This document shows positions 1 through 64,000 of a stretch of DNA of 64,000 nt, piece by piece (the stretch's first letter is position 1; each line of letters begins with the position of its first letter). The stretch is from Sanguibacter gelidistatuariae. Its GTDB lineage: Bacteria; Actinomycetota; Actinomycetes; Actinomycetales; Cellulomonadaceae. The position numbers and the translations under genes were made by a program. The stretch is taken from the NCBI RefSeq assembly GCF_900096585.1, contig NZ_FMYH01000010.1, forward strand, positions 1-64,000, in the 5' to 3' direction. The notes under the pieces are model-generated. The model saw only the letters and a program-made list of their open reading frames with translations, had not been told where the DNA came from and did no database searches.

Positions 1-14
1 CAAACTCTCCGTAA
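1..14 (-). rRNA. rrs: 16S rRNA gene, extreme 5' end (rest lies outside the window)
   Basis: Read on the minus strand, the first bases give ACGGAGAGTTTG, which continues in actinobacteria into the conserved 16S start (…GAGTTTGATCCTGGCTCAG). Only about 14 bases of the gene are present, transcribed out of the left edge. The AT-richer leader and rRNA-type promoter immediately upstream (to about position 322) support the call. The exact mature 5' end is uncertain by a few bases. Confidence 0.85.
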
Positions 15-214
15 ATGTTTGATATCAACCAGTCGAAACCAGTTAACAACCATACGAAGCAAGCACCCCTGCAAAGAGGCACTTGATTAATCAAGGCTAC
101 AAACCGAAAACTTGCGTTTTCAATTCATACCAAATAAACCTTGCTGCGAATCAGCCACCAGATCGAAGACCCAGCAACCAACACCAGACAAGGGGTCTTG
201 GCATTGACTATTAA

Positions 215-234
215 GCACACTGTTGAGTTCTCAA
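215..234 (-). promoter_or_regulatory. rRNA leader conserved element (antitermination/processing type)
   Basis: On the minus strand this reads TTGAGAACTCAACAGTGTGC. A nearly identical stretch is found in the leaders of rrn operons of mycobacteria and other actinobacteria, in the region that carries the boxA-type antitermination signals. It lies about 200 bases upstream of the 16S start and downstream of the promoter. The rest of the leader (15-214) is AT-richer than the surrounding genome and has no coding content. Confidence 0.65.
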
Positions 235-292
235 GGAGCGGACGCGCACCACTTCCAGACCGCTAAGGTCCTTCTCTTGGGGCAACCGTTCA

Positions 293-322
293 AACTTACC
301 CGGTGAATCCCGCCCTGTCCAA
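293..322 (-). promoter_or_regulatory. rRNA operon promoter
   Basis: On the minus strand a -35 box TTGGAC (317-322) is separated by exactly 18 bases from a -10 box TAAGTT (293-298). Transcription would start near 285 and run through the leader into 16S. The position upstream of the conserved leader element fits. Additional upstream promoters, common for rrn operons, were not recognised. Confidence 0.6.
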
Positions 323-612
323 TCCGCTATTCCTAGCGAATCAAACCGGCCGAAGACACCCTCTCGCGTCCCAGCATCCGATTTCAGGCAGAACCTGACC
401 TCAGGACATCTGGTAAAGGAGTTCCAACCCCGGGAACAGCCACTTCGCGGCGGCTCTTGCGAGCTTCGCAGTGGTGTCTGTGCCTCCCTGTCGGGCTGAC
501 TTGATGAACAGTACGTTACGCAGAGGGGTCTTGGCGAATCAGGGTCTCGTGACCGCGATCATGGGGGGCGCGGCGCGACCGTGATCGCTGATCCACCCGG
601 TAGGGCCTGGTC
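323..612. other. Non-coding stretch upstream of the rRNA promoter
   Basis: No convincing gene is seen here. The only structure is an imperfect inverted repeat, GCGATCA at 555-561 and TGATCGC at 582-588, extendable by a wobble pair and two more pairs, with no T-run after it. The rest probably holds upstream rRNA promoter elements that cannot be assigned from sequence alone. Confidence 0.4.
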
Positions 613-949
613 GTGCGTTGCTCGCCTCGCTGCGCGCAGGCAGTTACGACGAACTACGACACGCTCTATGAAGCGGCGCTCGGTGATGCCCGGGTTGGGG
701 TGCAGGCGCTGCCTTTCCACGCAGTGGCTGCTGGAGATGCACGGCGACATCAGTCGGCCGTCACCGATCATCCTGTCGCGGAGCGACTTCGTCAGGTATG
801 CGGCTGCATCCGGCCCCATGGGCGCCGTTGTCCAGTCGCTGCTCATGACAAAGCACTTCCTGACAGGCCTGCCCAGCGAAGCTCAGCCGCGTTGGTCCGC
901 GATCATCGAGGCGCTGATTCCCAGCGGCGCGGACACGACCCCCTGGTAA
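613..949 (+). pseudogene. SIR2-like domain protein, decayed fragment
   Basis: Two reading frames together spell the core of a bacterial SIR2-like domain. The first frame (about 640-715) gives AVTTNYDTLYEAALGDARV, matching the family's TTNYDxLxExA signature. The second, shifted frame (about 710-885) gives WLLEMHGDI, then RPSPIILSRSDFVRY and a leucine-rich VVQSLLMTKHFL. This matches the usual 'LKLHGd…ivlTredY…ll.tkhllf' block. The break lies near 700-725, where LPFHAV in one frame meets STQWLLEMHGD in the other. There is no intact N-terminus with the NAD-binding motif and no C-terminal effector part, and a stop follows at 947-949. SIR2 domains of this type usually act as NAD-depleting effectors in anti-phage proteins. 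This copy cannot be functional as read. Confidence 0.65.
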
Positions 950-1056
950 GACGGCTGCCGCCAGGGCTACGCCCGCCCAGGCCGCCGCGCGTCCTCGCCG
1001 ATGTCGGTACGGTCGCCTACGCTCTCCCCACGACGACGTCACCCGAGGAGGCTCCC

Positions 1057-2796
1057 ATGCCGCAGCGCAACCGCAACCGGGAACGCCTGCGGGCAGGCGC
1101 CCTCACATCCCCTCCTGCCGTGAGCGCAATGGGCACGCCTCCCTCCGAGACTGCTCCGCCGAAGGCCGTGGTGCAGATCCACACCGCCGCGGAGGCTGCT
1201 GAGCTGGCCGATCGACTGTTGAGCGCCGGCCGCGGGTGGCCGGTCGCGGTCGTGACCATCGCGACCGGCAGCCAGGCGCCGTTCATCGACGCCGCCGAGC
1301 TCAAGACCGAGGTCGGCGACCTCGGCGAGGTCGTCGTGATGCCGACCAGCAACGTCTCCTGGGCGTTCTCGACCGCCATGCCGTCTCAAACGCAGGTCTA
1401 TGGCGGGGCCGGGCGCGTCTACGGCGTCGACCAGGCGTGGGTGAGCGACCCGTACGCGAGCCCCCTGCGCTTCGCCTACTCCCCTGCGGACTCTCCTAAG
1501 GTCGTGGCACAGCTCCTCTCCGACACGATGGCCGCCGCGCTGCGCGCCGGGCTGCTGGTCGGCGACGACCCGCACTCCACCACGGAGCACAGCGGAGTGG
1601 TGCAGGGGCTGATCGGCGAACGCGCCATCGTCCAGCTGGACCATGGCGGCCAGGCGACGATCTGGGCTGAGCTGACCGTTCCCGGCATCGCCCTCGAGCA
1701 GCTGGTCCGCGCGGGCCAGCCGATCACCGGTCCGCTCGACCCGGAGTCCCGGCGTCTGGACATCCGCCATGCCATCGCTCCAGCCGAAGAATTCCTGCGC
1801 GGCTACGCACCAGGCGACGTGGTTCTGGTCGACGTCGCATCCGCCGACGAGGGCAGCGTGACAGTCCGCCCGCATCCGTCGATGGTCGTGCGGATCCCCC
1901 GGTTCCTCGTCACCGACAACCCGCTCGACCTGGTCAACGAGCTGTTCACCGCGGGCGAGGTCATCCTGGCCCGGGTGATCGCCGTGGGCTCCCGGCTCGA
2001 GCTGCGCCTGGATGACATCGACGACGACGCCCATGTCGACACCCCGGCCCTGCTCCCCGGCGGCCCGCCGTGGCTCACGCTGCCCGCGCCCCGGGTGGCC
2101 GCCCCGATCGAGCCCGAGCCGGTCGAAGAGCCACGGGCCGACGTCCCCCCGCCCCCCACCGCCACCATCGCGGGTCCCCCCGCCACCATGCACGACGGCG
2201 CGCTGGGTACCTTCCACGAGCTGCTCAGCCTGCGCGTGCTGACCCGCCGCCAGGAGGAGGAGCTGACCAGGACGCGGACCAAGCTTGCGGGGGCCATGAC
2301 CAAGTACCGCAAGGCCGAGGACACCCGCCGCACGCTGCAGAAGAAGCTCAAGTCACGTCCCGCCGCGGCCGAGACGCACGACTACTCCGGCGCTTTCAAC
2401 GATCCTGAAGAACAGTTCCGATTCGAGGTGGCGCTGGCCTGGGCGCGCCGGATTCCCGCCGATCAGAAACCCGAGCTCCCGCTCGGCCCGTACATCGTCG
2501 GCCCGCGGTTCGTGGCCTCGCTCGCGGCGACCGAGGGCATCAGCCGGGCGAAGGTGGTCGACGTCGTCGTCGAGGTGCTCACGGGGCTTGCCAAGACCAG
2601 CGCGACCCGCGCGCCGCACCTGCTCCGGATCAACGGCACGGGCGGGTCGCCCGCTCGCCAGCGCGAGGACGGGGCCGTGTGCTGGCGGGTGGCCCTGCAG
2701 CAGAGCAGCCCGTCGGCGCGGCGGCTGCACTACTGGGCGCTCGGGGAGACGATCGAGCTGTCGCGGATCGTCACGCATGACGACATGGAGCCCTGA
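1057..2796 (+). CDS. Unrecognised 579-residue protein with S1-like segments and a coiled coil
   Basis: I do not recognise the family. The start at 1057 is chosen because GAGGAG lies just upstream; the reading frame is open further back, but that part belongs to the SIR2 remnant region. Residues about 40-165 form an alpha/beta domain with VVMPTSNVSWAF and QVYGGAGRVYGVD motifs. Residues about 170-330 contain two stretches resembling S1/OB beta-barrels (GVVQGLIGERAIVQLDHGG; AGEVILARVIAVGSRLELRL). A Pro-rich linker (about 345-375) leads to a charged coiled coil (about 395-430). The C-terminal 130 residues end in RRLHYWALGETIELSRIVTHDD, which vaguely recalls the last strands of RelE/ParE-type folds. 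No signal peptide or membrane segment is seen. An RNA-related role is inference only. Its position beside a dead SIR2 gene suggests an eroding accessory locus. Confidence 0.75.
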   Translation: MPQRNRNRERLRAGALTSPPAVSAMGTPPSETAPPKAVVQIHTAAEAAELADRLLSAGRGWPVAVVTIATGSQAPFIDAAELKTEVGDLGEVVVMPTSNVSWAFSTAMPSQTQVYGGAGRVYGVDQAWVSDPYASPLRFAYSPADSPKVVAQLLSDTMAAALRAGLLVGDDPHSTTEHSGVVQGLIGERAIVQLDHGGQATIWAELTVPGIALEQLVRAGQPITGPLDPESRRLDIRHAIAPAEEFLRGYAPGDVVLVDVASADEGSVTVRPHPSMVVRIPRFLVTDNPLDLVNELFTAGEVILARVIAVGSRLELRLDDIDDDAHVDTPALLPGGPPWLTLPAPRVAAPIEPEPVEEPRADVPPPPTATIAGPPATMHDGALGTFHELLSLRVLTRRQEEELTRTRTKLAGAMTKYRKAEDTRRTLQKKLKSRPAAAETHDYSGAFNDPEEQFRFEVALAWARRIPADQKPELPLGPYIVGPRFVASLAATEGISRAKVVDVVVEVLTGLAKTSATRAPHLLRINGTGGSPARQREDGAVCWRVALQQSSPSARRLHYWALGETIELSRIVTHDDMEP

Positions 2797-2818
2797 GGAC
2801 GACGGACCCGCCCCTGCG

Positions 2819-3106
2819 TCACGGACCCAACTCAACAGATTCCGTCACCCGGACCCGCGGGGCGCCCGCAAGCACGGTCGCCGCCGTCGGGGCGCCCCAG
2901 ACCTCGCGCATCGAGGTGAGGAAGGCATCGGCGTCGCTGCGCGAGTCGAAGTCGAGCCCGATCATGACGTAGTTCGGGTCGTCGGTGGGGCGGGAGACGT
3001 CGTAGCGGCGGACCCGGTGGCGGGTGCGCATGTCGGAGAAGCGGTCGAAGACGACCTTCCAGCCGTCGAAGTCCTGGACGGCGTGCTCGATGTGGACGGT
3101 GAACAT
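2819..3106 (-). CDS. Small antibiotic-biosynthesis-monooxygenase-like protein
   Basis: A 95-residue protein beginning MFTVHIEHAVQDFDGWK, with the length and beta-alpha-beta pattern of dimeric ferredoxin-like-fold proteins (ABM/DUF1330-type). Such proteins range from small monooxygenases to stress proteins with no known substrate. GGGAGG sits four bases before the ATG, so the start is well supported. The gene is divergent from a LuxR-type regulator and separated from it by 98 bases that contain an 18-bp palindrome. It is therefore a likely target of that regulator. The exact activity cannot be told from sequence. Confidence 0.7.
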   Translation of the reverse strand: MFTVHIEHAVQDFDGWKVVFDRFSDMRTRHRVRRYDVSRPTDDPNYVMIGLDFDSRSDADAFLTSMREVWGAPTAATVLAGAPRVRVTESVELGP

Positions 3107-3160
3107 GGCGACCTCCCTGGGTTGATATCTCCACGCTAGGACGGTGCGATTCCCCTGCCC

Positions 3161-3178
3161 ATCCCAGGTTTCTGGGAT
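3161..3178. promoter_or_regulatory. Palindromic operator candidate between the monooxygenase-like gene and the LuxR-type gene
   Basis: ATCCCAG GTTT CTGGGAT is a perfect inverted repeat with 7-bp arms in the divergent intergenic region. A possible minus-strand -10 box TAGCGT is at 3133-3138 with no good -35. That would place the palindrome centre about 43 bp upstream of the start of transcription, the usual place for an activator that replaces a weak -35. Confidence 0.5.
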
Positions 3179-3204
3179 CTTCCCAGCGCCCGGCGTAGCC
3201 TCGG

Positions 3205-4155
3205 ATGATGGTCACCGCGACCGTCAGGATCAGAGCCCGCGAGCACATCGAGGCTCTGTGCCACACGGCGACCGACGGAACCGTCCTGCGCGTGGCGCTC
3301 CTCGGCGAGATACGCCGCGCGATCGGCTTCGACGCCCACGTCTGGGTCATGACCGACCCTGTCACCTGCGTCGGCTCGACGCCCCTGGCCCAGATCCCCA
3401 CAGTGCGCGACCTGCCCCGCGCGATCCGGTCGAAGTACCTGACGTCGATCAACCGCTGGACCACCTTGGCGTCAGCGGCATCGCTGGGCGAGCGGCGGGA
3501 GCAGAGTCGGCTGTGGACCGACGTGCTGTCCGGCTACGCCATCGGCGACGTCACCTCGAGCGCGTACGCGGACAGATTCGGATGCTGGGCCTTCCTCGAC
3601 CTGTGGCGGCTAGAGAGCTCGGGGCCGTTCAGCACTGCCGACTGCACCTTCCTCGAGCTCACCGTGCTGAGCCAGACGGTGGCGAGCGAGGAATGGCTCG
3701 GCACCCTGCTGCCACCTGCTCCGGGCAGGTCGCCCATCCCGGCGATCGCCTACAACGTGGCGGGGCAGCTTCTCGCGCACGAGCAGGGCGTCGACGACCA
3801 TCGACCTTCGGCGCGCGCGCACCTGGGCGAAGGGTTCTGGGTCACCGCGAGGGCCGCGCGGATCAGCGAGAACACCATCGCCGTGACTCTCGAAGAGTCG
3901 TCGCCCACGGACCGGATCGATCTGTACGCGCGGTCCTTCGGGCTCAGTGCGCGGGAGACCGAGCTGCTGGCCCATCTCGCGTCCGGGCGAGATACCCGAG
4001 AGATCGCCGGGCACATGTCGGTCTCGGTGAACACGGTGCAGGACCATCTCAAGTCCGTGTTCACCAAGACCGGGGCCCGCAGCCGGACGACACTGCTGGG
4101 CCGGGCGCTGGGGTTCACCGAGTCGACGCAACAGGGAGTCGCGGGTGACCGCTGA
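3205..4155 (+). CDS. LuxR-family transcriptional regulator
   Basis: A 316-residue protein. Residues about 245-305 form a GerE/LuxR helix-turn-helix: GLSARETELLAHLASGRDTR, then EIAGHMSVSVNTVQDHLKSVFTK, then a basic stretch (TGARSRTTLLGRALG). The N-terminal two thirds resembles a GAF-like sensing domain rather than a receiver; no phospho-acceptor pocket is obvious, so it is probably ligand- or redox-responsive. Two adjacent ATG codons (3205 and 3208) are possible starts. It faces the small monooxygenase-like gene across a shared control region with a palindrome, so it likely controls that gene and perhaps itself. The signal is unknown. Confidence 0.85.
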   Translation: MMVTATVRIRAREHIEALCHTATDGTVLRVALLGEIRRAIGFDAHVWVMTDPVTCVGSTPLAQIPTVRDLPRAIRSKYLTSINRWTTLASAASLGERREQSRLWTDVLSGYAIGDVTSSAYADRFGCWAFLDLWRLESSGPFSTADCTFLELTVLSQTVASEEWLGTLLPPAPGRSPIPAIAYNVAGQLLAHEQGVDDHRPSARAHLGEGFWVTARAARISENTIAVTLEESSPTDRIDLYARSFGLSARETELLAHLASGRDTREIAGHMSVSVNTVQDHLKSVFTKTGARSRTTLLGRALGFTESTQQGVAGDR

Positions 4156-4170
4156 CCGAGAGCCTTCTCG

Positions 4171-4818
4171 TCACCCCCGCCGAACTTCCCGCCCAACCCG
4201 CGCCACCTCGGCCGCGGGGACGAGGAGCACTGGCTTGCCTTTGGCATAGGCATCGGCCGCGGCCGCGATCGCGCGCTGGGCCACCATGATGGCTCGATCG
4301 GCGCAGTTGTCCTCGGTCAGCCTGATCACCTGGGCGATGAGGTCAGGGGTGATCGACGCCGCGTTCCCGACGAGCGTCACCAGGTACCGCGCTCCGATGA
4401 CGGGCCGCGGATCGTGGAAGATCCAGAACCGCATCTGGCCCGCCGCCGCGGTGGCTACCGTCACCGGACCGCTGACCAGCGACAGCCCGGCGGCCGTCGT
4501 GACGGTCGTCAGCGTCGCCGGCAGCCCCTCCTCGGCGAGCCCTCGTTCGCCGGGCAAGCCCTGCGCAGCGGGACCGACCACGACAACCGGGGTAGTCCGC
4601 CCGCGCGCCAGTGCATGGTCGCTCACGTAGTACCCGTCGACGAGGCTCACGCCGGGCATCTCGGCGAGGAACTCACCGAACTCCGACTCGGTGCGCCCAG
4701 GCGCCCATAGTGCGTCCGCAACAGCCGCCATCAACGCGTGAAGTGTGTGGGGCCCTGCCGCGAGGGCTGAGGACAGGAGGAATCTCGAATATGCCGGAAG
4801 CGTCACATTCGCAGACAC
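4171..4818 (-). CDS. Hypothetical protein encoded behind recQ
   Basis: About 215 residues with a GTG start at 4818, only 17 bases after the recQ stop, so probably co-transcribed with recQ. The sequence begins VSANVTLPAYSRFLLSSALA and ends in a charged KGKPVLLVPAAEVARVGREV helix. It is rich in alternating hydrophobic strands (PVVVVGPAAQG, ARYLVTLVGNAA) and has a W-F-x-H-D segment. It contains no cysteine cluster or nucleotide-binding loop that I can see. It loosely resembles actinobacterial ESX-related EspG-like or other alpha/beta proteins, but not closely enough to assign a function. The shared reading direction with recQ does not by itself imply a DNA repair role. Confidence 0.6.
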   Translation of the reverse strand: MSANVTLPAYSRFLLSSALAAGPHTLHALMAAVADALWAPGRTESEFGEFLAEMPGVSLVDGYYVSDHALARGRTTPVVVVGPAAQGLPGERGLAEEGLPATLTTVTTAAGLSLVSGPVTVATAAAGQMRFWIFHDPRPVIGARYLVTLVGNAASITPDLIAQVIRLTEDNCADRAIMVAQRAIAAAADAYAKGKPVLLVPAAEVARVGREVRRG

Positions 4819-4835
4819 TACCGTCCCGCAAGTAC

Positions 4836-6713
4836 CTATGCGACGCTCACGGCTGCAACCGCCTCGAGCACTCCCGCCCCGAACTTCTCGAGCTTGGCTG
4901 CACCGACCCCGCTGACCGCCGCGAGCTCGTCGAGGGTGGACGGGTGCAGCACGGCGATGTCTCGCAGGGTCGCGTCGTGGAAGACGACGTAGGCGGGCAC
5001 CCCGGACTCCTTCGCGGTCGCGCCGCGCCAGGCGCGCAACCGCTCGAAGACCGCTGCGGCGGAGTCGTCCAGGTCGACGGCCACCTTTGCGCCGCGAGCA
5101 CCCGACCGCGGCGTGCGGGCGGCCTTGGCCGCCTTGGGCGCCTCCCGGCGCAACATGACAAGCCGCGCCCCGGAGAGCACCTCGGCGCTCGACTCGGTGA
5201 GCTCGAGGGTTCCGTATCCCTCGCTGTCCACCCCGAGCAGGCCGCGTGCGAGCAGCTGGCGCACGACGCCGCGCCACTCGCCGTCGGACAGGTCGGAACC
5301 GATGCCGAAGGTGCTCAGGGTCGTGTGGCCGAGCTGGGTGACCCGCGGGGTCTCCTTGCCCAGCAGGATGTCGACCAGGTGGCCGGCGCCGTAGCGCTGC
5401 CCGCGGTCGCGCTCCAGCCGCACGACCGTGGACAGGAACTTCTGCGCGGCGACCGTCCCGTCCCAGGTCTTGGGCGCGTTGAGACATGTGTCGCAGTTGC
5501 CGCAGGCCGCGCTCTCCTGGCCGAAGTAGGCGAGCAGCTGCACACGGCGGCACTCGACCGTCTCGCACAGCCCGAGCATGGCGTCCAGGTGCGCGGAGAG
5601 CTTGCGCCGGTGCGCGGCGTCGCCCTCGGAGGTGTCGATCATGCGGCGCTGCTGGACGACGTCGGCCAGGCCGTAGGCGAGCCAGGCGGTCGCCGGCGTG
5701 CCATCGCGGCCAGCGCGGCCGGTCTCCTGGTAGTACCCCTCGACGGACTTTGGCAGGTCGAGGTGAGCGACAAAGCGCACGTCGGGCTTGTCGATCCCCA
5801 TGCCGAAGGCGATGGTCGCGACCATGACCAAGCCGTCCTCGCGCAGGAAACGCGACTGGTTGGCCGCCCGCACCTGAGCGCCGAGACCGGCGTGGTACGG
5901 CAGCGCCGGGATCCCCTGGGCGACGAGGTACTCCGCGGTCTGCTCGACCGACTTGCGGGAGAGGCAGTACACGATCCCGGCGTCGCCGGGGTGCTCGGTG
6001 CGCAGCAGGTCCAGCAGCTGGGCCTTGGGGTTGTTCTTGGCGGCGATCCGGTACTGGATGTTGGGCCGGTCGAAGCTCGCGACGAAGTGCCGCGCGTCCT
6101 CGAGCTGCAGCCGCCGGGCGATCTCGGCATGCGTGGTCTCGGTGGCCGTCGCGGTCAGCGCGACCCGCGGGACGTCCGGCCAGCGCTCGTGCAGCACGGA
6201 GAGCTGGAGGTAGTCCGGGCGGAAGTCGTGCCCCCACTGGGACACGCAGTGCGCCTCGTCGATCGCGAAGAGCGAGACCTGCCCGCGGTCGAGCAGGGCA
6301 AGGGTCTCAGGGACACGCAGCCGCTCGGGCGCGAGGTAGAGCAGGTCGAGGGTCCCGTCGACGAACGCGTCCTCGACGGCCCGGCGCTCGTGCGGCATCT
6401 GGGTCGAGTTGAGGAAGCCGGCGCGCACCCCGAGCGCGGAGAGCGCGTCGACCTGGTCCTGCATGAGCGCGATGAGCGGGGAGACGACGACGCCGACGCC
6501 GGGCCGCACGAGGGCGGGCACCTGGTAGCACAGCGACTTCCCACCCCCGGTGGGCATGAGGACGAGGGCGTCCCCGCCGTCGATCACGGTCGAGATGATC
6601 TCCGCCTGGTCGCCGCGGAAGGCATCGTAGCCGAAGACCGAGCGCAGCACCTCGAGCGCGCGGGTGTGGGTGGTGGCGGTGGCGGGCGGCGGGGTCAGAT
6701 CGAGCGAAGTCAC
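4836..6713 (-). CDS. recQ: ATP-dependent DNA helicase RecQ
   Basis: An SF2 3'-5' DNA helicase that unwinds forks, D-loops and other branched DNA during recombinational repair. With the GTG start at 6713 the protein is about 625 residues. Walker A MPTGGGKS is at about 53-60, the DEAH box with the family's aromatic loop ([18 protein letters not shown]) at about 150, and the second RecA domain carries TGRAGRDG (about 330). The RecQ-C-terminal zinc-binding module holds the cysteines of CETVECRR and CGNCDTC. An HRDC domain closes the protein ([19 protein letters not shown]). An in-frame GTG further upstream (6767) is possible but would add unconserved residues and run into the gntR promoter. The next gene downstream starts 17 bases after its stop. 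Confidence 0.95.
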
Positions 6714-6792
6714 CCGCCCACTGTAGGTGGCGTCACTGACCTCCGACGGTGATCCACAGCCGGGCACGGTGGCCGCGGCTCCCCATCGGGTC

Positions 6793-6811
6793 TAAGATAC
6801 AACTTGTATCT
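6793..6811 (+). promoter_or_regulatory. GntR autoregulatory operator over a -10 box
   Basis: AGATACAA-C-TTGTATCT (6795-6811) is a perfect palindrome with 8-bp arms, of the ATACAA/TTGTAT type bound by FCD-class GntR proteins. It overlaps a -10-like TAAGAT (6793-6798), so transcription would start inside it near 6805. It lies directly before the GntR coding region, which suggests repression of the gntR-MFS unit by its own product. Confidence 0.65.
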
Positions 6812-6838
6812 ATGATCTATACGGAAGAAGCCCAGCAC

Positions 6839-7504
6839 GTGCTCCAGAGCAGCACCACCACCCCCGCGCACCCCGTCTCCGCCGCAGACCGCGCCCACGC
6901 CGTCCTGCACGAACGGATCCTCGACGGCACCCTCCCCGGCGGCACCCTCATCAGCGAGGGGCAGATCGCCGACGAGCTCGGCGTCAGCCGCACCCCCGTC
7001 CGCGAGGCCTTCCTCCGGTTGCAGGCCGAGGGGTGGATGGAGCTCTTCCCCAAGCGCGGTGCCCTCGTGCGCCCCGTCCAGCCCGGCGAGATCGCCGAGG
7101 TCATCGAGGCCCGCCAGGTGATCGAGTCCGCCGCGGTCCGCAAGGTCTGCCTGGACTCAGACGCCGCCACGCTGCTCGCGGCGCACCTGGCGGAGGTCGT
7201 CGCCAACCAGAACCGGGCCGCTGCAGCCGGCGACCTGACCGCCTTCGCCCGGGCAGACGTCGACTTCCACCAAGGGATCGTCGACGCCGGCGACAACTCG
7301 ATCCTGCGCGAGGTCTACCGGACCCTGCGTGACCGCCAGCAGCGGATGACCGCGCGGTCGGTGCGCGCTCGCGCCGGCCAGCTCGACGCGATCGTCGGCC
7401 AGCACACCGAGCTCGCCCGGCTGATCGCCGACCAGGACGCCGCAGGCTTCACCCGGGCGCTGATCGATCACATGCACGACATTCACCGGGACCTCCTGCG
7501 ATGA
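6839..7504 (+). CDS. GntR-family transcriptional regulator (FadR/FCD class)
   Basis: A winged-helix repressor with an N-terminal GntR domain (AVLHERILDGTLPGGTLISE, then ADELGVSRTPVREAFLRLQAEG) and an all-helical FCD ligand domain carrying the metal-binding-type residues (D in RADVDFHQGIVDAG, plus distal H in QHTELARLI and DHMHDIH). I place the start at GTG 6839 because GGAAGAA lies nine bases ahead. The ATG at 6812 abuts the operator and has no ribosome-binding site. The TGA overlaps the ATG of the following MFS gene by four bases, so the two are translationally coupled and the transporter is the likely regulated function. FCD ligands are usually small organic acids; which one here is unknown. 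Confidence 0.85.
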   Translation: MLQSSTTTPAHPVSAADRAHAVLHERILDGTLPGGTLISEGQIADELGVSRTPVREAFLRLQAEGWMELFPKRGALVRPVQPGEIAEVIEARQVIESAAVRKVCLDSDAATLLAAHLAEVVANQNRAAAAGDLTAFARADVDFHQGIVDAGDNSILREVYRTLRDRQQRMTARSVRARAGQLDAIVGQHTELARLIADQDAAGFTRALIDHMHDIHRDLLR

Positions 7505-8856
7505 CCGCCCCGACGCTCTCCCCCGCGGCCCCTGCGCACTCGACCTCTGCGCACTCGACCTCGCTCCACCACACCCAGCCACGGGCGGCCCGCCCCTGGC
7601 TGCGCGCCAGCGGCGCCCTGTTCGCGGTCGCCTGGGGCGGCAACGAGTTCACTCCGCTGCTTGTCATGTACCGCCACGAGGGTCTCGGTGCGGTGTCTGT
7701 GAACCTCCTGCTCGGGGCGTACGTGCTGGGTATCATCCCGGCCCTGCTCATCGGCGGCCCGCTCTCGGACCGGTACGGGCGCCGCCCGCTCTTGCTGCCA
7801 GCTCCCCTGCTCTGCATCGTCGGCAGCGCCATGCTGGCGGTGGGCACCCACGCGCAGGTCCTCCTCTACGCCGGACGGGTGCTGTCCGGCGTGGCCCTCG
7901 GCCTCGTCATGGCCGTGGGGACCAGCTGGGTCAAGGAGCTCTCCGAGCCGCCCTTCGAGGACTCCGCCGACGCGGGCCTCGGCGCACGCCGAGCCTCCCT
8001 CGCACTGACCGCGGGGTTCGCGCTCGGCGCCGCGGTCGCGGCCACGCTCGCCCAGTTCGGCCCAGCGCCCACCGTCCTGCCCTACGCGGTCAACATCGTC
8101 ATCACGGTCGGCTTGTCCGCCCTCATGCTCTCCGTCCCCGAGACCCGGCCGCGGAGCCTGACCCCGGGCCGGCTCATCAACGACCTGCGGGTTCCGGCCG
8201 CCCGCCACCGCCGCTTCCTCTTCGTCGTGCTGCCCTCTGCGCCGTGGACGTTCGGGGTCGCCGCGAGCGCATACGCGATCCTGCCCGCGCTGCTCGCGGA
8301 CAGGGTCCCCGGGTACGAGACGGGCTTCTCCGGGCTTCTCTGCTTCATCGGCCTGGGCAGCGGTTTCGTCACCCAACAGCTCGCCAAGAGGGTGGACACC
8401 CCCCGCAATGCCCGGGCCGTCGCCGTCGGGCTCGCGGTCACCGTCGCCGGGATGGTGCTGGCCGTGTGGGCCTCCTCGACGTTGAGCATCCTCGCCGCGG
8501 TCGTCGCCGCAGCCGTGCTCGGGTCGGCCTACGGGCTGCTGCTCGTCTCTGGGCTCCAGGAAGCCCAGCGCATCGCCGGGCCGGACGGGCTCGCCGGCGC
8601 CGTCGCGGTCTACTACTCCCTCGCCTACCTCGGGTTCTTCGTCCCCGTGCTGCTGGCCTCGCTCGCCAGCACGTGGACGTACCCGCAGATGTTCGCCGGG
8701 GGCGCGGTGCTCGCGCTCGGCTGCTTCGGCGTCGTCGTCTCCTGCTGGCGCCGTCACCTGCCGTCGCCCGTGCCCGACGCCGCAGCTCCCGCCGACTACC
8801 CGGCGTCCGTCACCATGGTGGCTTCGACCGACGAATGTGCGGCCACTAGTAGGTGA
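7501..8856 (+). CDS. MFS transporter
   Basis: A 451-residue integral membrane protein with about 12 hydrophobic segments and the MFS loop 2-3 signature (GGPLSDRYGRRPLLL, about residues 80-95). It overlaps the preceding gntR by four bases (ATGA), so it is expressed together with its regulator. The sequence is closest in feel to drug/metabolite exporters of the DHA1 type, but the substrate cannot be assigned. Its last 11 bases overlap the end of the convergent chemotaxis-receptor gene, leaving no room for a terminator between them. Confidence 0.85.
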   Translation: MTAPTLSPAAPAHSTSAHSTSLHHTQPRAARPWLRASGALFAVAWGGNEFTPLLVMYRHEGLGAVSVNLLLGAYVLGIIPALLIGGPLSDRYGRRPLLLPAPLLCIVGSAMLAVGTHAQVLLYAGRVLSGVALGLVMAVGTSWVKELSEPPFEDSADAGLGARRASLALTAGFALGAAVAATLAQFGPAPTVLPYAVNIVITVGLSALMLSVPETRPRSLTPGRLINDLRVPAARHRRFLFVVLPSAPWTFGVAASAYAILPALLADRVPGYETGFSGLLCFIGLGSGFVTQQLAKRVDTPRNARAVAVGLAVTVAGMVLAVWASSTLSILAAVVAAAVLGSAYGLLLVSGLQEAQRIAGPDGLAGAVAVYYSLAYLGFFVPVLLASLASTWTYPQMFAGGAVLALGCFGVVVSCWRRHLPSPVPDAAAPADYPASVTMVASTDECAATSR

Positions 8857-10462
8857 ATGCTGAGATGCGCTCCCGCAGGTCGGCCGACATGCGGGCGAGC
8901 TCGTTGACGGACCCGCCCATCTGGACCAGGACCTCGCTGGACGTGGCGGCGCCAGATGCAACCCCGGTGATGTTGACCGCGATGTCCCCGGACCCGGTGG
9001 CAGCCTCGGAGACCGATCGGGACATCTCGTTGGTGGTGGCGGTCTGCTCCTCGACGGCGCTGGCGATGGTGAGCTGGTAGTCGTTGATGGAGCCGATGAT
9101 CGCGCTGATCTCGCCGATGGCGACGACGGCACCGGTCGTGTCGGCCCGGATGGCCTCGACGCGACGGGTGATCTCCTCGGTAGCGCGAGCGGTCTCGCTT
9201 GCGAGCTCCTTGACCTCGCCGGCCACGACGGCGAACCCCTTGCCGGCCTCCCCGGCCCGAGCGGCCTCGATGGTGGCGTTCAGGGCGAGCAGGTTGGTCT
9301 GTTCGGCGATGGACCTGATGGCCTTGACGACGTTGCCGATCTCCCCGGTGGACACCCCGAGCTGGGTGATCAGGTCGTTCGTGGAGGCGGCCACGCCGGT
9401 GGCGTGGTTGGCGACCTTTGCGGCCTCATTGGCATTCTGGGCGATCTCCCGGATCGAGGCGCCCATCTGCTCGGCGCCCGCTGCGACGGTCTGCACATTA
9501 CGGGAGACCTCCTCGGCGGCAGCGGCGACCACCCCGGCGCGTGCGCTGGTCTCCTCAGACCCGGCGGTCACCTGCGAGTTTGCGGCCGAGAGCTCCTCGG
9601 CGGCGGCGGCCACGGTCTGAGCAGTCTCGCCGACCCCGGACAGGGTGTCGCGCAGCGACGCCTGCGCTCGGGCGAGCGCGCGAGCCATGTCACCCACCTC
9701 ATCCCGGTTCGGGATGTCGGTGGCGACGGTGAGGTCGCCGTCGGCCATGGCTGTGAGCGCGATGACGCACTGCCGCAGCGGGCGCACGATCGACCGTGTG
9801 ATGCCGGTGCCAAGTCCGACTGCGATCAGAACCGCGAGGGCCCCAGCGACGATCACCTGCAGGCGCGCGCCGGACGAGGCGGCGTCGGCGTCAGCGTCCA
9901 GGGTGGAGATCCGGTCGTCCACGCTCGCCTGAAACTCGGAGGTGGTATCGAGCAGGTTGACCCAGGCAGTGTCGAGGCCCCCGTTCAGAATCTCGTGGGC
10001 GGCGTCGAGAGACGGCCCGGTGCCCTCGGCGATCAGGCCCAGCATCGAGTCGGTGAGGGCGAAGTAGTCCGCCCACTGGGTCCCCAGGGAACCCACTAGG
10101 ACCCGCTCGGAGTCGGTCAGGGGATAGGCCTCGAGGACGGTCAGGAGGGCGTAGCCCGCCGCGCGCGACTCGTCCAGCCCCATGATGGTCGCGTTGTCGG
10201 CCGCGACTGCGGCGGCGGGGCCGTCGACGAGCGCGTCGACGAACAAGTAGCCCTGCCACCCGCTCACGTCGGCGTCGAGGTAGCGCAGCTGGAGCACATC
10301 GGTCCGCAATTCATGCAGCGCTGTGGTCTGCTGCGCCACCGCGCGCTGGCTGATCGAGCCGTTGAGACCTGCGGTGGCGACGACGACGAGCAGCACGCAC
10401 AGGACGGTGAACGCCGCAGCGAGCCTGCGGCCGAGAGACAGGTAGGTCAGTGGATTGCGCAT
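8846..10462 (-). CDS. Methyl-accepting chemotaxis protein
   Basis: A 538-residue sensory receptor. One transmembrane helix is at about residues 14-36, then a four-helix-bundle-type periplasmic domain to about 200, a second membrane helix ([18 protein letters not shown]), a HAMP domain (about 225-275), and a cytoplasmic signalling hairpin. The hairpin tip matches the conserved receptor sequence ([20 protein letters not shown], then [20 protein letters not shown]). It should signal to CheA/CheW, but no che or flagellar gene is in the window, so this is an isolated receptor. The ligand domain gives no clue to the signal. The C-terminus has no CheR-docking pentapeptide. Confidence 0.95.
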
Positions 10463-10686
10463 GCAATGCCCATTTCGTTGACGTCGGCTCAGCGCCGCCG
10501 CGAGAGGGCTGGATCATTCGGTCCGGCCTCGAGGGTGGCCTTCCGGCGTCCCTGTCACAAGCCCTATCGACCGCTCAGCCGCAGTTAGTACACAGGAGGC
10601 CGCCGGATGATGTCACGGCCCGGGCCCGGGCCCGGCGTGCTCTTGCACGTAGCCTGGGACCAGCACCCCACCACCCGAGGAGAACC

Positions 10687-11781
10687 ATGCCCTGGACCGT
10701 CAACGCCGTCGTCGCGCTCGCCAAGGGTGAGCCCGTCTCGACCGTGCAGATCATCGTCCCCGACCCCGGGCCCGGTGAGGTCGTCGTCGACGTCGCGGCC
10801 TGCGGCGTCTGCCACACCGACCTGCACTACCGCGAGGGTGGCATCACCGACGACTACCCCTTCCTGCTCGGCCACGAGGCCGCCGGGACCGTCTCGGCGA
10901 TCGGTGAGGGCGTCGAGAACGTCGTCGTCGGCGACTCGGTCGTGCTCAACTGGCGCGCGGTGTGCGGGCAGTGCCGGGCCTGCCGACGCGGTCGCCCGCA
11001 GTACTGCTTCAACACGCACAACGCGACTCAGAAGATGACGCTGCTCGACGGCGCCCCGCTGAGCCCCGCGCTCGGGATCGGGGCCTTCGCCGAAAAGACG
11101 CTCGTGGCCGCCGGCCAGGCGACCAAGGTCGACCCCGGCGTCGACCCCGCGGTGGCTGGGCTGCTCGGCTGCGGCGTGATGGCCGGTCTCGGTGCGGCGG
11201 TCAACACCGCGCCCGTCCAGCGCGGGGACACCGTCGCGGTGATCGGCTGCGGCGGCGTCGGCTGCGCGGCCGTGGCCGGGGCCAATCTCGCCGGGGCTCG
11301 CCGGATCCTCGCGATCGACCTCGACGACTCCAAGCTCGAGTGGGCACGCGCCCTCGGCGCGACCCACACCATCAATTCCTCCGGACTCGACCAGGATGGT
11401 GTCGTCGCGGCGATCACTGCCCTCACCGACGGCTTCGGCGCGGACGTCGTGATCGACGCAGTCGGGCGCCCAGAGACGTGGAAGCAGGCCTTCTACGGCC
11501 GCGACCTCGCCGGGACGGTCGTCCTCGTGGGCGTCCCCACCCCCGAGATGATGCTCGACATCCCGCTCGCCGACGTGTTCGGACGCGGCGGCGCACTCAA
11601 GTCCTCCTGGTACGGGGACTGCCTGCCCGAGCGGGACTTCCCGGCGCTGCTGGAGATGTACACCCAGGGCCGGCTGCCGCTCGACGCCTTCGTCTCCGAA
11701 CGGATCGGGCTCGGCGACGTCGAGCAGGCCTTCGCGACGATGAAGTCCGGTACCGTCCTGCGATCGGTCGTGGTCCTGTGA
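10687..11781 (+). CDS. mscR: S-(hydroxymethyl)mycothiol dehydrogenase
   Basis: A zinc-dependent medium-chain alcohol dehydrogenase of 364 residues. The catalytic zinc ligands sit in [14 protein letters not shown] and GHEAAGTV. The structural zinc loop is [15 protein letters not shown], and a Rossmann motif ([18 protein letters not shown]) binds NAD. Family members oxidise S-hydroxymethyl-mycothiol, the adduct of formaldehyde with mycothiol, and also serve in nitrosothiol removal. Assignment to this subfamily rests on overall similarity and on the metallo-beta-lactamase gene that overlaps its stop by four bases, a pairing common in actinobacteria. The start at ATG 10687 follows GGAGAACC. The enzyme implies that the host makes mycothiol. 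Confidence 0.85.
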
Positions 11782-12407
11782 CCGCGCGGGTGGAGCACCT
11801 GGTCACGTCGGGGACTTTCTCCCTCGACGGGCAGACCTTCGACGTCGACAACAACGTGTGGATCCTCGGGGACGACTCCGAGGTCGTCGTCCTGGACGCC
11901 CCGCACGACGTCGACGCGATCGTCGCCGCGGTCGGGGCGCGCACGGTCCTCGCGGTCCTGGCCACCCACGCCCACGACGACCACGTCCGCCAGGCGCCCC
12001 GGCTCGCGGAGCGTCTCGGTGCGCCGATCTGGCTGCACCCGGCCGACCGCGAGCTCTGGGCGCTCACGCACCCCGATGCCGCGCCCACCGCCGACCTCGC
12101 CGACAGCCAGGTGATCGTCGTCGCCGGGACCGCCGTGCACGTCCTGCACACCCCCGGGCACAGCCCCGGCTCGGTGTCCTTCTACGTGCCCGACCTCTCC
12201 GTCGTGTTCACCGGGGACACCCTCTTCGCCGGCGGGCCGGGGGCGACCGGGCGCAGCTTCAGCGACTTCCCGACGATCGTCGAGTCGATCCGGACCCGCT
12301 TGCTGACCCTGCCGCCCGAGACGGTCGTGCACACCGGGCACGGCGACTCGACCACGATCGGGGCTGAGGCGCCGCACCTGGCGGAGTGGATCGCCCGCGG
12401 GCACTGA
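11778..12407 (+). CDS. MBL-fold metallo-hydrolase (glyoxalase II-like), partner of mscR
   Basis: A 209-residue metallo-beta-lactamase-fold protein with the metal-binding signature [12 protein letters not shown] at about residue 60, a second histidine in TPGHSPGS, and the bridging Asp in [10 protein letters not shown], ending in HTGHGDST. This is the complete two-metal site of glyoxalase II-like thioesterases. The GTG start overlaps the mscR stop (GTGA), so the pair is translationally coupled. The obvious inference is hydrolysis of the S-formyl-mycothiol made by MscR, releasing formate. The family is broad, so this remains a context-based call. Confidence 0.8.
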
Positions 12408-12531
12408 GGCTGGGACGGTCATCCGCCCCGGCAGGACCGCGCGACCGTGCCTATGCTCGAAGCATCGGTGCTCATCTGCGGTGCTCACCGACGACGCTCA
12501 CCTACGACGCGCGCCAGGTGCGGAGGCAATG

Positions 12532-13566
12532 ATGTCTGCTCGTCCCATTCGAGTCGTGATCTACGGCTGCGGGAACATGGCCCGCGTCATTGTCGGCTAC
12601 CTCGTGGAGAAGGGCGCCGACGTGGTCGGCGCGATCGACTCCGACCCGGCGCTCGTGGGGCGAGACCTCGGTGAGGTCGCCGGCCTCGCGGAGCCGCTCG
12701 GGGTGACGATCTCCGACAACGCCGACGGCGTGCTCGACGCGACCATGCCCGACGTCGTCGTGCTCACCCTGCTCTCCCTCATGTCCGACATGGAACCGTT
12801 CTTCGAGGCCTGCGCCTCGCGCGGGATCAACGCCGTGTCCACCTGCGAGGAGGCCTTCTTCCCGTGGAACACCTCCCCCGAGATCACAGCCCGGCTCGAC
12901 GAGCTGGCCCGGCGCAACGACTGCACGCTGCTGGGGACCGGCTACCAGGACGTCTTCTGGGGCAGCCTGGTGACAGCGACCGCCGGGGCGACCCACCGCA
13001 TCGACGCCATCCGCGGGTACTCGACCTACAACGTGGACGACTACGGCATCGCCCTCGCGCAGGTGCACGGTGTGGGCCTGGACCCCGCGGCCTTCGACGC
13101 ACAGATCCGCGCGGCGAACGTGCCTTCCTTCGCGCTCAACGTCCCGCCGTGGCTGGCGGGCGCCCTCGGCCTGGACGTCTCCGGGATCACCCAGGACCTC
13201 GAACCGATCTTCTCGAGCGGTCCGATCACCTCCCTCACCCTCGGGCGCGAGATCCCGCCGGGCCAGGTGACCGGCATGCTGGCGCGGGCCACGGCGACGA
13301 CCGTCCAGGGCCCGACCCTGGTCATGGAGGTCGTCGGGAAGGTCTACGGCCCGCGCGACGTCGACCACAACGACTGGATCATCGAGGGCGAGCCCCGGAC
13401 CGAGCTTGTGGTCACCGAGCCCAAGACGGTCGAGCTCACCTGCGCGACGACGGTCAACCGGATCCCGCAGGTGATCGACGCCCCCGCCGGCTTCATGACC
13501 GGCGACCAGCTCGGGCCGGTCGCCTATCTCCCCGATCTCCTCACCACGACCCTCGGAATCGACTAA
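12532..13566 (+). CDS. Dihydrodipicolinate-reductase-like NAD(P)-dependent oxidoreductase
   Basis: About 344 residues. The N-terminus is a Rossmann fold (IRVVIYGCGNMARVIVGYLV) followed by VVGAIDSDPALVGRDLGE, the pattern of DapB-type enzymes. The C-terminal domain is longer than in lysine-pathway DapB and resembles 2,4-diaminopentanoate dehydrogenase and related amine dehydrogenases. It is therefore unlikely to be the housekeeping dapB. Of two adjacent ATG codons, 12532 is chosen because GGAGG at 12522-12526 is five bases ahead. It heads a tight run with the histidine phosphatase (6-base gap) and the NDH-2-like gene. Confidence 0.7.
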   Translation: MSARPIRVVIYGCGNMARVIVGYLVEKGADVVGAIDSDPALVGRDLGEVAGLAEPLGVTISDNADGVLDATMPDVVVLTLLSLMSDMEPFFEACASRGINAVSTCEEAFFPWNTSPEITARLDELARRNDCTLLGTGYQDVFWGSLVTATAGATHRIDAIRGYSTYNVDDYGIALAQVHGVGLDPAAFDAQIRAANVPSFALNVPPWLAGALGLDVSGITQDLEPIFSSGPITSLTLGREIPPGQVTGMLARATATTVQGPTLVMEVVGKVYGPRDVDHNDWIIEGEPRTELVVTEPKTVELTCATTVNRIPQVIDAPAGFMTGDQLGPVAYLPDLLTTTLGID

Positions 13567-13572
13567 GGAAAA

Positions 13573-14250
13573 ATGGCAACTCTGACCCCACAGCTTGTAC
13601 TGCTGCGCCATGGCGAGACGGAATGGAGCCGCAGCGGGCAGCACACCGGACGCACGGACCTGTCGCTCACGAGCGACGGCGAGGCGCAGGCCGTCGCTGC
13701 GGGCCGGTTCATCACTCGGCACACGTCCCTGCGCGGACGCCCCTTCGCGCAGATCCGCACGAGCCCGCTCGTGCGGGCCCAGCGCACCGCCGAGCTCGCC
13801 GGGTTCCCCGGTGCCCAGCTCGACGCGAATCTCATGGAGTGGGACTACGGCCAGGTCGAGGGGCGCACCTCGCTCGAGGTGAGCGACGACGTCGGGCACG
13901 ACTGGCAGATCTTCCGGGACGGGGTGCGCGACGGCGCGTCCCCACGCGCGGGTGCCCCCGCGCCGCCCACCTCGTCGACCTCACCCACCTCCCCGGGCGA
14001 GACGCTTGCCGACGTGGCCACGCGGGCCACACGCGTCATCGACGATGTCGCCGAAGTCCTCGACGGCGGCGGGGACGTGCTGCTCGTGGCGCACGGGCAC
14101 CTGCTCCGGGTGCTCGGTGCGCTCTGGCTCGGCCTCAACCCCACCTACGGCGCACGGTTGGTGCTGGGCACCGCGGCCACCTGCCTCCTCGGCACCGAGC
14201 ACGATCAACGCATCCTCGACGGATGGAATCTCCGGTCGTGGGGCCTGTGA
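13573..14250 (+). CDS. Histidine phosphatase family protein
   Basis: A phosphoglycerate-mutase-like fold of 225 residues with the catalytic RHG motif at the N-terminus (LVLLRHGETEWS, about residues 8-19), the second arginine in RTSPLVRAQRTAEL, a glutamate in MEWDYGQVEG, and the second catalytic histidine in LLVAHGHLLRVL. All catalytic residues are present. A Ser/Thr/Pro-rich insertion (about residues 122-138) is unusual. The substrate is unknown; relatives include phosphosugar and alpha-ribazole phosphatases. AAGGA precedes the ATG. Its TGA overlaps a GTG start of the next gene. Confidence 0.85.
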   Translation: MATLTPQLVLLRHGETEWSRSGQHTGRTDLSLTSDGEAQAVAAGRFITRHTSLRGRPFAQIRTSPLVRAQRTAELAGFPGAQLDANLMEWDYGQVEGRTSLEVSDDVGHDWQIFRDGVRDGASPRAGAPAPPTSSTSPTSPGETLADVATRATRVIDDVAEVLDGGGDVLLVAHGHLLRVLGALWLGLNPTYGARLVLGTAATCLLGTEHDQRILDGWNLRSWGL

Positions 14251-15569
14251 AGCCGGCCACCCCAGGAGGCACGACGCCCCTCCCGCACGTCGTCGTCATC
14301 GGCGGCGGCTTCGCCGGGGTCGCCGCGGTCAAAGCCCTTGCGGGCGCTCCCGTGAAGATCACGCTCGTGGACCGGCGCGTCTACAAGACCTTCCAACCGC
14401 TGCTCTACCAGGTGGCCACGGGCGGACTGAACGCGGGCGACGTCACGTACTTCTTGCGGAGCCTGCGGCTGCGGCAGAAGAATCTCCGGGTGGTCCATGA
14501 GCACCTGGTGGGCATCAACACCGAGACCAAGACCATCCGGCTGCTCGACGACGTCGAGATCGGCTACGACTACCTCGTCCTGGCCAACGGTGTCACGACC
14601 AACTACTTCGGCACGCCCGGGGCGAAGGAGCACGCCTTCGCCGTCTACTCCCGGTCCCAGGCCCTCGCCATCCGCGACACGCTCTTCGTGCGGCTCGAGC
14701 ACGCGGCTGCCTCCCCCGGAACCCACGACGGCCTGCACATCGTGGTGGTCGGCGGTGGGGCGACCGGGGTCGAGATCGCCGGGGCGCTGGCCGAGCTGCG
14801 CGACCAGGGGCTGCGCCCGGCCTACCCCGAGATCCGTGGCGACGCGTTCAACGTGAGCATCGTCCAGCGCGGCGGCGAGGTGCTCAAGGCGTTCCCGGTC
14901 TCGCTGCGCGTCTACGCGGCGAAGCAGCTCGCCAAGCGCAACGTGGACCTGCACCTCGGCGCGGGCGTCGCGTCCGTCCTGCCCGACGCCGTCAAGCTCA
15001 CCGACGGCACCCGCATCCGCTCCGACCTGACGATCTGGGCGACGGGCGTCGCCCCGCACCCCGAGGTCGGGGAGTGGAACCTGCCGATCGGCGCGCACGG
15101 CCGGGTCACGACCGGGCCCGACCTCCAGGTCGAAGGACTGCCGGGGGTATTTGCCGCAGGTGACATCGCCGCGACCCCCTTCGACCTGCCCCAGCTCGCC
15201 CAGCCCGCGATCCAGGGCGGCCGCCACGCGGGCAAGCAGATCCGCAACCTCCTCGCCGGACGCCCGACGACGCCCCTGCGCTACATCGACAAGGGCACCC
15301 TGGCTGTGATCGGCCGCAGCGCGGCCGTGGGAGACATCGCCGGCAAGATCCGGCTGCGAGGCAAGGTGGCGTGGTGGGTGTGGCTGTTCGTGCACATCGC
15401 CGGGCTGCTTGGGTCACGCAACCGCTTCACCACGATCGCTGGGCTGCTCTCGCGGTACTCGATCGGCTTCCACCGCAGGCCCGTGCCGATCGTGGGCGAC
15501 GTCCCCTCGATCCGCCCGCCCAAACGTGGCGCGCCCCGAGGCCAGGATCGGCCACCGGCTGCCGAGTGA
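14247..15569 (+). CDS. NAD(P)/FAD-dependent oxidoreductase, type II NADH dehydrogenase-like
   Basis: About 440 residues with two dinucleotide-binding motifs: VVIGGGFAGVAAVKAL at the N-terminus for FAD and IVVVGGGATGVEIAGALAEL at about 165 for NAD(P)H. The NDH-2 hallmark FQPLLYQVATGGL and the FAD-contact ATGVAPHPEV and GVFAAGDIA are present. A C-terminal amphipathic stretch (WWVWLFVHIAGLLGSRNR) fits attachment to the membrane face. Such enzymes pass electrons from NADH to menaquinone without pumping protons, a bypass of the Nuo complex encoded later in the window. The GTG start at 14247 overlaps the preceding stop (GTGA). An in-frame ATG at 14223 is a possible alternative. Confidence 0.85.
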   Translation: MKPATPGGTTPLPHVVVIGGGFAGVAAVKALAGAPVKITLVDRRVYKTFQPLLYQVATGGLNAGDVTYFLRSLRLRQKNLRVVHEHLVGINTETKTIRLLDDVEIGYDYLVLANGVTTNYFGTPGAKEHAFAVYSRSQALAIRDTLFVRLEHAAASPGTHDGLHIVVVGGGATGVEIAGALAELRDQGLRPAYPEIRGDAFNVSIVQRGGEVLKAFPVSLRVYAAKQLAKRNVDLHLGAGVASVLPDAVKLTDGTRIRSDLTIWATGVAPHPEVGEWNLPIGAHGRVTTGPDLQVEGLPGVFAAGDIAATPFDLPQLAQPAIQGGRHAGKQIRNLLAGRPTTPLRYIDKGTLAVIGRSAAVGDIAGKIRLRGKVAWWVWLFVHIAGLLGSRNRFTTIAGLLSRYSIGFHRRPVPIVGDVPSIRPPKRGAPRGQDRPPAAE

Positions 15570-15585
15570 AGGACTGGCTGCCGGC

Positions 15586-16584
15586 TCAGGCCTCGAGCTG
15601 CAGGTCCCAGTAGGCGTGCAGCAGGTCCGCGGTCGCCGTGGGGTTCTCCTCTGCGGGGCAGTGCCCGGCGTCGGGGATGATCCGGTACGGGCCGGCGAGC
15701 ACGTCGGCCATCTCCTTCTGCCATGCCTGCGGCCAGGCGTCGTCCGTCGCACCGTGCGCGACGAGCACGGGCAGCCCCGTGTCGCGCAGGTCCGCCGTGC
15801 GGTCGACCGTGTCCCACAGCACGTCCATGATCCCGCGGAGGTTGTCCGGCGAGGTCGCCGCGGCGCGAACCTTGAGGAAGGCGTCGGCCGGCTCGAGCTC
15901 GGCGGTGGGCACCTGAGCCAGTGCGGGGTTCCCGTTCGCCCACAGCCCGAGCGAGCCGCTCGCATCGACGATCGAGCGCAGGTCATCCTTGCTCGAGCCG
16001 AATCCGCGCGGGCCGGAGCACAGCAGCACGACGTCGAGGAACGCCTCCGGTGCCCGCAGCGCGGCGGCCCTCGCCACCAGGCCGCCGAAGCTGTGGCCGA
16101 GGAGGTGCACCGGGGCACCCACCCCGATGATGTCGGCGACCTCGCAGGCGTCGGCCGCGAAGTCCTCGAGCCGGTAGGCATCAAGGCCCTCGGGTGCGGC
16201 CGAGTCGGCCTGGCCCCGCTGGCTGTATGCCCAGGTGTCCCAGCCGTGCGCCGCGAGCAGCGGCAGGAGCGGACCGAAGTCCTCCTTCGAGCCGGTGAAG
16301 CCGGGGACGAGGAGAACCGTGCCGCGCGCGGCGGCCGTGGGCTCGGCATGCAGCCCGGTGAGCTCACCGACCGCCGTCCGGATGGTGACAGCGACAACAC
16401 CGTCGAGCAGCGGAAGCGGTCCGAACGCTTCGCCGGGGCGGACGAGCACACCCGGGTCCCGGGGGGCCATGAACTCAGCCTGCGGCAGGGGCATGTCAGC
16501 ATCCGTCCCTGGTGTCGTCTCAGGGGTCGTCTCGTGAAGCACCGCCGGGAGCGGCGTGGGGGCTTGGTGAGCGTTCGACGTCAT
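15586..16584 (-). CDS. Alpha/beta hydrolase
   Basis: A 332-residue serine hydrolase with an oxyanion-loop VLLVPGFTGSKEDF and the nucleophile elbow GHSFGGLVA (about 155). The acid is probably in LVAHGATDDAWP, and the catalytic histidine is in DAGHCPAEENP near the end. There is no signal peptide, and the first 40 residues are Thr/Pro-rich and likely disordered. The ATG at 16584 is preferred over an upstream in-frame GTG at 16617. It converges on the NDH-2-like gene with a 16-base gap. The substrate cannot be predicted. Confidence 0.8.
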   Translation of the reverse strand: MTSNAHQAPTPLPAVLHETTPETTPGTDADMPLPQAEFMAPRDPGVLVRPGEAFGPLPLLDGVVAVTIRTAVGELTGLHAEPTAAARGTVLLVPGFTGSKEDFGPLLPLLAAHGWDTWAYSQRGQADSAAPEGLDAYRLEDFAADACEVADIIGVGAPVHLLGHSFGGLVARAAALRAPEAFLDVVLLCSGPRGFGSSKDDLRSIVDASGSLGLWANGNPALAQVPTAELEPADAFLKVRAAATSPDNLRGIMDVLWDTVDRTADLRDTGLPVLVAHGATDDAWPQAWQKEMADVLAGPYRIIPDAGHCPAEENPTATADLLHAYWDLQLEA

Positions 16585-16779
16585 GGTTGACGACCCTACG
16601 GTGCGGCACTCCGACAATTCCCACTAAAGAGGCTTCGGATGGGGACCTCTCCCCTGGTGATCTTGCACATAACCCCCGCCGACGCGGGCCAGCAGCCCCA
16701 GGTCCAGCACCCCGTCCCAGACCCGGGCCCCCCGCAGCCCGGCTCCCGGCGCCCGGCGCCAGCCGCCAGCCGGGACGTG

Positions 16780-16809
16780 TTGACAGGCGCGTCCAGCTCC
16801 TGTCATTGT
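16780..16809 (+). promoter_or_regulatory. Promoter of the membrane protein/YtrA-type regulator unit
   Basis: A perfect -35 box TTGACA (16780-16785) is followed after 18 bases by CATTGT (16804-16809) as -10. The start of transcription would be near 16816, inside the adjacent palindrome, about 45 bases ahead of the first ATG. Confidence 0.6.
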
Positions 16810-16811
16810 AT

Positions 16812-16829
16812 TAATGGATTGATTCATTA
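16812..16829. promoter_or_regulatory. Operator for the YtrA-type GntR regulator
   Basis: TAATGGAT-TG-ATTCATTA is an inverted repeat with 7 of 8 matching positions per arm, immediately downstream of the -10 box. It is AT-rich in a very GC-rich genome. The regulator is the second gene of the unit, so autorepression is the simplest reading. Confidence 0.6.
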
Positions 16830-16859
16830 GACTTCAGTATCGACGTCAGGAGCGTTGCG

Positions 16860-17852
16860 ATGCGGCCATTCATGTGGATCTACCTGTACCTGGCGGTCAT
16901 GATCATCGGGCTGGTGCTGGTCGCCGTGGCAATCGTCAAGGCGACCTCCGCCCGCTCCGCCCGCGGGTCCGGGGACCGCCAACCCTCGGCCGCCGCGGCT
17001 GCAGCCCGCAGCCACGCTCTCCGGATCCACGTCGCCGCCTGGTGCGCCCTCCTCGTGGCAGCCGTCGCCATGGCGACGGCCTCGGAAGCGGCTGGCGGGC
17101 TCGAGACCGGACGAGTCACCGGTTTGGTCCTGGCCGCGGGCGGTCTGGCCTTCCTGGCCGTCTCCGCCTTCGGGGAGATCACCTGGCCCCGTCCGACCGG
17201 CTCGGTCCGCACCGCGACGCTGACCCACCGGTCCGTCCGGGACGTGACGCCCCGGCCGGCCGTGATCCTCCTCGCCATCACGTCCGCACTCCTGGTCGTC
17301 GCCCTGCTGGTCGGCGGGTTCACCGCCTTCCCGGACGGGCGCAGCTACGGGCGATCCGAGGTCCTGGCCGACGGCTCCAAGACCAGCTGGGCCTCGGGCC
17401 CCTACCCGGGGTGGTTCTACGCCCTGCCGCTGCTCATCGCAGCCGCCGCGATCATCGTGGCTGGCCTCGCCTGCCTGATCCTCATCGCCCGGCGCCCGGC
17501 GATCTCGGACGCGTCCCTGTCATGGGACCTGGCACTGCGTCGGCTGAGCGCGCAGCGCGCACTCCGCGGGGCGACGCTCACCCTCGGCGCGACCGCCGCC
17601 CCGGTCTACGGCCTCCTGGCGCTGCCGTTCCTGCGGGAGGGGCCGATCGTCGTCGCCGTGGCCTTCCTCCTCGGGGCGCTCGCGTCGATCGGCGCCGCCG
17701 CGACCGCAGTCGCCCTGCCCGGCTCCCTGGTGCCTGTCACGGCCGAACGCCCAGGCACGACGCCGGGCGCGGGTCCCGACGCTGGACGCACCTCACGCGC
17801 AACAGCCTCCGCGACGGACGCCGTGCGCCGCATCCGATGGACCATGCCGTGA
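16860..17852 (+). CDS. Multi-pass membrane protein coupled to a YtrA-type regulator
   Basis: A 330-residue protein with about eight hydrophobic segments, beginning at the N-terminus (MWIYLYLAVMIIGLVLVAVA), then around residues 60-75, 80-100, 135-155, 180-210, 245-260 and 265-290. It has no nucleotide-binding loop and no recognised transporter signature. It resembles the DUF1648-type or uncharacterised membrane partners that accompany small GntR regulators. AGGAG is seven bases before the ATG. The stop overlaps the GTG of the regulator gene, so both come from one message driven by the promoter at 16780. Confidence 0.75.
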   Translation: MRPFMWIYLYLAVMIIGLVLVAVAIVKATSARSARGSGDRQPSAAAAAARSHALRIHVAAWCALLVAAVAMATASEAAGGLETGRVTGLVLAAGGLAFLAVSAFGEITWPRPTGSVRTATLTHRSVRDVTPRPAVILLAITSALLVVALLVGGFTAFPDGRSYGRSEVLADGSKTSWASGPYPGWFYALPLLIAAAAIIVAGLACLILIARRPAISDASLSWDLALRRLSAQRALRGATLTLGATAAPVYGLLALPFLREGPIVVAVAFLLGALASIGAAATAVALPGSLVPVTAERPGTTPGAGPDAGRTSRATASATDAVRRIRWTMP

Positions 17853-18232
17853 CGAGCGACCTGCAGATCGCGATCGACCTCGACTCTGGTGTCCCGCCCT
17901 ACGAGCAGATCCGCGCGCAGATCATGGGGCATGTCTCGGCGGAGAGCCTCAAGGCGGGCGACCGGTTGCCACCGATCCGCGCGCTCGCGACCGACCTCGG
18001 CCTGGCCGCGGGCACTGTGGCGCGCGCCTACCGCGAGCTTGAGCTCGCCGGGGTGGTGACCACGCGGCGTCGGGCAGGGACGGTGATCGCGGACGGTGCC
18101 GTGGCCGCGGACGTGCTCGTCCAGCAGGCCGCGCGGGCCTTCGTCGACCAGGTGCGCGCCACCGGGCTGTCCGACGACTCGATCCTCGACGCCGTGCGCG
18201 GCGCCCTGCTCAGCCCGCCGCCGACCGCCTGA
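17849..18232 (+). CDS. GntR-family regulator, YtrA subfamily
   Basis: A short 127-residue regulator: a GntR winged helix (PPYEQIRAQIMGHVSAESLK, then GDRLPPIRALATDLGLAAGT, then VARAYRELELAGVVTTRRRAGT) and only a brief helical tail for dimerisation. This size is typical of the YtrA subfamily. These regulators usually control a neighbouring ABC or membrane protein gene; here that is the overlapping upstream membrane protein. The GTG start lies inside the preceding stop (GTGA). Its last 23 bases overlap the end of a convergent hydrolase gene. Confidence 0.9.
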   Translation: MTSDLQIAIDLDSGVPPYEQIRAQIMGHVSAESLKAGDRLPPIRALATDLGLAAGTVARAYRELELAGVVTTRRRAGTVIADGAVAADVLVQQAARAFVDQVRATGLSDDSILDAVRGALLSPPPTA

Positions 18233-19247
18233 CCTGCGTCGGGGCCCTCACTCCACCCAGGACGCCCTCGAGCCACCCGAAGACCGCAGCGAAGAACGCG
18301 GTGCGGGCCGGTTCCGGGGACAGGGCGAGGTCGTGGATGCCGCCGTCGATCTGCACGACCGTCACGTCCGTGCCCAGCGCGGGGGCGCGGCGGGCGATCT
18401 GGTCGACGTCGAGGATCACGTCGACGCGGTGCAGATCGCGGTTGTCGGCGCGGTTGGCCCCACTGCGGGTGGACGTGCACACGAGCACCGGGCAGGCAAG
18501 GTCAAGACCGCGGGCCAGGCGGGCCTGCCCCGCACGGATCGCCCGGAGCCAGCCCGCGAGCACCGCAAAGCCCTCGGGCGGTTTGAGCCGCCGGTCGTAC
18601 TCCCACTCCCCGCCCGCCTCGCGGTGCAGCGACCGCGAGTACTCCGACGGCGCATGCTGCACGACGACGTAGCGCGCCCGGCCCCCGACCACGTCGAGCA
18701 CCGCCGTGCCGATCACCCGGTCGAAGAACGGCCGGTTGAGGTCGAGGAACGGGCTGTTGAGCACGAGCGCGTCCACCGTCTCCCGCCCCGTCGCGCTGTG
18801 CGCCCACAGCGACGCGATCAGCCCTCCGGTCGAGTGCCCCATGAGGACAAGCCGGTCGTAGCCGAGCTCACCGCGGACGACCCACGTCGCTGCAGCCAGC
18901 TCCTCGCCGTACTCGCGCAGGTCCATGCAGAAGTTCGGCCTCTGGTGGGGCAGCAGCGAGCGCCCGTAGCCGTGCAGGTCGATCGCGAAGAAGTCGATGC
19001 CGTGATCGGCGAACTGGCGGGCCAGGTGCGTCTGGAAGAAGTAGTCGACGAAGCCGTGCACGTAGAGGACCGCCGCGCGCGGGGTCGGAGCGCCGGGGGC
19101 AGGGCCGGCGATGGCCGGGGCGCCGTCGAGCGTCGCTCGCCGGGTCACGAGCGTCGCGACGACCTCACCCTCGGCGTTGGGTCGCAGCGGCATGGTCCGG
19201 GCCACCCAGTCCCCACCGAGCACATCTGGGTGCCACGCGTCCGTCAT
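18210..19247 (-). CDS. Alpha/beta hydrolase (monoacylglycerol lipase-like)
   Basis: 345 residues. The oxyanion region is VLYVHGFVDYFFQTHLARQF, the nucleophile elbow is GHSTGGLIASLW (about 145), and the catalytic His is in IDGGIHDLALSP near the C-terminus. The YVHGFxDYFFQ motif and DLHGYGRSLL are seen in a group of actinobacterial hydrolases annotated as lysophospholipase or serine aminopeptidase (S33). There is no signal peptide, so the enzyme is probably cytosolic. The 3' end overlaps that of the YtrA-type gene by 23 bases. Confidence 0.8.
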   Translation of the reverse strand: MTDAWHPDVLGGDWVARTMPLRPNAEGEVVATLVTRRATLDGAPAIAGPAPGAPTPRAAVLYVHGFVDYFFQTHLARQFADHGIDFFAIDLHGYGRSLLPHQRPNFCMDLREYGEELAAATWVVRGELGYDRLVLMGHSTGGLIASLWAHSATGRETVDALVLNSPFLDLNRPFFDRVIGTAVLDVVGGRARYVVVQHAPSEYSRSLHREAGGEWEYDRRLKPPEGFAVLAGWLRAIRAGQARLARGLDLACPVLVCTSTRSGANRADNRDLHRVDVILDVDQIARRAPALGTDVTVVQIDGGIHDLALSPEPARTAFFAAVFGWLEGVLGGVRAPTQVRRSAAG

Positions 19248-19260
19248 GAGCCTCAGTCAA

Positions 19261-19277
19261 CCACCGGCCGCCGGTGG
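19261..19277. other. Short GC palindrome between divergent genes
   Basis: CCACCGGC-C-GCCGGTGG is a perfect palindrome with 8-bp arms, 14 bases upstream of the hydrolase start and 65 bases upstream of the RibD_C-type gene. It could be an operator or a chance product of high GC. No regulator gene adjoins it. Confidence 0.3.
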
Positions 19278-19341
19278 CGTCCCGGTGAGAGGGCGGCCAC
19301 GATGGGGAAACCATCCCGATCGCGATCACCAGGTACCCACC

Positions 19342-20010
19342 ATGTCCCAGCTCCGCGTGCACAACGTCTCGATGTCCCTCGACGGCTTCATGGCCGGACC
19401 GGATCAGAGCCTCGATGATCCCCTGGGCGTGGGCGCGCAGCGCCTGCACGAGTGGATCTTCGCCACCCGCACCTTCCGGGCCGAGCAGGGGCTCGACGGC
19501 GGGACGACGGGTGTCGACGACGCCTTCGTGGCGCGTGGGGAGGCCGGCATCGGCGCCACGATCATCGGTCGGAACATGTTCGGCCCGGTCCGCGGTGACT
19601 GGGAGTCGTGGGCGGACACCCACGGCGGCGAGGCCTGGACCGGCTGGTGGGGCGAGGACCCGCCGTACCACCACCCGGTGTTTGTGCTCACCCATCACCC
19701 GCGCCCGCCGCTGACGATGGCGGGCGGCACGACCTTCCACTTCGTCTACGACGGCGTGGACGACGCCTACGCCGAGGCCAGCGACGCCGCCGGGGACCTC
19801 GACGTGCGCCTGGGCGGCGGTGCGTCGACGATTCAGCAGTTCCTGGCCGCGGGGCTCGTCGACGAGATCCACGTGGCCCTCGTGCCCCTCCTGCTCGGCG
19901 CGGGCGAGCGGCTCTTCGGCGACCTCGGCGCGGGCGCCGAGGACTTCGCCTGCGTGGAGATGGTCGCCTCCTCCGCGGTCACCCACATCCGGCTGGCTCG
20001 CCGCGGCTGA
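19342..20010 (+). CDS. Dihydrofolate reductase family protein (RibD C-terminal domain)
   Basis: 222 residues with the RibD_C/DHFR-like fold: N-terminal VHNVSMSLDGFMAGPDQS, an IIGRNMFGPVRG loop, and the NADPH-binding GGGASTIQQFLAAGLVDEIH followed by LVPLLLGAGERLF. These features are typical of the stand-alone reductase family found widely in actinobacteria. Its members are rarely true folate reductases and mostly have unknown substrates. No riboflavin genes are near. It is transcribed alone and converges on murB with a 7-base gap. Confidence 0.85.
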   Translation: MSQLRVHNVSMSLDGFMAGPDQSLDDPLGVGAQRLHEWIFATRTFRAEQGLDGGTTGVDDAFVARGEAGIGATIIGRNMFGPVRGDWESWADTHGGEAWTGWWGEDPPYHHPVFVLTHHPRPPLTMAGGTTFHFVYDGVDDAYAEASDAAGDLDVRLGGGASTIQQFLAAGLVDEIHVALVPLLLGAGERLFGDLGAGAEDFACVEMVASSAVTHIRLARRG

Positions 20011-20017
20011 GGCCGCG

Positions 20018-21208
20018 CTAGAGCGTCAGCCCCACCAGCACGGGCTCGGCGTCCAGCTCGATGCCGAAGGTCGCCGCGACGCCGTCGCGCACGGTGCGGG
20101 CGAGGCGGACGATGTCGGCCGCGGTTGCCGACCCGCGGTTCGTGATCGCGAGGGTGTGCTTGGTCGAGAGGGTGGCAGGACTGTTCGGCCCGTCCACCCC
20201 GTACCCGCGGGTGAAGCCGGCGTGCTCGATCAGCCAGGCCGCGGACGTCTTGACCACGGACTCGTCGATCGTGCCCAGGCTCGGGCCGGTCGTGGTCATC
20301 GGGGTCGCCGAGCGGACCGGGAAGACCGGCGCCCCCTCGGGCAGGTCCGCCACGAGGTCGGCCGGCAGGATCGGGTTGGTGAAGAAGGACCCGGCGCTCC
20401 AGCGGTCGTGGTCGGGGGCCTCGGGATCGGCGTCGAGCAGCATGCCTTTGTTCCCGCGCAGCTCTAGGACGGCCTCGCGGACGGCGCTGGACTCCGCGCG
20501 GGCGCCGACTGCCACATCGAGGCGGCGAGCAAGCTCGGGGTAGGCGATCGGGGTCGAGAGAGAGCCGAGGCGGAACTGGAAGCTCACGTCGAGGACGACG
20601 TACCGCGGGCTCGGGTACCACGGGGCGAGCGGGTCGACCGGGGTGGACGGGGACACATCCGTCGGCACCAGCTGGGTCGAGCGCTTGAGCATGGACGTGC
20701 GGTAGCCGAAGCCGAGCTCGGTCAGGGCCAGGGTGCGCACCCGACCCTGCCCGCGGTCCCAGACCCGCACGTTCGCCACGGTTCCGGAGAGCTCCTGGCC
20801 GTAGGCACCGATGTTCTGCACAGGCGCCGCTCCGACGGTCCCGGGGATGCCGGAGAGCGCCTCGATCCCCACCCACTCCTTCGCGACCGCCTCGGCGACG
20901 ACGTCGTCCCAGGTATGGCCGGCGGGGACGGTCACGGTCGCGCCGCCGCAGGAGTCGGCGCTCTCGACCGTGATGCCGCTGCGGGAGTCGCGCAGGACCA
21001 CGCCGGAGAATCCCTCGTCCGCCACGAGCAGGTTGGACCCGCCGCCGATGACGAGCAGGGGTGTGCCGGCGTCGTCGACCGCGCGGATGGCGTCGATGAG
21101 CTCGGCCTCGGTCGACGCCGTCACGTAGGAGTCGATGACTCCTCCCACGCGCAGCGTGGTGAGGTCGGCGAAGGTGGGTTCGGTCAGGGAGGGGAGATCG
21201 ACGGTCAC
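20018..21208 (-). CDS. murB: UDP-N-acetylenolpyruvoylglucosamine reductase MurB
   Basis: The FAD-dependent enzyme that reduces UDP-GlcNAc-enolpyruvate to UDP-N-acetylmuramate, the second committed step of peptidoglycan synthesis. At 396 residues it is slightly longer than average. FAD-binding motifs are LLVIGGGSNLLVADEGF and IPGTVGAAPVQNIGAYGQE. The catalytic serine lies in SAGSFFTNP, and a conserved lysine region in RGNKGMLLD. The GTG start overlaps the stop of the upstream MFS gene by four bases. The essential cell-wall gene is thus last in an operon with two transporters, under a LacI-controlled promoter unless an internal promoter exists. Confidence 0.97.
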   Translation of the reverse strand: MTVDLPSLTEPTFADLTTLRVGGVIDSYVTASTEAELIDAIRAVDDAGTPLLVIGGGSNLLVADEGFSGVVLRDSRSGITVESADSCGGATVTVPAGHTWDDVVAEAVAKEWVGIEALSGIPGTVGAAPVQNIGAYGQELSGTVANVRVWDRGQGRVRTLALTELGFGYRTSMLKRSTQLVPTDVSPSTPVDPLAPWYPSPRYVVLDVSFQFRLGSLSTPIAYPELARRLDVAVGARAESSAVREAVLELRGNKGMLLDADPEAPDHDRWSAGSFFTNPILPADLVADLPEGAPVFPVRSATPMTTTGPSLGTIDESVVKTSAAWLIEHAGFTRGYGVDGPNSPATLSTKHTLAITNRGSATAADIVRLARTVRDGVAATFGIELDAEPVLVGLTL

Positions 21209-22485
21209 TTCACCAGACTAGTTCGACCCAGCGCCCGTCGCTCCCGCTCCTCGGGAGAGGCCGCGACCGAGGACACCAGCAGACCGAGCAGCACGGGGAC
21301 AGCGATCGTCAGGAGGGCGTGGCGGTAGCCGATATGGTCGGCCAGCCACCCCAGGACCGGCGGGCCGGCGAAGAATGCCGTGTAGCCGATCGTGGACACG
21401 ACGCTCAGCCGCCCCGCGGCACGGGCGGGATCGTCGCTCGCGGCGCTCATGCCGACCGGGAAGCCCAGGGCGGCGCCCATCCCCCAGGCGATCACGCCCA
21501 CCACGGCCAACGGCAGCCACGGGGAGAGCGCAAAGACTCCCAGCCCGACGAGCGCCAGGACGGCGGACAGCCGCAGCACAAACACCCGACCGTGCTTGTC
21601 GAGCAGAGCGGTGCCCAGCAGCCGCATGCCGGTCATCGCAGCGAGGAACACGAAGAGCACCATCGCGCCGACGGCGTACTTGTCCTCGTAGCCGTCGAAA
21701 CCGTCGACGACGGAGAGGCTCAGCCAGTCGTTGGCGGCGCCCTCGGTGAGAGCCGCAGCCAGCACGACGAGGCCGATCAGCAGCGTGCGCCGCTCGAGCC
21801 AGGCGCCGAAGGGGTTGTGCTTGGTCGGTGTCACCCCGACCGCAGGGTCCGCGTCGTCGAACACGTGCCCGACAACGCCCGGTGCGCCGGACGCGGGGGC
21901 TTCGGCGGCGGGCAACAAGAAGCGGACGCTGACCAGCACGAGGGCGAGGGACACCAGGACTGCGAGCGTGACATGTAGGTCCAGCGGCACATTGAGCCAG
22001 GAGGCAAGTGCGCCCATTCCGGCGCCGGCCATCGTGCCGAAGGAGAAGCTCGCGTGAAAGCGGGGCATGATCGCCCGGCCCAGGCGCTGCTCGACGGCCG
22101 CGCCCTCAAGGTTCATCGCCGCGTCCCACACGCCCATCCCGACGCCGGACAAGAACAGACCCGCGAGGGCCAGCGGCACCGCGCCGTGGGTCACACCCCA
22201 GGCCGCGATGACAAAGCCGGCGACGTTGATCGCGGCGAAGACCCCGATGGCCAGACGCGCGCCGATGCGCTGGACGATCCAGCCCGAGAGCGGGAGCGCG
22301 AGGATCGACCCGATGGCCGCGATGAGGACGACGCGGCCCATCTGCGCGGGGCTGTAACCCAGCAGGTCCCGTACGAGCGGGATCCGCGAGGCCCAGTTGG
22401 CGAAGTTGAAGCCGGCGAGGAAGAAGATCGCATAGACCGCCCTCGCCGCAGCGCTCACGACGGTGGCCTCATTCGGTCTGCTCAT
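21205..22485 (-). CDS. MFS transporter (YbjJ-like), second of a tandem pair
   Basis: 426 residues, about 12 membrane segments, with ARAVYAIFFLAGFNFANWAS and IPLVRDLLGYSPAQMG in and after the first helix. This N-terminal pattern is shared with E. coli YbjJ-like MFS proteins. It is a paralogue of the gene just upstream: the corresponding stretches there are LFLLLGINTSSWLARLPTVR and MLDLSTADLG. A Pro/Ala/Asp-rich loop follows helix 6. It overlaps both neighbours by four bases. The substrate is unknown; a sugar or cell-wall-related compound would suit a LacI-controlled unit, but that is inference. Confidence 0.85.
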   Translation of the reverse strand: MSRPNEATVVSAAARAVYAIFFLAGFNFANWASRIPLVRDLLGYSPAQMGRVVLIAAIGSILALPLSGWIVQRIGARLAIGVFAAINVAGFVIAAWGVTHGAVPLALAGLFLSGVGMGVWDAAMNLEGAAVEQRLGRAIMPRFHASFSFGTMAGAGMGALASWLNVPLDLHVTLAVLVSLALVLVSVRFLLPAAEAPASGAPGVVGHVFDDADPAVGVTPTKHNPFGAWLERRTLLIGLVVLAAALTEGAANDWLSLSVVDGFDGYEDKYAVGAMVLFVFLAAMTGMRLLGTALLDKHGRVFVLRLSAVLALVGLGVFALSPWLPLAVVGVIAWGMGAALGFPVGMSAASDDPARAAGRLSVVSTIGYTAFFAGPPVLGWLADHIGYRHALLTIAVPVLLGLLVSSVAASPEERERRALGRTSLVK

Positions 22486-23993
22486 GCGTCGACTCGCTCC
22501 TGTGGAACCTTCTGGTCGGCGGCGCGCTGGGCGGGCGTGTGCTCGGTCCGGACGATCGGACGGGCTTCGCCCACCGTGGCAGGCATCGCGGGTGCGGACG
22601 CGGCTGCGACCGGTTCCGCAGCGTCAGGCAGTGCCGGCGCCGTGACCGTCGCAGCCTCGGGGAGCACCTTCGCCACGTGCTTGGACAGCAGCACGCTCGC
22701 CACGAGCGCTACGACGATGAGCGTCAGGGCGTGCCGCGCGCCGATCGCCTCGGCGGCAAGGCCGAGCAGCGGGGGCGCTGCGAGGGAGGACATCGACGCG
22801 AAGGCCGAGACGACAGACACCCGCGCGGCGGCCTTGAGCGGGTCGTCGGAGGCCGCGGCGATCCCGAGCGGGACCGCGAGGGCCGCGCCCATGCCCCAGA
22901 GCACGACGCCGGCACCCGCCACGAGGAGGTTGGGCGCGAAGCCGAAGAGCAGCAGCCCGACGATCGCCACCGCGCCGGACAGGCGCAGCGTGACCACCCG
23001 ACCGTAGCTGTCGATGAGGCGGGTGCCGAACATCCGGACGATGGTCATGGCGGTGACGAAGGCACCGAAGACGAAGGCGCCGATGGCCTCGGTCTCGGCG
23101 AAGCCGTCGACCACCGCGATGGGCAGCCAGTTGTTGGCCGAGCCCTCCGACAACGACGCGGCCATGATGACGACGCCGATGAACAACGTCCGCGGCTCAC
23201 GCCAGGCTCCGAGGGCCGAGCCCAGGCTCGCCCGGCGGGCGCCCATGGCGGCCCGGGGGCCGCTGGTCCCCGGCTCGGGGACGACGACGCCGGCGCGGAT
23301 CTCCGCCTTGCGCACCCGCGCCGAGCGCGCGGTGTCCGCGCGGTCCCAGCGGACGTCGTCGGGCAGGTGGGTGTCCAGGACGACGTGCGGGATCGCGATC
23401 AGGCGCCAGACGAGGGTGATCGTGGTGATCGTGAGGAACTGCGCGAGGACGGGGACGCCGAGCATCGAGCAGGCGGCGCCGATGAGGGACCCGAGAACGG
23501 CGCCGATCGAGAAGGCGGCGTGGAACTGGGGCAGCACGGCGCGGCCCATGCGCCGCTCGACCGCGGCGGTCTCCACGTTCTGGGGGACGTTCATCAGCGC
23601 GATGCTCATGCCGTTGAGCACAAGACCGAAGGCGAGGATCGCCGTGGAACCGACCGTGGGGCCGATGCCCTCGAGGGCGAGGGCGAAGAAGCTGCCGATC
23701 GCGGCGACCACGAGCACCCGTCTGCCGCCGAAGCGGGCGACGATCGACCCGGCGAGGGTGACCGCGGCGAGGGAGCCGAAGGCGCCGGCGAGCAGCACCA
23801 TGCCGAGGTCAGCGGTGCTCAGGTCGAGCATCTCGCGGACCGTGGGCAGCCGGGCGAGCCAGCTGGAGGTGTTGATCCCCAGGAGCAGGAACAAGCTCAG
23901 CAGGAACATCCGCGCGCGGTGGACCTGCTGTTCGGGAGTGGTGAGAGCCTTGATGCGGATTCCTCGTCTTCGAATCGATTCGATTGCCCCCAC
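22482..23993 (-). CDS. MFS transporter (YbjJ-like), first of a tandem pair
   Basis: A 12-helix transporter of about 503 residues with a long Ala/Pro-rich C-terminal tail (about the last 50 residues). The start is uncertain. GTG 23993 is used here; ATG 23909, immediately before the first helix, is possible. The frame stays open to 24098, but starts above about 24020 are unlikely because the promoter (-10 at 24027-24032) would lie inside them. The gene begins an operon that continues through the second transporter to murB by two four-base overlaps. Two LacI-type operators sit at or just upstream of the start. Confidence 0.8.
   Translation of the reverse strand: MGAIESIRRRGIRIKALTTPEQQVHRARMFLLSLFLLLGINTSSWLARLPTVREMLDLSTADLGMVLLAGAFGSLAAVTLAGSIVARFGGRRVLVVAAIGSFFALALEGIGPTVGSTAILAFGLVLNGMSIALMNVPQNVETAAVERRMGRAVLPQFHAAFSIGAVLGSLIGAACSMLGVPVLAQFLTITTITLVWRLIAIPHVVLDTHLPDDVRWDRADTARSARVRKAEIRAGVVVPEPGTSGPRAAMGARRASLGSALGAWREPRTLFIGVVIMAASLSEGSANNWLPIAVVDGFAETEAIGAFVFGAFVTAMTIVRMFGTRLIDSYGRVVTLRLSGAVAIVGLLLFGFAPNLLVAGAGVVLWGMGAALAVPLGIAAASDDPLKAAARVSVVSAFASMSSLAAPPLLGLAAEAIGARHALTLIVVALVASVLLSKHVAKVLPEAATVTAPALPDAAEPVAAASAPAMPATVGEARPIVRTEHTPAQRAADQKVPQERVDA
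23970..23983. promoter_or_regulatory. LacI-type operator O2
   Basis: TCGAATCGATTCGA is a perfect 14-bp palindrome with the central CG typical of LacI/GalR sites. It lies within the 5' end of the transporter message. Its centre is 31 bp (three helical turns) from that of the second site. Confidence 0.75.
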
Positions 23994-24000
23994 GACTGGA

Positions 24001-24014
24001 TCGAATCGTTTCGA
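24001..24014. promoter_or_regulatory. LacI-type operator O1
   Basis: TCGAATCGTTTCGA matches the palindrome of the neighbouring site at 12 of 14 positions of symmetry. It lies just downstream of the predicted start of transcription of the transporter operon (about 24020), where a bound repressor would block initiation. Confidence 0.75.
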
Positions 24015-24026
24015 GGCTGAGTAACA

Positions 24027-24056
24027 ATTGTCGGGTACGCTGACGGTGTCCGTCAA
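24027..24056 (-). promoter_or_regulatory. Promoter of the MFS-MFS-murB operon
   Basis: On the minus strand TTGACG (24051-24056), an 18-base spacer and GACAAT (24027-24032) form a good housekeeping promoter. The spacer end holds a small perfect hairpin TGACGG-TGT-CCGTCA (24041-24055 on the plus strand), which may be a further protein site between the divergent genes. Confidence 0.6.
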
Positions 24057-24088
24057 TTGAGAATCTGGAACGAAAATGTGAGGTTGAC

Positions 24089-25168
24089 GTGTCGGCACAC
24101 AGACCGACGCTCGCGAGCGTCGCGGAAGCTGCTGGAGTATCGCTGTCCACAGCCTCGCTCGCCTTCGCGGCTTCCGGACCCATCGCGGAGAAGACCCGCG
24201 CCAAGGTCCTCGCCGCAGCCGCCGACCTCGGCTACCGCGGGCCCAACCCGCTCGGCCGCCAGCTCCGCTCGGGCCGCTCGGGCATCGTCGGTGTGGTCAT
24301 CGGCGACCAGCTGCGTCGCAGCTTCCGCGATCCCGTCTCGGTCCAGGTCCTCGACGGCCTAGCCAGCACTCTCGGCGCCCTCGGCCTGGGCATCCTGCTC
24401 ATCCCCGGCACACCGCCGGTCGACGGGCGCCGCGTCGTCGCTCCGCTCGTCGAGACCGCCGGCATGGACGTCGCCATCCTCATCTGGGGCGTGCACGCCA
24501 ACGACCCCACGCTGGACGCGCTGCAACGCCGCGGCGTCCCGGTCGTCGTGGGCGAGGGCCATCCGGTCGAGGGAGCCCCGCTGGTCGGCATCGCCGACCG
24601 CGCCGGGACCGCCGAGCTCGGCCGCTACCTGCTCGGCCTGGGACACGAGCGCTTCGGTGCCATCACCCTGCCCTTCGGGTTCACCCGCCGCTCGGGCGAG
24701 GTCGATGCCACGGGACTGGCCGACTGGACCCCGACCAAGCATCGCCTCGAGGGCCTCACCGATGCCGGGATCACCCCGGTCATCTGCTGGGAGGCCGAGG
24801 CATCCCTCGTCGAGCACGGCCACGCCGCTGCCCTGGCCATCCTCTCCCCCGAGCGCTTCCCCGACCCGTCCCAGCGCCCGACGGCGATCGTCGCCCAGTC
24901 CGACCTGCTCGCGGCGGGCGCGATCCTCGGCGCCCGCGAGCTGGGTCTGCGGGTCCCCGAGGACGTCTCGATCGCGGGCTTCGACGGGCTCGACCTGCCG
25001 TGGCTCGGGGCGGACGTGCTCACGACCGTCAAGCAGCCGCTCGCCGAGAAGGGTGAGGCCCTGGGCCGCGCCGTCGCGGCTCTGCTCGCGGGCGAGGTGC
25101 CCGGCGTGACGATCCTCGACGTCGAGCTCGTAGTCGGCACGACGACGGCAGCCCCCCAGAAGTTCTGA
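24089..25168 (+). CDS. LacI-family transcriptional repressor
   Basis: 359 residues. The N-terminal helix-turn-helix and hinge (PTLASVAEAAGVSLSTASLA, then AFAASGPIAEKTRAKVLAAA, then ADLGYRGPNPLGRQLRSGRS) are canonical. The rest is a periplasmic-binding-protein-like ligand domain with FDGLDLPWLGADVLTTVKQP near the end. The usual VSRAL of the recognition helix is replaced by LSTASLAF. GAGG lies five bases before the GTG start. It is divergent from the transporter operon and separated from it by the two operators, so it almost certainly represses that operon. Sugars or nucleosides are the usual inducers; which one applies is unknown. Confidence 0.92.
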   Translation: MSAHRPTLASVAEAAGVSLSTASLAFAASGPIAEKTRAKVLAAAADLGYRGPNPLGRQLRSGRSGIVGVVIGDQLRRSFRDPVSVQVLDGLASTLGALGLGILLIPGTPPVDGRRVVAPLVETAGMDVAILIWGVHANDPTLDALQRRGVPVVVGEGHPVEGAPLVGIADRAGTAELGRYLLGLGHERFGAITLPFGFTRRSGEVDATGLADWTPTKHRLEGLTDAGITPVICWEAEASLVEHGHAAALAILSPERFPDPSQRPTAIVAQSDLLAAGAILGARELGLRVPEDVSIAGFDGLDLPWLGADVLTTVKQPLAEKGEALGRAVAALLAGEVPGVTILDVELVVGTTTAAPQKF

Positions 25169-25208
25169 CCCCGGCCCGGCCCGGTCCGGCCTCGAACTCG
25201 TAGACGGG

Positions 25209-25293
25209 CCGCCGAACTCGTGAGCCACCGGCATCTGCGCGCGAGAAACCGTCCTAGCTCACGAGCTCGGCGAGCGGCTCACGAGTTCGGCGG
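25209..25293. repeat. Long inverted repeat, type B (CCGCCGAACTCGTGAGCC arms)
   Basis: Perfect 18-bp arms (25209-25226 and 25276-25293) are separated by 49 bases. A near-copy of the right arm (AGCTCACGAGCTCGGCG, 25257-25273) sits inside, and a near-copy of the left arm (CTCGAACTCGTAGACG) lies just upstream at 25191-25206. Four related half-elements are thus packed in about 100 bases. The element fills the gap between the convergent LacI and hadB genes and may terminate transcription from both sides. Confidence 0.85.
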
Positions 25294-25328
25294 AGGCGCT
25301 GCGGGTAGGGAGGGGCTACGGGTGGCGC

Positions 25329-25760
25329 TCAGAGCGCGACGACGGCCTGGGACTTGCCGAGGACGCGTGCGCCCTCGAAGGTGACCGTGAGGTCCACCCG
25401 GACCCGGGCGGCGTCGAGGTCGATCACGCCGATCACGCCGGACACCTCGACGATCGCCTCGCCCGGGTTCGGCACCGCGACCGGCCGGGTGAAACGCGCC
25501 TGGTAGTCGACGACGGCCCCGGGATCCCCGGCCCAGTCCTCGACGAGGGCCACCGCGGCGCCCATCGTGAACATGCCGTGTGCGATCACGCCGGGCAGAC
25601 CGACGCCCACGGCGAAGGAGTCGTTCCAGTGGATCGGGTTGAAGTCGCCGCTCGCACCGGCATAGCGGACCAGGCGGGCCCGGTCGACGACCACGCTGCG
25701 GGAGCCGATCGTGTCACCGACGGAGAGCGTCGTGATGTCGGGACGGACTGAGCTGCTCAC
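25329..25760 (-). CDS. MaoC-family dehydratase, HadB-like
   Basis: 143 residues with a single hot-dog fold. The hydratase signature is present in RYAGASGDFNPIHWNDSFA, with the catalytic Asp and His, followed by VIAHGMFTMGAAVAL. This matches the catalytic subunit of the heterodimeric (3R)-hydroxyacyl dehydratase HadAB of the type II fatty acid/mycolate system. In actinobacteria without mycolates the same pair is widely conserved, with a less certain role. The start overlaps the stop of hadA by four bases. Together with rpmG and murB it belongs to a neighbourhood conserved across actinobacteria. Confidence 0.85.
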   Translation of the reverse strand: MSSSVRPDITTLSVGDTIGSRSVVVDRARLVRYAGASGDFNPIHWNDSFAVGVGLPGVIAHGMFTMGAAVALVEDWAGDPGAVVDYQARFTRPVAVPNPGEAIVEVSGVIGVIDLDAARVRVDLTVTFEGARVLGKSQAVVAL

Positions 25761-26269
25761 AGGCCTTCTCCTCGCACAGCGAGCGTCGACGTGACCGTCG
25801 AGACGAGCTCGGTGGCCGGCGCGTCGTCGGGCTGCCCGGTGGCGGGCTTGCCTGCGGCGTCGGGCTGGGCCAGGGCGTAGATGTCGCAGCGGGTCGTGAC
25901 CATGGCCAGACCGGCGCGCTCGGTGATCGAGACGACCGTGAGCACGGTGACGAGCTCGTCACCGGCGTGGATCGGGCGGTGGTGGACGAAGCGCTCGTCG
26001 GCATGCACGACGCGCGTGAAGTCAACGCGGGCGGCCGGGTCTTCGATGTACTGCGCCTCGGTTCGCTGGGCGACGATGACCGCGAAGGTCGGAGGCGCGA
26101 TGAGGTCCGGATAGCCCAAACCCCGCGCAGTGTCCACAGAGTGGTGCGCGGGGTGGGTCGAACCTGTGGCAGCGGCGAACTCGCGAATCTTCTCCCGACC
26201 AACCGAGTACGGGGCGTTGGCCGGATACTCGCGCCCGACGAAGTCGAGGTTGACGGAGGAAGACGTCAT
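25757..26269 (-). CDS. MaoC N-terminal-domain protein, HadA-like dehydratase subunit
   Basis: 170 residues. The N-terminal hot-dog segment (VGREYPANAPYSVGREKIRE) and PAHHSVDTARGLGYPDLIAP followed by PTFAVIVAQRTE are typical of the substrate-binding, non-catalytic FAS1-like subunit HadA. The ATG at 26269 is preferred to longer open-frame extensions because those run across rpmG. It is directly followed by hadB with a four-base overlap and lies 25 bases after rpmG, so all three are probably co-transcribed. A C-terminal Asp/Ala-rich insertion (about 135-155) lies before the last strand. Confidence 0.85.
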   Translation of the reverse strand: MTSSSVNLDFVGREYPANAPYSVGREKIREFAAATGSTHPAHHSVDTARGLGYPDLIAPPTFAVIVAQRTEAQYIEDPAARVDFTRVVHADERFVHHRPIHAGDELVTVLTVVSITERAGLAMVTTRCDIYALAQPDAAGKPATGQPDDAPATELVSTVTSTLAVRGEGL

Positions 26270-26294
26270 CGCTGCTGCGGACTGACCGTGACGG

Positions 26295-26462
26295 TCAGCG
26301 AGTCTCGCGGTGGGCGTTGTGCTTGCCACAGCGCGGGCAGTACTTCGCCAGCTCGAGACGGTCGGGAGTGTTCCGACGGTTCTTCTTGGTGATGTAGTTG
26401 CGCTCCTTGCACTCAACACATGCAAGCGTGATCTTCGGGCGAACGTCAGAACTCTTAGCCAC
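26295..26462 (-). CDS. rpmG: 50S ribosomal protein L33
   Basis: A 55-residue ribosomal protein beginning with GTG at 26462: [20 protein letters not shown], then [20 protein letters not shown], then [15 protein letters not shown]. Both CxxC pairs (CVEC and CPRC) are intact, so this is the zinc-binding (C+) form. The zinc-free paralogue used under zinc limitation, if present, lies elsewhere. It lies between tRNA-Met and hadA on the same strand, the usual order in actinobacteria. Confidence 0.97.
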
Positions 26463-26546
26463 GGTCGTGCCACCTCTCGCGCCGCCGGGGCGCTACATAC
26501 TTCGTTGACGCGCACCGCCGGTCGGCGCACGCAGTGTTGCCAGTGC

Positions 26547-26623
26547 TGGTAGCGGGGGCGGGGCTCGAACCCGCGACCTCACGATTATGAGCCGTGCGCT
26601 CTGACCAACTGAGCTACCCCGCC
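26547..26623 (-). tRNA. tRNA-Met (CAT)
   Basis: On the minus strand a full cloverleaf begins GGCGGGGTAGCTCAGTTGG, with anticodon loop CTCATAA (anticodon CAT), T-arm GCGGGTTCGAGCCCCGC, and an encoded 3' CCA (26547-26549). The first base pair is a G-T wobble rather than the C-A mismatch of initiator tRNA, so it should be the elongator. A tRNA-Ile2 (with C34 modified to lysidine) cannot be excluded from the anticodon alone. Confidence 0.95.
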
Positions 26624-26642
26624 GCATCGATGTTCAGCGACC

Positions 26643-26667
26643 GGCGTGAGGTAAATATTCCCACGCC
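26643..26667. terminator. Hairpin between tRNA-Thr and tRNA-Met
   Basis: GGCGTG (26643-26648) and CACGCC (26662-26667) pair around an AT-rich loop. Two more G-C pairs form if one A is bulged. In the tRNA reading direction it follows tRNA-Thr by about 20 bases. It may end that transcript or act in tRNA processing. Confidence 0.4.
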
Positions 26668-26687
26668 GACCGGCGTCGCACCAACAG

Positions 26688-26759
26688 AGCCCCCGATGGG
26701 AATCGGACCCATGACCTCAGTCTTACCAAGACTGCGCTCTACCACTGAGCTACGGGGGC
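26688..26759 (-). tRNA. tRNA-Thr (GGT)
   Basis: The minus-strand cloverleaf begins GCCCCCGTAGCTCAGTGGT. The anticodon stem-loop CAGTC-TTGGTAA-GACTG gives anticodon GGT. The acceptor pairs GCCCCCG with CGGGGGC, with discriminator T. No CCA is encoded, unlike the neighbouring tRNA-Met. Confidence 0.95.
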
Positions 26760-26769
26760 AGCGCGGAAA

Positions 26770-26777
26770 ACGATACA
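26770..26777 (-). promoter_or_regulatory. Extended -10 box of tRNA-Thr
   Basis: TGTATCGT on the minus strand lies 10 bases upstream of the tRNA 5' end, the spacing expected for a promoter -10 region with TG extension. No good -35 is visible. The same 8-mer recurs at 26849-26856 and at 27220-27227. Confidence 0.45.
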
Positions 26778-26935
26778 TCCATGTGGGCTGGTTCATGAAA
26801 TCGGCTCCCGGGGGAGCTGATCTCGGCCCTGCGATCCGCGACGCGCCAACGATACACGAGCCGGAGCCCCCCACAGGCCACCCGTCCACCTCGCCCCGCC
26901 GCCGCCCCGCCGCCCGCGCTCGAGCGCACCAACCG

Positions 26936-27005
26936 CCCCGCTGAGTGCGGCCGAATGGTTGCTCGATGTCCGATTTGGGCAGCCGTTCGGCCGCACTCAG
27001 CGGGG
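26936..27005. repeat. Long inverted repeat, type A (CCCCGCTGAGTGC core)
   Basis: Perfect 20-bp arms (26936-26955 and 26986-27005; CCCCGCTGAGTGCGGCCGAA) flank a 30-base spacer whose ends pair further (TGG with CCG). It lies between tRNA-Tyr and tRNA-Thr, about 70 bases beyond the 3' end of tRNA-Tyr. The core CCGCTGAGTGC is shared with the element at 28299-28362. Confidence 0.9.
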
Positions 27006-27073
27006 TGTGGGGTGCGCCACGTTGGGCATCTGGGAAGCACAAAGGGCGCCATCCGATGGATGGCGCCCCGTTG

Positions 27074-27155
<82 letters not shown>

Positions 27156-27219
27156 TAGCTTCTCCCCCAGATCTGCGTCGACGGCGCGAGCCATCAACCC
27201 GATCTGCAGGAGCGAGACT

Positions 27220-27227
27220 ACGATACA
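27220..27227 (-). promoter_or_regulatory. Extended -10-like box upstream of tRNA-Tyr
   Basis: TGTATCGT on the minus strand, identical to the box ahead of tRNA-Thr, 65 bases upstream of the tRNA 5' end. It would give a transcript with a leader that needs 5' processing by RNase P. Confidence 0.4.
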
Positions 27228-27333
27228 AGACAGACCGGGTGATCGGAAATCGACGCGCTGTGACGGCGCCGACCGCGCATCTCTCGCCCATCCGTCTGCC
27301 AGCACAGGTTCCCCTGCGTCGTACGGTTGCCTC

Positions 27334-28305
27334 GTGCCGCCGACCACCCCCACCCCGTCCTCCCATGCCTCGACCGCTCCACCCAGATCGATGCGGTGGG
27401 GCCTCACTCTCGGCATCGCCTGCTACACCATGTGGGGCGCGCTCCCCCTGTATTTCCCGTTGCTCGAGCCGGCCGGAGCCCTCGAGATCATCGCGCACCG
27501 CATCGTGTGGAGCCTGCTGTTCTGCCTGGTCCTCCTGCTCGTGACGCGCCAGTTCGGCGCCTACGCCACGGTCCTGCGCTCGGGCCGGCTCATGGCCGCC
27601 CTGTCCGTCGCCGCGGTCCTGGTGGCCGCGAACTGGGTCATCTACGTCTACGCCGTGACGTCCGAGCACGTCATCGACGCCTCGCTCGGCTACTTCATCA
27701 ACCCCTTCGTCACGGTCCTGCTCGCCGTGCTTGTCCTCAAGGAGCGCCTGCGTCCTGCCCAGTGGGTCGCACTGGGCTTCGGCCTGGCGGCGGTCGCCGT
27801 CATCACGATAGGCATGGCCGCGGTGCCGTGGTTGTCACTGGGACTCGCCCTGACCTTTGGGTTCTACGGCCTGATCAAGAACCGCGTCGGCCGGGACGTC
27901 GCGGCCGTCCCCGGGCTGGCCGTCGAGACGACGGTGCTCGCCCCGGTCGCGGCGGGCTACCTCGTCTGGCTGGCCGCCCAGGGCACGAGCACCTTCCTGC
28001 AGGACGGCGCGGGGCACGCCCTGCTGCTCGCGTCGTCGGGCATCGTGACGGCGCTGCCGCTGCTGTGCTTCGGTGCGGCCGCACGCATCCTGCCGCTACG
28101 CGTCGTCGGCATGCTCCAGTACATCGCCCCGGTCCTGCAGTTCCTCGTGGGGGTGCTGGTCTTCCACGAGCACATGCCGCCCCTGCGCTGGGTCGGCTTC
28201 GCCCTCGTCTGGGTCGCCCTGATCATCCTCACGCTGGACGCCCTGGCCGCCCTACGAGCCACCCGACTCCCCCGCCCAACTCACCACCCCGCCCCCACCC
28301 GCTGA
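27334..28305 (+). CDS. rarD: EamA-family transporter RarD
   Basis: A 323-residue, ten-helix drug/metabolite-superfamily membrane protein. Typical RarD features are GLTLGIACYTMWGALPLYFP in the first helix, the EIIAHRIVWSLLF motif that follows, and the second EamA half (RVVGMLQYIAPVLQFLVGVL, then FHEHMPPLRWVGFALVWVAL). RarD was named for chloramphenicol sensitivity, and its physiological substrate is not known. The GTG start has no obvious ribosome-binding site, so translation may be leaderless or start slightly downstream at the ATG of MRWGLTLGI. The TGA lies inside the left arm of a long inverted repeat that follows. Confidence 0.88.
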   Translation: MPPTTPTPSSHASTAPPRSMRWGLTLGIACYTMWGALPLYFPLLEPAGALEIIAHRIVWSLLFCLVLLLVTRQFGAYATVLRSGRLMAALSVAAVLVAANWVIYVYAVTSEHVIDASLGYFINPFVTVLLAVLVLKERLRPAQWVALGFGLAAVAVITIGMAAVPWLSLGLALTFGFYGLIKNRVGRDVAAVPGLAVETTVLAPVAAGYLVWLAAQGTSTFLQDGAGHALLLASSGIVTALPLLCFGAAARILPLRVVGMLQYIAPVLQFLVGVLVFHEHMPPLRWVGFALVWVALIILTLDALAALRATRLPRPTHHPAPTR

Positions 28306-28362
28306 GTGCACGAAAAAGCGTGTCGCATCGGCGTGTCGCGTACAAAATCGTGCACTCAGCGG
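28299..28362. repeat. Long inverted repeat, type A, overlapping the rarD stop
   Basis: Perfect 15-bp arms CCGCTGAGTGCACGA (28299-28313 and 28348-28362) flank a loop that itself contains a direct repeat of GCGTGTCGC (28318-28326 and 28331-28339). It shares the 11-base core CCGCTGAGTGC with the element at 26936-27005. It separates rarD from the YajQ-family gene and probably forms the terminator of rarD. Confidence 0.9.
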
Positions 28363-28443
28363 AGGGGGCGGATGGGTGGGGCGCGGGCGTGGATCGGATA
28401 CGGTGGGATCAGCCCATTTCTACAGTGCGACAGGAGACCTATC

Positions 28444-28938
28444 GTGGCTGACTCATCGATGGACATTGTGAGCAAGGTCGACCGCCAAGAGGTCGACAAC
28501 GCCCTCAACCAGGCGGTCAAGGAAGTATCCCAGCGCTACGACTTCAAGAACATCGGCGCCTCGATCGCGTGGAGCGGCGAGAAGATCCTCATGATCGCCA
28601 ACTCCGAGGAGCGCGTGCTCGCGATCCTCGACGTGCTCGAGACCAAGCTCATCAGGCGTGGCGTGTCGCTCAAGCACATCGACGTGCCCGAGAACGGCCC
28701 CCAGATCTCGGGCAAGGAGTACCGCCTCGAGGTCAGCCTCAAGGAGGGCCTCGCCGGCGAGAACGCGAAGAAGGTCACGAAGATCATCCGCGAAGAGGGC
28801 CCCAAGGGCGTCAAGACGCAGATCACGGGCGAGGAGGTGCGTGCAACCAGCAAGTCCCGCGACGACCTCCAGGAGATCCAGGCCCTGCTCAAGGGTGCCG
28901 ACCTCGACTTCGCGGTCCAGTTCACCAACTACCGCTGA
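28444..28938 (+). CDS. YajQ-family cyclic-di-GMP/nucleotide-binding protein
   Basis: 164 residues with the complete YajQ (UPF0234) pattern: [20 protein letters not shown] at the start, [18 protein letters not shown], and the C-terminal [20 protein letters not shown] followed by [20 protein letters not shown]. Relatives in xanthomonads and pseudomonads bind cyclic di-GMP and act as transcription co-factors; others were reported to bind tRNA or GTP. AGGAGA lies seven bases before the GTG start. The HAD gene begins two bases after its stop. Confidence 0.93.
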
Positions 28939-28940
28939 CG

Positions 28941-29735
28941 GTGGCGACCCCGCGGGTCGTCGCGACCGACCTCGACGGCACGCTGCTGCGCAGCGACGGC
29001 TCGCTCTCGGCCCGGACCCGCGGCGTGCTCGCCGGCCTCGACGACCGCGGCATCCAGGTGGTCTTCGTCACCGCCCGTCCCCCGCGATGGCTCGATGCCG
29101 TCGCCGACGCGGTGGGCGGGCACGGCCTGGCGATCTGCCTCAACGGCTCGTGCGTCGTGGAGGTCGCGACCGGTGCGGTGTCCCAGGTGCGCGGCTTCGA
29201 CGCCGCGACCCTGACCGCCGTGATCTCCGACCTGCGCAGCGCGCTGCCCGGCATCGCGCTTGGCCTCGAACGGCCCGACGGCCCGATCTTCGACCCGCAC
29301 TACGCGTCAGACCACCACGCGCCGCCCAGCGCGCCCCACGCGGCCGTCGAGGACCACCTGGACGCGCCGGTGGGCAAGCTCCTCGCCCGGCTGGGCACGA
29401 TGGCACCCGATGCCTTCTTCGCCGCCGTCGAGCAGGTGATCGGCCCCCGCGCGCAGCTGGCGTACTCGGGGGCGATCGGGCTCGCGGAGATGACCGCGCC
29501 CGGGGTGAGCAAGGCCGCCGCGCTCGCGCGCTGGTGCGCCGCCCACGACGTGTCCGCCGCCGACGTCTGGGCCTTCGGCGACATGCCGAACGACCTGCCG
29601 ATGCTCACCTGGGCCGGGACGTCCTTCGCGGTCGCGAACGCCCATGACGACGTCCTGGCCGCCGCCACCCGCGTCACCGCCTCGAACGACGACGACGGCG
29701 TCGCCCGGGCCCTGGAGGGACTGCTCGCCCCGTAG
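28941..29735 (+). CDS. Cof-type HAD phosphatase
   Basis: 264 residues. HAD motif I is VVATDLDGTLLRSDGSL, motif II is the Thr of VFVTARPP, and motifs III/IV are VSKAAALARWCAAH and WAFGDMPNDLPMLTWAG. A C2B-type cap domain lies between. The class acts on phosphosugars and phosphorylated cofactors, with broad specificity. The GTG start lies two bases after the YajQ-family stop, so the two are in one transcription unit. An Asp-rich C-terminus (SNDDDGVARALEGLL) is conserved in Cof proteins. Confidence 0.88.
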   Translation: MATPRVVATDLDGTLLRSDGSLSARTRGVLAGLDDRGIQVVFVTARPPRWLDAVADAVGGHGLAICLNGSCVVEVATGAVSQVRGFDAATLTAVISDLRSALPGIALGLERPDGPIFDPHYASDHHAPPSAPHAAVEDHLDAPVGKLLARLGTMAPDAFFAAVEQVIGPRAQLAYSGAIGLAEMTAPGVSKAAALARWCAAHDVSAADVWAFGDMPNDLPMLTWAGTSFAVANAHDDVLAAATRVTASNDDDGVARALEGLLAP

Positions 29736-29759
29736 CGGGCGGCTGTCCTGAACAGCGAC

Positions 29760-30641
29760 TCAGCTCAGCGGCGAGCCCGGCAGCCCGGCCATCCGCTCGA
29801 GGCGGTTGATCCGCTCGGCCATCGGCGGGTGCGTGGAGAAGAGCTTGCCCATGCCGCCCCCGCGGAAGGGGTTGGCGATCATCATGTGCGAGACGTCCAC
29901 GAGGTCCTGGTTCTGCGGCAGCGGCGTCCGCTGTGTGCCGGCCTCGAGCTTGCGCAGCGCGGAGGCCAGCGCGAGGGGGTCCCCCGTGAGCCTGGCGCCA
30001 TCCTCGTCCGCGTCGTACTCCCGGGTCCGGGAGATCGCCAGCTGGATGACGGTCGCGGCGACCGGCGCGAGGAAGGCCATGAACAGGGCAGCCAAGGGGT
30101 TGCCCCCACGATCGCGGTTGCCTCCGAAGAACATGAGGAACTGCGCCAGGGCAGTGATGATCCCGGCGAAGGCGGCCGCGATCGACGACGTGAGGATGTC
30201 GCGGTTGTACACGTGCATGAGCTCATGGCCGAGCACCCCGCGAAGCTCCCGCTCGTCGAGGATGGCCAGAATGCCCTCGGTGCAGCACACGGCCGCGTTC
30301 TTGGGGTTGCGTCCGGTCGCGAAGGCGTTCGGCGCGGGCGTCGGGGAGACGTACAGGCGGGGCATCGGCTGGCGGGCCGCGGTCGAGAGGTCACGGACGA
30401 TCCGGTACATGACCGGCTGCTCGATCTCGCTCACCGGCCGCGCGTGCATGGCCCGGATCGCGAGCTTGTCGGAGTTCCAGTAGCCGTAGGCGGTGCCGAC
30501 CAAGCCGATCCCGGCGAACAGCACGAGCATCGACGAGCTGCCGCCACCCACGACGGCCCACAGGCCCAGCAAGAAGGCCCACATCACTCCGAACAGGACC
30601 ACGGTCTTGAGCCCGTTGAAGTGCTTGTGTCCCACGAGCAC
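29760..30641 (-). CDS. htpX: Zinc metalloprotease HtpX
   Basis: A membrane M48 protease for quality control of membrane proteins, about 293 residues. The N-terminus [19 protein letters not shown] is the family signature and forms the first membrane helix; a second helix follows at about 35-55. The zinc site is in [17 protein letters not shown] (HExxH), with the third ligand, Glu, in [15 protein letters not shown]. Two further hydrophobic segments (about 155-175 and 190-205) are present. GTG 30641 or GTG 30635 may be the start; GGAGGG is better spaced for the second. Confidence 0.95.
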
Positions 30642-30782
30642 CGTCCCTCCACCTCGCGCGCCGGGAGAATCTCATATTCTCGGCGGACGACGCGCATCTG
30701 CCCAGTTCAACGCACGAACCCCCGTGAACGTTCCCGATTCACCGATACTCACAGGGGTTCTTCAGTGCGCTCCGAGCAGTGA

Positions 30783-32165
30783 CTACTGAGCGGCTCCGCG
30801 GGAGATCGCGATCATCTCGTCGCGGGCGATGACCTTGACCCGCGCACGACCCCGCGCCTCGCCGAGGGCACGCTCATGGGCGTCGAGCAGCTCCCAGCCG
30901 GACCACTCGATGACCTCGACGCCGCGCTCGGCGAGGAAGCTCGTGATGGCGCTCGGGTCGGGCTGACCGGCCGAGGCGAAACCGGCCTGGTTCTGAGCGT
31001 CCTCGACAAGGTTGCGGATCGTCTCGGCGGCGTCAGACTTCGTGTGACCGATGAGCCCGACGGGCCCACGCTTGATCCAGCCGGTGCAGTACACCCCGGG
31101 GACCTGCTCGCCATCGATGTCGATGACCCGACCCTCGACGTTGGGGATGACGCCCTTGCGGTCGTCGAAGGGCAGCTCGGGCAGCGGGGAACCGAAGTAG
31201 CCCACCGCGCGGTACACGGCCTGGACGGGCCAGTCGTGGAACTCCCCGGTTCCGGAGACCGTGCCGTCGCCGTTGAGCTTGGTGCGCTCGGTGCGCAGCG
31301 CGTCGACCGCGCCGTCGCCGTCGGCGTCGACGATCTCGGACGGGGCGTGCAGGAAGTGCAGGTGCAGCCGGCGCGAGGCCGAGAACGTCGCCGGGTCGTT
31401 GAGCGTCCAGTCAGTGAGCGTCTTGACGACTTGCTTCGTCTGGTTGGACGAGCCGATCGCGGCGATCGAGCCCTCGTCGAACTCGAAGTCCTCGGGGTAG
31501 ACGATCACGTCGAGGTCGGGCACGTGGCCGAGCTCACGCAGCTCGAGCGGGGAGAACTTCACCTGAGCCGGTCCGCGACGGGCGAAGACGTGCACGTCGG
31601 TCACGGCCGAGTCCTTCAGGCCCGCGTAGACGTTGTCGGGGATCTCGGTGACGAGCAGGTTGTCCGCATTCTTGGCCAGCACCCGGGCGACGTCGAGGGC
31701 AACGTTGCCGGCGCCGATGACCGCGACCTGCTGCGCGTGCAGCGGCCAGGTCGTCGGCACGTAGGGGTGCCCGTCGTACCAGGAGACGAAGTCGGCCGCG
31801 CCGTAGGACCCCTCAAGCTCGGCGCCGGGGATCGTCAGCGCCGCGTCGGTGAACGCGCCGGTCGAGAAGATCACCGCGTCGTAGAACTCGCGCAGGTCGT
31901 CAAGCTTGAGGTCGATGCCATAGTCGACGTTGGAGAGCAGCCGGATGTCACCACGCTCGAGGATCTTGTGCAGCGCGGTGATGATCTGCTTGATCCGCGG
32001 GTGGTCGGGGGCCACGCCGTAGCGGACAAGTCCGAAGGGGGCCGGCAGCCGCTCGAAGAGGTCGATGGAGACGTCGAGATCCGTCTTGGACAGGATGTCG
32101 GCGGCGTAGATGCCGGCCGGGCCGGCCCCCACGATGGCCACGCGGAGTTGACGGTCAGTGCTCAC
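30783..32165 (-). CDS. NADPH-ferredoxin/adrenodoxin-type reductase (FprA-like)
   Basis: About 460 residues, the usual length for FprA. FAD-binding motif VAIVGAGPAGIYAADILSKT at the N-terminus, LPAPFGLVRYGVAPDHPRIK as the family hallmark, and an NADP-binding VIGAGNVALDVARVLAKNA at about 155. C-terminal GVYCTGWIKRGPVGLIGHTK followed by SDAAETI matches adrenodoxin reductase relatives. It transfers electrons between NADPH and ferredoxin, feeding P450s and Fe-S assembly; no partner is encoded nearby. GTG 32165 is chosen because the conserved part begins just after it. A promoter is visible about 70 bases upstream. Confidence 0.92.
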   Translation of the reverse strand: MSTDRQLRVAIVGAGPAGIYAADILSKTDLDVSIDLFERLPAPFGLVRYGVAPDHPRIKQIITALHKILERGDIRLLSNVDYGIDLKLDDLREFYDAVIFSTGAFTDAALTIPGAELEGSYGAADFVSWYDGHPYVPTTWPLHAQQVAVIGAGNVALDVARVLAKNADNLLVTEIPDNVYAGLKDSAVTDVHVFARRGPAQVKFSPLELRELGHVPDLDVIVYPEDFEFDEGSIAAIGSSNQTKQVVKTLTDWTLNDPATFSASRRLHLHFLHAPSEIVDADGDGAVDALRTERTKLNGDGTVSGTGEFHDWPVQAVYRAVGYFGSPLPELPFDDRKGVIPNVEGRVIDIDGEQVPGVYCTGWIKRGPVGLIGHTKSDAAETIRNLVEDAQNQAGFASAGQPDPSAITSFLAERGVEVIEWSGWELLDAHERALGEARGRARVKVIARDEMIAISRGAAQ

Positions 32166-32229
32166 GGAATTTCTTGCCTTCCGGTTGGAGTCGGCGGGTG
32201 CATCTGGAGTACGCATCTCAAGACTTCTC

Positions 32230-32258
32230 AAAGTCTAGGCGCATGTGCAAGGGGTCAA
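32230..32258 (-). promoter_or_regulatory. Promoter of the ferredoxin reductase gene
   Basis: On the minus strand TTGACC (32253-32258) and GACTTT (32230-32235) are 17 bases apart. The -10 lies within a small perfect hairpin AGACTT-CTCA-AAGTCT (32221-32236), which might be a regulator site. Confidence 0.5.
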
Positions 32259-32330
32259 CATTCCCAAACATCTCGCCCTGTGGATACTCCGTCTTGCTCC
32301 GCGGACAACTGTTACCTCCTGTAAATTGGA

Positions 32331-32807
32331 TCAAACCAGGACGAGCGAGTCCTGGATCTCCCGGATCTGGGCAAAAGCCGAGTCGACCTGTGCGCCCGCG
32401 CACGTCCCAGTGATCTGCACCACATCGAAGACCGGACCCGCTGAGAGCACACACATCCGCAGGGCCTGCACAAGAGTTCCACCCTTCCCGTCCGAGAAGT
32501 AGCCCTCGATCCGCAACCCCGGCGCTCCGAGCAGGTCTGCGGAGTCCTCGCGCAGGGTCTCGGTGAACCGCGGCAGCTCCTTGAGCCGGCGGGTCACCTC
32601 CTTCCGGGCGACCGCTACGGTGTGGTCCGCGCCGAAGCGCGTCACCGTGACGAGCACGTTCGGACGGAACTGCCCCTTGGGCACCTCCTGGGCGAGGGCG
32701 AGCGGCAGCCCGACTCCCGCGAGCGCCACCCACCCCTCCGGCTGGACGACCTGCAGGCTGGGGTAGGCCGGGAACGCCTCGCTCGGGAAGGTCAGCACCG
32801 AGCTCAT
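32331..32807 (-). CDS. DcrB/LpqN-like small protein closing the kinase-FHA operon
   Basis: 158 residues with no signal peptide. The pattern LTFPSEAFPAYPSLQVVQPE, then GWVALAGVGLPLALAQ, then FRPNVLVTVTRF, then ARKEVTRRLKELPRFTETLR, and a C-terminal Phe-Ala-Gln-Ile helix resembles the Mog1/PsbP-like fold of DcrB, LpqN and DUF1795 proteins. Similar cytosolic versions occur beside FHA and secretion-related genes. It starts one base inside the end of the FHA-winged-helix gene (TGATG), so it is translationally coupled. Function unknown; a scaffolding or effector role in the signalling module is inference. Confidence 0.65.
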   Translation of the reverse strand: MSSVLTFPSEAFPAYPSLQVVQPEGWVALAGVGLPLALAQEVPKGQFRPNVLVTVTRFGADHTVAVARKEVTRRLKELPRFTETLREDSADLLGAPGLRIEGYFSDGKGGTLVQALRMCVLSAGPVFDVVQITGTCAGAQVDSAFAQIREIQDSLVLV

Positions 32808-33502
32808 CAGTCGTCGGAGTCCACGTCGAGCAGCGGCAGGTCGGCCGACGTGACCAGGCGGGAGGTGACGGCGTACTCCACGAGCCGCGCCCGACGGTTC
32901 GTGGCGAGCTGCTTAGGCCCCCCACGCAGTCCCTTGACTCCCATCCGGTCGAGCTTGTCGCAGACGTTGTCGAGCTTGCGGTTGAACCGGGTCGTAGCCC
33001 ACCCCAGCCGCTTGGCCGCCTCGGCGGTCGACGGGATCTCGCTCAGACCGGCGCCGTCACGCTTGAGCATGGGCTCGCACAGCGCGACGATGAGCTGCTT
33101 CTGGCTCGTAGTGAAGGAGATCACGCCGATCGTCGTCTCGCCGATGAGCGGGTCGTCCGTCACGACCTCCTCGTACGGAGAGCCTTCCAGGTGCACCAGG
33201 AGCTCGTACGTCGTCGGGCCAGCCGTAAACACGATCGTGGTCGTCTTGAAGACGATCGGCAGGCGGTTGCCCGGGGAGAGCCAGGACTGCACCCCACCGC
33301 TCGCGTCGCACACCGTCACCGAGATGAGGGACCCGATGTTGGACAGCCACCAGATCCCGTCCGTGTAGGAGATCCGCAGGAACCGGCGGTGCAGGTACGG
33401 GTTGTCGTCGACGGACAGGTCCGCATCACGGCCGATGTCGAAGGGCTCGTCCAGGCTCGGGCGGAACCACTCGCCGCAGTAGTCGATCGCGAGTTCTGTC
33501 AT
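32807..33502 (-). CDS. FHA-like domain protein with C-terminal winged-helix-like domain
   Basis: 231 residues. Residues about 15-100 resemble an FHA domain: FDIGRDADLSVDDNPYLHRR then FLRISYTDGIWWLSNIGS, ending with an FTAGPTTYELLVHLEG strand. The second half looks like a DNA-binding winged helix: TTSQKQLIVALCEPMLKRDG, STAEAAKRLGWATTRFNRKL, DNVCDKLDRMGVKGLRGG, then a basic RRARLVEYAVTSRLV helix. A phosphothreonine-reading domain joined to a DNA-binding domain would link the kinase of this operon to transcription. Both domain calls are by pattern only. It follows the kinase gene by 106 bases and overlaps the next gene by one base. Confidence 0.75.
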   Translation of the reverse strand: MTELAIDYCGEWFRPSLDEPFDIGRDADLSVDDNPYLHRRFLRISYTDGIWWLSNIGSLISVTVCDASGGVQSWLSPGNRLPIVFKTTTIVFTAGPTTYELLVHLEGSPYEEVVTDDPLIGETTIGVISFTTSQKQLIVALCEPMLKRDGAGLSEIPSTAEAAKRLGWATTRFNRKLDNVCDKLDRMGVKGLRGGPKQLATNRRARLVEYAVTSRLVTSADLPLLDVDSDD

Positions 33503-33608
33503 CGCTTCACAGCTCCTTCATCCGCACCGCGCGCTGCGGCACCTCTTGCCCGGGCGGCACCAGCGGGATCCACCGCGCCTGCTCGGAAACTGTATCGAAA
33601 GAAACCCG

Positions 33609-35204
33609 TCATCCGAGGCAGGCCCGGGCCGGTTCCGTCGAGATCCTGCCGTCGCGGACCACGACCACCTCGACGCAGGGGTCCTTGACGTTGAAGGTGT
33701 TGACCGAGACGTTGAGCAGGGCGGTCTTGCGGAACGACCCGTCCCCGGCGCGGTAGGCGTAGAAGTCGCCGTCGCGGGGATCGGGGTTCACCCAGGAGAA
33801 CGTCGCCGCGCTCCCGTCGGCCGTCGGCGTTGCGGCGAGGTCGACGGGCTGGGGCACCCGCGAGGCGCTCAGCTCCATGGTGACCGCGACCAGCCGGTCG
33901 TAGATGATGACGCCGCCCGTCACGCCGAGGGCGAGGGCCAAGGCGACGACCACGGCGAGCGGCCGCCGTCGGACCCAGCTCGTCGCGCCCGACGCCGCAG
34001 CGGGCCTGGTCGCCCGGCGCAGGTCGGGCGCGGCGTCGGTGAGCGCGGGCGCGGGCGGCGCGACCGCCGGGCGCTGCGGCACGTAGGGGACCCCGTGGAT
34101 CGAGCCGTAGCTCGTCGAGGTCGAGTCGGAGCCGATCCCCGAGACCGAGTCGACCAGCACCGTGGCGACCGGAGGCTCACGCCGCGGCGCCGCGGCGTGA
34201 GCGACGCCGTAGCCGGGATGGAACCGGTCGCTCGCGATCCGGATCCTCGTCCCGCCGTCGACCTCGTCGTCACCCTCACCGCCGCCGGTCTCGTGCCCGT
34301 CGGCCGCCGAGATCTCGAAGGCTGCCTGGGAGTCGTTGATGATGTCGATCGGCGTGACCGCGAGGTTCAGGCCCATCTGCACCTGCTGGAGGGCGCGACC
34401 CAGGTCGAGCATGCTCGGGTAGCGCTGGTCCGGTTCCTTGGCCATCGCCGCCTCGAGCACCCGCTCGAAGGAGGCGGGCACGTCGCCGCGCTCGAGCGGC
34501 GGCAGCGGGGCGCCTGTGATGCGTTCGATCAGCGCGCGCTGGGAATTCACCCCGCCCGGCACCTCGAAGGGCGATCGTCCGGACAGCAGCGTGTACATCG
34601 TGGCGGCGAGGGACCAGACGTCGCTGGTCACGCCGCTGCGTGGGGCCGCCGTCAGGTTCTCCGGCGGCGACCAGGGGACGGACATGCCGTCGGCCCCGGC
34701 TTCGCTCTGCTCGATGGTCGCCGAGATGCCGAAGTCGGTCAGGGCCGGGTGCCCGTAGTCCGTCACCAGGATGTTGGCGGGCTTGATGTCGCGGTGCACG
34801 ATCCCGCTGCGGTGCGCGGTCTCGACCGCCCCGGCGATCTGGATGCCGATCCGCAGCGTCTCGGCGATGCCCAGGCGTTCCGTCTTGTACCGGGTGGACA
34901 GGTTGGGCCGCGAGCAGTACTCCATCGTCAGGAAGAGTCGGCCGTCCTTGGTGACGTCGGAGTCGAAGATCGTCACGATAGAGGGGTGGCTGGAGACCGT
35001 GGCCATCAGGTCGGCCTCGGCCGCGAAGGCCTCCCGGCTCGCGCCCTCGGACCACTGCGGGAGGAGCACCTTGATCGCAACCTGGCGGCGGGGACGGAAC
35101 TCCTGGTAGAGGAAGACGTCGGCAAATCCGCCCGAGCCGATGAGGCGGAGGTAGGAGTAGCCGTTGATCTCGGGAGGCTGCGAGGGGGGTCGTCTGCTGC
35201 TCAT
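33609..35204 (-). CDS. Membrane Ser/Thr protein kinase (PknB class, no PASTA domains)
   Basis: 531 residues. The kinase domain has a glycine loop GSGGFADVF (23-31), the VAIK lysine (45), catalytic HRDIKPAN (137-144), metal-binding DFG (157-159), and an activation loop rich in Ser ending in PWSPPENL. After a Gly/Asp/Pro-rich juxtamembrane linker, one membrane helix (PLAVVVALALALGVTGGVII, about 405-425) leads to an extracellular domain of about 100 residues. That domain resembles a fibronectin type III-like module (ATFSWVNPDPRDGDFYAYRA) with two cysteines near the end. PASTA repeats are absent, so peptidoglycan sensing as in PknB is not supported. The start overlaps the stop of the FHA gene by four bases. 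Confidence 0.92.
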   Translation of the reverse strand: MSSRRPPSQPPEINGYSYLRLIGSGGFADVFLYQEFRPRRQVAIKVLLPQWSEGASREAFAAEADLMATVSSHPSIVTIFDSDVTKDGRLFLTMEYCSRPNLSTRYKTERLGIAETLRIGIQIAGAVETAHRSGIVHRDIKPANILVTDYGHPALTDFGISATIEQSEAGADGMSVPWSPPENLTAAPRSGVTSDVWSLAATMYTLLSGRSPFEVPGGVNSQRALIERITGAPLPPLERGDVPASFERVLEAAMAKEPDQRYPSMLDLGRALQQVQMGLNLAVTPIDIINDSQAAFEISAADGHETGGGEGDDEVDGGTRIRIASDRFHPGYGVAHAAAPRREPPVATVLVDSVSGIGSDSTSTSYGSIHGVPYVPQRPAVAPPAPALTDAAPDLRRATRPAAASGATSWVRRRPLAVVVALALALGVTGGVIIYDRLVAVTMELSASRVPQPVDLAATPTADGSAATFSWVNPDPRDGDFYAYRAGDGSFRKTALLNVSVNTFNVKDPCVEVVVVRDGRISTEPARACLG

Positions 35205-36892
35205 ACAAGCCCTTGGAAGGACAGCTGGATGCCGTCGCCGAGGTCGACGACGTCACCCTCCGCCACGAGGGTCGCTTCCAGGGGGTGCAGACGACGCGGC
35301 GCCTGCCCCGCGCGCAGCAGGGTCGTGCCGTTGACCGTGTCCAGGTCGACGAGCAGCACGTGCCACCCTTCGAGGCGGATCTCCAGGTGAGAGCGGGAGA
35401 TGTCCTGGCTCGGGCTCGGGACGGTCACCAGTCGCTGGGAGACCGGAGAGCCGGTGGTCTGCGCCTGCGGGAACCGCCCGACGACGATCGGCACGCTGAG
35501 CTCGACACGCTCCCCGGTCGAGACGTTGACCCACCCCAACGGGGGCCGCTCGACGAGCTGGGCGTTGGGGCTCAGGCCGCCGCCGCACTGCGCACACGTC
35601 ATCCGCACCGGCGGGTTCGGGTGCCCGAAGAAGCAGGACCGGGCCAGGATCTCGGTTCCGCGAGGGGCCCGGAACGGTTCCACGGGCAACTGCGCCGGCT
35701 GTGACGCAGCCGGAACGGACGACTGCATGGCGACAGGCTGGGGTGCTGCGGGCTGAGGCGCGATCGGCTGGGGCGCGACAGGCGGCGGGGGCGGGGGCAC
35801 CGGAGGCATGCCTGCGGCGCCATGACCGGCGCTTGGCGACGACGGTTCGGGAGGCGGCGGGGGTGGCGGCATCGAGCTCTTGACCTGGGCGATCGCGGCG
35901 GCGAACAGCGTGCTGTCGTCGAAGTCGTCCTCGTCGCCGCCCTCGGTCGAGTCGATCGACTCGAAGGACTCGACAGCTTCGAGCACGGACGGCGCGCCTA
36001 TCACGGCGTACCCGGGACGACCGTGGACCACGGTGTGCTCGTCGAGGACGGCGTCGTCGTCATCGTCGTCGTCGTCGACCACTGTGACCGGGGCGCCAGG
36101 GACATCGGTCGCCTCGTCCGCGTCCCACTCCTCTGGGAACCCAGCGAGCGTTCGTGCAAACTCCGACTCGGCCTGCTGGACGAGGCTGAGCCGGTGAGCC
36201 GATGCAGCGGCATCGGCGTCGGCGGTATCGGCATCGGCATCGGCATCGGCATCGGCATCGGCATCGGCATCGGCATCGGATGCTTCGGCCACCGGCACGG
36301 ACTCGTCGATCGAGGCCACGACGATCGGCGCACCGACGTTCTCGTCGATCTCGCCAGCCGTCTGCACGGTCCACCGCAGCCGATCGACCTGCACGACTCC
36401 GTCGGCGATGCTCAGCAGCGCCGCGCCAGCCACGACCGCGTCGTCATCGACCGCGTCGTCATCGTCCGGGACACCATCGGCCGCGCCGGAGGCAAGCAGC
36501 TCGAGGCGCGTGACGTCGTGGACGAGCACGTCGACCCAGGTGGTCACCAGGGGGCCGCTGACCAGCTCGGTCCCGACCGGGGTCGTCACCGCGGCGCTGA
36601 ACGCCCCGCGAACGGCGACCTGCGCCGAACGGCTCGTCAGCACACCGCCACCGGCTGCACCGCCGTCGACCAGCGCGATCGCGAAGGAAGGCAGCGCACG
36701 CCACGTGGGGTCGAGGACAGCGGTGACGGTGTCGAGGAGCGTGGCGAGATCACGGGGGCCCGGCGCGTCCGCCGCCTCGATCGCCGTCCACAGTGCAGCG
36801 GCAGTCTTGATCCCCACAGACTTGTCGACCATGACGACAAGACCGGGCCGCACCAGGGCGAAGGCCGGTCCGGGCGCATAGTGAATCGACAT
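35201..36892 (-). CDS. FHA-domain protein with (DA)n tract and Cys-pair segment
   Basis: 563 residues. The N-terminal 180 residues form a domain starting SIHYAPGPAFALVRPGLVVM that I cannot name. An acidic low-complexity middle holds a run of Asp-Ala repeats and runs of Asp, then Pro-rich tracts (SMPPPPPPPEPS). A short segment with Cys pairs follows (SCFFGHPNPPVRMTCAQCGG). The C-terminal FHA domain is PIVVGRFP, then QDISRSHLEIRLEGWHVLLV, DLDTVNGTTLL, with the phosphothreonine-binding Arg, Ser and His intact. It is a likely substrate and binding partner of the adjacent kinase. GAGG precedes ATG 36892. The start of the kinase gene overlaps its stop. Confidence 0.85.
   Translation of the reverse strand: MSIHYAPGPAFALVRPGLVVMVDKSVGIKTAAALWTAIEAADAPGPRDLATLLDTVTAVLDPTWRALPSFAIALVDGGAAGGGVLTSRSAQVAVRGAFSAAVTTPVGTELVSGPLVTTWVDVLVHDVTRLELLASGAADGVPDDDDAVDDDAVVAGAALLSIADGVVQVDRLRWTVQTAGEIDENVGAPIVVASIDESVPVAEASDADADADADADADADADTADADAAASAHRLSLVQQAESEFARTLAGFPEEWDADEATDVPGAPVTVVDDDDDDDDAVLDEHTVVHGRPGYAVIGAPSVLEAVESFESIDSTEGGDEDDFDDSTLFAAAIAQVKSSMPPPPPPPEPSSPSAGHGAAGMPPVPPPPPPVAPQPIAPQPAAPQPVAMQSSVPAASQPAQLPVEPFRAPRGTEILARSCFFGHPNPPVRMTCAQCGGGLSPNAQLVERPPLGWVNVSTGERVELSVPIVVGRFPQAQTTGSPVSQRLVTVPSPSQDISRSHLEIRLEGWHVLLVDLDTVNGTTLLRAGQAPRRLHPLEATLVAEGDVVDLGDGIQLSFQGLV
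36232..36279. repeat. Hexanucleotide repeat, eight exact CATCGG units
   Basis: Eight uninterrupted copies of CATCGG (48 bp) lie within the FHA-protein gene; flanking TATCGG and CATCGGCGTCGG are degenerate units. They encode a (Asp-Ala)n run. The six-base unit keeps the frame, so slippage would change protein length without switching it off. Confidence 0.95.
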
Positions 36893-36947
36893 CTCTACCT
36901 CAATCTGCTGGGGGCGGCCGTCGCGCTCTCGCACCGGACACTACCGA

Positions 36948-37784
36948 CTACGCCGTGCGAGCGGAACTTTCCCGGCCGTGGTGGACCATATCGCCCGCCG
37001 CCGCGACCCCGCTGATCGCGGGTCTGGCGACGCCCGGCGGGCGCGCCACGTCGACGACCAGGACGGTGATGTTGTCCCGTCCGCCTGCCAGCAGGGCGCT
37101 GTTGACCAGCTGGTCGGCGGCCAGCTGGGGGTGCGGCTGGTCCCGCAGGACGCGCGCGATCACGTCCGCGGAGACCTCTTCGGTAAGTCCGTCGGAGCAG
37201 ATCATCAGGCGCTCCCCCGGAACGATCGGCAGGTACCAGCAGTCCGGTTCCGGCTCGACCATCCCACCCAGGGCCCGGGTGATGACGTGCCTGCGCGCGT
37301 AGGTCCGCGCTTCCTCGGGCGAGACCTCGCCCGCGGCGAGCATCTCCTGGACGAGCGAGTGGTCGGTCGTCACCTGAGCAAGCTTGCCCTCGTAGAACCG
37401 ATAGGTGCGGGAGTCTCCGACGTTGGCGATGAGCCAGCTCGGGACACCGTCACGGCGCACGACGACGGCCCCCGACATGGTCGTGCCCGCGTTCCGTCCG
37501 GGTTGGGTCGCGATCCGCGACACCGCGCGATGCGCGTCGCTGACCACGGCGTAGAGGTCGTCCTCGGAGGCATTCTCGGCCTCGCCGATCGAGCACAGCA
37601 CGGCGACGGCGGTCGCGCTGGCGCGGGCACCTGCCTCGTGGCCGCCCATCCCATCGGCGACGAAGTAGACCCCACGCTCGGCGTGGAAGGCATCCTCGTT
37701 GACGCTCCGCCGTCGCCCGGTGTGCGTGGTCGCGCCCCAGCGCAGCGTGGGGAGGGGGTGCCGCTGGTCCACGCGCCCGTCCAC
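36948..37784 (-). CDS. PP2C-family Ser/Thr protein phosphatase
   Basis: 278 residues with the metal-dependent PP2C motifs in order: RSVNEDAFHAERGVYFVADG then MGGHEAGARAS (motifs 1-2), GTTMSGAVV, LIANVGDSRTYRFYEGKL then AQVTTDHSLVQEM, LMICSDGLTEEV, and GGRDNITVLVVDV. All Asp ligands of the dinuclear metal centre are present. It is the first gene of the signalling run and lies 55 bases upstream of the FHA gene. It should reverse phosphorylation by the kinase two genes later. It is soluble, unlike PstP, which has a membrane anchor. The GTG start is probable; a second GTG four codons later is possible. Confidence 0.93.
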   Translation of the reverse strand: MDGRVDQRHPLPTLRWGATTHTGRRRSVNEDAFHAERGVYFVADGMGGHEAGARASATAVAVLCSIGEAENASEDDLYAVVSDAHRAVSRIATQPGRNAGTTMSGAVVVRRDGVPSWLIANVGDSRTYRFYEGKLAQVTTDHSLVQEMLAAGEVSPEEARTYARRHVITRALGGMVEPEPDCWYLPIVPGERLMICSDGLTEEVSADVIARVLRDQPHPQLAADQLVNSALLAGGRDNITVLVVDVARPPGVARPAISGVAAAGDMVHHGRESSARTA

Positions 37785-37844
37785 CTACCTCTTCTGCTGG
37801 GTCTTTGCCGGATCCCGGCGGATCACAGATCCGCATGGCAGGCC

Positions 37845-37862
37845 GCTCCGCACGTGCGGAGC
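37845..37862. other. Perfect GC palindrome in the PP2C upstream region
   Basis: GCTCCGCACGTGCGGAGC is an 18-bp perfect palindrome, about 60 bases upstream of the phosphatase start. It may be an operator for the signalling operon or part of a terminator for the gene cluster behind it. Confidence 0.4.
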
Positions 37863-37936
37863 CACCCGTGCCGCGTTCGTCCGAGCGCGGCGACCGACTG
37901 GACTCAGACGCTAGTCGTCTAGACGGCCATCAGCGA

Positions 37937-37952
37937 TGGGGAGTAGTCCCCA
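37937..37952 (-). terminator. Candidate terminator after the polyprenyl synthase gene
   Basis: TGGGGA-GTAG-TCCCCA is a perfect 6-bp hairpin beginning 10 bases after the synthase stop. No T-run follows on the minus strand, as is common in GC-rich actinobacteria. It would close the long menJ-nuo transcript. Confidence 0.5.
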
Positions 37953-37961
37953 GCGCCGCCG

Positions 37962-38975
37962 TCAGGACGTGCGGTCGACCAGCGACGCGGCGAAGGACAC
38001 GAGCGCGTCCTTGACCGGGCCGCCCGGCAGCGGGTCGAGCTCGGCGATCGCGTCGTTCGCCCAGGCGACCGCCTGAGCGCGAGTCTCGGCGACTACGTCG
38101 TGCGGGCGCAGGGCCGCGACGGCGGCCTCGAGCGCGTCGTCGGAGGCGAGGTCGCCGTCGAGCAGGGCGAGGATCGCCAGGTCGCCCGGGAGGGGGGCCT
38201 GTGCGGCCGCCACGCGGCTGCGCAGCAGCAAGGCGGGCATGGTCGGCACCTTCTCGCGCAGGTCCGTCCCTGGGGTCTTCCCGGTGAGCAGCCCGTCGGA
38301 GGTGAGGTCGATGACATCGTCGGCCAGCTGGAAGGCGACGCCGAGCTTCTCGCCGTAGTTCGCGACGGTCTCCACGACCTCGGGGCGGCAGCCGGCGAAC
38401 TTCGCACCGAATCGGGCCGAGGTTGCGATGAGCGAGGCGGTCTTGTCCGAGAGCACCTGGATGTAGTGCTGGATCGGGTCGTCCTGCGGCGTCGGGCCGA
38501 CTGTCTCGTGGAGCTGGCCCAGGCACAGCCGCTCGAAGGTCTCGGCCTGCCAGCGCACGGCCTCCGGGCCGAGCCCGGCGACCGTGCGCGAGGCCCGGGC
38601 GAAGAGCAGGTCACCGGTGAGGATGGCGACGGAGTTGCCCCACACCTCGTGGGCGGAGGGCGCCCCCCGGCGCAGCGGCGCGGAGTCCATGACGTCGTCG
38701 TGGTAGAGCGTCGCGAGGTGCGTCAGCTCGACGACGACTGCCGCGTCGATGACCTCCGGGCGGCTCGCCTCACCCAGCTCGGCCGTGAGCAGGGTGAGCA
38801 TCGGCCGCAGCCGCTTGCCCCCCGCGTTCACCAGGTGCCGGGAGGCAGTGTCCGCCAGCTGGTCGGCGTGGGTCACGGAGTCGCGCAGGCGCTCCTCGAC
38901 GTAGGCCAGACGTGAGGCGAGCCTCTCGGCGAGTGCGGGGTCGGGAAGTGGCAGCCCAATCGAAGCAGTAGTCAC
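37962..38975 (-). CDS. Polyprenyl diphosphate synthase (probable menaquinone side chain)
   Basis: 337 residues of the all-helical trans-prenyltransferase fold. The first Asp-rich motif is HLATLYHDDVMDSAPLRRGA and the second is FQLADDVIDLTSDGL. GGKRLRPMLTLLTAEL carries the conserved pyrophosphate-binding residues. Both Asp motifs are of the long-chain (hepta- to nonaprenyl) kind. As the last gene after nuoN and near the men genes, it most likely makes the menaquinone tail; product length cannot be read reliably from sequence. The GTG start lacks a strong ribosome-binding site. It starts 44 bases after the nuoN stop. Confidence 0.9.
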   Translation of the reverse strand: MTTASIGLPLPDPALAERLASRLAYVEERLRDSVTHADQLADTASRHLVNAGGKRLRPMLTLLTAELGEASRPEVIDAAVVVELTHLATLYHDDVMDSAPLRRGAPSAHEVWGNSVAILTGDLLFARASRTVAGLGPEAVRWQAETFERLCLGQLHETVGPTPQDDPIQHYIQVLSDKTASLIATSARFGAKFAGCRPEVVETVANYGEKLGVAFQLADDVIDLTSDGLLTGKTPGTDLREKVPTMPALLLRSRVAAAQAPLPGDLAILALLDGDLASDDALEAAVAALRPHDVVAETRAQAVAWANDAIAELDPLPGGPVKDALVSFAASLVDRTS

Positions 38976-38988
38976 AGGTAGAACTTAG

Positions 38989-39023
38989 CCGCTGAGCGGA
39001 CAACATCGTGCACTGACACTCAG
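38989..39023. repeat. Degenerate inverted repeat, possible type A remnant
   Basis: CCGCTGAG on the left and CTCAGC on the right can pair. The right half TCGTGCACT…CACTCAGC resembles the type A arm TCGTGCACTCAGCGG with a short internal duplication. It lies at the nuoN stop, between nuoN and the synthase gene. Confidence 0.4.
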
Positions 39024-40789
39024 CCGATCCCCGTCATCCGGGCGATGAGGTCGAGCACAGGTGCCGGGAAGATGCCGAGCACGAGGATGCCGACGGCCAT
39101 GACCGTGATGGTCACCGCACTCGGTCCCTCGGACCGGACCACGACGACGGCGGGTGCCCCGGTGGCCACCACGACCGACGTGTGAGCAGCGTTCGCGACT
39201 CCCTGCCCAACTCCGACGACGACCGGTTCGAGAACCGCCACGTCGACCGTCTCGACCACGCTCTCGACAACCGTCTCGGCCGGCGACATGAAGAACATGA
39301 TGACGATGACCCGGATGTAGAAGAACACCGCGACCGCGGAGGCGAGCACACCGATCACGGCGAGCACGGTGGCGTTACCAAGCACCTCGGTGCCCTCGAC
39401 CGCGGCACTGAATGCGGAGAACTTCGCGATGAAGCCCGCCGTGAGGGGGATCCCGGCGAAGGACAGCAGGAACACCGAGAAGCACCCGGCGAGCCACGGG
39501 CTGCGCTTGCCCAGGCCGGCCCACTGGCCGAGGTGGGTGGCCTCACCGAGCACCTCGCCGCCCGGCCCGGTCTCCCGGACCAGGGTGATCACCGCGAAGG
39601 CGCCGACCGTGGCCATGCCGTAGGCGAGCAGGTAGAAGATGACCGCCTTGATGCCCGCCCCGTTGAAGGACAGGATGCCCACGAGCACAAAGCCCGCGTG
39701 CGCGATCGAGGAGTACCCGAGCATGCGCTTCATGTCCGTCTGGGTGGCACCGACGACGGTCCCGACGATCATGGTCGCGATCGCCACGACCCACAGCGCA
39801 ATCCTGACCGCCTCGAGCATGTCGGGCGTGCCGGAGAAGCCTCCCGCGTAGATGAGGCGCAGGAGCGCCCCGAAGGCGGCGATCTTGGTGCAGGCGGCCA
39901 TGAACCCGGTGATCGGGGTCGGGGCGCCCTGGTAGACGTCCGGGGTCCATGCCTGGAAGGGCACGGCACCGACCTTGAACAGCAGGCCCGAGATGACCAT
40001 GAGGATGCCCACGAGCCAGAGCAGCTCCCAGTGGTCGGGGGCGCCGCCGCCGACCACGGTCGAGGCCATGGTGGTGATCTCGGAAATCTTGACCGATCCG
40101 GAATAGCCGTAGAGCAGGGCTGCGCCGAAGAGGAACACGGCCGAGGCGAAGGCGCCGAGCACGAAGTACTTGAACGAGGCCTCCTGGGACAGCAGCCGGC
40201 GTCGCCGGGCCATCCCCGACAGGACGTACAGCGGGAGGGAGAGCACCTCGAGCGCGATGAACATCGTCAGCAGGTCACCGGCCGCGGGGAAGATCATCAT
40301 GCCGCTGATCGCGAACATGAGCAGCGGGTAGACCTCGGTCTGGACCAGGCCGAGGCGCCGGGCCAGCTCCTCGTACTCCGACCCCGGGATGGAGGCCGCG
40401 CTCGGGGAGAAGGCGTCCTGCTTCGTGGAGGTGCGGTCGATGACGACGGCCAGGGCGAAGAAGGCCATCAGGACGACGAGGCCCTGGAAGAGCAGGGCCA
40501 CCCCGTCGAGCTGGAGCACTCCGCCGAGGACCACGACGCCGCCTGAGCCCCCCTCGCCGAACCAGCTCACTCCCTGCCAGACGATCACGGCGAAGGCCGC
40601 GGCGAGTGCTGCCATGGCCATGATCACCTGGACCACGCGCCGGCGGTTGGCCGGTACGAAGGCCTCCACGAGCACACCGAGCACGCCTGCGCTGATCACG
40701 ATGATGAGCGGGGTGAGCGCGAACCACGCGACCTCGGGTGGGACGAACCCTCCCGGAGCCGCGGCCATCTGTGCTGCCTGGGCGATCAT
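39020..40789 (-). CDS. nuoN: NADH-quinone oxidoreductase subunit N
   Basis: A 589-residue antiporter-like proton-channel subunit of complex I with about 14 membrane helices. The conserved GALLYGYSGSVKIS and KVGAVPFQAWTPDVYQGAPT segments carry the channel lysine and the helix-7 region, and MKRMLGYSSIAHAGFVLVGI is typical. A hydrophilic loop with Gly/Ser-rich sequence (about 135-150) and a Val-rich C-terminal insertion (VVETVDVAVLEPVVVGVGQG) make it longer than enterobacterial NuoN. The ATG overlaps the nuoM stop by four bases. It is the last nuo gene of the operon. Confidence 0.96.
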   Translation of the reverse strand: MIAQAAQMAAAPGGFVPPEVAWFALTPLIIVISAGVLGVLVEAFVPANRRRVVQVIMAMAALAAAFAVIVWQGVSWFGEGGSGGVVVLGGVLQLDGVALLFQGLVVLMAFFALAVVIDRTSTKQDAFSPSAASIPGSEYEELARRLGLVQTEVYPLLMFAISGMMIFPAAGDLLTMFIALEVLSLPLYVLSGMARRRRLLSQEASFKYFVLGAFASAVFLFGAALLYGYSGSVKISEITTMASTVVGGGAPDHWELLWLVGILMVISGLLFKVGAVPFQAWTPDVYQGAPTPITGFMAACTKIAAFGALLRLIYAGGFSGTPDMLEAVRIALWVVAIATMIVGTVVGATQTDMKRMLGYSSIAHAGFVLVGILSFNGAGIKAVIFYLLAYGMATVGAFAVITLVRETGPGGEVLGEATHLGQWAGLGKRSPWLAGCFSVFLLSFAGIPLTAGFIAKFSAFSAAVEGTEVLGNATVLAVIGVLASAVAVFFYIRVIVIMFFMSPAETVVESVVETVDVAVLEPVVVGVGQGVANAAHTSVVVATGAPAVVVVRSEGPSAVTITVMAVGILVLGIFPAPVLDLIARMTGIG

Positions 40790-42375
40790 GAGTCGCTCCC
40801 GTCGGTTGACTCGTCAAGGATGGTCATGTCGCTCCCGACCACGGTGGCCACGCTGATCGACGCCGGTGCTCGCACCAGGTCGAGCGCCGGGCCGGGGTAG
40901 AAGCCGAAGATCAGCAGGACGGCGATGAGCGGGGCGACGACCCACTTCTCCCGACCCGACAGGTCCGGCGTCGCGGAGAGCTCATCGCGCACCGGACCGG
41001 TGAAGATCCGCTGGTAGGTGACCAGGATGTAGAGCGCCGCGAGGATCACCACGAAGGCGGAGACGATCGCCGCGACCGAGTTGGTCTGGAAGGTCCCGAT
41101 GAACACCATGATCTCGGAGATGAACGGGGAGAGACCGGGCAGCGACAGCGCCGACAGGCCCGCGACCAGGAAGGTTCCCGCGAGGATCGGGGTGACCTTG
41201 GCCAGTCCCCCGAAGTCGGCGATCGTCCGGGACTTCCCTGACGGCGACCGCGCGATGATGAACCCGGCGAGCAGGAACAGCAGCCCGGTCGAGATCCCGT
41301 GGTTGAACATGTAGAAGGATGCGCCGGCCGTGCTCACCTCGGTGAAGGCGAAGATGCCCAGGATGATCACGCCGAAGTGGGAGACCGACGTGTACGCGAT
41401 CAACCGCATGAGGTCCTTCTGACCGAGCGCGAGCAGCGCCCCGTAGAGGATCGACACGACCGCGAGCACGATGATCACCGGGGCCGCCCAGCGGGAGGCG
41501 TTCGGGAACAGCGGCAGGCACAGGGTGAGCATCCCGAAGGTGCCGACCTTGTCCAGGACGCCCACCAGCAGCACGGACGTGCCCGCTGGGGCGTGCTCTG
41601 CGGCGTCGGGCAGCCAGGAGTGCACGGGGAACATCGGGGCCTTGATCGCGAAGGCGAGGAAGAACCCGAGGAAGAGCAGGCGCTCGGTGGTCGGTGCCAT
41701 CTGCAGACCCACAAGGTTGGCGGTCAGGAAGCCCTGCTCCCCGCCCGGGCCCTGGGTGTACAGCGCGATGACCGCGACGAGCATGACGAGTCCGCCGGCC
41801 AGGGAGAAGATGAGGAACTTGATCGCCGCGTAGCGCCGACGGGCGCCCTCGCCGAAGCCCCCGATCATGAAGTAGACCGGGATGAGCATGGCCTCGAAGA
41901 CGACGTAGAACAGGAAGACGTCCCGCGCGGTGAAGATGAGCACCATGAACATCTCGACGAGCAGCACGAGCGCGAGGTAGTGCCGCAACCGGCGGGCGCC
42001 GTTCAGCGCCACGTCCGAGCCGGTCTCGCCGTCGGTCACGCCCTGCTCACGCCAGGCCGCGCCGATCACGAGCGGCACGAGGAGCACGGAGAGCGCGACG
42101 AGCAGCAGAGCCACACCGTCGACGCCGAGCGCGTAGCTCGCCCCGATCTGCGGGATCCACTCGTGCATCTCGGTGAGCTGCTGGACCCCCGAGCGGGACG
42201 TGTCGAAGGCGCCGATGGCCAGGGCGAGCACCACAAGCTCGACGAGAGAGAAGCCGAGGGCCACGGGACGGGCCAGCTTGAGCCGGCCCGAGGGCAGGGC
42301 CCACAGCACGAGCGCGCCGATCAACGGCACGACAACAAGGACGGTGAGCCACGGGAAGGTCGTATCGATAGTCAT
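40786..42375 (-). CDS. nuoM: NADH-quinone oxidoreductase subunit M
   Basis: 529 residues, about 14 membrane helices, an antiporter-like proton pump of complex I. Diagnostic stretches are VLLVEMFMVLIFTARDVFLF then YVVFEAMLIPVYFMIGGFG, with the key Glu, FLAFAIKAPMFPVHSWLPDA then AEHAPAGTSVLLVGVLDKVG, and LMRLIAYTSVSHFGVIILGI. The start ATG is 13 bases after the nuoL stop. It is coupled to nuoN by a four-base overlap. Confidence 0.97.
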   Translation of the reverse strand: MTIDTTFPWLTVLVVVPLIGALVLWALPSGRLKLARPVALGFSLVELVVLALAIGAFDTSRSGVQQLTEMHEWIPQIGASYALGVDGVALLLVALSVLLVPLVIGAAWREQGVTDGETGSDVALNGARRLRHYLALVLLVEMFMVLIFTARDVFLFYVVFEAMLIPVYFMIGGFGEGARRRYAAIKFLIFSLAGGLVMLVAVIALYTQGPGGEQGFLTANLVGLQMAPTTERLLFLGFFLAFAIKAPMFPVHSWLPDAAEHAPAGTSVLLVGVLDKVGTFGMLTLCLPLFPNASRWAAPVIIVLAVVSILYGALLALGQKDLMRLIAYTSVSHFGVIILGIFAFTEVSTAGASFYMFNHGISTGLLFLLAGFIIARSPSGKSRTIADFGGLAKVTPILAGTFLVAGLSALSLPGLSPFISEIMVFIGTFQTNSVAAIVSAFVVILAALYILVTYQRIFTGPVRDELSATPDLSGREKWVVAPLIAVLLIFGFYPGPALDLVRAPASISVATVVGSDMTILDESTDGSDS

Positions 42376-42388
42376 CAGGGCGCCCCTC

Positions 42389-44320
42389 TCAGTTCCACAC
42401 GAACAGGACGATGACAACCAGCACAAGGAACCCCGCAAGCATCATGGCGGCGTAGGACCGCACGAATCCGTTCTGCATCCGCTTCACACCCGAGCCGATC
42501 ACGGCCAGCACACCGGCCAGGCCCATGAACGCGCCGTCGACCACCTTCTTGTCCGTGTAGACCAGCGACCGGGTGAGGTACTGCCCCGGGCGCATGAGGA
42601 GGTTCTCGTTGACCGCGTCCTGGTAGAGATCCACGCGGGCCGCCCGGGTGAGGGCGGAGCCGACCGGCGGCTCGACGGGGACCGCCGAGGCGGCGTACTG
42701 ACGCCAGGCCAGGAAGGCCCCGACCAGCACGAGCACGAGCGTGACGACCATGATCACGGCGACCGGGAGGACCGGTTCGTGGTGGGCGACCGGGCCGGTG
42801 ACCGGCTCGAGCCAGGTGGTGAATCCCCCACCGATCGCGAGCACCCCGCCGAGGCCGGCGGAGCCGACCGCGAGGATGATCATCGGCCAGATCATGAGCG
42901 CCGGTGACTCGTGCGGGTGGCGCACGGGCAGCTCAGAGCCGTCTGAGAGCTCCTGCGCCCAGCGCTTGTCCCCGTGGAAGGTCATGAAGAACAACCGCGA
43001 CATGTAGAAGGCGGTGATCCCGGCTCCCACGAGGGCCACGGAGCCGAAGACCCAGGGCTGCCAGCCGTGGCCGCCGTCGGCCGCGAAGGCTGCCTCGATG
43101 ATCTTGTCCTTGCTCCAGAAGCCCGAGAACGGCGGGATGCCGAGGATCGCGAGCCAGCCGAAGCCGAAGGTGATCCAGGTGACCTTCATGAACTTCGACA
43201 GCGCGCCGAAGCCGCGCATGTTCACGGAGTCGTCCATGCCGTGCATGACCGAGCCCGCGCCGAGGAACATGCCGGCCTTGAAGAAGCCGTGCGTCAGCAG
43301 GTGGAAGATCGCGAAGGCGTAGCCGATCGGGCCGAGCCCGGCGGCGAGCATCATGTAACCGATCTGGGACATCGTCGAGGCCGCGAGGGCCTTCTTGATG
43401 TCGTCCTTGGCGCAGCCGACGATCGCCCCGAAGAGCAGGGTGATCGCGCCGACGATCGCGGTGACCAGAAGGGCGTTCGGCGCGCCGGTGAAGATCGGGC
43501 CGGAGCGGACCACGAGGTAGACGCCCGCGGTCACCATGGTCGCTGCGTGGATGAGCGCGGAGACCGGCGTGGGGCCGGCCATCGCGTCGCCGAGCCAGGA
43601 CTGCAGCGGGAACTGGGCGCTCTTGCCGCAGGCCGCCACGAGCAGCATGAGCGCGATCGCGGTGAGCTTGCCCCCGTCGGCCATGCCCGGCGCGGCGGTC
43701 AGGACCGTCGAGAAGTCGAGCGCGCCGAAGGTGTTGAACATGAGCATGAGCGCGACGATCATGCCGACGTCGGCCACCCGGTTCACGATGAACGCCTTCT
43801 TCGCGGCCGTCGCATTCGCCGGGACGTGGTTCCAGAACCCGATGAGCAGGTAGGACGCCAGGCCCACGCCTTCCCAGCCGACGAAGAGCAGCAGGTAGGA
43901 GTCCGCGAGGACGAGCAGCAGCATGGCCGCGACGAAGAGGTTGAGGTAGGCGAAGAACCGGCGCCGGTCGGCGTCGTGCTCCATGTAGGCAACCGAGTAG
44001 ATGTGGATGAGGGTGCCCACGAACGTCACCAGCAGCACAAACGTGAGGCTCAGCGGGTCGATCCGCAGGCCAGCCTCGACGTTGAGCGGACCGGCATTGA
44101 GCCAGTCGAAGAGGTGGACGTCGACCACGCGGTCGCTCGCCTCACGTCCCAGCATGGCGATCAGGACGAGCGCGGCGACGACGAAGCTCGCCCCGGAGGC
44201 GATGACCCCGAGCCAGTGGCCCCAGGCGTTGGCGCGGCGGCCGGCGAGGAGCAGCACAGCGGCTCCCACGAGCGGGATGGCGATGAGCAACCAGGCAGCG
44301 TCGATCATTGAAGTGTCCAA
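42389..44320 (-). CDS. nuoL: NADH-quinone oxidoreductase subunit L
   Basis: 643 residues, the largest membrane subunit of complex I, a proton pump whose C-terminus forms the long lateral helix. Markers are [40 protein letters not shown] then [20 protein letters not shown], and [13 protein letters not shown] take the TTG at 44320 as start because GGAGG is 10 bases ahead. The ATG four codons later has no such signal. A spacer of 16 bases separates it from nuoK. Confidence 0.95.
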
Positions 44321-44336
44321 TCTGACCGTTCCTCCG

Positions 44337-44636
44337 TCAGTTCTTCAGCAGGTTGGCGTCGTCGACCGACGCGGACCTGCGGGTTCGGAAGATGGACACG
44401 ATGATGGCAAGGCCGACCACGACCTCCGCGGCGGCCACCACCATCACGAAGAAGGCGATGACCTGACCGGTGAGGTCCCCGTGCATCCGGGCGAAGGTCA
44501 CGAAGCTGAGGTTGGCGGCGTTGAGCATGAGCTCGATGCCCATGAACACGATGATCGCGTTCCGCCTCAGCAGGACGGTCGCGGCGCCGATCGAGAAGAG
44601 GATCGCCGACAGGACCAGATAGTTGGTGAACTCCAT
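44337..44636 (-). CDS. nuoK: NADH-quinone oxidoreductase subunit K
   Basis: 99 residues with three membrane helices ([38 protein letters not shown], and [20 protein letters not shown]). The two conserved membrane glutamates, in [11 protein letters not shown] and [11 protein letters not shown], belong to the proton pathway. The ATG begins just one base after the nuoJ stop (TGAGATG). Confidence 0.97.
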
Positions 44637-44637
44637 C

Positions 44638-45468
44638 TCAGTGCTCCTCCTCGGTCTCGGCGGGGGCCGCCGGGTCAACGTCGGGCGCGGCACGCTCGGG
44701 GCCGGTGGGAGTCTGCGAGCTCGCCTTGAGCTCGGTGAGGAGGTTGAGCTCGCCCTCGAGCGGGGCACCGCGTTCCTGACCGCGCACGCGCAGCACCCGC
44801 GAGACCGAAGCCTCGATGGGCTGGCCGTGCGGGTCGAGGGCCGGGACGTCCATCGCGTTGCGCTGGGCGTAGACGCCGGGCGCGGGCAGCGGGACGAGCG
44901 ACTTGCCACCCAGGACGCGGGCGTCGGCCATCTCCTTCTGCCCCACGCGCGCGGTGAGCCGCGCCTTGTGAGTCAGGGTGAGCGCAGCGAGAGCCGCGGT
45001 GATCAGCAAGATGCCGACCACCTCGAGGTCGAAGACGAAGTCGGAGAACAAGATCCGAGCCAGGCCGACCGGGTTGGTCTCCAGGTTGGCCGTGGCGAGC
45101 CCAACACCTTCGGGGAAGGAGACCCGGGTGATCACGCCCACGAGGATCGCGCCCAGCCCGAGGCCGCAGAGCCAGCCCGCGAAGCGCTGGCCCTTGATCG
45201 TCTCCACGAGGGAGTCCGAGGCGTCCACGCCGACGAGCATGATGACAAAGAGGAAGAGCATCATGACCGCGCCGGTGTACACCACGACCTGCACGATCCC
45301 CAAGAACGGGGCTTCCTGCGCGACGTAGAGGACCGCGAGGCAGATCATGACAAAGACGATGCACAGGGTCGCGTGGACCGCCTTGCGGGCGAAGAGCAGC
45401 CCGAGGGCCGCCAGGACCATGAGGGGCGCGACGCACCAGAAGAGGATCGCTTCGCCGCCGCTCGCCAT
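44638..45468 (-). CDS. nuoJ: NADH-quinone oxidoreductase subunit J
   Basis: 276 residues. Five membrane helices lie in the first 175 residues, including [20 protein letters not shown] followed by VIMLVGVD, the helix-3 pi-bulge region. The remaining 100 residues form a soluble tail with [20 protein letters not shown] and an acidic Pro/Ala-rich end. Such tails are common in actinobacterial NuoJ and absent in E. coli. The ATG overlaps the nuoI stop. Confidence 0.96.
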
Positions 45469-46193
45469 CAGCGCACCGTCCCGGTGGGAGCGCCGGACGC
45501 GGGCGACGCCGCTGTACCCGACGCCGCTGTACCCGACGCCGCGACGGCCGCCCGCGCCGAGGCGAGGGTCGGGTCGTCGGGACGGTGGTCGGCGACCCAG
45601 GCGACCTGCTCGGCGACCGGACCGGTCACTTCGCCGCGGTAGTACTGGGTGTCCTCGGTTCCGGGGACCATGGGGTGCGGGGCGGCGAGCATCCCCTCAC
45701 GCAGCGGAGCCAAGAGGTCCTCCTTCTCCCAGATGAGTCCCGCGCGGGTGGGACCGGTGAGCTCGTACTCGTTCGTCATCGTCAGCGCGCGGGTGGGGCA
45801 TGCCTCGATGCACAGCCCACAGAAGATGCACCGCAGGTAGTTGATCTGATAGACGCTGCCGTAGCGCTCGCCCGGGGAGCGGTGCGCGCCGTCGGGCAGG
45901 TCAGCGTTGCTGGCGCCCTCGACGTAGATGGCGTCCGCGGGGCAGGCCCACGCGCACAGCTCGCAGCCGATGCACTTCTCGAGGCCGTCGGCGTAGCGGT
46001 TGAGCTGGTGGCGCCCGTGGTAGCGGGGCTTGGTCGGGACCTTCTCGAAGGGGTACTGCTCCGTCACGGTGGGCCGGAACATCGAGGCGAAGGTCACGCC
46101 GAAGCCGGCGATCGGCGCGAGGATCTCGGCGATCCCGGTAGGTGGTTCGATGAGCGGCTCGTACGGCTCGTTCGTCGTTGGCTTGTCACTCAT
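45468..46193 (-). CDS. nuoI: NADH-quinone oxidoreductase subunit I
   Basis: 241 residues. Two ferredoxin-type motifs, [20 protein letters not shown] and [20 protein letters not shown], bind the two 4Fe-4S clusters (N6a/N6b) that pass electrons towards N2. The N-terminal amphipathic helix ([16 protein letters not shown]) lies on the membrane arm. The C-terminus has an Ala/Ser/Gly/Thr tail encoded by a duplicated 15-base unit. It starts inside the nuoH end (overlap of eight bases). Confidence 0.97.
45507..45541. repeat. Short tandem duplication in the nuoI tail
   Basis: The 15-base unit CCGCTGTACCCGACG occurs twice in a row (45507-45536), and the next bases continue a third partial copy. It encodes repeated SGTAA. 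This is the last part of the protein, beyond the Fe-S domain. Confidence 0.7.
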
Positions 46194-47523
46194 CGTCGTC
46201 GTCCTTCCCTGTGGTCGAGCTGGGGGCGGTCGGGCTGGGCGCGCCTGCGCCGATCGCAGCGCGGGCGCGGCGCTCGGCCCGAGGCGAGGGGGGCAGCTTC
46301 TGCCCGGGCATCGGCGGCACCGGGTAGCCGGCGGCGAAGGGGTCGAAGACCCCGTCCGCACCCGAGCCGGGGAGCTCCGCGGGGGCTGGCGGTGGTTTCT
46401 CGGGCAAGAACCGCAGCACGACGATCACCACGAGAGCGACCCCGAAGATGACCACCCCAACGGTCTGCAGGTTGACGTCGTGGAACTCGCGCAGGCCGCG
46501 GATGACGGACACGCAGACGATCCAGCCGAGGGCGAAGGGGATGAGGACCTTCCAGCCGAAACGCATGAACTGGTCGTAGCGCAGGCGCAGCAGGGTCCCG
46601 CGGATCCAGACGAAGAGGAACATGAACAGCCACATCTTCACGAGGAACCACAAGACTGGCCACCAGCCCTCGTTGAACATGCCGTCGTTGATCGCGGAGA
46701 TCGGGAACGGTGCCCGCCAGCCGCCGAGGAACAGCGTCGTGGCCACGGCCGACACGTTGATCATGTTGATGTACTCGGCGAGGAAGAACCAAGCGAACTT
46801 CATCGAGGAGTACTCGGTCATATAGCCCGAGACGAGCTCTCCCTCAGCCTCGGGGAGGTCGAAGGGCAAGCGGTTGGTCTCACCGACCATGGAGATGACG
46901 TAGATGAGGAAGGCCGGGAACAGCGGCAGGATCAGCCAGTAGTCGGTCTGACCGTCGACGATCGCCCCGGTCGACATCGACCCGACCACGATGAACACGC
47001 TCACCAGGGACAGGCCCATGGCGAGCTCGTAGCTGATCACCTGGGCGGTTGACCGCACCGCGCCGAGCAGCGGGTACGTCGAGCCGGAGGCCCAGCCGCC
47101 GAGGATGATGCCGTACACCCCGACCGAGGCGCAGGCCAGGATGTACAAGACCGCGACCGGGAAGTCGGTCAGCTGGGCCGGGGTGGTGAAATCCGTGAAG
47201 GGGATCCGCACCTGCGGGCCGAAGGGGATGACCGCGAAGGTCAGCAGGGAGCAGAACACCGCGATCATCGGGGCGATCAGGTAGACGAACTTGTCTGCCG
47301 CCTTGACCGTGATGTCTTCCTTGAGCAGCAGCTTCATCGCGTCGGCCAGCGACTGCAGCAGCCCGAAGGGGCCGTGCACGTTGGGGCCCGGCCGCACCTG
47401 CATGCGAGCCACGACCTTGCGCTCGAACCAGATCGCCAGCAGCACGCTCGTGAGCAGGAAGACGATGATCAGGACGGCCTTGATGAGATACGTCCAGAAG
47501 GTGTCGTTGGAGAAGTCGACCAT
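46186..47523 (-). CDS. nuoH: NADH-quinone oxidoreductase subunit H
   Basis: 445 residues, eight membrane helices, the subunit that forms the quinone entry channel with NuoB/NuoD. Characteristic [20 protein letters not shown] then [17 protein letters not shown] and [20 protein letters not shown] then [19 protein letters not shown] are present. A cytosolic C-terminal tail of about 80 residues, Pro/Ala-rich with an Asp-rich end, is an actinobacterial extension. ATG 47523 overlaps the nuoG stop by one base; a GTG just before it is a less likely start. Confidence 0.97.
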
Positions 47524-50198
47524 CACGCGTCCTTCCCGTCGGCGTTCGCAGAAGTCGTGTGGCCGGCGGCCGCATCGGGGCGGGAGACCTCGACGATGGC
47601 ACCCGGTCCCACACCCAGGGTGCGGTGCACCTGTGAGCCGGGAGAGTTGAGAGGCAGCCAGACGACGTGGTCCGGCATGTCCGTGATCACCAGCGGGAGC
47701 GTGATCGCACCCTGCGTCGTGGTGACGGAGACGAGGTCACCGTCGGTCGCGAGGCTCAGCGTCCGCGCGGTTCCCGCGGACATCCGCGCGACCGGTCGCT
47801 TGGCCGTCCCGGCGAGGAAGACCTCGCCGTCCTGGGCCCGGCCGCAGTCGAGCAGCATCCGCCACCCGGCCAGGACCGCTTGCCCCGGAACGGGGCTGGG
47901 TGGTTCGTGCGCCGACACGTCCGGGGCACCCACCCGGGCGCCGTCCCAGGTACCGAGCTGCTCGATCTCGGAGCGGACGCCGTCCAGGGTGCCCAGACCG
48001 AGCTGGGTGCCCATCACGTCAGCGATCGCGTCGAGGACGCGGTGGTCGGCCATCGCCACGGACTCGAGGGCCTGGCCGAAGGGACGCACGCGCCCCTCCC
48101 AGTTCCAGAACGCGCCGGCCTTCTCGGCCGGCGGCGCGACCGGGAAGACAACATCGGCATGGGCCGTGACATCGGAGGACCGGACCTCAAGGGAGACGAC
48201 GAAGTCGGCCATCTCGAGGGCCACCCGCGCGGCGTCCGGATCGGGGAGGTCGGCAAGCTCGACCCCGCCCACGACGACGGCGCGCAGGTCACCTGCGGAC
48301 AGCGCCGCGAGGATCGCGGCGGTGTCCCGGCCCGGGGCCTGCGGGAGAGGGTCGGTCCCCCACGCGGCGGCCAGGTCGACGCGCGCAGCGGCATCAGCGA
48401 CCGGACGGCCGCCAGGCAGCAGGGAGGCCAGAGCGCCCATCTCGACGGCGCCCCGCTCTCCCGCGCGACGCGGGATCCAGGCCAGGCGCGCGCCGGTGCG
48501 CTGCGCGAGGCGCAGCGCGGCGGAGTATCCGCCCGGAACCGCGGCGAGGCGTTCGCCGACGACGATGACGGCGCGACCGGCGCCCGCACCCTCAAGGGCA
48601 AGGCGCACGTGGGCGAGGTCCTCCTCGGAGCCGATCGCGTCGAGCACCTCGGCCTCGGTGCCCGGGGCGGCGCGCAGCAGCGTGCCCCCGCCGGCCCCGA
48701 TCCGGGCCAGGCCGCGGGTCGCGAAGGGGGCGATCGAATAGGCCTGGAGGCCGTGGGCGAGGGCGCCCTTGCGCAGGCGCAGGAAGACCACGCCGGCTTC
48801 TTCCTCGGCCTCGATCCCGACGAGCAGCACGACGGCTGCGCGCTCGAGGTCGGCGAAGGTCACCCCGATGCCGGACCCGGCGACCGTGGAGGCCAGGAAG
48901 GCCTCCTCCTCAGCGGAGTGGTCGCGGGAGCGGTAGTCGACGTCGTTCGTCCCCAGTGCCACCCGGGCGAACTTGGCGTAGGCGTAGGAGTCCTCGATGG
49001 TCAGGCGTCCGCCGGGCAGCACACCCACGCCGCCGGCGGTGCGCCGGTCCCCGGCCTGGGCCGCGCGCAGGCCGGCGGCGGCCGCGTCGAGGGCCTCCAT
49101 CCAGCTGGCGGGGCGCAGCTCGCCGCGGAACCCGCCCTCGCCGCGCTCGCGGATCATCGGGGTGGTCAGCCGGTCCGGCGCGCTCTGCCACGTGAAGGCG
49201 AAGCGGTCCTTGTCGGTGATCCACTCCTCGTTGACGGCCGGGTCGTCGCCCGCGAGGCGGCGCATGACCGTGCCGCGGCGGTGATCCACGCGGATCGCCG
49301 ACCCGGAGGAGTCGTGCTCGGAGACGGACGGGGTCGAGACGAGGTCGAAGGGCCGCGACCGGAAGCGGTAGGCCGCGCCGGTCAGCGCGCCGACCGGGCA
49401 GATCTGGACGGTGTTGCCGGAGAAGTAGGACGCGAAGGGCAGCCCGGACTCGTCCGGCTCGGCGAATCCCGACGGGGTGTCCGAGCCGACCGAGCCGGCG
49501 TCGGCCGTGTCGTCCCAGCGGTCGATCGAGGAGTCGGCGAAACCGAGGATCACGGGGTCGAAGCGCCCGATCTGCTGCTGCGCGCCGCGCTTCTGCAGGT
49601 CGATGAACGCGTCTCCGGCGATCTGCTTGGAGAAGCGGGTGCACCGCTGGCACAGAATGCAACGCTCGCGATCGAGCAAGATCTCCGTCGAGATGGAGAT
49701 CGGCTTGGGGAAGGTCCGCTTGACGTCGATGAAACGGCTCGTGGCGCGGCCGTTGCTCATGGCCTGGTTCTGCAGCGGGCATTCCCCGCCCTTGTCGCAG
49801 ACCGGGCAGTCGAGGGGGTGGTTGATGAGCAGCATCTCCATGATCCCGTGCTGGGCCTTGTCGGCGACCGGGGAGGTGTGCTGGGTCTTGACGACCATGC
49901 CGGGCGATGCCTCGAGCGTGCAGGAGGCCTGCGGCTTGGGCATCGGGCGGACGTTGCCGTCGCGGTCGGGCACGGCGACGTCGACCAGACACTGGCGGCA
50001 CGCGCCGGCCGGCTCGAGCAGCGGGTGGTCGCAGAACCGCGGGATCTGGATGCCGACCTGCTCGGCGGCGCGGATGACGAGCGTGCCCTTGGGCACGGCC
50101 ATCTCCACACCGTCGATCGTGAAGGTCACGAGGTCAGCGGGCGCGGGGAGCGCGGCGGAGGCTTTCACGACGGCGCCCTTGTTGTCGGTGACGGTCAT
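47523..50198 (-). CDS. nuoG: NADH-quinone oxidoreductase subunit G
   Basis: 891 residues. The N-terminal 2Fe-2S ferredoxin-like domain has [15 protein letters not shown]. The His-ligated 4Fe-4S cluster is in [20 protein letters not shown], followed by [17 protein letters not shown] for a further 4Fe-4S cluster. A degenerate molybdopterin-oxidoreductase domain (about 300-780) and a C-terminal molydopterin-dinucleotide-binding-like beta barrel (about 790-880) follow. The subunit carries electrons from NuoF/NuoE to NuoI. The ATG shares one base with the nuoF stop. Confidence 0.96.
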
Positions 50199-51580
50199 CA
50201 GTGGCCTCCTGCGCCGGAACCCGCGAGCACTGCGCGCGAAGTAGGCGTGTAGTCGAACAGCGCGGACCGCTCCGGGGGGAACAGCTCGCTGGCGGGGGTG
50301 TGCATGCCTGCCTCGAACTCCGCGCGGAAGTACTGGATCGCGGAGGTGATGCACGACGTCGCACCGTCACCCAGGGCGCAGAACGCGCGGCCGAGGATGT
50401 TGTCGCACGTGTCGAGCAGGGTGTCGATGTCGGTCTGAGTGCCCTGACCCTGCTCGATCCGACGCAGGATCTGCTTGAGCCAGTACGTACCCTCACGGCA
50501 GGGGGTGCACTTGCCGCAGGACTCGTGGGCGTAGAACTCAGTCCAGCGGGTGACCGCCCGGACGACCGAGGTGGTCTCGTCGAAGATCTGCAGGGCACGC
50601 GTGCCGAGCATCGAGCCGGCCTTGGCGACCGACTCGTAGTCGAGCGGGACGTCGAGGTGGGCGGCCGTGAAGATCGGAGTCGAGGACCCACCCGGGGTCC
50701 AGAACTTCAGCTCGCGCCCTCCGCGCACTCCCCCGGCCATGTCGAGCAGCTCGCGCAGCGTGATGCCGAGCGGCGCCTCGTACTGACCGGGCCGGGTGAC
50801 GTGCCCGGAGAGGGAGAAGAGACCATGACCGGCCGAGCGCTCGGTGCCCATCGACGTGAACCACTTCGCGCCGCGGGCGACGATCGCCGGCACGGAGGCC
50901 ACCGACTCGACGTTGTTGACGACCGTCGGGCGGGCGTAGAGCCCAGCGACGGCGGGGAACGGCGGCTTGAGTCGCGGCTGTCCGCGCAGGCCCTCGAGAG
51001 AGTCCAGCAGCGCCGTCTCCTCACCGCAGATGTACGCGCCGGCGCCGGCGTGCACCGTGACGTCGAGGTCGAAGCCCGAACCCTGGATGTTCTTGCCGAG
51101 GTACCCGGCCGCGTAGGCCTCCTCGACCGCCTTGAGCAGCCGGCGGTAGACGTGCAGCACCTCGCCGCGGACATAGATGAACGCGTGGTTGCAGCCGATC
51201 GCGTAGGACGTGATGACCACGCCCTCGATGAGCACCTGCGGGGTCGCGAGCATGAGGGGGATGTCCTTGCAGGTCCCCGGCTCGGACTCGTCGGCGTTGA
51301 CCACGAGGTAGCGCGGCCCGCCGTCAGGAGCAGGCAGGAAACCCCACTTCATCCCGGTCGGGAACCCAGCCCCGCCGCGTCCGCGCAGGCCCGAGTCCTT
51401 GACGGTCTGCACGACGTCGCCGGGCGCCTGGGCGAGCGCGGCGCGCAGGCCCTCGTAGCCGCCCGTGGCGAGGTAGGTCTCCATCGTCCAGGAGCGCTCG
51501 GCGTCCCAGAACGCGGACAGCACGGGGGCGAGCACGGTGGGGGCAGGGGTTGCCTCCGCGGTGGTCTGCTGGTCGGTCAT
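50198..51580 (-). CDS. nuoF: NADH-quinone oxidoreductase subunit F
   Basis: 460 residues, the NADH- and FMN-binding subunit of complex I. Motifs are [18 protein letters not shown] for [42 protein letters not shown] then [17 protein letters not shown] for FMN, and the N3 4Fe-4S ligands in [20 protein letters not shown] with the distal Cys in [12 protein letters not shown]. The ATG overlaps the nuoE stop by four bases. Confidence 0.98.
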
Positions 51581-52437
51581 TTCCCTGCCTCCGGCGTCGT
51601 GTCGGCTGGGGCGATGGGCGTTCGTTCCGCGCTGGACTGCTCGCCGCCGGTGGCCGGCGTCGAGTCGGTGGGCTCCGCGCCGGCCGCCGCGGGAGCTGCC
51701 GCTTCGGTCGTGCCCGCGGCCGGCGCGGAGCCGGGTGCGACCCAGCCCTTCTCGCGGGCCAGGACCGTCCCGGCGATGGTCGGCGCTCCCGCGCCCACGC
51801 CCTCGTCGGCGCGTCCGTCGGTGAAACCGGCGAGCACCCGGGACATGGCCTTGAAGGAGCAGACCGACATGGCTCCGCGGCTGGGTGTGACGTCCTTGCC
51901 GAGGCGGAGGTCGTCGACCACGGTCGTCGCGCTCGCCGGGGTCTGGTTGTCGAAGAACTCCCAGTTGACCATGACGACGGGTGCGTAGTCGCAGGCCGCG
52001 TTGCACTCGACGCGCTCGAGGGTGATCGCGCCGTCGTCGGTCGTCTCGTCGTGCCCGATGCCCAGGTGGTCGGAGAGCTCCTCAAAGATCTCGTCGCCGC
52101 CCATGATCGCGCACAGCGTGTTGGTGCAGACCCCGACCGTGTACTTGCCGTTGGGCCGGCGTTTGTACTGCGTGTAGAACGTCGCGACGGCCGAGACCTC
52201 GGCCGGCGTGATCGACAGGATCTGCGCGCAGAAGCCGATGCCATCCCGGGAGACGAAGCCATCCTCGGCCTGGACGAGGTGCAGCATCGGCAGCAGGGCC
52301 GAGCGGGGCTCGGGGTAGCGGGCGATGATCTCGCGGGCGTCTGCCTCGAGCCGACCGAACGTCACTGCGTCATAGCCAGAGCCGGCGCCGGGACGCGGGG
52401 CCGGCTGGCCGCCAGTGGGCTGGGTGTCGATGCTCAT
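51577..52437 (-). CDS. nuoE: NADH-quinone oxidoreductase subunit E
   Basis: 286 residues. The thioredoxin-like 2Fe-2S domain has its four cysteines in [11 protein letters not shown] and [16 protein letters not shown] helical bundle precedes it ([20 protein letters not shown]). The last 80 or so residues are Ala/Pro/Thr-rich and low in complexity, about 100 residues beyond the E. coli protein. The ATG overlaps the nuoD stop by four bases. Confidence 0.97.
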
Positions 52438-53783
52438 CGGTCCACGCCTCCAAGAACTGGGTCCAGTGATGCCACGGCCACGACGACGTCGGCCACCTGG
52501 CCGCCCTCGCACATGAGGGCCACGGCCTGCAGGTTGTTGAACGACGGGTCCCGGAAGTGCGCCCGGTAGGGGCGCGTGCCGCCGTCGGAGACGATGTGCG
52601 CGCCGAGCTCGCCGCGCGGGTGCTCCACGGTCTGGAACACCTGGCCGGTCGGGACCCGGAAGCCCTCGGTGACCAGCTTGAAGTGGTGGATCAGGGCCTC
52701 CATCGACTCGCCCATGATCTCCTTGATGTGATCGAGGGAGTTGCCCATCCCGTCGGTCCCGATGGCCAGCTGGGCCGGCCAGGCGATCTTCTTGTCCGCG
52801 ATCATGACCGGGTCGCCGGTCGACTTCTCGAGGCGCTCAATACACTGTGCGGCGATCTTCAGGGACTGGTAGCACTCCTCGAGGCGGAGCACCACGCGGG
52901 CGTAGGCGTCGGCGTCGGTCGAGGTGGGCACGTCGAAGTCGTAGGTCTCATACCCGCAGTACGGGTTGGCCTTGCGGACGTCGTAGGGCAGCCCGGCCGA
53001 GCGCAGAACCGGTCCGGTGACACCCAGGGCCATGGCGCCGGCCAGGCTGAGGTGCCCGGTGCCCTTGAGCCGCGAGGTGAAGATCGGGTTGGCGAGCATG
53101 AGGTCGGAGAGCTGCTTGAGGTACTTGCGGACCTCGACCTCGACCCGCGCGAACTCCTGCGACAGGCCGGCCGGGACGTCCTGGGCGACGCCGCCGGGGC
53201 GGACGAAGGCGTGGTTCATCCGCAGTCCGGTGATCATCTCGAAGATCCGCAGGATCTCCTCACGGGCCGTGAAGGAGATGGTCATGACGGTCGTCGCGCC
53301 CATCTCGTTGCCGCCGGTGCCCAGGCACACGAGGTGGCTGGCCACCCGGTTGAGCTCCATCAGGAACACCCGGATGACCTGCGCGCGCTCGGGGACGTCG
53401 TCGGCCACGCCGAGCAGCCGCTCGACGGCCAGGCAGTACGCCGTCTCCTGGAAGAAGGGGGCGAGATAGTCCATCCGCGTGCAGAAGGTCACGCCCTGGG
53501 TCCAGGTGCGGAACTCCATGTTCTTCTCGATGCCGGTGTGCAGGTAGCCGATGCCGCAGCGGGCCTCGGTGACCGTCTCGCCGTCGATCTCGAGCATGAG
53601 CCGCAGCACACCGTGGGTGGACGGGTGCTGGGGGCCCATGTTGACGACGATGCGCTCTTCGCCGAGCTCGGCGATCTCAGCGGCGATCTGGTCCCAGTCG
53701 CCGCCCGAGGCCTCGAAGGTGGGCAGGCCGGAGTCGTCGAGGGGTGCTTTGGTCGCGTGCGGGCGACCTTGCGCTTGCATCAT
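52434..53783 (-). CDS. nuoD: NADH-quinone oxidoreductase subunit D
   Basis: 449 residues, related to the large subunit of NiFe hydrogenases, and lining the quinone site. [20 protein letters not shown] carries the His of the quinone pocket and [20 protein letters not shown] the conserved Asp-Tyr. The C-terminus ends in PVLGGVDR as in all NuoD. GGAGG lies eight bases before ATG 53783, which overlaps the nuoC stop; a second ATG follows directly. Confidence 0.98.
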
Positions 53784-54559
53784 GAGTAGGACCTCCTCTG
53801 ATCCGGCGGGGGCACCGTGGCGCCCTTGTACTCCACGGGGATGCCGCCGAGCGGGTAGTCCTTGCGCTGGGGGTGACCAGGCCAGTCGTCGGGCATCTCG
53901 ATCCGGGCCAGGGCCGGGTGTCCGTCGAAGATGATGCCGAAGAAGTCCCAGGTCTCGCGCTCGTGCCAGTCGTTCGTCGGGTAGACGGTCGTGGTCGAGG
54001 GGATGTGCGGGTCGCCGTCCGGCACCGAGACCTCGAGCCGCAGGCTGCGGCTGTGGGTGATCGAGGTGAGGTGGTAGACGGCGTGCAGCTCGCGGCCCAC
54101 GTCGCCGGGGTAGTGCACCCCGGAGACGCCCAGGCTCAGCTCGAAGCGCAGGTCCTGGTCGTCGCGCAGCGCCTGGCACACGGCAACCAGGTGCTCGGGC
54201 GCCACATGCAGGGTCAGCTCGGAGTACTTGCTGGTGGCGAACGGCGGGTCGACGAGCACGCCGTTGATCGCGGCGTCGAAGCTCACGCCCGCCTCGGCAA
54301 GCACCTCGGCGAGGATGTCGACGGCCTCGTCGTACCAGCCGCCGTAGGGTCGTGGGCTCGCGTAGGCCATGGTGACCGGGTGGACGAGGCCACCGTAGCC
54401 GGAGGTGTCCCCCGAGCCCTGCACGCCGAACATGCCGGTGCGGACGTCGACGACCTCGAGGGGCTTGCGGTGGCCAGGGTCGGTGGGCGCCGCACCGATG
54501 TCACCACCCGGGGTGATGCCGCCGGGCGTGACGTCGTCGGGCGTTGCGTCGTCCGTCAT
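53780..54559 (-). CDS. nuoC: NADH-quinone oxidoreductase subunit C
   Basis: 259 residues. The conserved part ends with the signature [20 protein letters not shown] followed by [20 protein letters not shown], typical of the 30-kDa subunit. The first 60 residues are Thr/Gly/Pro-rich with [19 protein letters not shown], an actinobacterial extension. It overlaps nuoB by four bases. Confidence 0.97.
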
Positions 54560-55107
54560 CGCAGCAGCCCGTTCATCTGGTGGGTGGGGGTCGCCTCGAG
54601 GGCGGCCGCCTCGGCGGCGCGTGCGGCCGCCTTGCGGTTCACGCCGAGGGGCTCGTCCTGGATCTGCTTGTGCAGCTCGAGGATCGCGTTGATGAGCATC
54701 TCCGGGCGCGGGGGGCACCCGGGCAGGTAGATGTCCACGGGCACGATGTGGTCGACACCCTGGACGATCGCGTAGTTGTTGAACATGCCGCCGCTCGAGG
54801 CGCACACGCCCATGGACAGGACCCACTTGGGCTCGGCCATCTGGTCGTAGACCTGGCGCACGACAGGTGCCATCTTCTGGCTGACCCGACCGGCGACGAT
54901 CATGAGGTCCGCCTGGCGCGGGGACGCGCGGAACACCTCCATGCCGAAGCGAGACAGGTCGAAGCGGCTCGCGCCGGCGGCCATCATCTCGATCGCGCAG
55001 CAGGCGAGGCCGAAGGTCACCGGCCACAGCGAACCTTTACGGAAGTACCCGGCCAGGTCTTCGATCGTGGTCAGGAGGAATCCAGACGGAGCCTCTTCGA
55101 TGCCCAT
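54556..55107 (-). CDS. nuoB: NADH-quinone oxidoreductase subunit B
   Basis: 183 residues, binds the terminal 4Fe-4S cluster N2 that reduces menaquinone. Ligands are in [20 protein letters not shown] (adjacent Cys pair), in [20 protein letters not shown], and in [14 protein letters not shown]. The start is at ATG 55107, 47 bases after nuoA. Confidence 0.98.
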
Positions 55108-55154
55108 GTCTCACAGCCTTTCGTCGAGCACAGTGTCACGCGCCGTGGCGGAGG

Positions 55155-55517
55155 TCAGACCCATTCGAATCCACCTCGACGCCACTCGTAGATGAACGGC
55201 ACCGTGATGAGCGCCAAGAAGGCGAGCATCGCGACCAGTCCGAAGGTGGCCAGCGTGGTGAAGTCCACCGCCCACGGGTAGAGGAACACCACCTCGATGT
55301 CGAAGATGATGAACGTCATCGCCACCAAGTAGTACTTGACCGGGAACCGGCCGCCGCCGGCGGCGAGCGGGGTGGGTTCGATCCCGCACTCGTACGCGTC
55401 GAGCTTGGCGCGGTTGTAGCGCTTGGGCCCGATGACCGCGCTCGCGCCCACCCCACCGAGGGCGAGCACCATGGCGATCCCCATGAGGACCAGAAGAGGA
55501 ACATACGGATTGTTCAT
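55155..55517 (-). CDS. nuoA: NADH-quinone oxidoreductase subunit A
   Basis: 120 residues, three membrane helices. KLDAYECGIEPTPLAAGGGR then FPVKYYLVAMTFIIFDIEVV includes the loop and acidic helix that move with the quinone site. ATG 55517 shares bases with the stop of the upstream reductase gene (ATGA-type overlap), so the complex I genes are translated together with the menaquinone reductase. Confidence 0.97.
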   Translation of the reverse strand: MNNPYVPLLVLMGIAMVLALGGVGASAVIGPKRYNRAKLDAYECGIEPTPLAAGGGRFPVKYYLVAMTFIIFDIEVVFLYPWAVDFTTLATFGLVAMLAFLALITVPFIYEWRRGGFEWV

Positions 55518-56809
55518 GCGGAGCGCACCACCCTGGTAAGACCCGCGATGACTCGGTCGACGACGTCGCCACCGTGGGGTTCGTAACAGTCGGACAGAAG
55601 CTTGACGACGAACTTCATGATCAACGGCCGAGGCAGCCCGTACTTGGTGCACAGGTGCATGATCTGCGGGTGCTCGATGAGCTTCACGAAGTATCGGCCG
55701 AGTGTGTAGTACCCGCCGAGATCCCTGCGCATGATCTCCGGGTAGGTGGCCAGCGCACGCTCGCGCGCCGCGTCCGTGCCGCGCACGCGGGCCTGCGCGA
55801 CGGCGTCGGCCGCCGCGCGCCCGGCCTGCATGGCGTAGGCGATGCCCTCACCGTTGAACGGGCTGACCATGCCGCCGGCGTCGCCGATGAGCATGAGGCC
55901 CTTGGTGTAGAGGGGCTTGCGGTTGAAGCCCATCGGCAGCGCGGCACCGCGCACCGGGCCGATCTGGTTCTCAGGGGTAAAGCCCCATTCCGCGGGGGTG
56001 TTCTCCATCCAGCGGGCGAAGAGGTTCTTGTAGTCGATCTTCGTGGCCGCCGCGGTCGAGGACACCGAGCCGAGGCCGACGTTGACGGTCCCGTCGCCGA
56101 GGGCGAAGATCCAGCCGTAGCCGGGCAGCAGGTTGGACTTGCCGGGCACGCCGTCCCACAGCTCGAGCTGGGACTCCATCCACGGGTCGTCGTGGCGGGG
56201 GCTCGTGAAGTACGTGCGGACGGCGACGCCCATCGGCCGGTTGTTCGACTTCTCGATGCCGATCGCGGTGGCCATCCGGGCCGAGACGCCGTCGGCGGCG
56301 ATGACGACGGGCGCACGGTAGGTGCGTTCCTCCCCGGCGCGGCGGCCGGCGTCGTCCACGGGACGGGCGGTGACGCCGACGACGCGGCCGGTGCGCTCGT
56401 CGATCACGGGCCCGGTGACGTTGGTGCGTTCCATGAGCTTGGCGCCGGTCGCGCGGGCGTGCTCGGCCAGGGTCTGGTCGAAGTTCATCCGCGAGCGCGC
56501 GAGCCCGTAGGCGGGGTAGCTCTTGAGCTCGGGCCAGGGGAACTCGTAGGAGCGTCCGCCGGCGACGGCGCGCAGCCCGATGTTGCGGATCCAGCCGTCT
56601 TCGGCGCGGGTGGGGACGCCCATCCGGACGAGCTCGCTCACGGCTCGCGGGGTGAGGCCGTCGCCGCAGATCTTGTCGCGCGGGAAGCTGGACTTCTCCA
56701 TGAGGAGCACGTCGAGCCCCGCGGCGGCGCAGTAGTGGGCGGCGGCAGATCCTGCCGGCCCTGCGCCTACGACGATGACGTCTGCGTCATCGCTGCCGGT
56801 GAGTCTCAT
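55514..56809 (-). CDS. menJ: Geranylgeranyl-reductase-family flavoprotein, probable menaquinone reductase (MenJ type)
   Basis: 431 residues. The FAD-binding motif is VIVVGAGPAGSAAAHYCAAA at the N-terminus. KSSFPRDKICGDGLTPRAVS is the family hallmark, and GLMLIGDAGGMVSPFNGEGI then AYAMQAGRAAADAV is the C-terminal FAD site. Mycobacterial MenJ of this family saturates the beta-isoprene unit of menaquinone. The position directly in front of nuoA, overlapping it, supports a quinone substrate here too. A role in lipid or carotenoid prenyl reduction cannot be excluded. It is the first gene of the long nuo transcript. Confidence 0.85.
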   Translation of the reverse strand: MRLTGSDDADVIVVGAGPAGSAAAHYCAAAGLDVLLMEKSSFPRDKICGDGLTPRAVSELVRMGVPTRAEDGWIRNIGLRAVAGGRSYEFPWPELKSYPAYGLARSRMNFDQTLAEHARATGAKLMERTNVTGPVIDERTGRVVGVTARPVDDAGRRAGEERTYRAPVVIAADGVSARMATAIGIEKSNNRPMGVAVRTYFTSPRHDDPWMESQLELWDGVPGKSNLLPGYGWIFALGDGTVNVGLGSVSSTAAATKIDYKNLFARWMENTPAEWGFTPENQIGPVRGAALPMGFNRKPLYTKGLMLIGDAGGMVSPFNGEGIAYAMQAGRAAADAVAQARVRGTDAARERALATYPEIMRRDLGGYYTLGRYFVKLIEHPQIMHLCTKYGLPRPLIMKFVVKLLSDCYEPHGGDVVDRVIAGLTRVVRSA

Positions 56810-56890
56810 GTTCCTGTTGCCTCTTCACGAACCTGCGGGTCAAGCCTGGGATATTCGGGTGTCGAACTGTTTCAGCGCGCCAACCGTCGA

Positions 56891-56914
56891 CGTTTGTGAA
56901 GCGAGTCACAAACG
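56891..56914. promoter_or_regulatory. CRP/GlxR-type binding site upstream of the menJ-nuo operon
   Basis: CGTTTGTGA-AGCGAG-TCACAAACG is a perfect inverted repeat with 9-bp arms. Its core TGTGA-N6-TCACA matches the CRP/GlxR consensus exactly. The centre is 93 bases before the menJ ATG. Possible minus-strand -10 boxes lie on both sides (GAATAT at 56851-56856; TAGAGT just upstream of the site), so activation and repression are both possible. Confidence 0.75.
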
Positions 56915-56946
56915 ATAACGCCACTCTAGTCACCGGACCCTCCGAT

Positions 56947-56962
56947 GTCTGCTTAGGCAGAC
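56947..56962 (-). terminator. Candidate menG terminator hairpin
   Basis: GTCTGC-TTAG-GCAGAC is a perfect 6-bp hairpin 28 bases after the menG stop on the minus strand. No T-run follows. It separates menG from the promoter region of the nuo operon. Confidence 0.45.
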
Positions 56963-56990
56963 CTTCCTTAGGCCGCCCGCGGGCAGCGCA

Positions 56991-57686
56991 TCAGGCCGCG
57001 CGGGTCCCGCGGTGCAGCGCGACGATGCCGCCGGTCAGGTTTCGGTAGCCGACCTTGCTCCACCCGGCGGACAGCATGAGCCGGCCCAGGTCCTCCTGGG
57101 CCGGCCAAGCCCGGATGGACTCGGCCAGGTACTCATACGACCCGGGGTCTTTGGTCACCGCGCCGGCGACCTTCGGCAAGGCCCGCATGAGGTACTCGCT
57201 GTACGCCGTGCGCAGCGGCGCCCAGGTCGGAGCGGAGAACTCGCAGATGACGATGCGTCCCCCCGGACGCACGACCCGGTGCATCTCGGCCAGGGCCCCC
57301 ACGGTGTCCACGACGTTGCGCAACCCGAAGGAGATGGTCGCCACGTCGAAGGACTCGTCCGCGAAGGGAAGCTTGGTCGCGTCGCCCGCGGTGAAGGGGA
57401 GGTCGGGGCGCCGGTCCTTGCCCACGGCGAGCATGCCGAAGGAGAAGTCGCAGGGCACCACGAGCGCGCCGGCCGCAGCGAAAGGCTCGCTCGAGGTCCC
57501 GGTCCCGGCGGCGAGGTCGAGGACCCGCTCGCCCTGGATCGCGCCGACCGCCTTGACGGTCGCCCGACGCCACGAGCGGTCCTGCCCGAGCGAGATGAGG
57601 TCGTTGGTGAGGTCGTAGTGACGGGCGATACCGTCAAACATCGAGGCGACCTCGGAGGGCTTCTTCTCCAGACTGGCACGTGACAT
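56991..57686 (-). CDS. menG: Demethylmenaquinone methyltransferase
   Basis: 231 residues, class I SAM-dependent methyltransferase of the UbiE/MenG family that makes menaquinone from demethylmenaquinone. Family motifs: [20 protein letters not shown] then DRSWRR, SAM-binding [16 protein letters not shown], and [20 protein letters not shown] then [15 protein letters not shown]. The host uses menaquinone (no ubiquinone genes are seen), so MenG rather than UbiE is the function. It is divergent from menF, 93 bases apart. Confidence 0.95.
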
Positions 57687-57779
57687 GGCCCCATCGTCTC
57701 ACCTGGGCAGGCATGCCCAGGCCCGCCGCCGATGCGCCCCGTCCCCCGGTCCGCGGGATGAGTCGTAGGCTTGGAGGCG

Positions 57780-59117
57780 ATGAGTTCCCAGCCGGCCGCC
57801 CCGAGCGATTCCCCCCAGCCCCGCCCCACAGCCCTCGTGGTCCGCACGACCGCACTCGACGGCATCCTCGACTCCGACGCCGCCGCCCTGCTGCGCCTGT
57901 TGCCCCCCACCGGCCCCCTGGCCTGGGTGCGCCGCGGCGACGGCCTCGTCGCCTGGGGCGAGGTGGCCCGGATCGAGACCGGCGGCGCCTCCCGCTTTGC
58001 CGAGGCCGAGGCCGCCTGGGCGACGATGCGCGCCCATGCGATCGTGCGCGACGACATCACACTTCCGGGTACCGGACCGGTCGCCTTCGGGTCCTTCGCC
58101 TTCGACGAGTCCTCCGCGGCGGGCGGTGTGCTCATCGTCCCGCGCGTCGTCGTAGGTCGTCGTGGGGACCGATCCTGGATCACCACGATCACCACGTCCG
58201 ACGCCGTCCCCACGCTCAGCCCCGTGCCGTCGCTCGCGGACGTGGTCGCCCGGGCCGGCGGGACCACGCCGATCACCTCCCCCGGCGCCGTCACGTACGT
58301 CCCCGGCGCGGTCAGCGACGCCGACTGGATCGACGCCGTCGACGAGGCAGTCGAGCGGATCCGCGCGGGCAGGCTCGACAAGGTCGTCATGGCGCGCGAC
58401 GTCGTCGCCCACACGACCGAGCCGATCGACCCCCGGTGGCTGCTCACCCGGCTGGCTGACTCCTATACGGGCTGCTGGACCTTCAGCGTCGACGGCATGG
58501 TCGGGGCGACCCCCGAGCTGCTGGTCCGCAGCGAGAAGGGCCTGGTCACCTCGCGCGTGCTGGCCGGGACGATCCGGCGCACGGGTGGCGAGGAGGCGGA
58601 CGTGGCCCGCGCGGCGGTCTTGGCGCACTCCTCCAAGGACCTCGAGGAGCACGAGTACGCGGTGACCTCGGTCGCCCAGGCGCTCGAGCCGTTCTGCCAG
58701 TCGCTCAACGTCCCCGAGACGCCCTTCGTGCTCCACCTGCCCAACGTGCTGCACCTGGCCAGCGACGTCACCGGGGTGCTGTGCACGTCGTCCGGGACCG
58801 CGCCGTCGAGCCTGTCGCTCGCGGCCGCGCTGCACCCGACCGCGGCGGTCTGCGGCACCCCCACGCCCGTGGCCAACGAGCTCATCCGGGAGATCGAGGG
58901 CATGGACCGTGCCCGGTATGCCGGACCGGTCGGATGGATGGGCGCGGACGGCGACGGTGAGTGGGGCATCGCCCTGCGCTCGGCGTCGCTCGACCCGGAC
59001 GATCCGCGCCGTCTCCGGCTGTTCGCCGGCTGCGGCGTCGTCGCAGCCTCGGACCCGGCCTCCGAGCTGGCCGAGACCGAGGCCAAGCTCGAGCCGATGC
59101 GGCACGCGCTCGGCTGA
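57780..59117 (+). CDS. menF: Isochorismate synthase MenF
   Basis: 445 residues of the chorismate-binding fold. The general-base lysine is in AGRLDKVVMARDVVAHT. The metal-binding glutamates lie in KDLEEHEYAVTSVAQAL and AGCGVVAASDPASELAETEA. RYAGPVGWMGADGDGEWGIA is the C-terminal signature. It isomerises chorismate to isochorismate, the first step towards menaquinone. A siderophore-type isochorismate synthase (EntC/DhbC) is less likely given the men genes around. GGAGG is unusually close to the ATG, so the true start may differ by a few codons. Confidence 0.92.
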   Translation: MSSQPAAPSDSPQPRPTALVVRTTALDGILDSDAAALLRLLPPTGPLAWVRRGDGLVAWGEVARIETGGASRFAEAEAAWATMRAHAIVRDDITLPGTGPVAFGSFAFDESSAAGGVLIVPRVVVGRRGDRSWITTITTSDAVPTLSPVPSLADVVARAGGTTPITSPGAVTYVPGAVSDADWIDAVDEAVERIRAGRLDKVVMARDVVAHTTEPIDPRWLLTRLADSYTGCWTFSVDGMVGATPELLVRSEKGLVTSRVLAGTIRRTGGEEADVARAAVLAHSSKDLEEHEYAVTSVAQALEPFCQSLNVPETPFVLHLPNVLHLASDVTGVLCTSSGTAPSSLSLAAALHPTAAVCGTPTPVANELIREIEGMDRARYAGPVGWMGADGDGEWGIALRSASLDPDDPRRLRLFAGCGVVAASDPASELAETEAKLEPMRHALG

Positions 59118-59177
59118 GACCAGCTCCGCCCGTCTGTCTGTCCGTCTGTCCCTGGCGCGCACGACCTGGACGACATG

Positions 59178-59215
59178 CAAAGGCCAGCGCTCTCGGGGAA
59201 GAGCACTGGCCTTTG
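59178..59215. terminator. Bidirectional terminator between menF and htrA
   Basis: Arms of 16 bp (59178-59193 and 59200-59215; 15 of 16 pairs) around the loop CGGGGA form a strong hairpin with CAAAGGCCAG at its base. It is bounded by TTTG on both strands and lies between the ends of two convergent genes, 60 bases from each. Confidence 0.85.
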
Positions 59216-59277
59216 TCTGCCCTCGCCGAGCGCCTGGGGGGATGGCGCTCGTGAGGAAGTGTTCAGCCCACGGGGCG

Positions 59278-60882
59278 TCAGTTCCCGTTCGCCCCGGGGA
59301 GGAGCTGATCCAGGTTCGGGATCCCGCTGGGGTTGTCGGAGCCGTTCTGAGCGGAGCCGGGGCCGCTCTGACCGGAGCTGCCCGAGGATCCGTCGGAGTT
59401 CGACGTCGTGTCCTCGGCCTTGGTGGCGAGGGTCGCCTTGACCTCGAGGGCCTTGCCGTCGCGCACCACGGTCAGCGTGACCTCGGTGTTGGCTGGCAGG
59501 GCGCGGACGAATCCGGTGAGGGACTCAGCGCCGGTCACGGCCTCGCCGTCGATCGCGACGATGACGTCGTCGACCTTGAGCCCGGCCTTCTCGGCCGGCG
59601 ATCCGGTCGAGACCGACTTCACGACGGCGCCCTGGCGGGTCGTGCCGTCGGCCGTCCCTGTGCCGTCGGCGAGGCTGACGCCCAGGAAGGCGTGCTGGGC
59701 GGTCCCGGAAGCGATCAGCTGGGAGCCGATGTTCTGCGCGAGGCTCGCCGGGATGGCGAAGCCGAGGCCGATGGACCCGGACTGACCGGATCCCGAGGAC
59801 AGCGACGCGATCGAGGACGTGATGCCGATGACCTCACCGCTCGCGTTGAACAACGGGCCACCGCTGTTGCCCGGGTTGATCGCGGCGTCGATCTGGATCG
59901 CGTTGGTCACCACGGCCGTCTGGTCCGAGGTGGTCGTCGCGGTGCTGACCGGCCGGTTGATCGCCGAGACGATGCCCGTGGTGGCTGTGTTGGACAGTCC
60001 GAGCGGGTTGCCCATGGCCATCACCGGCTCGCCCACGACGACCTTGGAGGAGTTGGCGAAGACGGCCGACTTGAGGTCGCTCGGCGGGTCCACCAGCTTG
60101 ACGACGGCAAGGTCGGTCGCCGGGTCGAGCCCGGTGATCTTCGCCTCGTAGATGCGCCCGTCGTTCAGTGTCACCTGGACCGTGTCGTTGGCGGCTCCCG
60201 AGACCACGTGGTCGTTCGTGAGGATGTGGCCCTCACTGTCGATGATCACACCTGATCCTTCGCCCGAGCCCTCGGCCGTGGTGACCGCGATGGCTACGAC
60301 GGACGGGGCGACGGCCGAGGACACGGCCTGCCAGTCCGGGTTGGTCACGGTGGACGAGACCACCGGGACGGCGACGGAGGAGTCGCCCTTCTGGCCGATC
60401 GACCCGAAGCTCGACGAGTTCGCGGTCGCGGAGCTGTTCCCGTCGAACTGCCCGGTCACCGCGGCGGTGCCGAGGCTCGCGAGGACGGCCGCAGCGACCG
60501 CCGTGGCGGCGATCGGGACGAACAGGCGGCGCTTCGCCGGGGCCTGCGCTCCGCCGGATGCTGGCTGGCCGGACTGGGCCTGCGTGTGCTGCTGGGCCTG
60601 CTGGTGCGCATAGTGCGGTGCCTGCGGTGATGCGCTCTGCCCGGCGTTCGCGTAAGAGTGCTCGACCGAGGAGTTCACGTACTGCGGATGCTGTGGCTGC
60701 TGTGGCTGCTGTGGCTGCTGTGGCTGCTGCTGGTGAGCCTGGGGCTGCCCGTAGACCGGAGCCGCGGGTGCCTGCTGGCCCTGCGGTGCGGCGGGTGCCG
60801 GCGGGACGGGCGGCATCTGCGTAGGTTCACCAGAGTTCTGAGGGCTGAGGCTGTCACCACTGGGGGTGTTGTTGATGCTCAT
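59278..60882 (-). CDS. HtrA-type membrane serine protease with PDZ domain
   Basis: 534 residues. The N-terminal 115 residues are cytosolic, Gln/Pro-rich, with a QQP repeat. One membrane helix is at about 120-142. The trypsin-like domain has His225 (LTNDHVV), Asp257 (DPATDLAV) and Ser340 (NPGNSGGPLFN), all intact. A PDZ domain (about 395-480) carries the HAFLGVSL binding loop, and a Ser/Gly-rich tail follows. This is the layout of actinobacterial HtrA/PepD proteases that act outside the membrane in envelope quality control. GGAAGGTGG precedes the ATG. It is usually under envelope-stress regulators, but none is seen here. Confidence 0.94.
   Translation of the reverse strand: MSINNTPSGDSLSPQNSGEPTQMPPVPPAPAAPQGQQAPAAPVYGQPQAHQQQPQQPQQPQQPQHPQYVNSSVEHSYANAGQSASPQAPHYAHQQAQQHTQAQSGQPASGGAQAPAKRRLFVPIAATAVAAAVLASLGTAAVTGQFDGNSSATANSSSFGSIGQKGDSSVAVPVVSSTVTNPDWQAVSSAVAPSVVAIAVTTAEGSGEGSGVIIDSEGHILTNDHVVSGAANDTVQVTLNDGRIYEAKITGLDPATDLAVVKLVDPPSDLKSAVFANSSKVVVGEPVMAMGNPLGLSNTATTGIVSAINRPVSTATTTSDQTAVVTNAIQIDAAINPGNSGGPLFNASGEVIGITSSIASLSSGSGQSGSIGLGFAIPASLAQNIGSQLIASGTAQHAFLGVSLADGTGTADGTTRQGAVVKSVSTGSPAEKAGLKVDDVIVAIDGEAVTGAESLTGFVRALPANTEVTLTVVRDGKALEVKATLATKAEDTTSNSDGSSGSSGQSGPGSAQNGSDNPSGIPNLDQLLPGANGN
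60691..60726. repeat. Nine-base tandem repeat in the htrA gene (4 copies of CTGTGGCTG)
   Basis: Four exact copies in a row (36 bp) encode (QQP)n in the cytosolic N-terminal tail. The unit keeps the frame, so copy-number change would only alter tail length. Confidence 0.95.
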
Positions 60883-61019
60883 GGGGTCCACCTTCCTTCG
60901 ACTGCACCCCACTCAACCGTGTTGGTCTGTGATGTGGCTTGAACTTCCCTGAGGATTTGCTGCAAGTTATCGGCAGTCCCCCGCAGCCCTCACCCACGTC
61001 CCCACACCCAGTCCGCCAG

Positions 61020-61090
61020 CCGAGCATAGGTGTCCGGATTCCGCCCCGTTCTGATGACATACAGGACGGAATTCGGACACCTATGCTCGG
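61020..61090. repeat. Long inverted repeat, type C (CCGAGCATAGGTGTCCG)
   Basis: Arms of 24 bp (61020-61043 and 61067-61090) match at 23 positions, with a 23-base spacer. The element lies 51 bases after the menD stop and about 140 bases upstream of the htrA start, in a non-coding gap of 258 bases. It probably ends the menC-menD transcript. Apart from this repeat the gap presumably holds the htrA promoter, which I could not pin down. Confidence 0.9.
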
Positions 61091-61140
61091 TGCGCCGGAC
61101 CGGACCGGACTGGACCGGGCACACCGAGGCACCAGGTGGG

Positions 61141-63024
61141 TCAGAGCGACTTGCGGAGGGCCGCGAGCAGGTCGGACTCTTGGGTGGCGCGGGCGGCGCG
61201 GCTCACCTGGACCTCTACGACGCTGATGCCCGGTCGCGGCTGCGCGAGCAGTTCACCGAGCACCTGTGCGTCGTCGACTCGCTCGTGGTGCACGCCGTAG
61301 CCCGCGCACAACAGCCCCAGGTCGGCCCCGTGCGGGGTCGCGAAGACGCGCTCGAACAGTGCTGGGTCGCCGGCCCGACCGTGCTCGAGCCCGGCGAAGA
61401 TCGCCCCGCCGTCGTCGTTGACGACAACGATCTGCAGGGAGACGGCCGGCTCGAAGGGCCCGCGGAGCAGCCCGCCGACGTCGTGCAGGAAGGTCAGGTC
61501 GCCGAGGAGCGCCCGCACGGTTCCGGCGGCGCCCTGCGCGCCTGGCCCGTGCGAACCGCCCTGCAGCCCGAGCGCGACGCCGATCGCGGTCGAGATCGTG
61601 CCGTCGATCCCGGCCAGGCCGCGGTTGGCGACCACGGTCGGCGGCTCGAACCAGCGCGCCACGAGGTCGAGGTCCCGCACGGGGCTCGAAGACCCGATGA
61701 CCAGCGCGTCCCCGGGCGCGCTCGCCCTGGCCACAGCATCGGCAACGACCAGCGCGGTGAGCACCCCGACCGCCTCACCACACGCCTGCCCGACGACGTC
61801 CGTCGCGGCTTCGGAAGCTGCGCGCCACTTCTTGAGGGCACGCTCGCTGCGCGGGTCGGCGGAGCCGGTGAGCCAGCCCGCCGGCACGTGGTCGAGCACG
61901 AAGGAGGCGTTGCGCGCGGCGTCGGGCCACTGCTCCGCGCCCGTGGCGACGACCACGACCCGAACATCCGGGCGGGCTAGCAGCTGCTGCACGGGCCGGG
62001 ACAGCGTCGGGCGTCCGAGCAGGATCACCTGACGGACCTGGGCCGTGAGATCGCTGGCCCCGAGCACGAGGCGGTGGGCGTGGATGAGGTTCGGGCCACC
62101 GGCGGCCCCCGAGGACGCCTCCGCCAGCAGCGGCCAGCTGCGGGTCTCGGCCAGCGCCCGGGCGACCGGACTGGCTCCGTCCCCCGCCACGACCACGGTC
62201 GCCGGCTCGGCGTCCAGGCGGAGCTCGTCGATCAGCGGATCGGTTCCGGGCTGGGTGCGCGGCAGAACCGTCCCCAGGCCCCGGCCAAGGCCAGTGGGGC
62301 CTTCGTCGTCGGCTCCGTGTGCACGGCGGGCAACGCCTACCTCCCCCGCCAGGCCGTCCATGCCCGCGAGTCCGGCCGTGCCGGCAAGGTCCTCTGGGCC
62401 GGGGGCCAGTGGCTCGCGGTAGGCGAGGTTGAGGTGCACAGGCCCCGGGTGCAGGGTGCGCGTGCCCGACGCCGCAGCGACCGCGCGGGTGACCACCGCG
62501 CGCAGGTCCCACAGCTCCTCGGGCCGTCCGGAGGGCGCGGGGACGTCTACGGCCAGCCTGGTGGCCGAGCCGAAGATCCCCACCTGATCGCCGGTCTGGT
62601 TGGCGCCGGTGCCGCGCAGCTCGTGCGGGCGGTCCGCGGTGAGCAGGAGCAGCGGGACCCCGCTGTGATGGGCCTCGAGCACCGCGGGCAGCAGGTTGGC
62701 CACCGCCGTGCCGGAGGTGGTGACCACCGCGACGGGCGCTGCGAGCGCGCGGCCGGTGAGCGGGTCGGCCAGGTGGCCTGCGAGCACCTGGCCCGCTTGG
62801 GCCAGTCCGAGGGCCAGGAAGCCGGCATCGCGCTCGTCGATGCGCACGTGCAGGCGGATGAGCGGGGACCGCCCTCCCGGCACCGTGTGCCCGGCGGCCG
62901 CGGCGAAGGCGTAGGCGAGGGGCGCGCTGCGCGAGCCGGGCGCCAGCACGACATCGCGCACGCCGAGCCGGACGAGGGAACGCACGAGGTCGCGGGCTGC
63001 GGCGACGGACGGGGAGGTGGTCAC
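61141..63024 (-). CDS. menD: SEPHCHC synthase MenD
   Basis: 627 residues, a thiamine-diphosphate enzyme that joins isochorismate and 2-oxoglutarate in menaquinone synthesis. Motifs: VVLAPGSRSAPLAYAFAAAA, TSGTAVANLLPAVLEAHHSG then VPLLLLTADRPHELRGTGAN and QTGDQVGIFG at the N-terminus. The ThDP/metal site is in LLGDLTFLHDVGGLL and VVNDDGGAIFAGLEHG near the C-terminus. A variable Gly/Ala-rich segment (about 215-250) is longer than usual. The GTG start overlaps the menC stop by four bases. Confidence 0.96.
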   Translation of the reverse strand: MTTSPSVAAARDLVRSLVRLGVRDVVLAPGSRSAPLAYAFAAAAGHTVPGGRSPLIRLHVRIDERDAGFLALGLAQAGQVLAGHLADPLTGRALAAPVAVVTTSGTAVANLLPAVLEAHHSGVPLLLLTADRPHELRGTGANQTGDQVGIFGSATRLAVDVPAPSGRPEELWDLRAVVTRAVAAASGTRTLHPGPVHLNLAYREPLAPGPEDLAGTAGLAGMDGLAGEVGVARRAHGADDEGPTGLGRGLGTVLPRTQPGTDPLIDELRLDAEPATVVVAGDGASPVARALAETRSWPLLAEASSGAAGGPNLIHAHRLVLGASDLTAQVRQVILLGRPTLSRPVQQLLARPDVRVVVVATGAEQWPDAARNASFVLDHVPAGWLTGSADPRSERALKKWRAASEAATDVVGQACGEAVGVLTALVVADAVARASAPGDALVIGSSSPVRDLDLVARWFEPPTVVANRGLAGIDGTISTAIGVALGLQGGSHGPGAQGAAGTVRALLGDLTFLHDVGGLLRGPFEPAVSLQIVVVNDDGGAIFAGLEHGRAGDPALFERVFATPHGADLGLLCAGYGVHHERVDDAQVLGELLAQPRPGISVVEVQVSRAARATQESDLLAALRKSL

Positions 63025-64000
63025 GGGGTGGTCTCTCCTGACGAGGCGGGCCGGGCCTGGGCCAGCCGGGCGACTCGCGTGGCGCGCTGTTCCCAGCGCT
63101 GGGCGACGAGCGGGTCGAGCAGGTGTGCGTCCGTCGCGGCGAGGCTGGCGGCATCCGGGACGGGCCGGCGGACCTCGATCATGCCGTCGACCGGCAGCAG
63201 CGGATCGGGGACCGTGTCGCGGACGAGAAGCTGGGAGGTCGCCAGGCCGCAGGCGTGGTCGAGCCGGGGCAGCGCCGCGGCGAGCGCAAGCCCCGCGGCC
63301 AGCCCGACCGAGCTCTCGAGCGCGGAGGAGACGACGACGGGCAGGGCGACCTGCTCGGCCAGGTCGAGGCAGGCACGGACGCCCCCGAGCGGCTGGACCT
63401 TGAGCACGATGATGTCGGCGGCTTGGGCCCGGACCACCGCAAAGGGGTCCTCGGCGCGCCGGATGGACTCGTCCGCCGCCACGAGAACCGACGTCCGACG
63501 CCGGACCTCGGCTAGCTCGGGGACTGTCGCGCAGGGCTGCTCGACGTACTCGAGTCCGCCGGCCGCCCGGTCGAGCAGGCGCAGCCGCTCAACGGCGGTC
63601 TCCACATCCCAGGCACCGTTGGCGTCGATCCGGATCGCCCCGGTCAGGCCGAGCGCGTCACGGACCGCCTCGAGCCGGGCGATCTCTTCGTCTACCCCCT
63701 GGCCGCGCTCGGCGACCTTGACCTTGGCAGTCCGGCACCCCCCGGAAGCCAGGACGATCTGGTGGGCCCGCTCGGGGTCCGTCGCCGGGACGGTCACGTT
63801 GACCGGGATGTGGGTGCGCAGCGCCGGTGGCCATCCCACGTGGGCGGCCTCCCAGGCGGCGAGCCACCAGGAGACCGACTCGGCGTCGTCGTAGTCCCAG
63901 AAGGGGGAGAACTCGCCCCATCCGGCGGGGCCGGCGAGCAGCACGCCGTCGCGCACCTCGATGCCGCGAAAACGCGTGGTCAGGGGCGTGGAGTAGACGT
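63021..64000 (-). CDS. menC: o-succinylbenzoate synthase MenC (5' end beyond the window)
   Basis: An enolase-superfamily dehydratase forming o-succinylbenzoate. Catalytic KxK is in CRTAKVKVAERGQ, metal ligands in IRIDANGAW, LEYVEQPC and VLVAADES, and the second catalytic Lys in IIVLKVQPLGG. The frame continues to the right edge as VYSTPLTTRFRGIEVRDGVL, which matches the family N-terminus. The start codon therefore lies just outside and the gene is cut. Translation from the internal GTG at 63956 would lose conserved residues. It is coupled to menD by a four-base overlap. Confidence 0.93.
   Translation of the reverse strand, partial: VYSTPLTTRFRGIEVRDGVLLAGPAGWGEFSPFWDYDDAESVSWWLAAWEAAHVGWPPALRTHIPVNVTVPATDPERAHQIVLASGGCRTAKVKVAERGQGVDEEIARLEAVRDALGLTGAIRIDANGAWDVETAVERLRLLDRAAGGLEYVEQPCATVPELAEVRRRTSVLVAADESIRRAEDPFAVVRAQAADIIVLKVQPLGGVRACLDLAEQVALPVVVSSALESSVGLAAGLALAAALPRLDHACGLATSQLLVRDTVPDPLLPVDGMIEVRRPVPDAASLAATDAHLLDPLVAQRWEQRATRVARLAQARPASSGETTP

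What the first reader, a model, noticed from the sequence alone, without database searches (positions are those of the whole stretch)
32331..37784. Five-gene phospho-signalling module with a possible direct DNA-binding output
PP2C, FHA protein, membrane Ser/Thr kinase, FHA-like/winged-helix protein and a DcrB/LpqN-like protein are co-directional, with overlaps at the kinase and at the last junction. Writer, eraser and two readers are all present, and one reader carries a predicted DNA-binding domain. Unlike the usual pknB-pstP cell-division cluster, there are no rodA, pbpA or PASTA repeats. This is the best candidate here for a poorly described system.
Basis: partly seen in the sequence, partly recalled or inferred. 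Interest (0 to 1): 0.75.

Follow-up and report, generated by a model that had tools for sequence, protein, structure and literature searches.

The report
Stranded control genes of lost secretion system
Five neighbouring genes in this Sanguibacter-like bacterium look like the control unit (switch-on enzyme, switch-off enzyme, sensor-type and DNA-binding-type proteins) of a protein-export machine whose motor and cargo genes have disappeared from the spot, and at least one control protein is still strongly preserved, which suggests it has a job of its own.

Summary
In detail: PP2C, FHA protein, membrane Ser/Thr kinase, FHA-helix-turn-helix-like protein, LpqN/DcrB-fold protein, one strand, overlaps of 4 and 1 nt. 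In 80 named relatives (nearest 80 of 549) the kinase precedes the FHA-HTH gene in 73 and an EccC-type FHA-FtsK/SpoIIIE ATPase follows it in 68; WXG100 genes are seen in 37, the LpqN-like gene in 25. In G309, one of three relatives examined upstream, the locus reads nuoL-M-N, polyprenyl synthase, giant surface protein, MoxR, DUF58, transglutaminase, RDD-FHA, PP2C, FHA, kinase, FHA-HTH, EccC, WXG100, LpqN, oxidoreductase. The window has the same flanks with two blocks missing: the control arm of a type VII secretion/PFNA-like supercluster, stranded after loss of the machine. Five of 5 Sanguibacter loci lack EccC; one also lacks the kinase; four Jonesia-like lack kinase and phosphatase. FHA-HTH stays 91-95% identical within Sanguibacter. 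Its FHA lacks the Ser/His and NG of phosphothreonine readers (40 of 40 aligned), but an invariant Thr sits in its disordered linker. Mechanism (inferred): kinase/PP2C set that Thr, FHA1 reads marks, the HTH protein is an EspM/EmbR-like output. DNA binding is untested; no 'wing' appears in the model.

The parts
36948..37784 (-). PP2C-type Ser/Thr phosphatase, 278 aa; its C-terminal tail lacks the [DE]xDT[ILV]P[RK] motif found in 54 of 65 PP2C proteins examined
35201..36934 (-). FHA1: 577 aa, conserved N-terminal part, acidic/Pro-rich middle with DFDDSTL, Cys/His cluster resembling a Zn ribbon (by eye), C-terminal canonical FHA (GR, SxxH, NG invariant in 17 of 17 aligned)
33609..35204 (-). Ser/Thr kinase, 531 aa: catalytic domain 16-261, linker with DGGTRIR (34239-34259), one membrane helix, small outer domain without a PASTA match
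32807..33502 (-). FHA-HTH protein ('FHAwH'), 231 aa: FHA fold 33185-33502, disordered linker 33110-33184, helical HTH-like domain 32825-33109
33131..33133 (-). codon of Thr124 of the FHA-HTH protein (GETTIG), invariant in 40 of 40 closer homologues aligned, in a low-confidence (disordered) linker; proposed phospho-acceptor (inference)
32951..33019 (-). most conserved block of the FHA-HTH protein, helix-turn-helix-like (AAKRLGW...FNRKLDNVCDKL)
32331..32807 (-). LpqN/DcrB/Mog1/EagR-fold protein, 158 aa, no signal peptide seen (by eye); directly follows a WXG100 gene in 22 of the 25 named loci that show it
37785..37961 (.). junction where relative G309 carries giant surface protein, MoxR, DUF58, transglutaminase and RDD-FHA genes between polyprenyl synthase and PP2C
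32806..32808 (.). junction (1-nt gene overlap) where 22 of 80 named relatives carry EccC and WXG100 genes between the FHA-HTH and LpqN-like genes

Best explanation
The five genes are the regulatory arm of a type VII secretion/PFNA-like supercluster that stayed behind at its original chromosomal site after the giant surface protein-MoxR-DUF58-transglutaminase-RDD block and the EccC-WXG100 block were lost from it in the ancestor of Sanguibacter and the Jonesia-like genera. Proposed working: the membrane kinase senses an envelope signal through its small outer domain, phosphorylates itself and the exposed threonines of partners (its own linker, the FHA1 linker and Thr124 in the FHA-HTH linker); PP2C reverses this; FHA1, which keeps a complete pThr pocket, reads these marks and gathers the complex; the FHA-HTH protein, whose own FHA pocket is altered, acts as the output, most likely as a transcriptional regulator of EspM/EmbR style, now aimed at chromosomal targets other than the lost machine; the LpqN-fold protein is a cytosolic chaperone-like partner. 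Shown here: gene content, orthology, order, the absences, selection on the genes, domain folds, residue conservation. Inferred: signal, phosphorylation, complex, DNA binding, targets.
For: 68 of 80 named loci have the EccC gene directly after FHA-HTH, 73 of 80 have the kinase before it. In relative G309 the same flanks (nuoL-M-N-PPS ... LpqN-FNR) enclose the full supercluster. The giant gene lies about 10-12 kb from FHA-HTH in 12 of 12 EccC-bearing genomes checked, and more than 100 kb away or on another contig in 9 of 9 genomes of the window's clade (coordinates). Window FHA-HTH and kinase group with the EccC-linked ones (98/91 and 100/98); Sanguibacter plus Jonesia is one clade (100/95), so one loss suffices. 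No EccC orthologue was found elsewhere in the draft genome: its own EccC-like proteins fall outside the locus clade (21 rows, 100/100). FHA-HTH dN/dS is 0.073 and 0.101 for window against L031 and L032, within or below the flanking genes' 0.095-0.215. Thr124 invariant in 40 of 40, in a disordered linker. FHA1 keeps the whole pThr motif in 17 of 17.
Against: The kinase, FHA1, PP2C and LpqN-like genes evolve faster (dN/dS 0.16-0.52), the kinase has a long stem (0.45), the PP2C tail motif is lost in window, L031 and L032, one Sanguibacter lost the kinase, and four Jonesia-like genomes lost kinase and PP2C: parts of the unit may be decaying. The L031-L032 pair gives a higher FHA-HTH dN/dS, 0.190, on ORFs that include N-terminal extensions. 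No conserved operator was seen upstream of FHA-HTH (four usable sequences). The HTH assignment is weak by sequence and was not tested by structure search. In a class-wide sample only 6 of 40 FHA-HTH genes are followed by EccC.
Confidence: 0.6

Rival explanations
1. Plain decay: after loss of the secretion machine the regulators are being eroded and have no present function.
For: Stepwise loss: EccC/WXG100/RDD first, then kinase in one Sanguibacter, kinase and PP2C in four Jonesia-like genomes, FHA-HTH matched in two separate pieces of different frame in G310; fast evolution of four of the five genes.
Against: All five ORFs intact in the window; FHA1, FHA-HTH and LpqN-like found in 9 of 9 genomes of the clade (FHA-HTH disrupted in 1); FHA-HTH dN/dS 0.073 and 0.101 for the window pairs.
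Confidence: 0.2
2. Rewiring: the stranded FHA-HTH/LpqN pair now serves the distant PFNA-like cluster (FHA, PP2C, FHA1, kinase, giant protein, MoxR, DUF58), which has its own kinase but no FHA-HTH gene.
For: The giant gene is present in 9 of 9 clade genomes, away from the locus; no FHA-HTH paralogue in the own genome; in 7 of 40 class-sample loci the giant gene directly follows FHA-HTH; the three genomes checked that lost the local kinase keep a kinase of the distant type (S. suarezii L192, J. quinghaiensis L191, G336 L284).
Against: No direct link between the two loci was tested; the two kinases are paralogues 52% identical over 334 residues, not orthologues.
Confidence: 0.25
3. The FHA-HTH protein is not a transcription factor but a docking adaptor for EccC/FHA1, its helical domain being a protein-binding module.
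For: FHA pocket altered, no wing, no conserved operator found; it is encoded directly before EccC in 68 of 80 named loci.
Against: The helical domain is the most conserved part (37 of 95 positions at 38 of 40 or more) with an HTH-like block and weak HTH profile matches in a few members, and it persists where EccC is gone.
Confidence: 0.3

Closest known systems
T7SSd/T7SSe of Garrett et al. 2024 (PMC11217815; abstract and passages seen)
   Same: FHA-bearing EccC-type ATPase, WXG100, membrane Ser/Thr kinase, giant Ig-like envelope protein; T7SSe also has a PPM phosphatase and an FHA protein (TseJ)
   Different: No FHA-HTH, LpqN-fold, RDD-FHA, MoxR/DUF58/transglutaminase genes in the passages seen; 'LpqN' and 'winged' and 'MoxR', 'transglutaminase', 'Arthrobacter', 'Micrococc', 'Cellul' have no occurrence in its main text; the window lacks the ATPase and WXG100
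PFNA operon of Bifidobacterium (PMC8430577, PMC6803598; passages seen)
   Same: Kinase, giant FN3 protein, MoxR ATPase, DUF58, transglutaminase, in some species PP2C and FHA
   Different: No EccC, FHA-HTH or LpqN gene named in the passages; described as found only in bifidobacteria; in the window only kinase, PP2C and FHA-type genes remain at the site
EspM, ESX-1-linked transcription factor (PMC7002343, PMC11005418; passages seen)
   Same: N-terminal FHA, C-terminal HTH, encoded beside a type VII secretion locus; binds the whiB6 promoter and represses
   Different: At least 363 aa with a larger C-terminal half; sequence homology to the window protein not tested
EmbR (PDB 2fez/2ff4, hits; function recalled)
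   Same: Transcription factor with an FHA domain tied to a Ser/Thr kinase (recalled)
   Different: FHA at the C-terminal end (chain residues 287-382) and another DNA-binding domain (recalled)
T6SS threonine-phosphorylation pathway PpkA-PppA-Fha (search listing and passages in PMC11217815 only)
   Same: Kinase, PP2C, FHA controlling a secretion machine; Eag chaperones share the LpqN-like fold
   Different: Different machine, Gram-negative

Membership tests
Type VII secretion locus (locus as it stands in the window) | EccC/EssC-type ATPase gene | tested here: not met
   none in the stretches held around the locus in 5 of 5 Sanguibacter; genome's own EccC-like proteins are outside the locus clade
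Type VII secretion locus (locus as it stands in the window) | WXG100 gene at the locus | tested here: not met
   WXG100 matches only on contigs C10 and C12
T7SSd-like supercluster (relatives) | ATPase with N-terminal FHA and FtsK/SpoIIIE domains | tested here: met
   P0001: FtsK_SpoIIIE 1.4e-54, FHA 4.3e-12
T7SSd-like supercluster (relatives) | WXG100 protein | tested here: inconclusive
   two tested: E 0.0021 and 4.8e-5, both under the curated cut-off; size and place after EccC fit
T7SSd-like supercluster (relatives) | TsdH single-helix protein; TsdI identity of the giant protein | not tested
   no TsdH or TsdI sequence was compared
PFNA operon (relative G309) | giant protein, MoxR, DUF58, transglutaminase in order | tested here: met
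   order as in PFNA, but kinase placed after them; bifidobacterial sequences not compared
PFNA operon (window locus) | giant protein, MoxR, DUF58, transglutaminase | tested here: not met
   absent from the locus; giant and MoxR lie on contig C13
pknB-pstP cell-division cluster | PASTA kinase, rodA, pbpA | tested here: not met
   no PASTA match, no such neighbours; separate cluster on C17 by inspection
Canonical phosphothreonine-binding FHA (FHA-HTH protein) | conserved Arg | tested here: met
   R25 in 49 of 49 aligned
Canonical phosphothreonine-binding FHA (FHA-HTH protein) | Ser and His of SxxH, and NG turn | tested here: not met
   His at the Ser site in 40 of 40 closer homologues, no NG in the window; the 9 distant homologues keep Ser
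EspM-type regulator | N-terminal FHA fold, C-terminal HTH | tested here: inconclusive
   FHA met; C-terminal domain helical, weak HTH matches in a few of 43 members and none for the window itself
EspM-type regulator | DNA binding and control of secretion genes | not testable with these tools
   needs EMSA/ChIP
LpqN/DcrB/EagR fold (158-aa protein) | fold | tested here: met
   3lyd TM 0.87, LpqN 6e5d E 4.2e-9, DcrB, EagT6, SciW

The most novel reading that the evidence does not exclude
The FHA-HTH protein is the dedicated phospho-switchable transcription factor of an undescribed Actinomycetales secretion supercluster that unites PFNA-type genes with a T7SSd-like machine; in Sanguibacter and Jonesia relatives the machine was lost but the switch was kept and re-aimed, possibly to the distant giant-protein cluster, giving a one-step kinase-to-DNA pathway controlled by Thr124.
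Probability: 0.25. Interest if true: 0.75.

Novelty: new variant of a known kind. Interest (0 to 1): 0.55.

Why it matters
It links two systems described separately, the PFNA operon (PMC6803598 states that orthologues of its genes were not found in other organisms) and T7SSd-like secretion, in one locus across many actinobacteria, with a full phosphorylation circuit and an FHA-HTH protein as likely output. The Sanguibacter-Jonesia clade is a natural deletion series (machine, then kinase, then phosphatase removed) that shows which control part is kept longest, and makes the question 'does Ser/Thr phosphorylation control type VII secretion genes?' directly testable in soil bacteria.

Tried and rejected
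Anti-phage defence: PADLOC matches of the kinase are kinase-domain matches and none of the other four genes points that way (PP2C matches one candidate PDC family at 3.1e-9 over its phosphatase domain); rejected. EccC relocated within the genome: tested by tree on a domain of about 280 residues, the lone C12 ATPase and the C10 ESX-like ATPase lie outside the locus clade; rejected, within a draft genome of 18 contigs. Operator search by footprinting upstream of FHA-HTH (five Sanguibacter sequences, of which L238 gave only 21 nt) and of PP2C (three of five could be extracted): no convincing conserved site. Sigma-70 promoters and terminators: none, uninformative in GC-rich DNA. HTH by PDB sequence profile of the C-terminal domain: best E 0.089, a designed bundle: no support. 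The structure second look covered residues 1-108 only, so the C-terminal fold is untested there. The FNR controls for L031/L032 in the dN/dS script came out 'absent' through my ORF picking, not real absence (FNR is seen). The PK, PP2C and FHA1 motifs were written after viewing sequences, so their shuffle expectations are optimistic; the strict PK motif misses 14 of 74 including the window, the PP2C motif 11 of 65 including the window; a further FHA1 motif was found in only 9 of 65. In the trees the label 'PF' was given by arrangement; later found a giant gene directly after FHA-HTH in seven of those nine loci, divergent in L158 and none in L153. The alignment A1 holds 49 chosen of the 121 FHA-HTH sequences then held. 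Presence of PPS directly before the giant gene was looked for in three genomes: seen in G309, 15 kb away in G307, not seen in the stretches of G360. That G353, G367 and G315 are the same genomes as L031, L032 and L034 is inferred from equal coordinates.

Full report
1. Observation. Pfam supports PP2C, FHA and kinase. The closest named genomes are Sanguibacter (FHA-HTH 92% and 91%). Only the kinase has a membrane helix (hydropathy). A canonical division kinase cluster is elsewhere (C17, by inspection).

2. Conservation. The FHA-HTH protein is single-copy in the genome and found in 42 of 296 class genomes, 80 of 198 order genomes and 48 of 81 family genomes, own genome counted. In 80 named loci (the best 80 of 549) the kinase precedes it in 73 and an EccC-type gene follows it within 600 bp on the same strand in 68; PP2C, FHA1, kinase and FHA-HTH are all on one strand in 69, and five of the 11 misses are loci cut by contig ends. 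The EccC-type protein has FHA and FtsK/SpoIIIE domains. WXG100-size genes were found in 37 of the 80 and the LpqN-like gene in 25, 22 of them directly after a WXG100 gene and 3 (window's clade) directly after FHA-HTH; the fetched flank ends about 6 kb downstream, so these are lower bounds. In a class-wide sample the pattern is looser: 6 of 40 followed by EccC, 18 of 40 preceded by the kinase, 7 of 40 followed directly by a giant surface protein gene. Microbacterium L074 has FHA-HTH near a WXG100-domain gene.

3. The ancestral site. In 15 further family loci fetched (L241, L242, L244-L256; L246 and L247 are one genome) all have RDD-FHA, PP2C, FHA1, kinase, FHA-HTH; 14 show EccC and the fifteenth ends at a contig end. 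With the giant protein of the own genome's other cluster as query, a homologue was found in 21 of 21 genomes; in 12 of 12 EccC-bearing ones it lies about 10-12 kb from FHA-HTH, in 9 of 9 Sanguibacter/Jonesia-like genomes it is over 100 kb away or on another contig (coordinates). In G309 the order is nuoL-nuoM-nuoN-PPS-giant-MoxR-DUF58-transglutaminase-RDD-PP2C-FHA1-kinase-FHA-HTH-EccC-WXG100-LpqN-FNR. The window has nuoL-nuoM-nuoN-PPS-PP2C-FHA1-kinase-FHA-HTH-LpqN-FNR: the same flanks with two blocks missing. Of three genomes looked at upstream, G309 alone has PPS directly before the giant gene; in G307 it is 15 kb away, in G360 not in the stretches held.

4. Loss, not gain. The FHA-HTH proteins of Sanguibacter and Jonesia form one clade (100/95) inside EccC-linked ones (98/91; 46 rows). 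The window kinase is orthologous to EccC-linked kinases (100/98) and distinct from the kinase of the own genome's second cluster (38 rows). The genome's other EccC-like proteins are not orthologues of the lost one (36 rows). Further losses: kinase absent in S. suarezii (gap of under 200 bp), kinase and PP2C absent in four Jonesia-like genomes, FHA-HTH in two frames in G310. Kept in 9 of 9: FHA1, FHA-HTH (disrupted in G310), LpqN-like.

5. Selection. Nei-Gojobori dN/dS between window and L031/L032: FHA-HTH 0.073/0.101; flanking PPS 0.150/0.215 and M48 peptidase 0.190/0.095; PP2C 0.240/0.211; LpqN-like 0.339/0.162; FHA1 0.465/0.402; kinase 0.342 (L031 only). L031 against L032: FHA-HTH 0.190 (255 codons, N-terminal extensions included), PPS 0.177, M48 0.193, PP2C 0.317, LpqN-like 0.192, FHA1 0.517. 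Window against Jonesia L034: FHA-HTH 0.117. So one part is held about as tightly as housekeeping neighbours, the rest mostly more loosely.

7. The last gene. Model pLDDT 91.3; structural matches 3lyd (Jonesia denitrificans, 26% identity, so probably not the locus orthologue, which is 47% identical in J. quinghaiensis), LpqN, PsbP, DcrB, EagT6, SciW, Mog1. Pfam Lpp-LpqN in 10 of 20 homologues, not in the window's own. No signal peptide is visible, so a cytosolic, chaperone-like role next to WXG100 genes is plausible (inference), by analogy with Eag chaperones.

8. Phosphosite candidates. Kinase linker motif TRxRxxxSID in 60 of 74, PP2C tail [DE]xDT[ILV]P[RK] in 54 of 65, FHA1 acidic-TV-type motif in 30 of 65 (patterns written after viewing). 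The window keeps DGGTRIR and DFDDSTL but not the PP2C tail motif. These are predictions only.

9. Literature. Garrett et al. 2024 (abstract and passages) describe T7SSd/e with kinases, phosphatases and FHA proteins; term searches of its main text found no 'winged', 'LpqN', 'MoxR' or 'transglutaminase'. PFNA papers (passages) describe the kinase-giant-MoxR-DUF58-transglutaminase operon as bifidobacterial. EspM (passages) is an FHA-HTH regulator beside ESX-1 that binds DNA. My ten searches listed no paper on this supercluster; several capped their lists, and the library is open-access only.

10. Verdict. Real, conserved, and better explained as the stranded control arm of a secretion supercluster than as a new five-gene system. 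The origin is well supported (about 0.9); the phospho-to-DNA mechanism is an inference (about 0.4).

Noticed in passing
L127:7695-20000 (G000 contig C13): Second, paralogous phospho-module in the own genome: FHA, PP2C, FHA1, kinase, about 2050-aa giant surface protein, MoxR, and a DUF58-like start; PFNA-like and without FHA-HTH, EccC or LpqN-like genes in the stretch held.
   Followed up: partly
L135:11804-16750 (G000 contig C12): Lone 1648-aa FtsK/SpoIIIE (EccC-like) protein with unrelated neighbours, with kin in two other Sanguibacter genomes, a separate clade from the locus EccC.
   Followed up: partly
window 36204-36279: Hexanucleotide repeat (about 12 copies of GCATCG) in the FHA1 linker coding for an Asp-Ala run; could change length without frameshift.
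   Followed up: no
L067, L042, L101: Records titled Sporosarcina, Sphaerisporangium and Acidobacteria carry loci like those of Arthrobacter or Cellulosimicrobium, possibly mislabelled or contaminated.
   Followed up: no
L046:11294-11593 and 11944-12243: Two WXG100-type genes with the same translated protein, about 650 bp apart after EccC in Isoptericola halotolerans.
   Followed up: no
L243 (G310), also G472 and G496: FHA-HTH gene matched in two frames in G310, and with one in-frame stop in each of two other genomes of the order: signs of ongoing loss.
   Followed up: no
L074:2609-8779: In Microbacterium FHA-HTH stands without a kinase in the 12.7 kb held, near a WXG100-domain gene and a gene with an alpha/beta-hydrolase domain.
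   Followed up: partly
L153 (G178): Locus with LpqN-like, PP2C, FHA1, kinase, FHA-HTH and, about 6 kb on, an EccC of the locus clade; what lies between was not examined.
   Followed up: no
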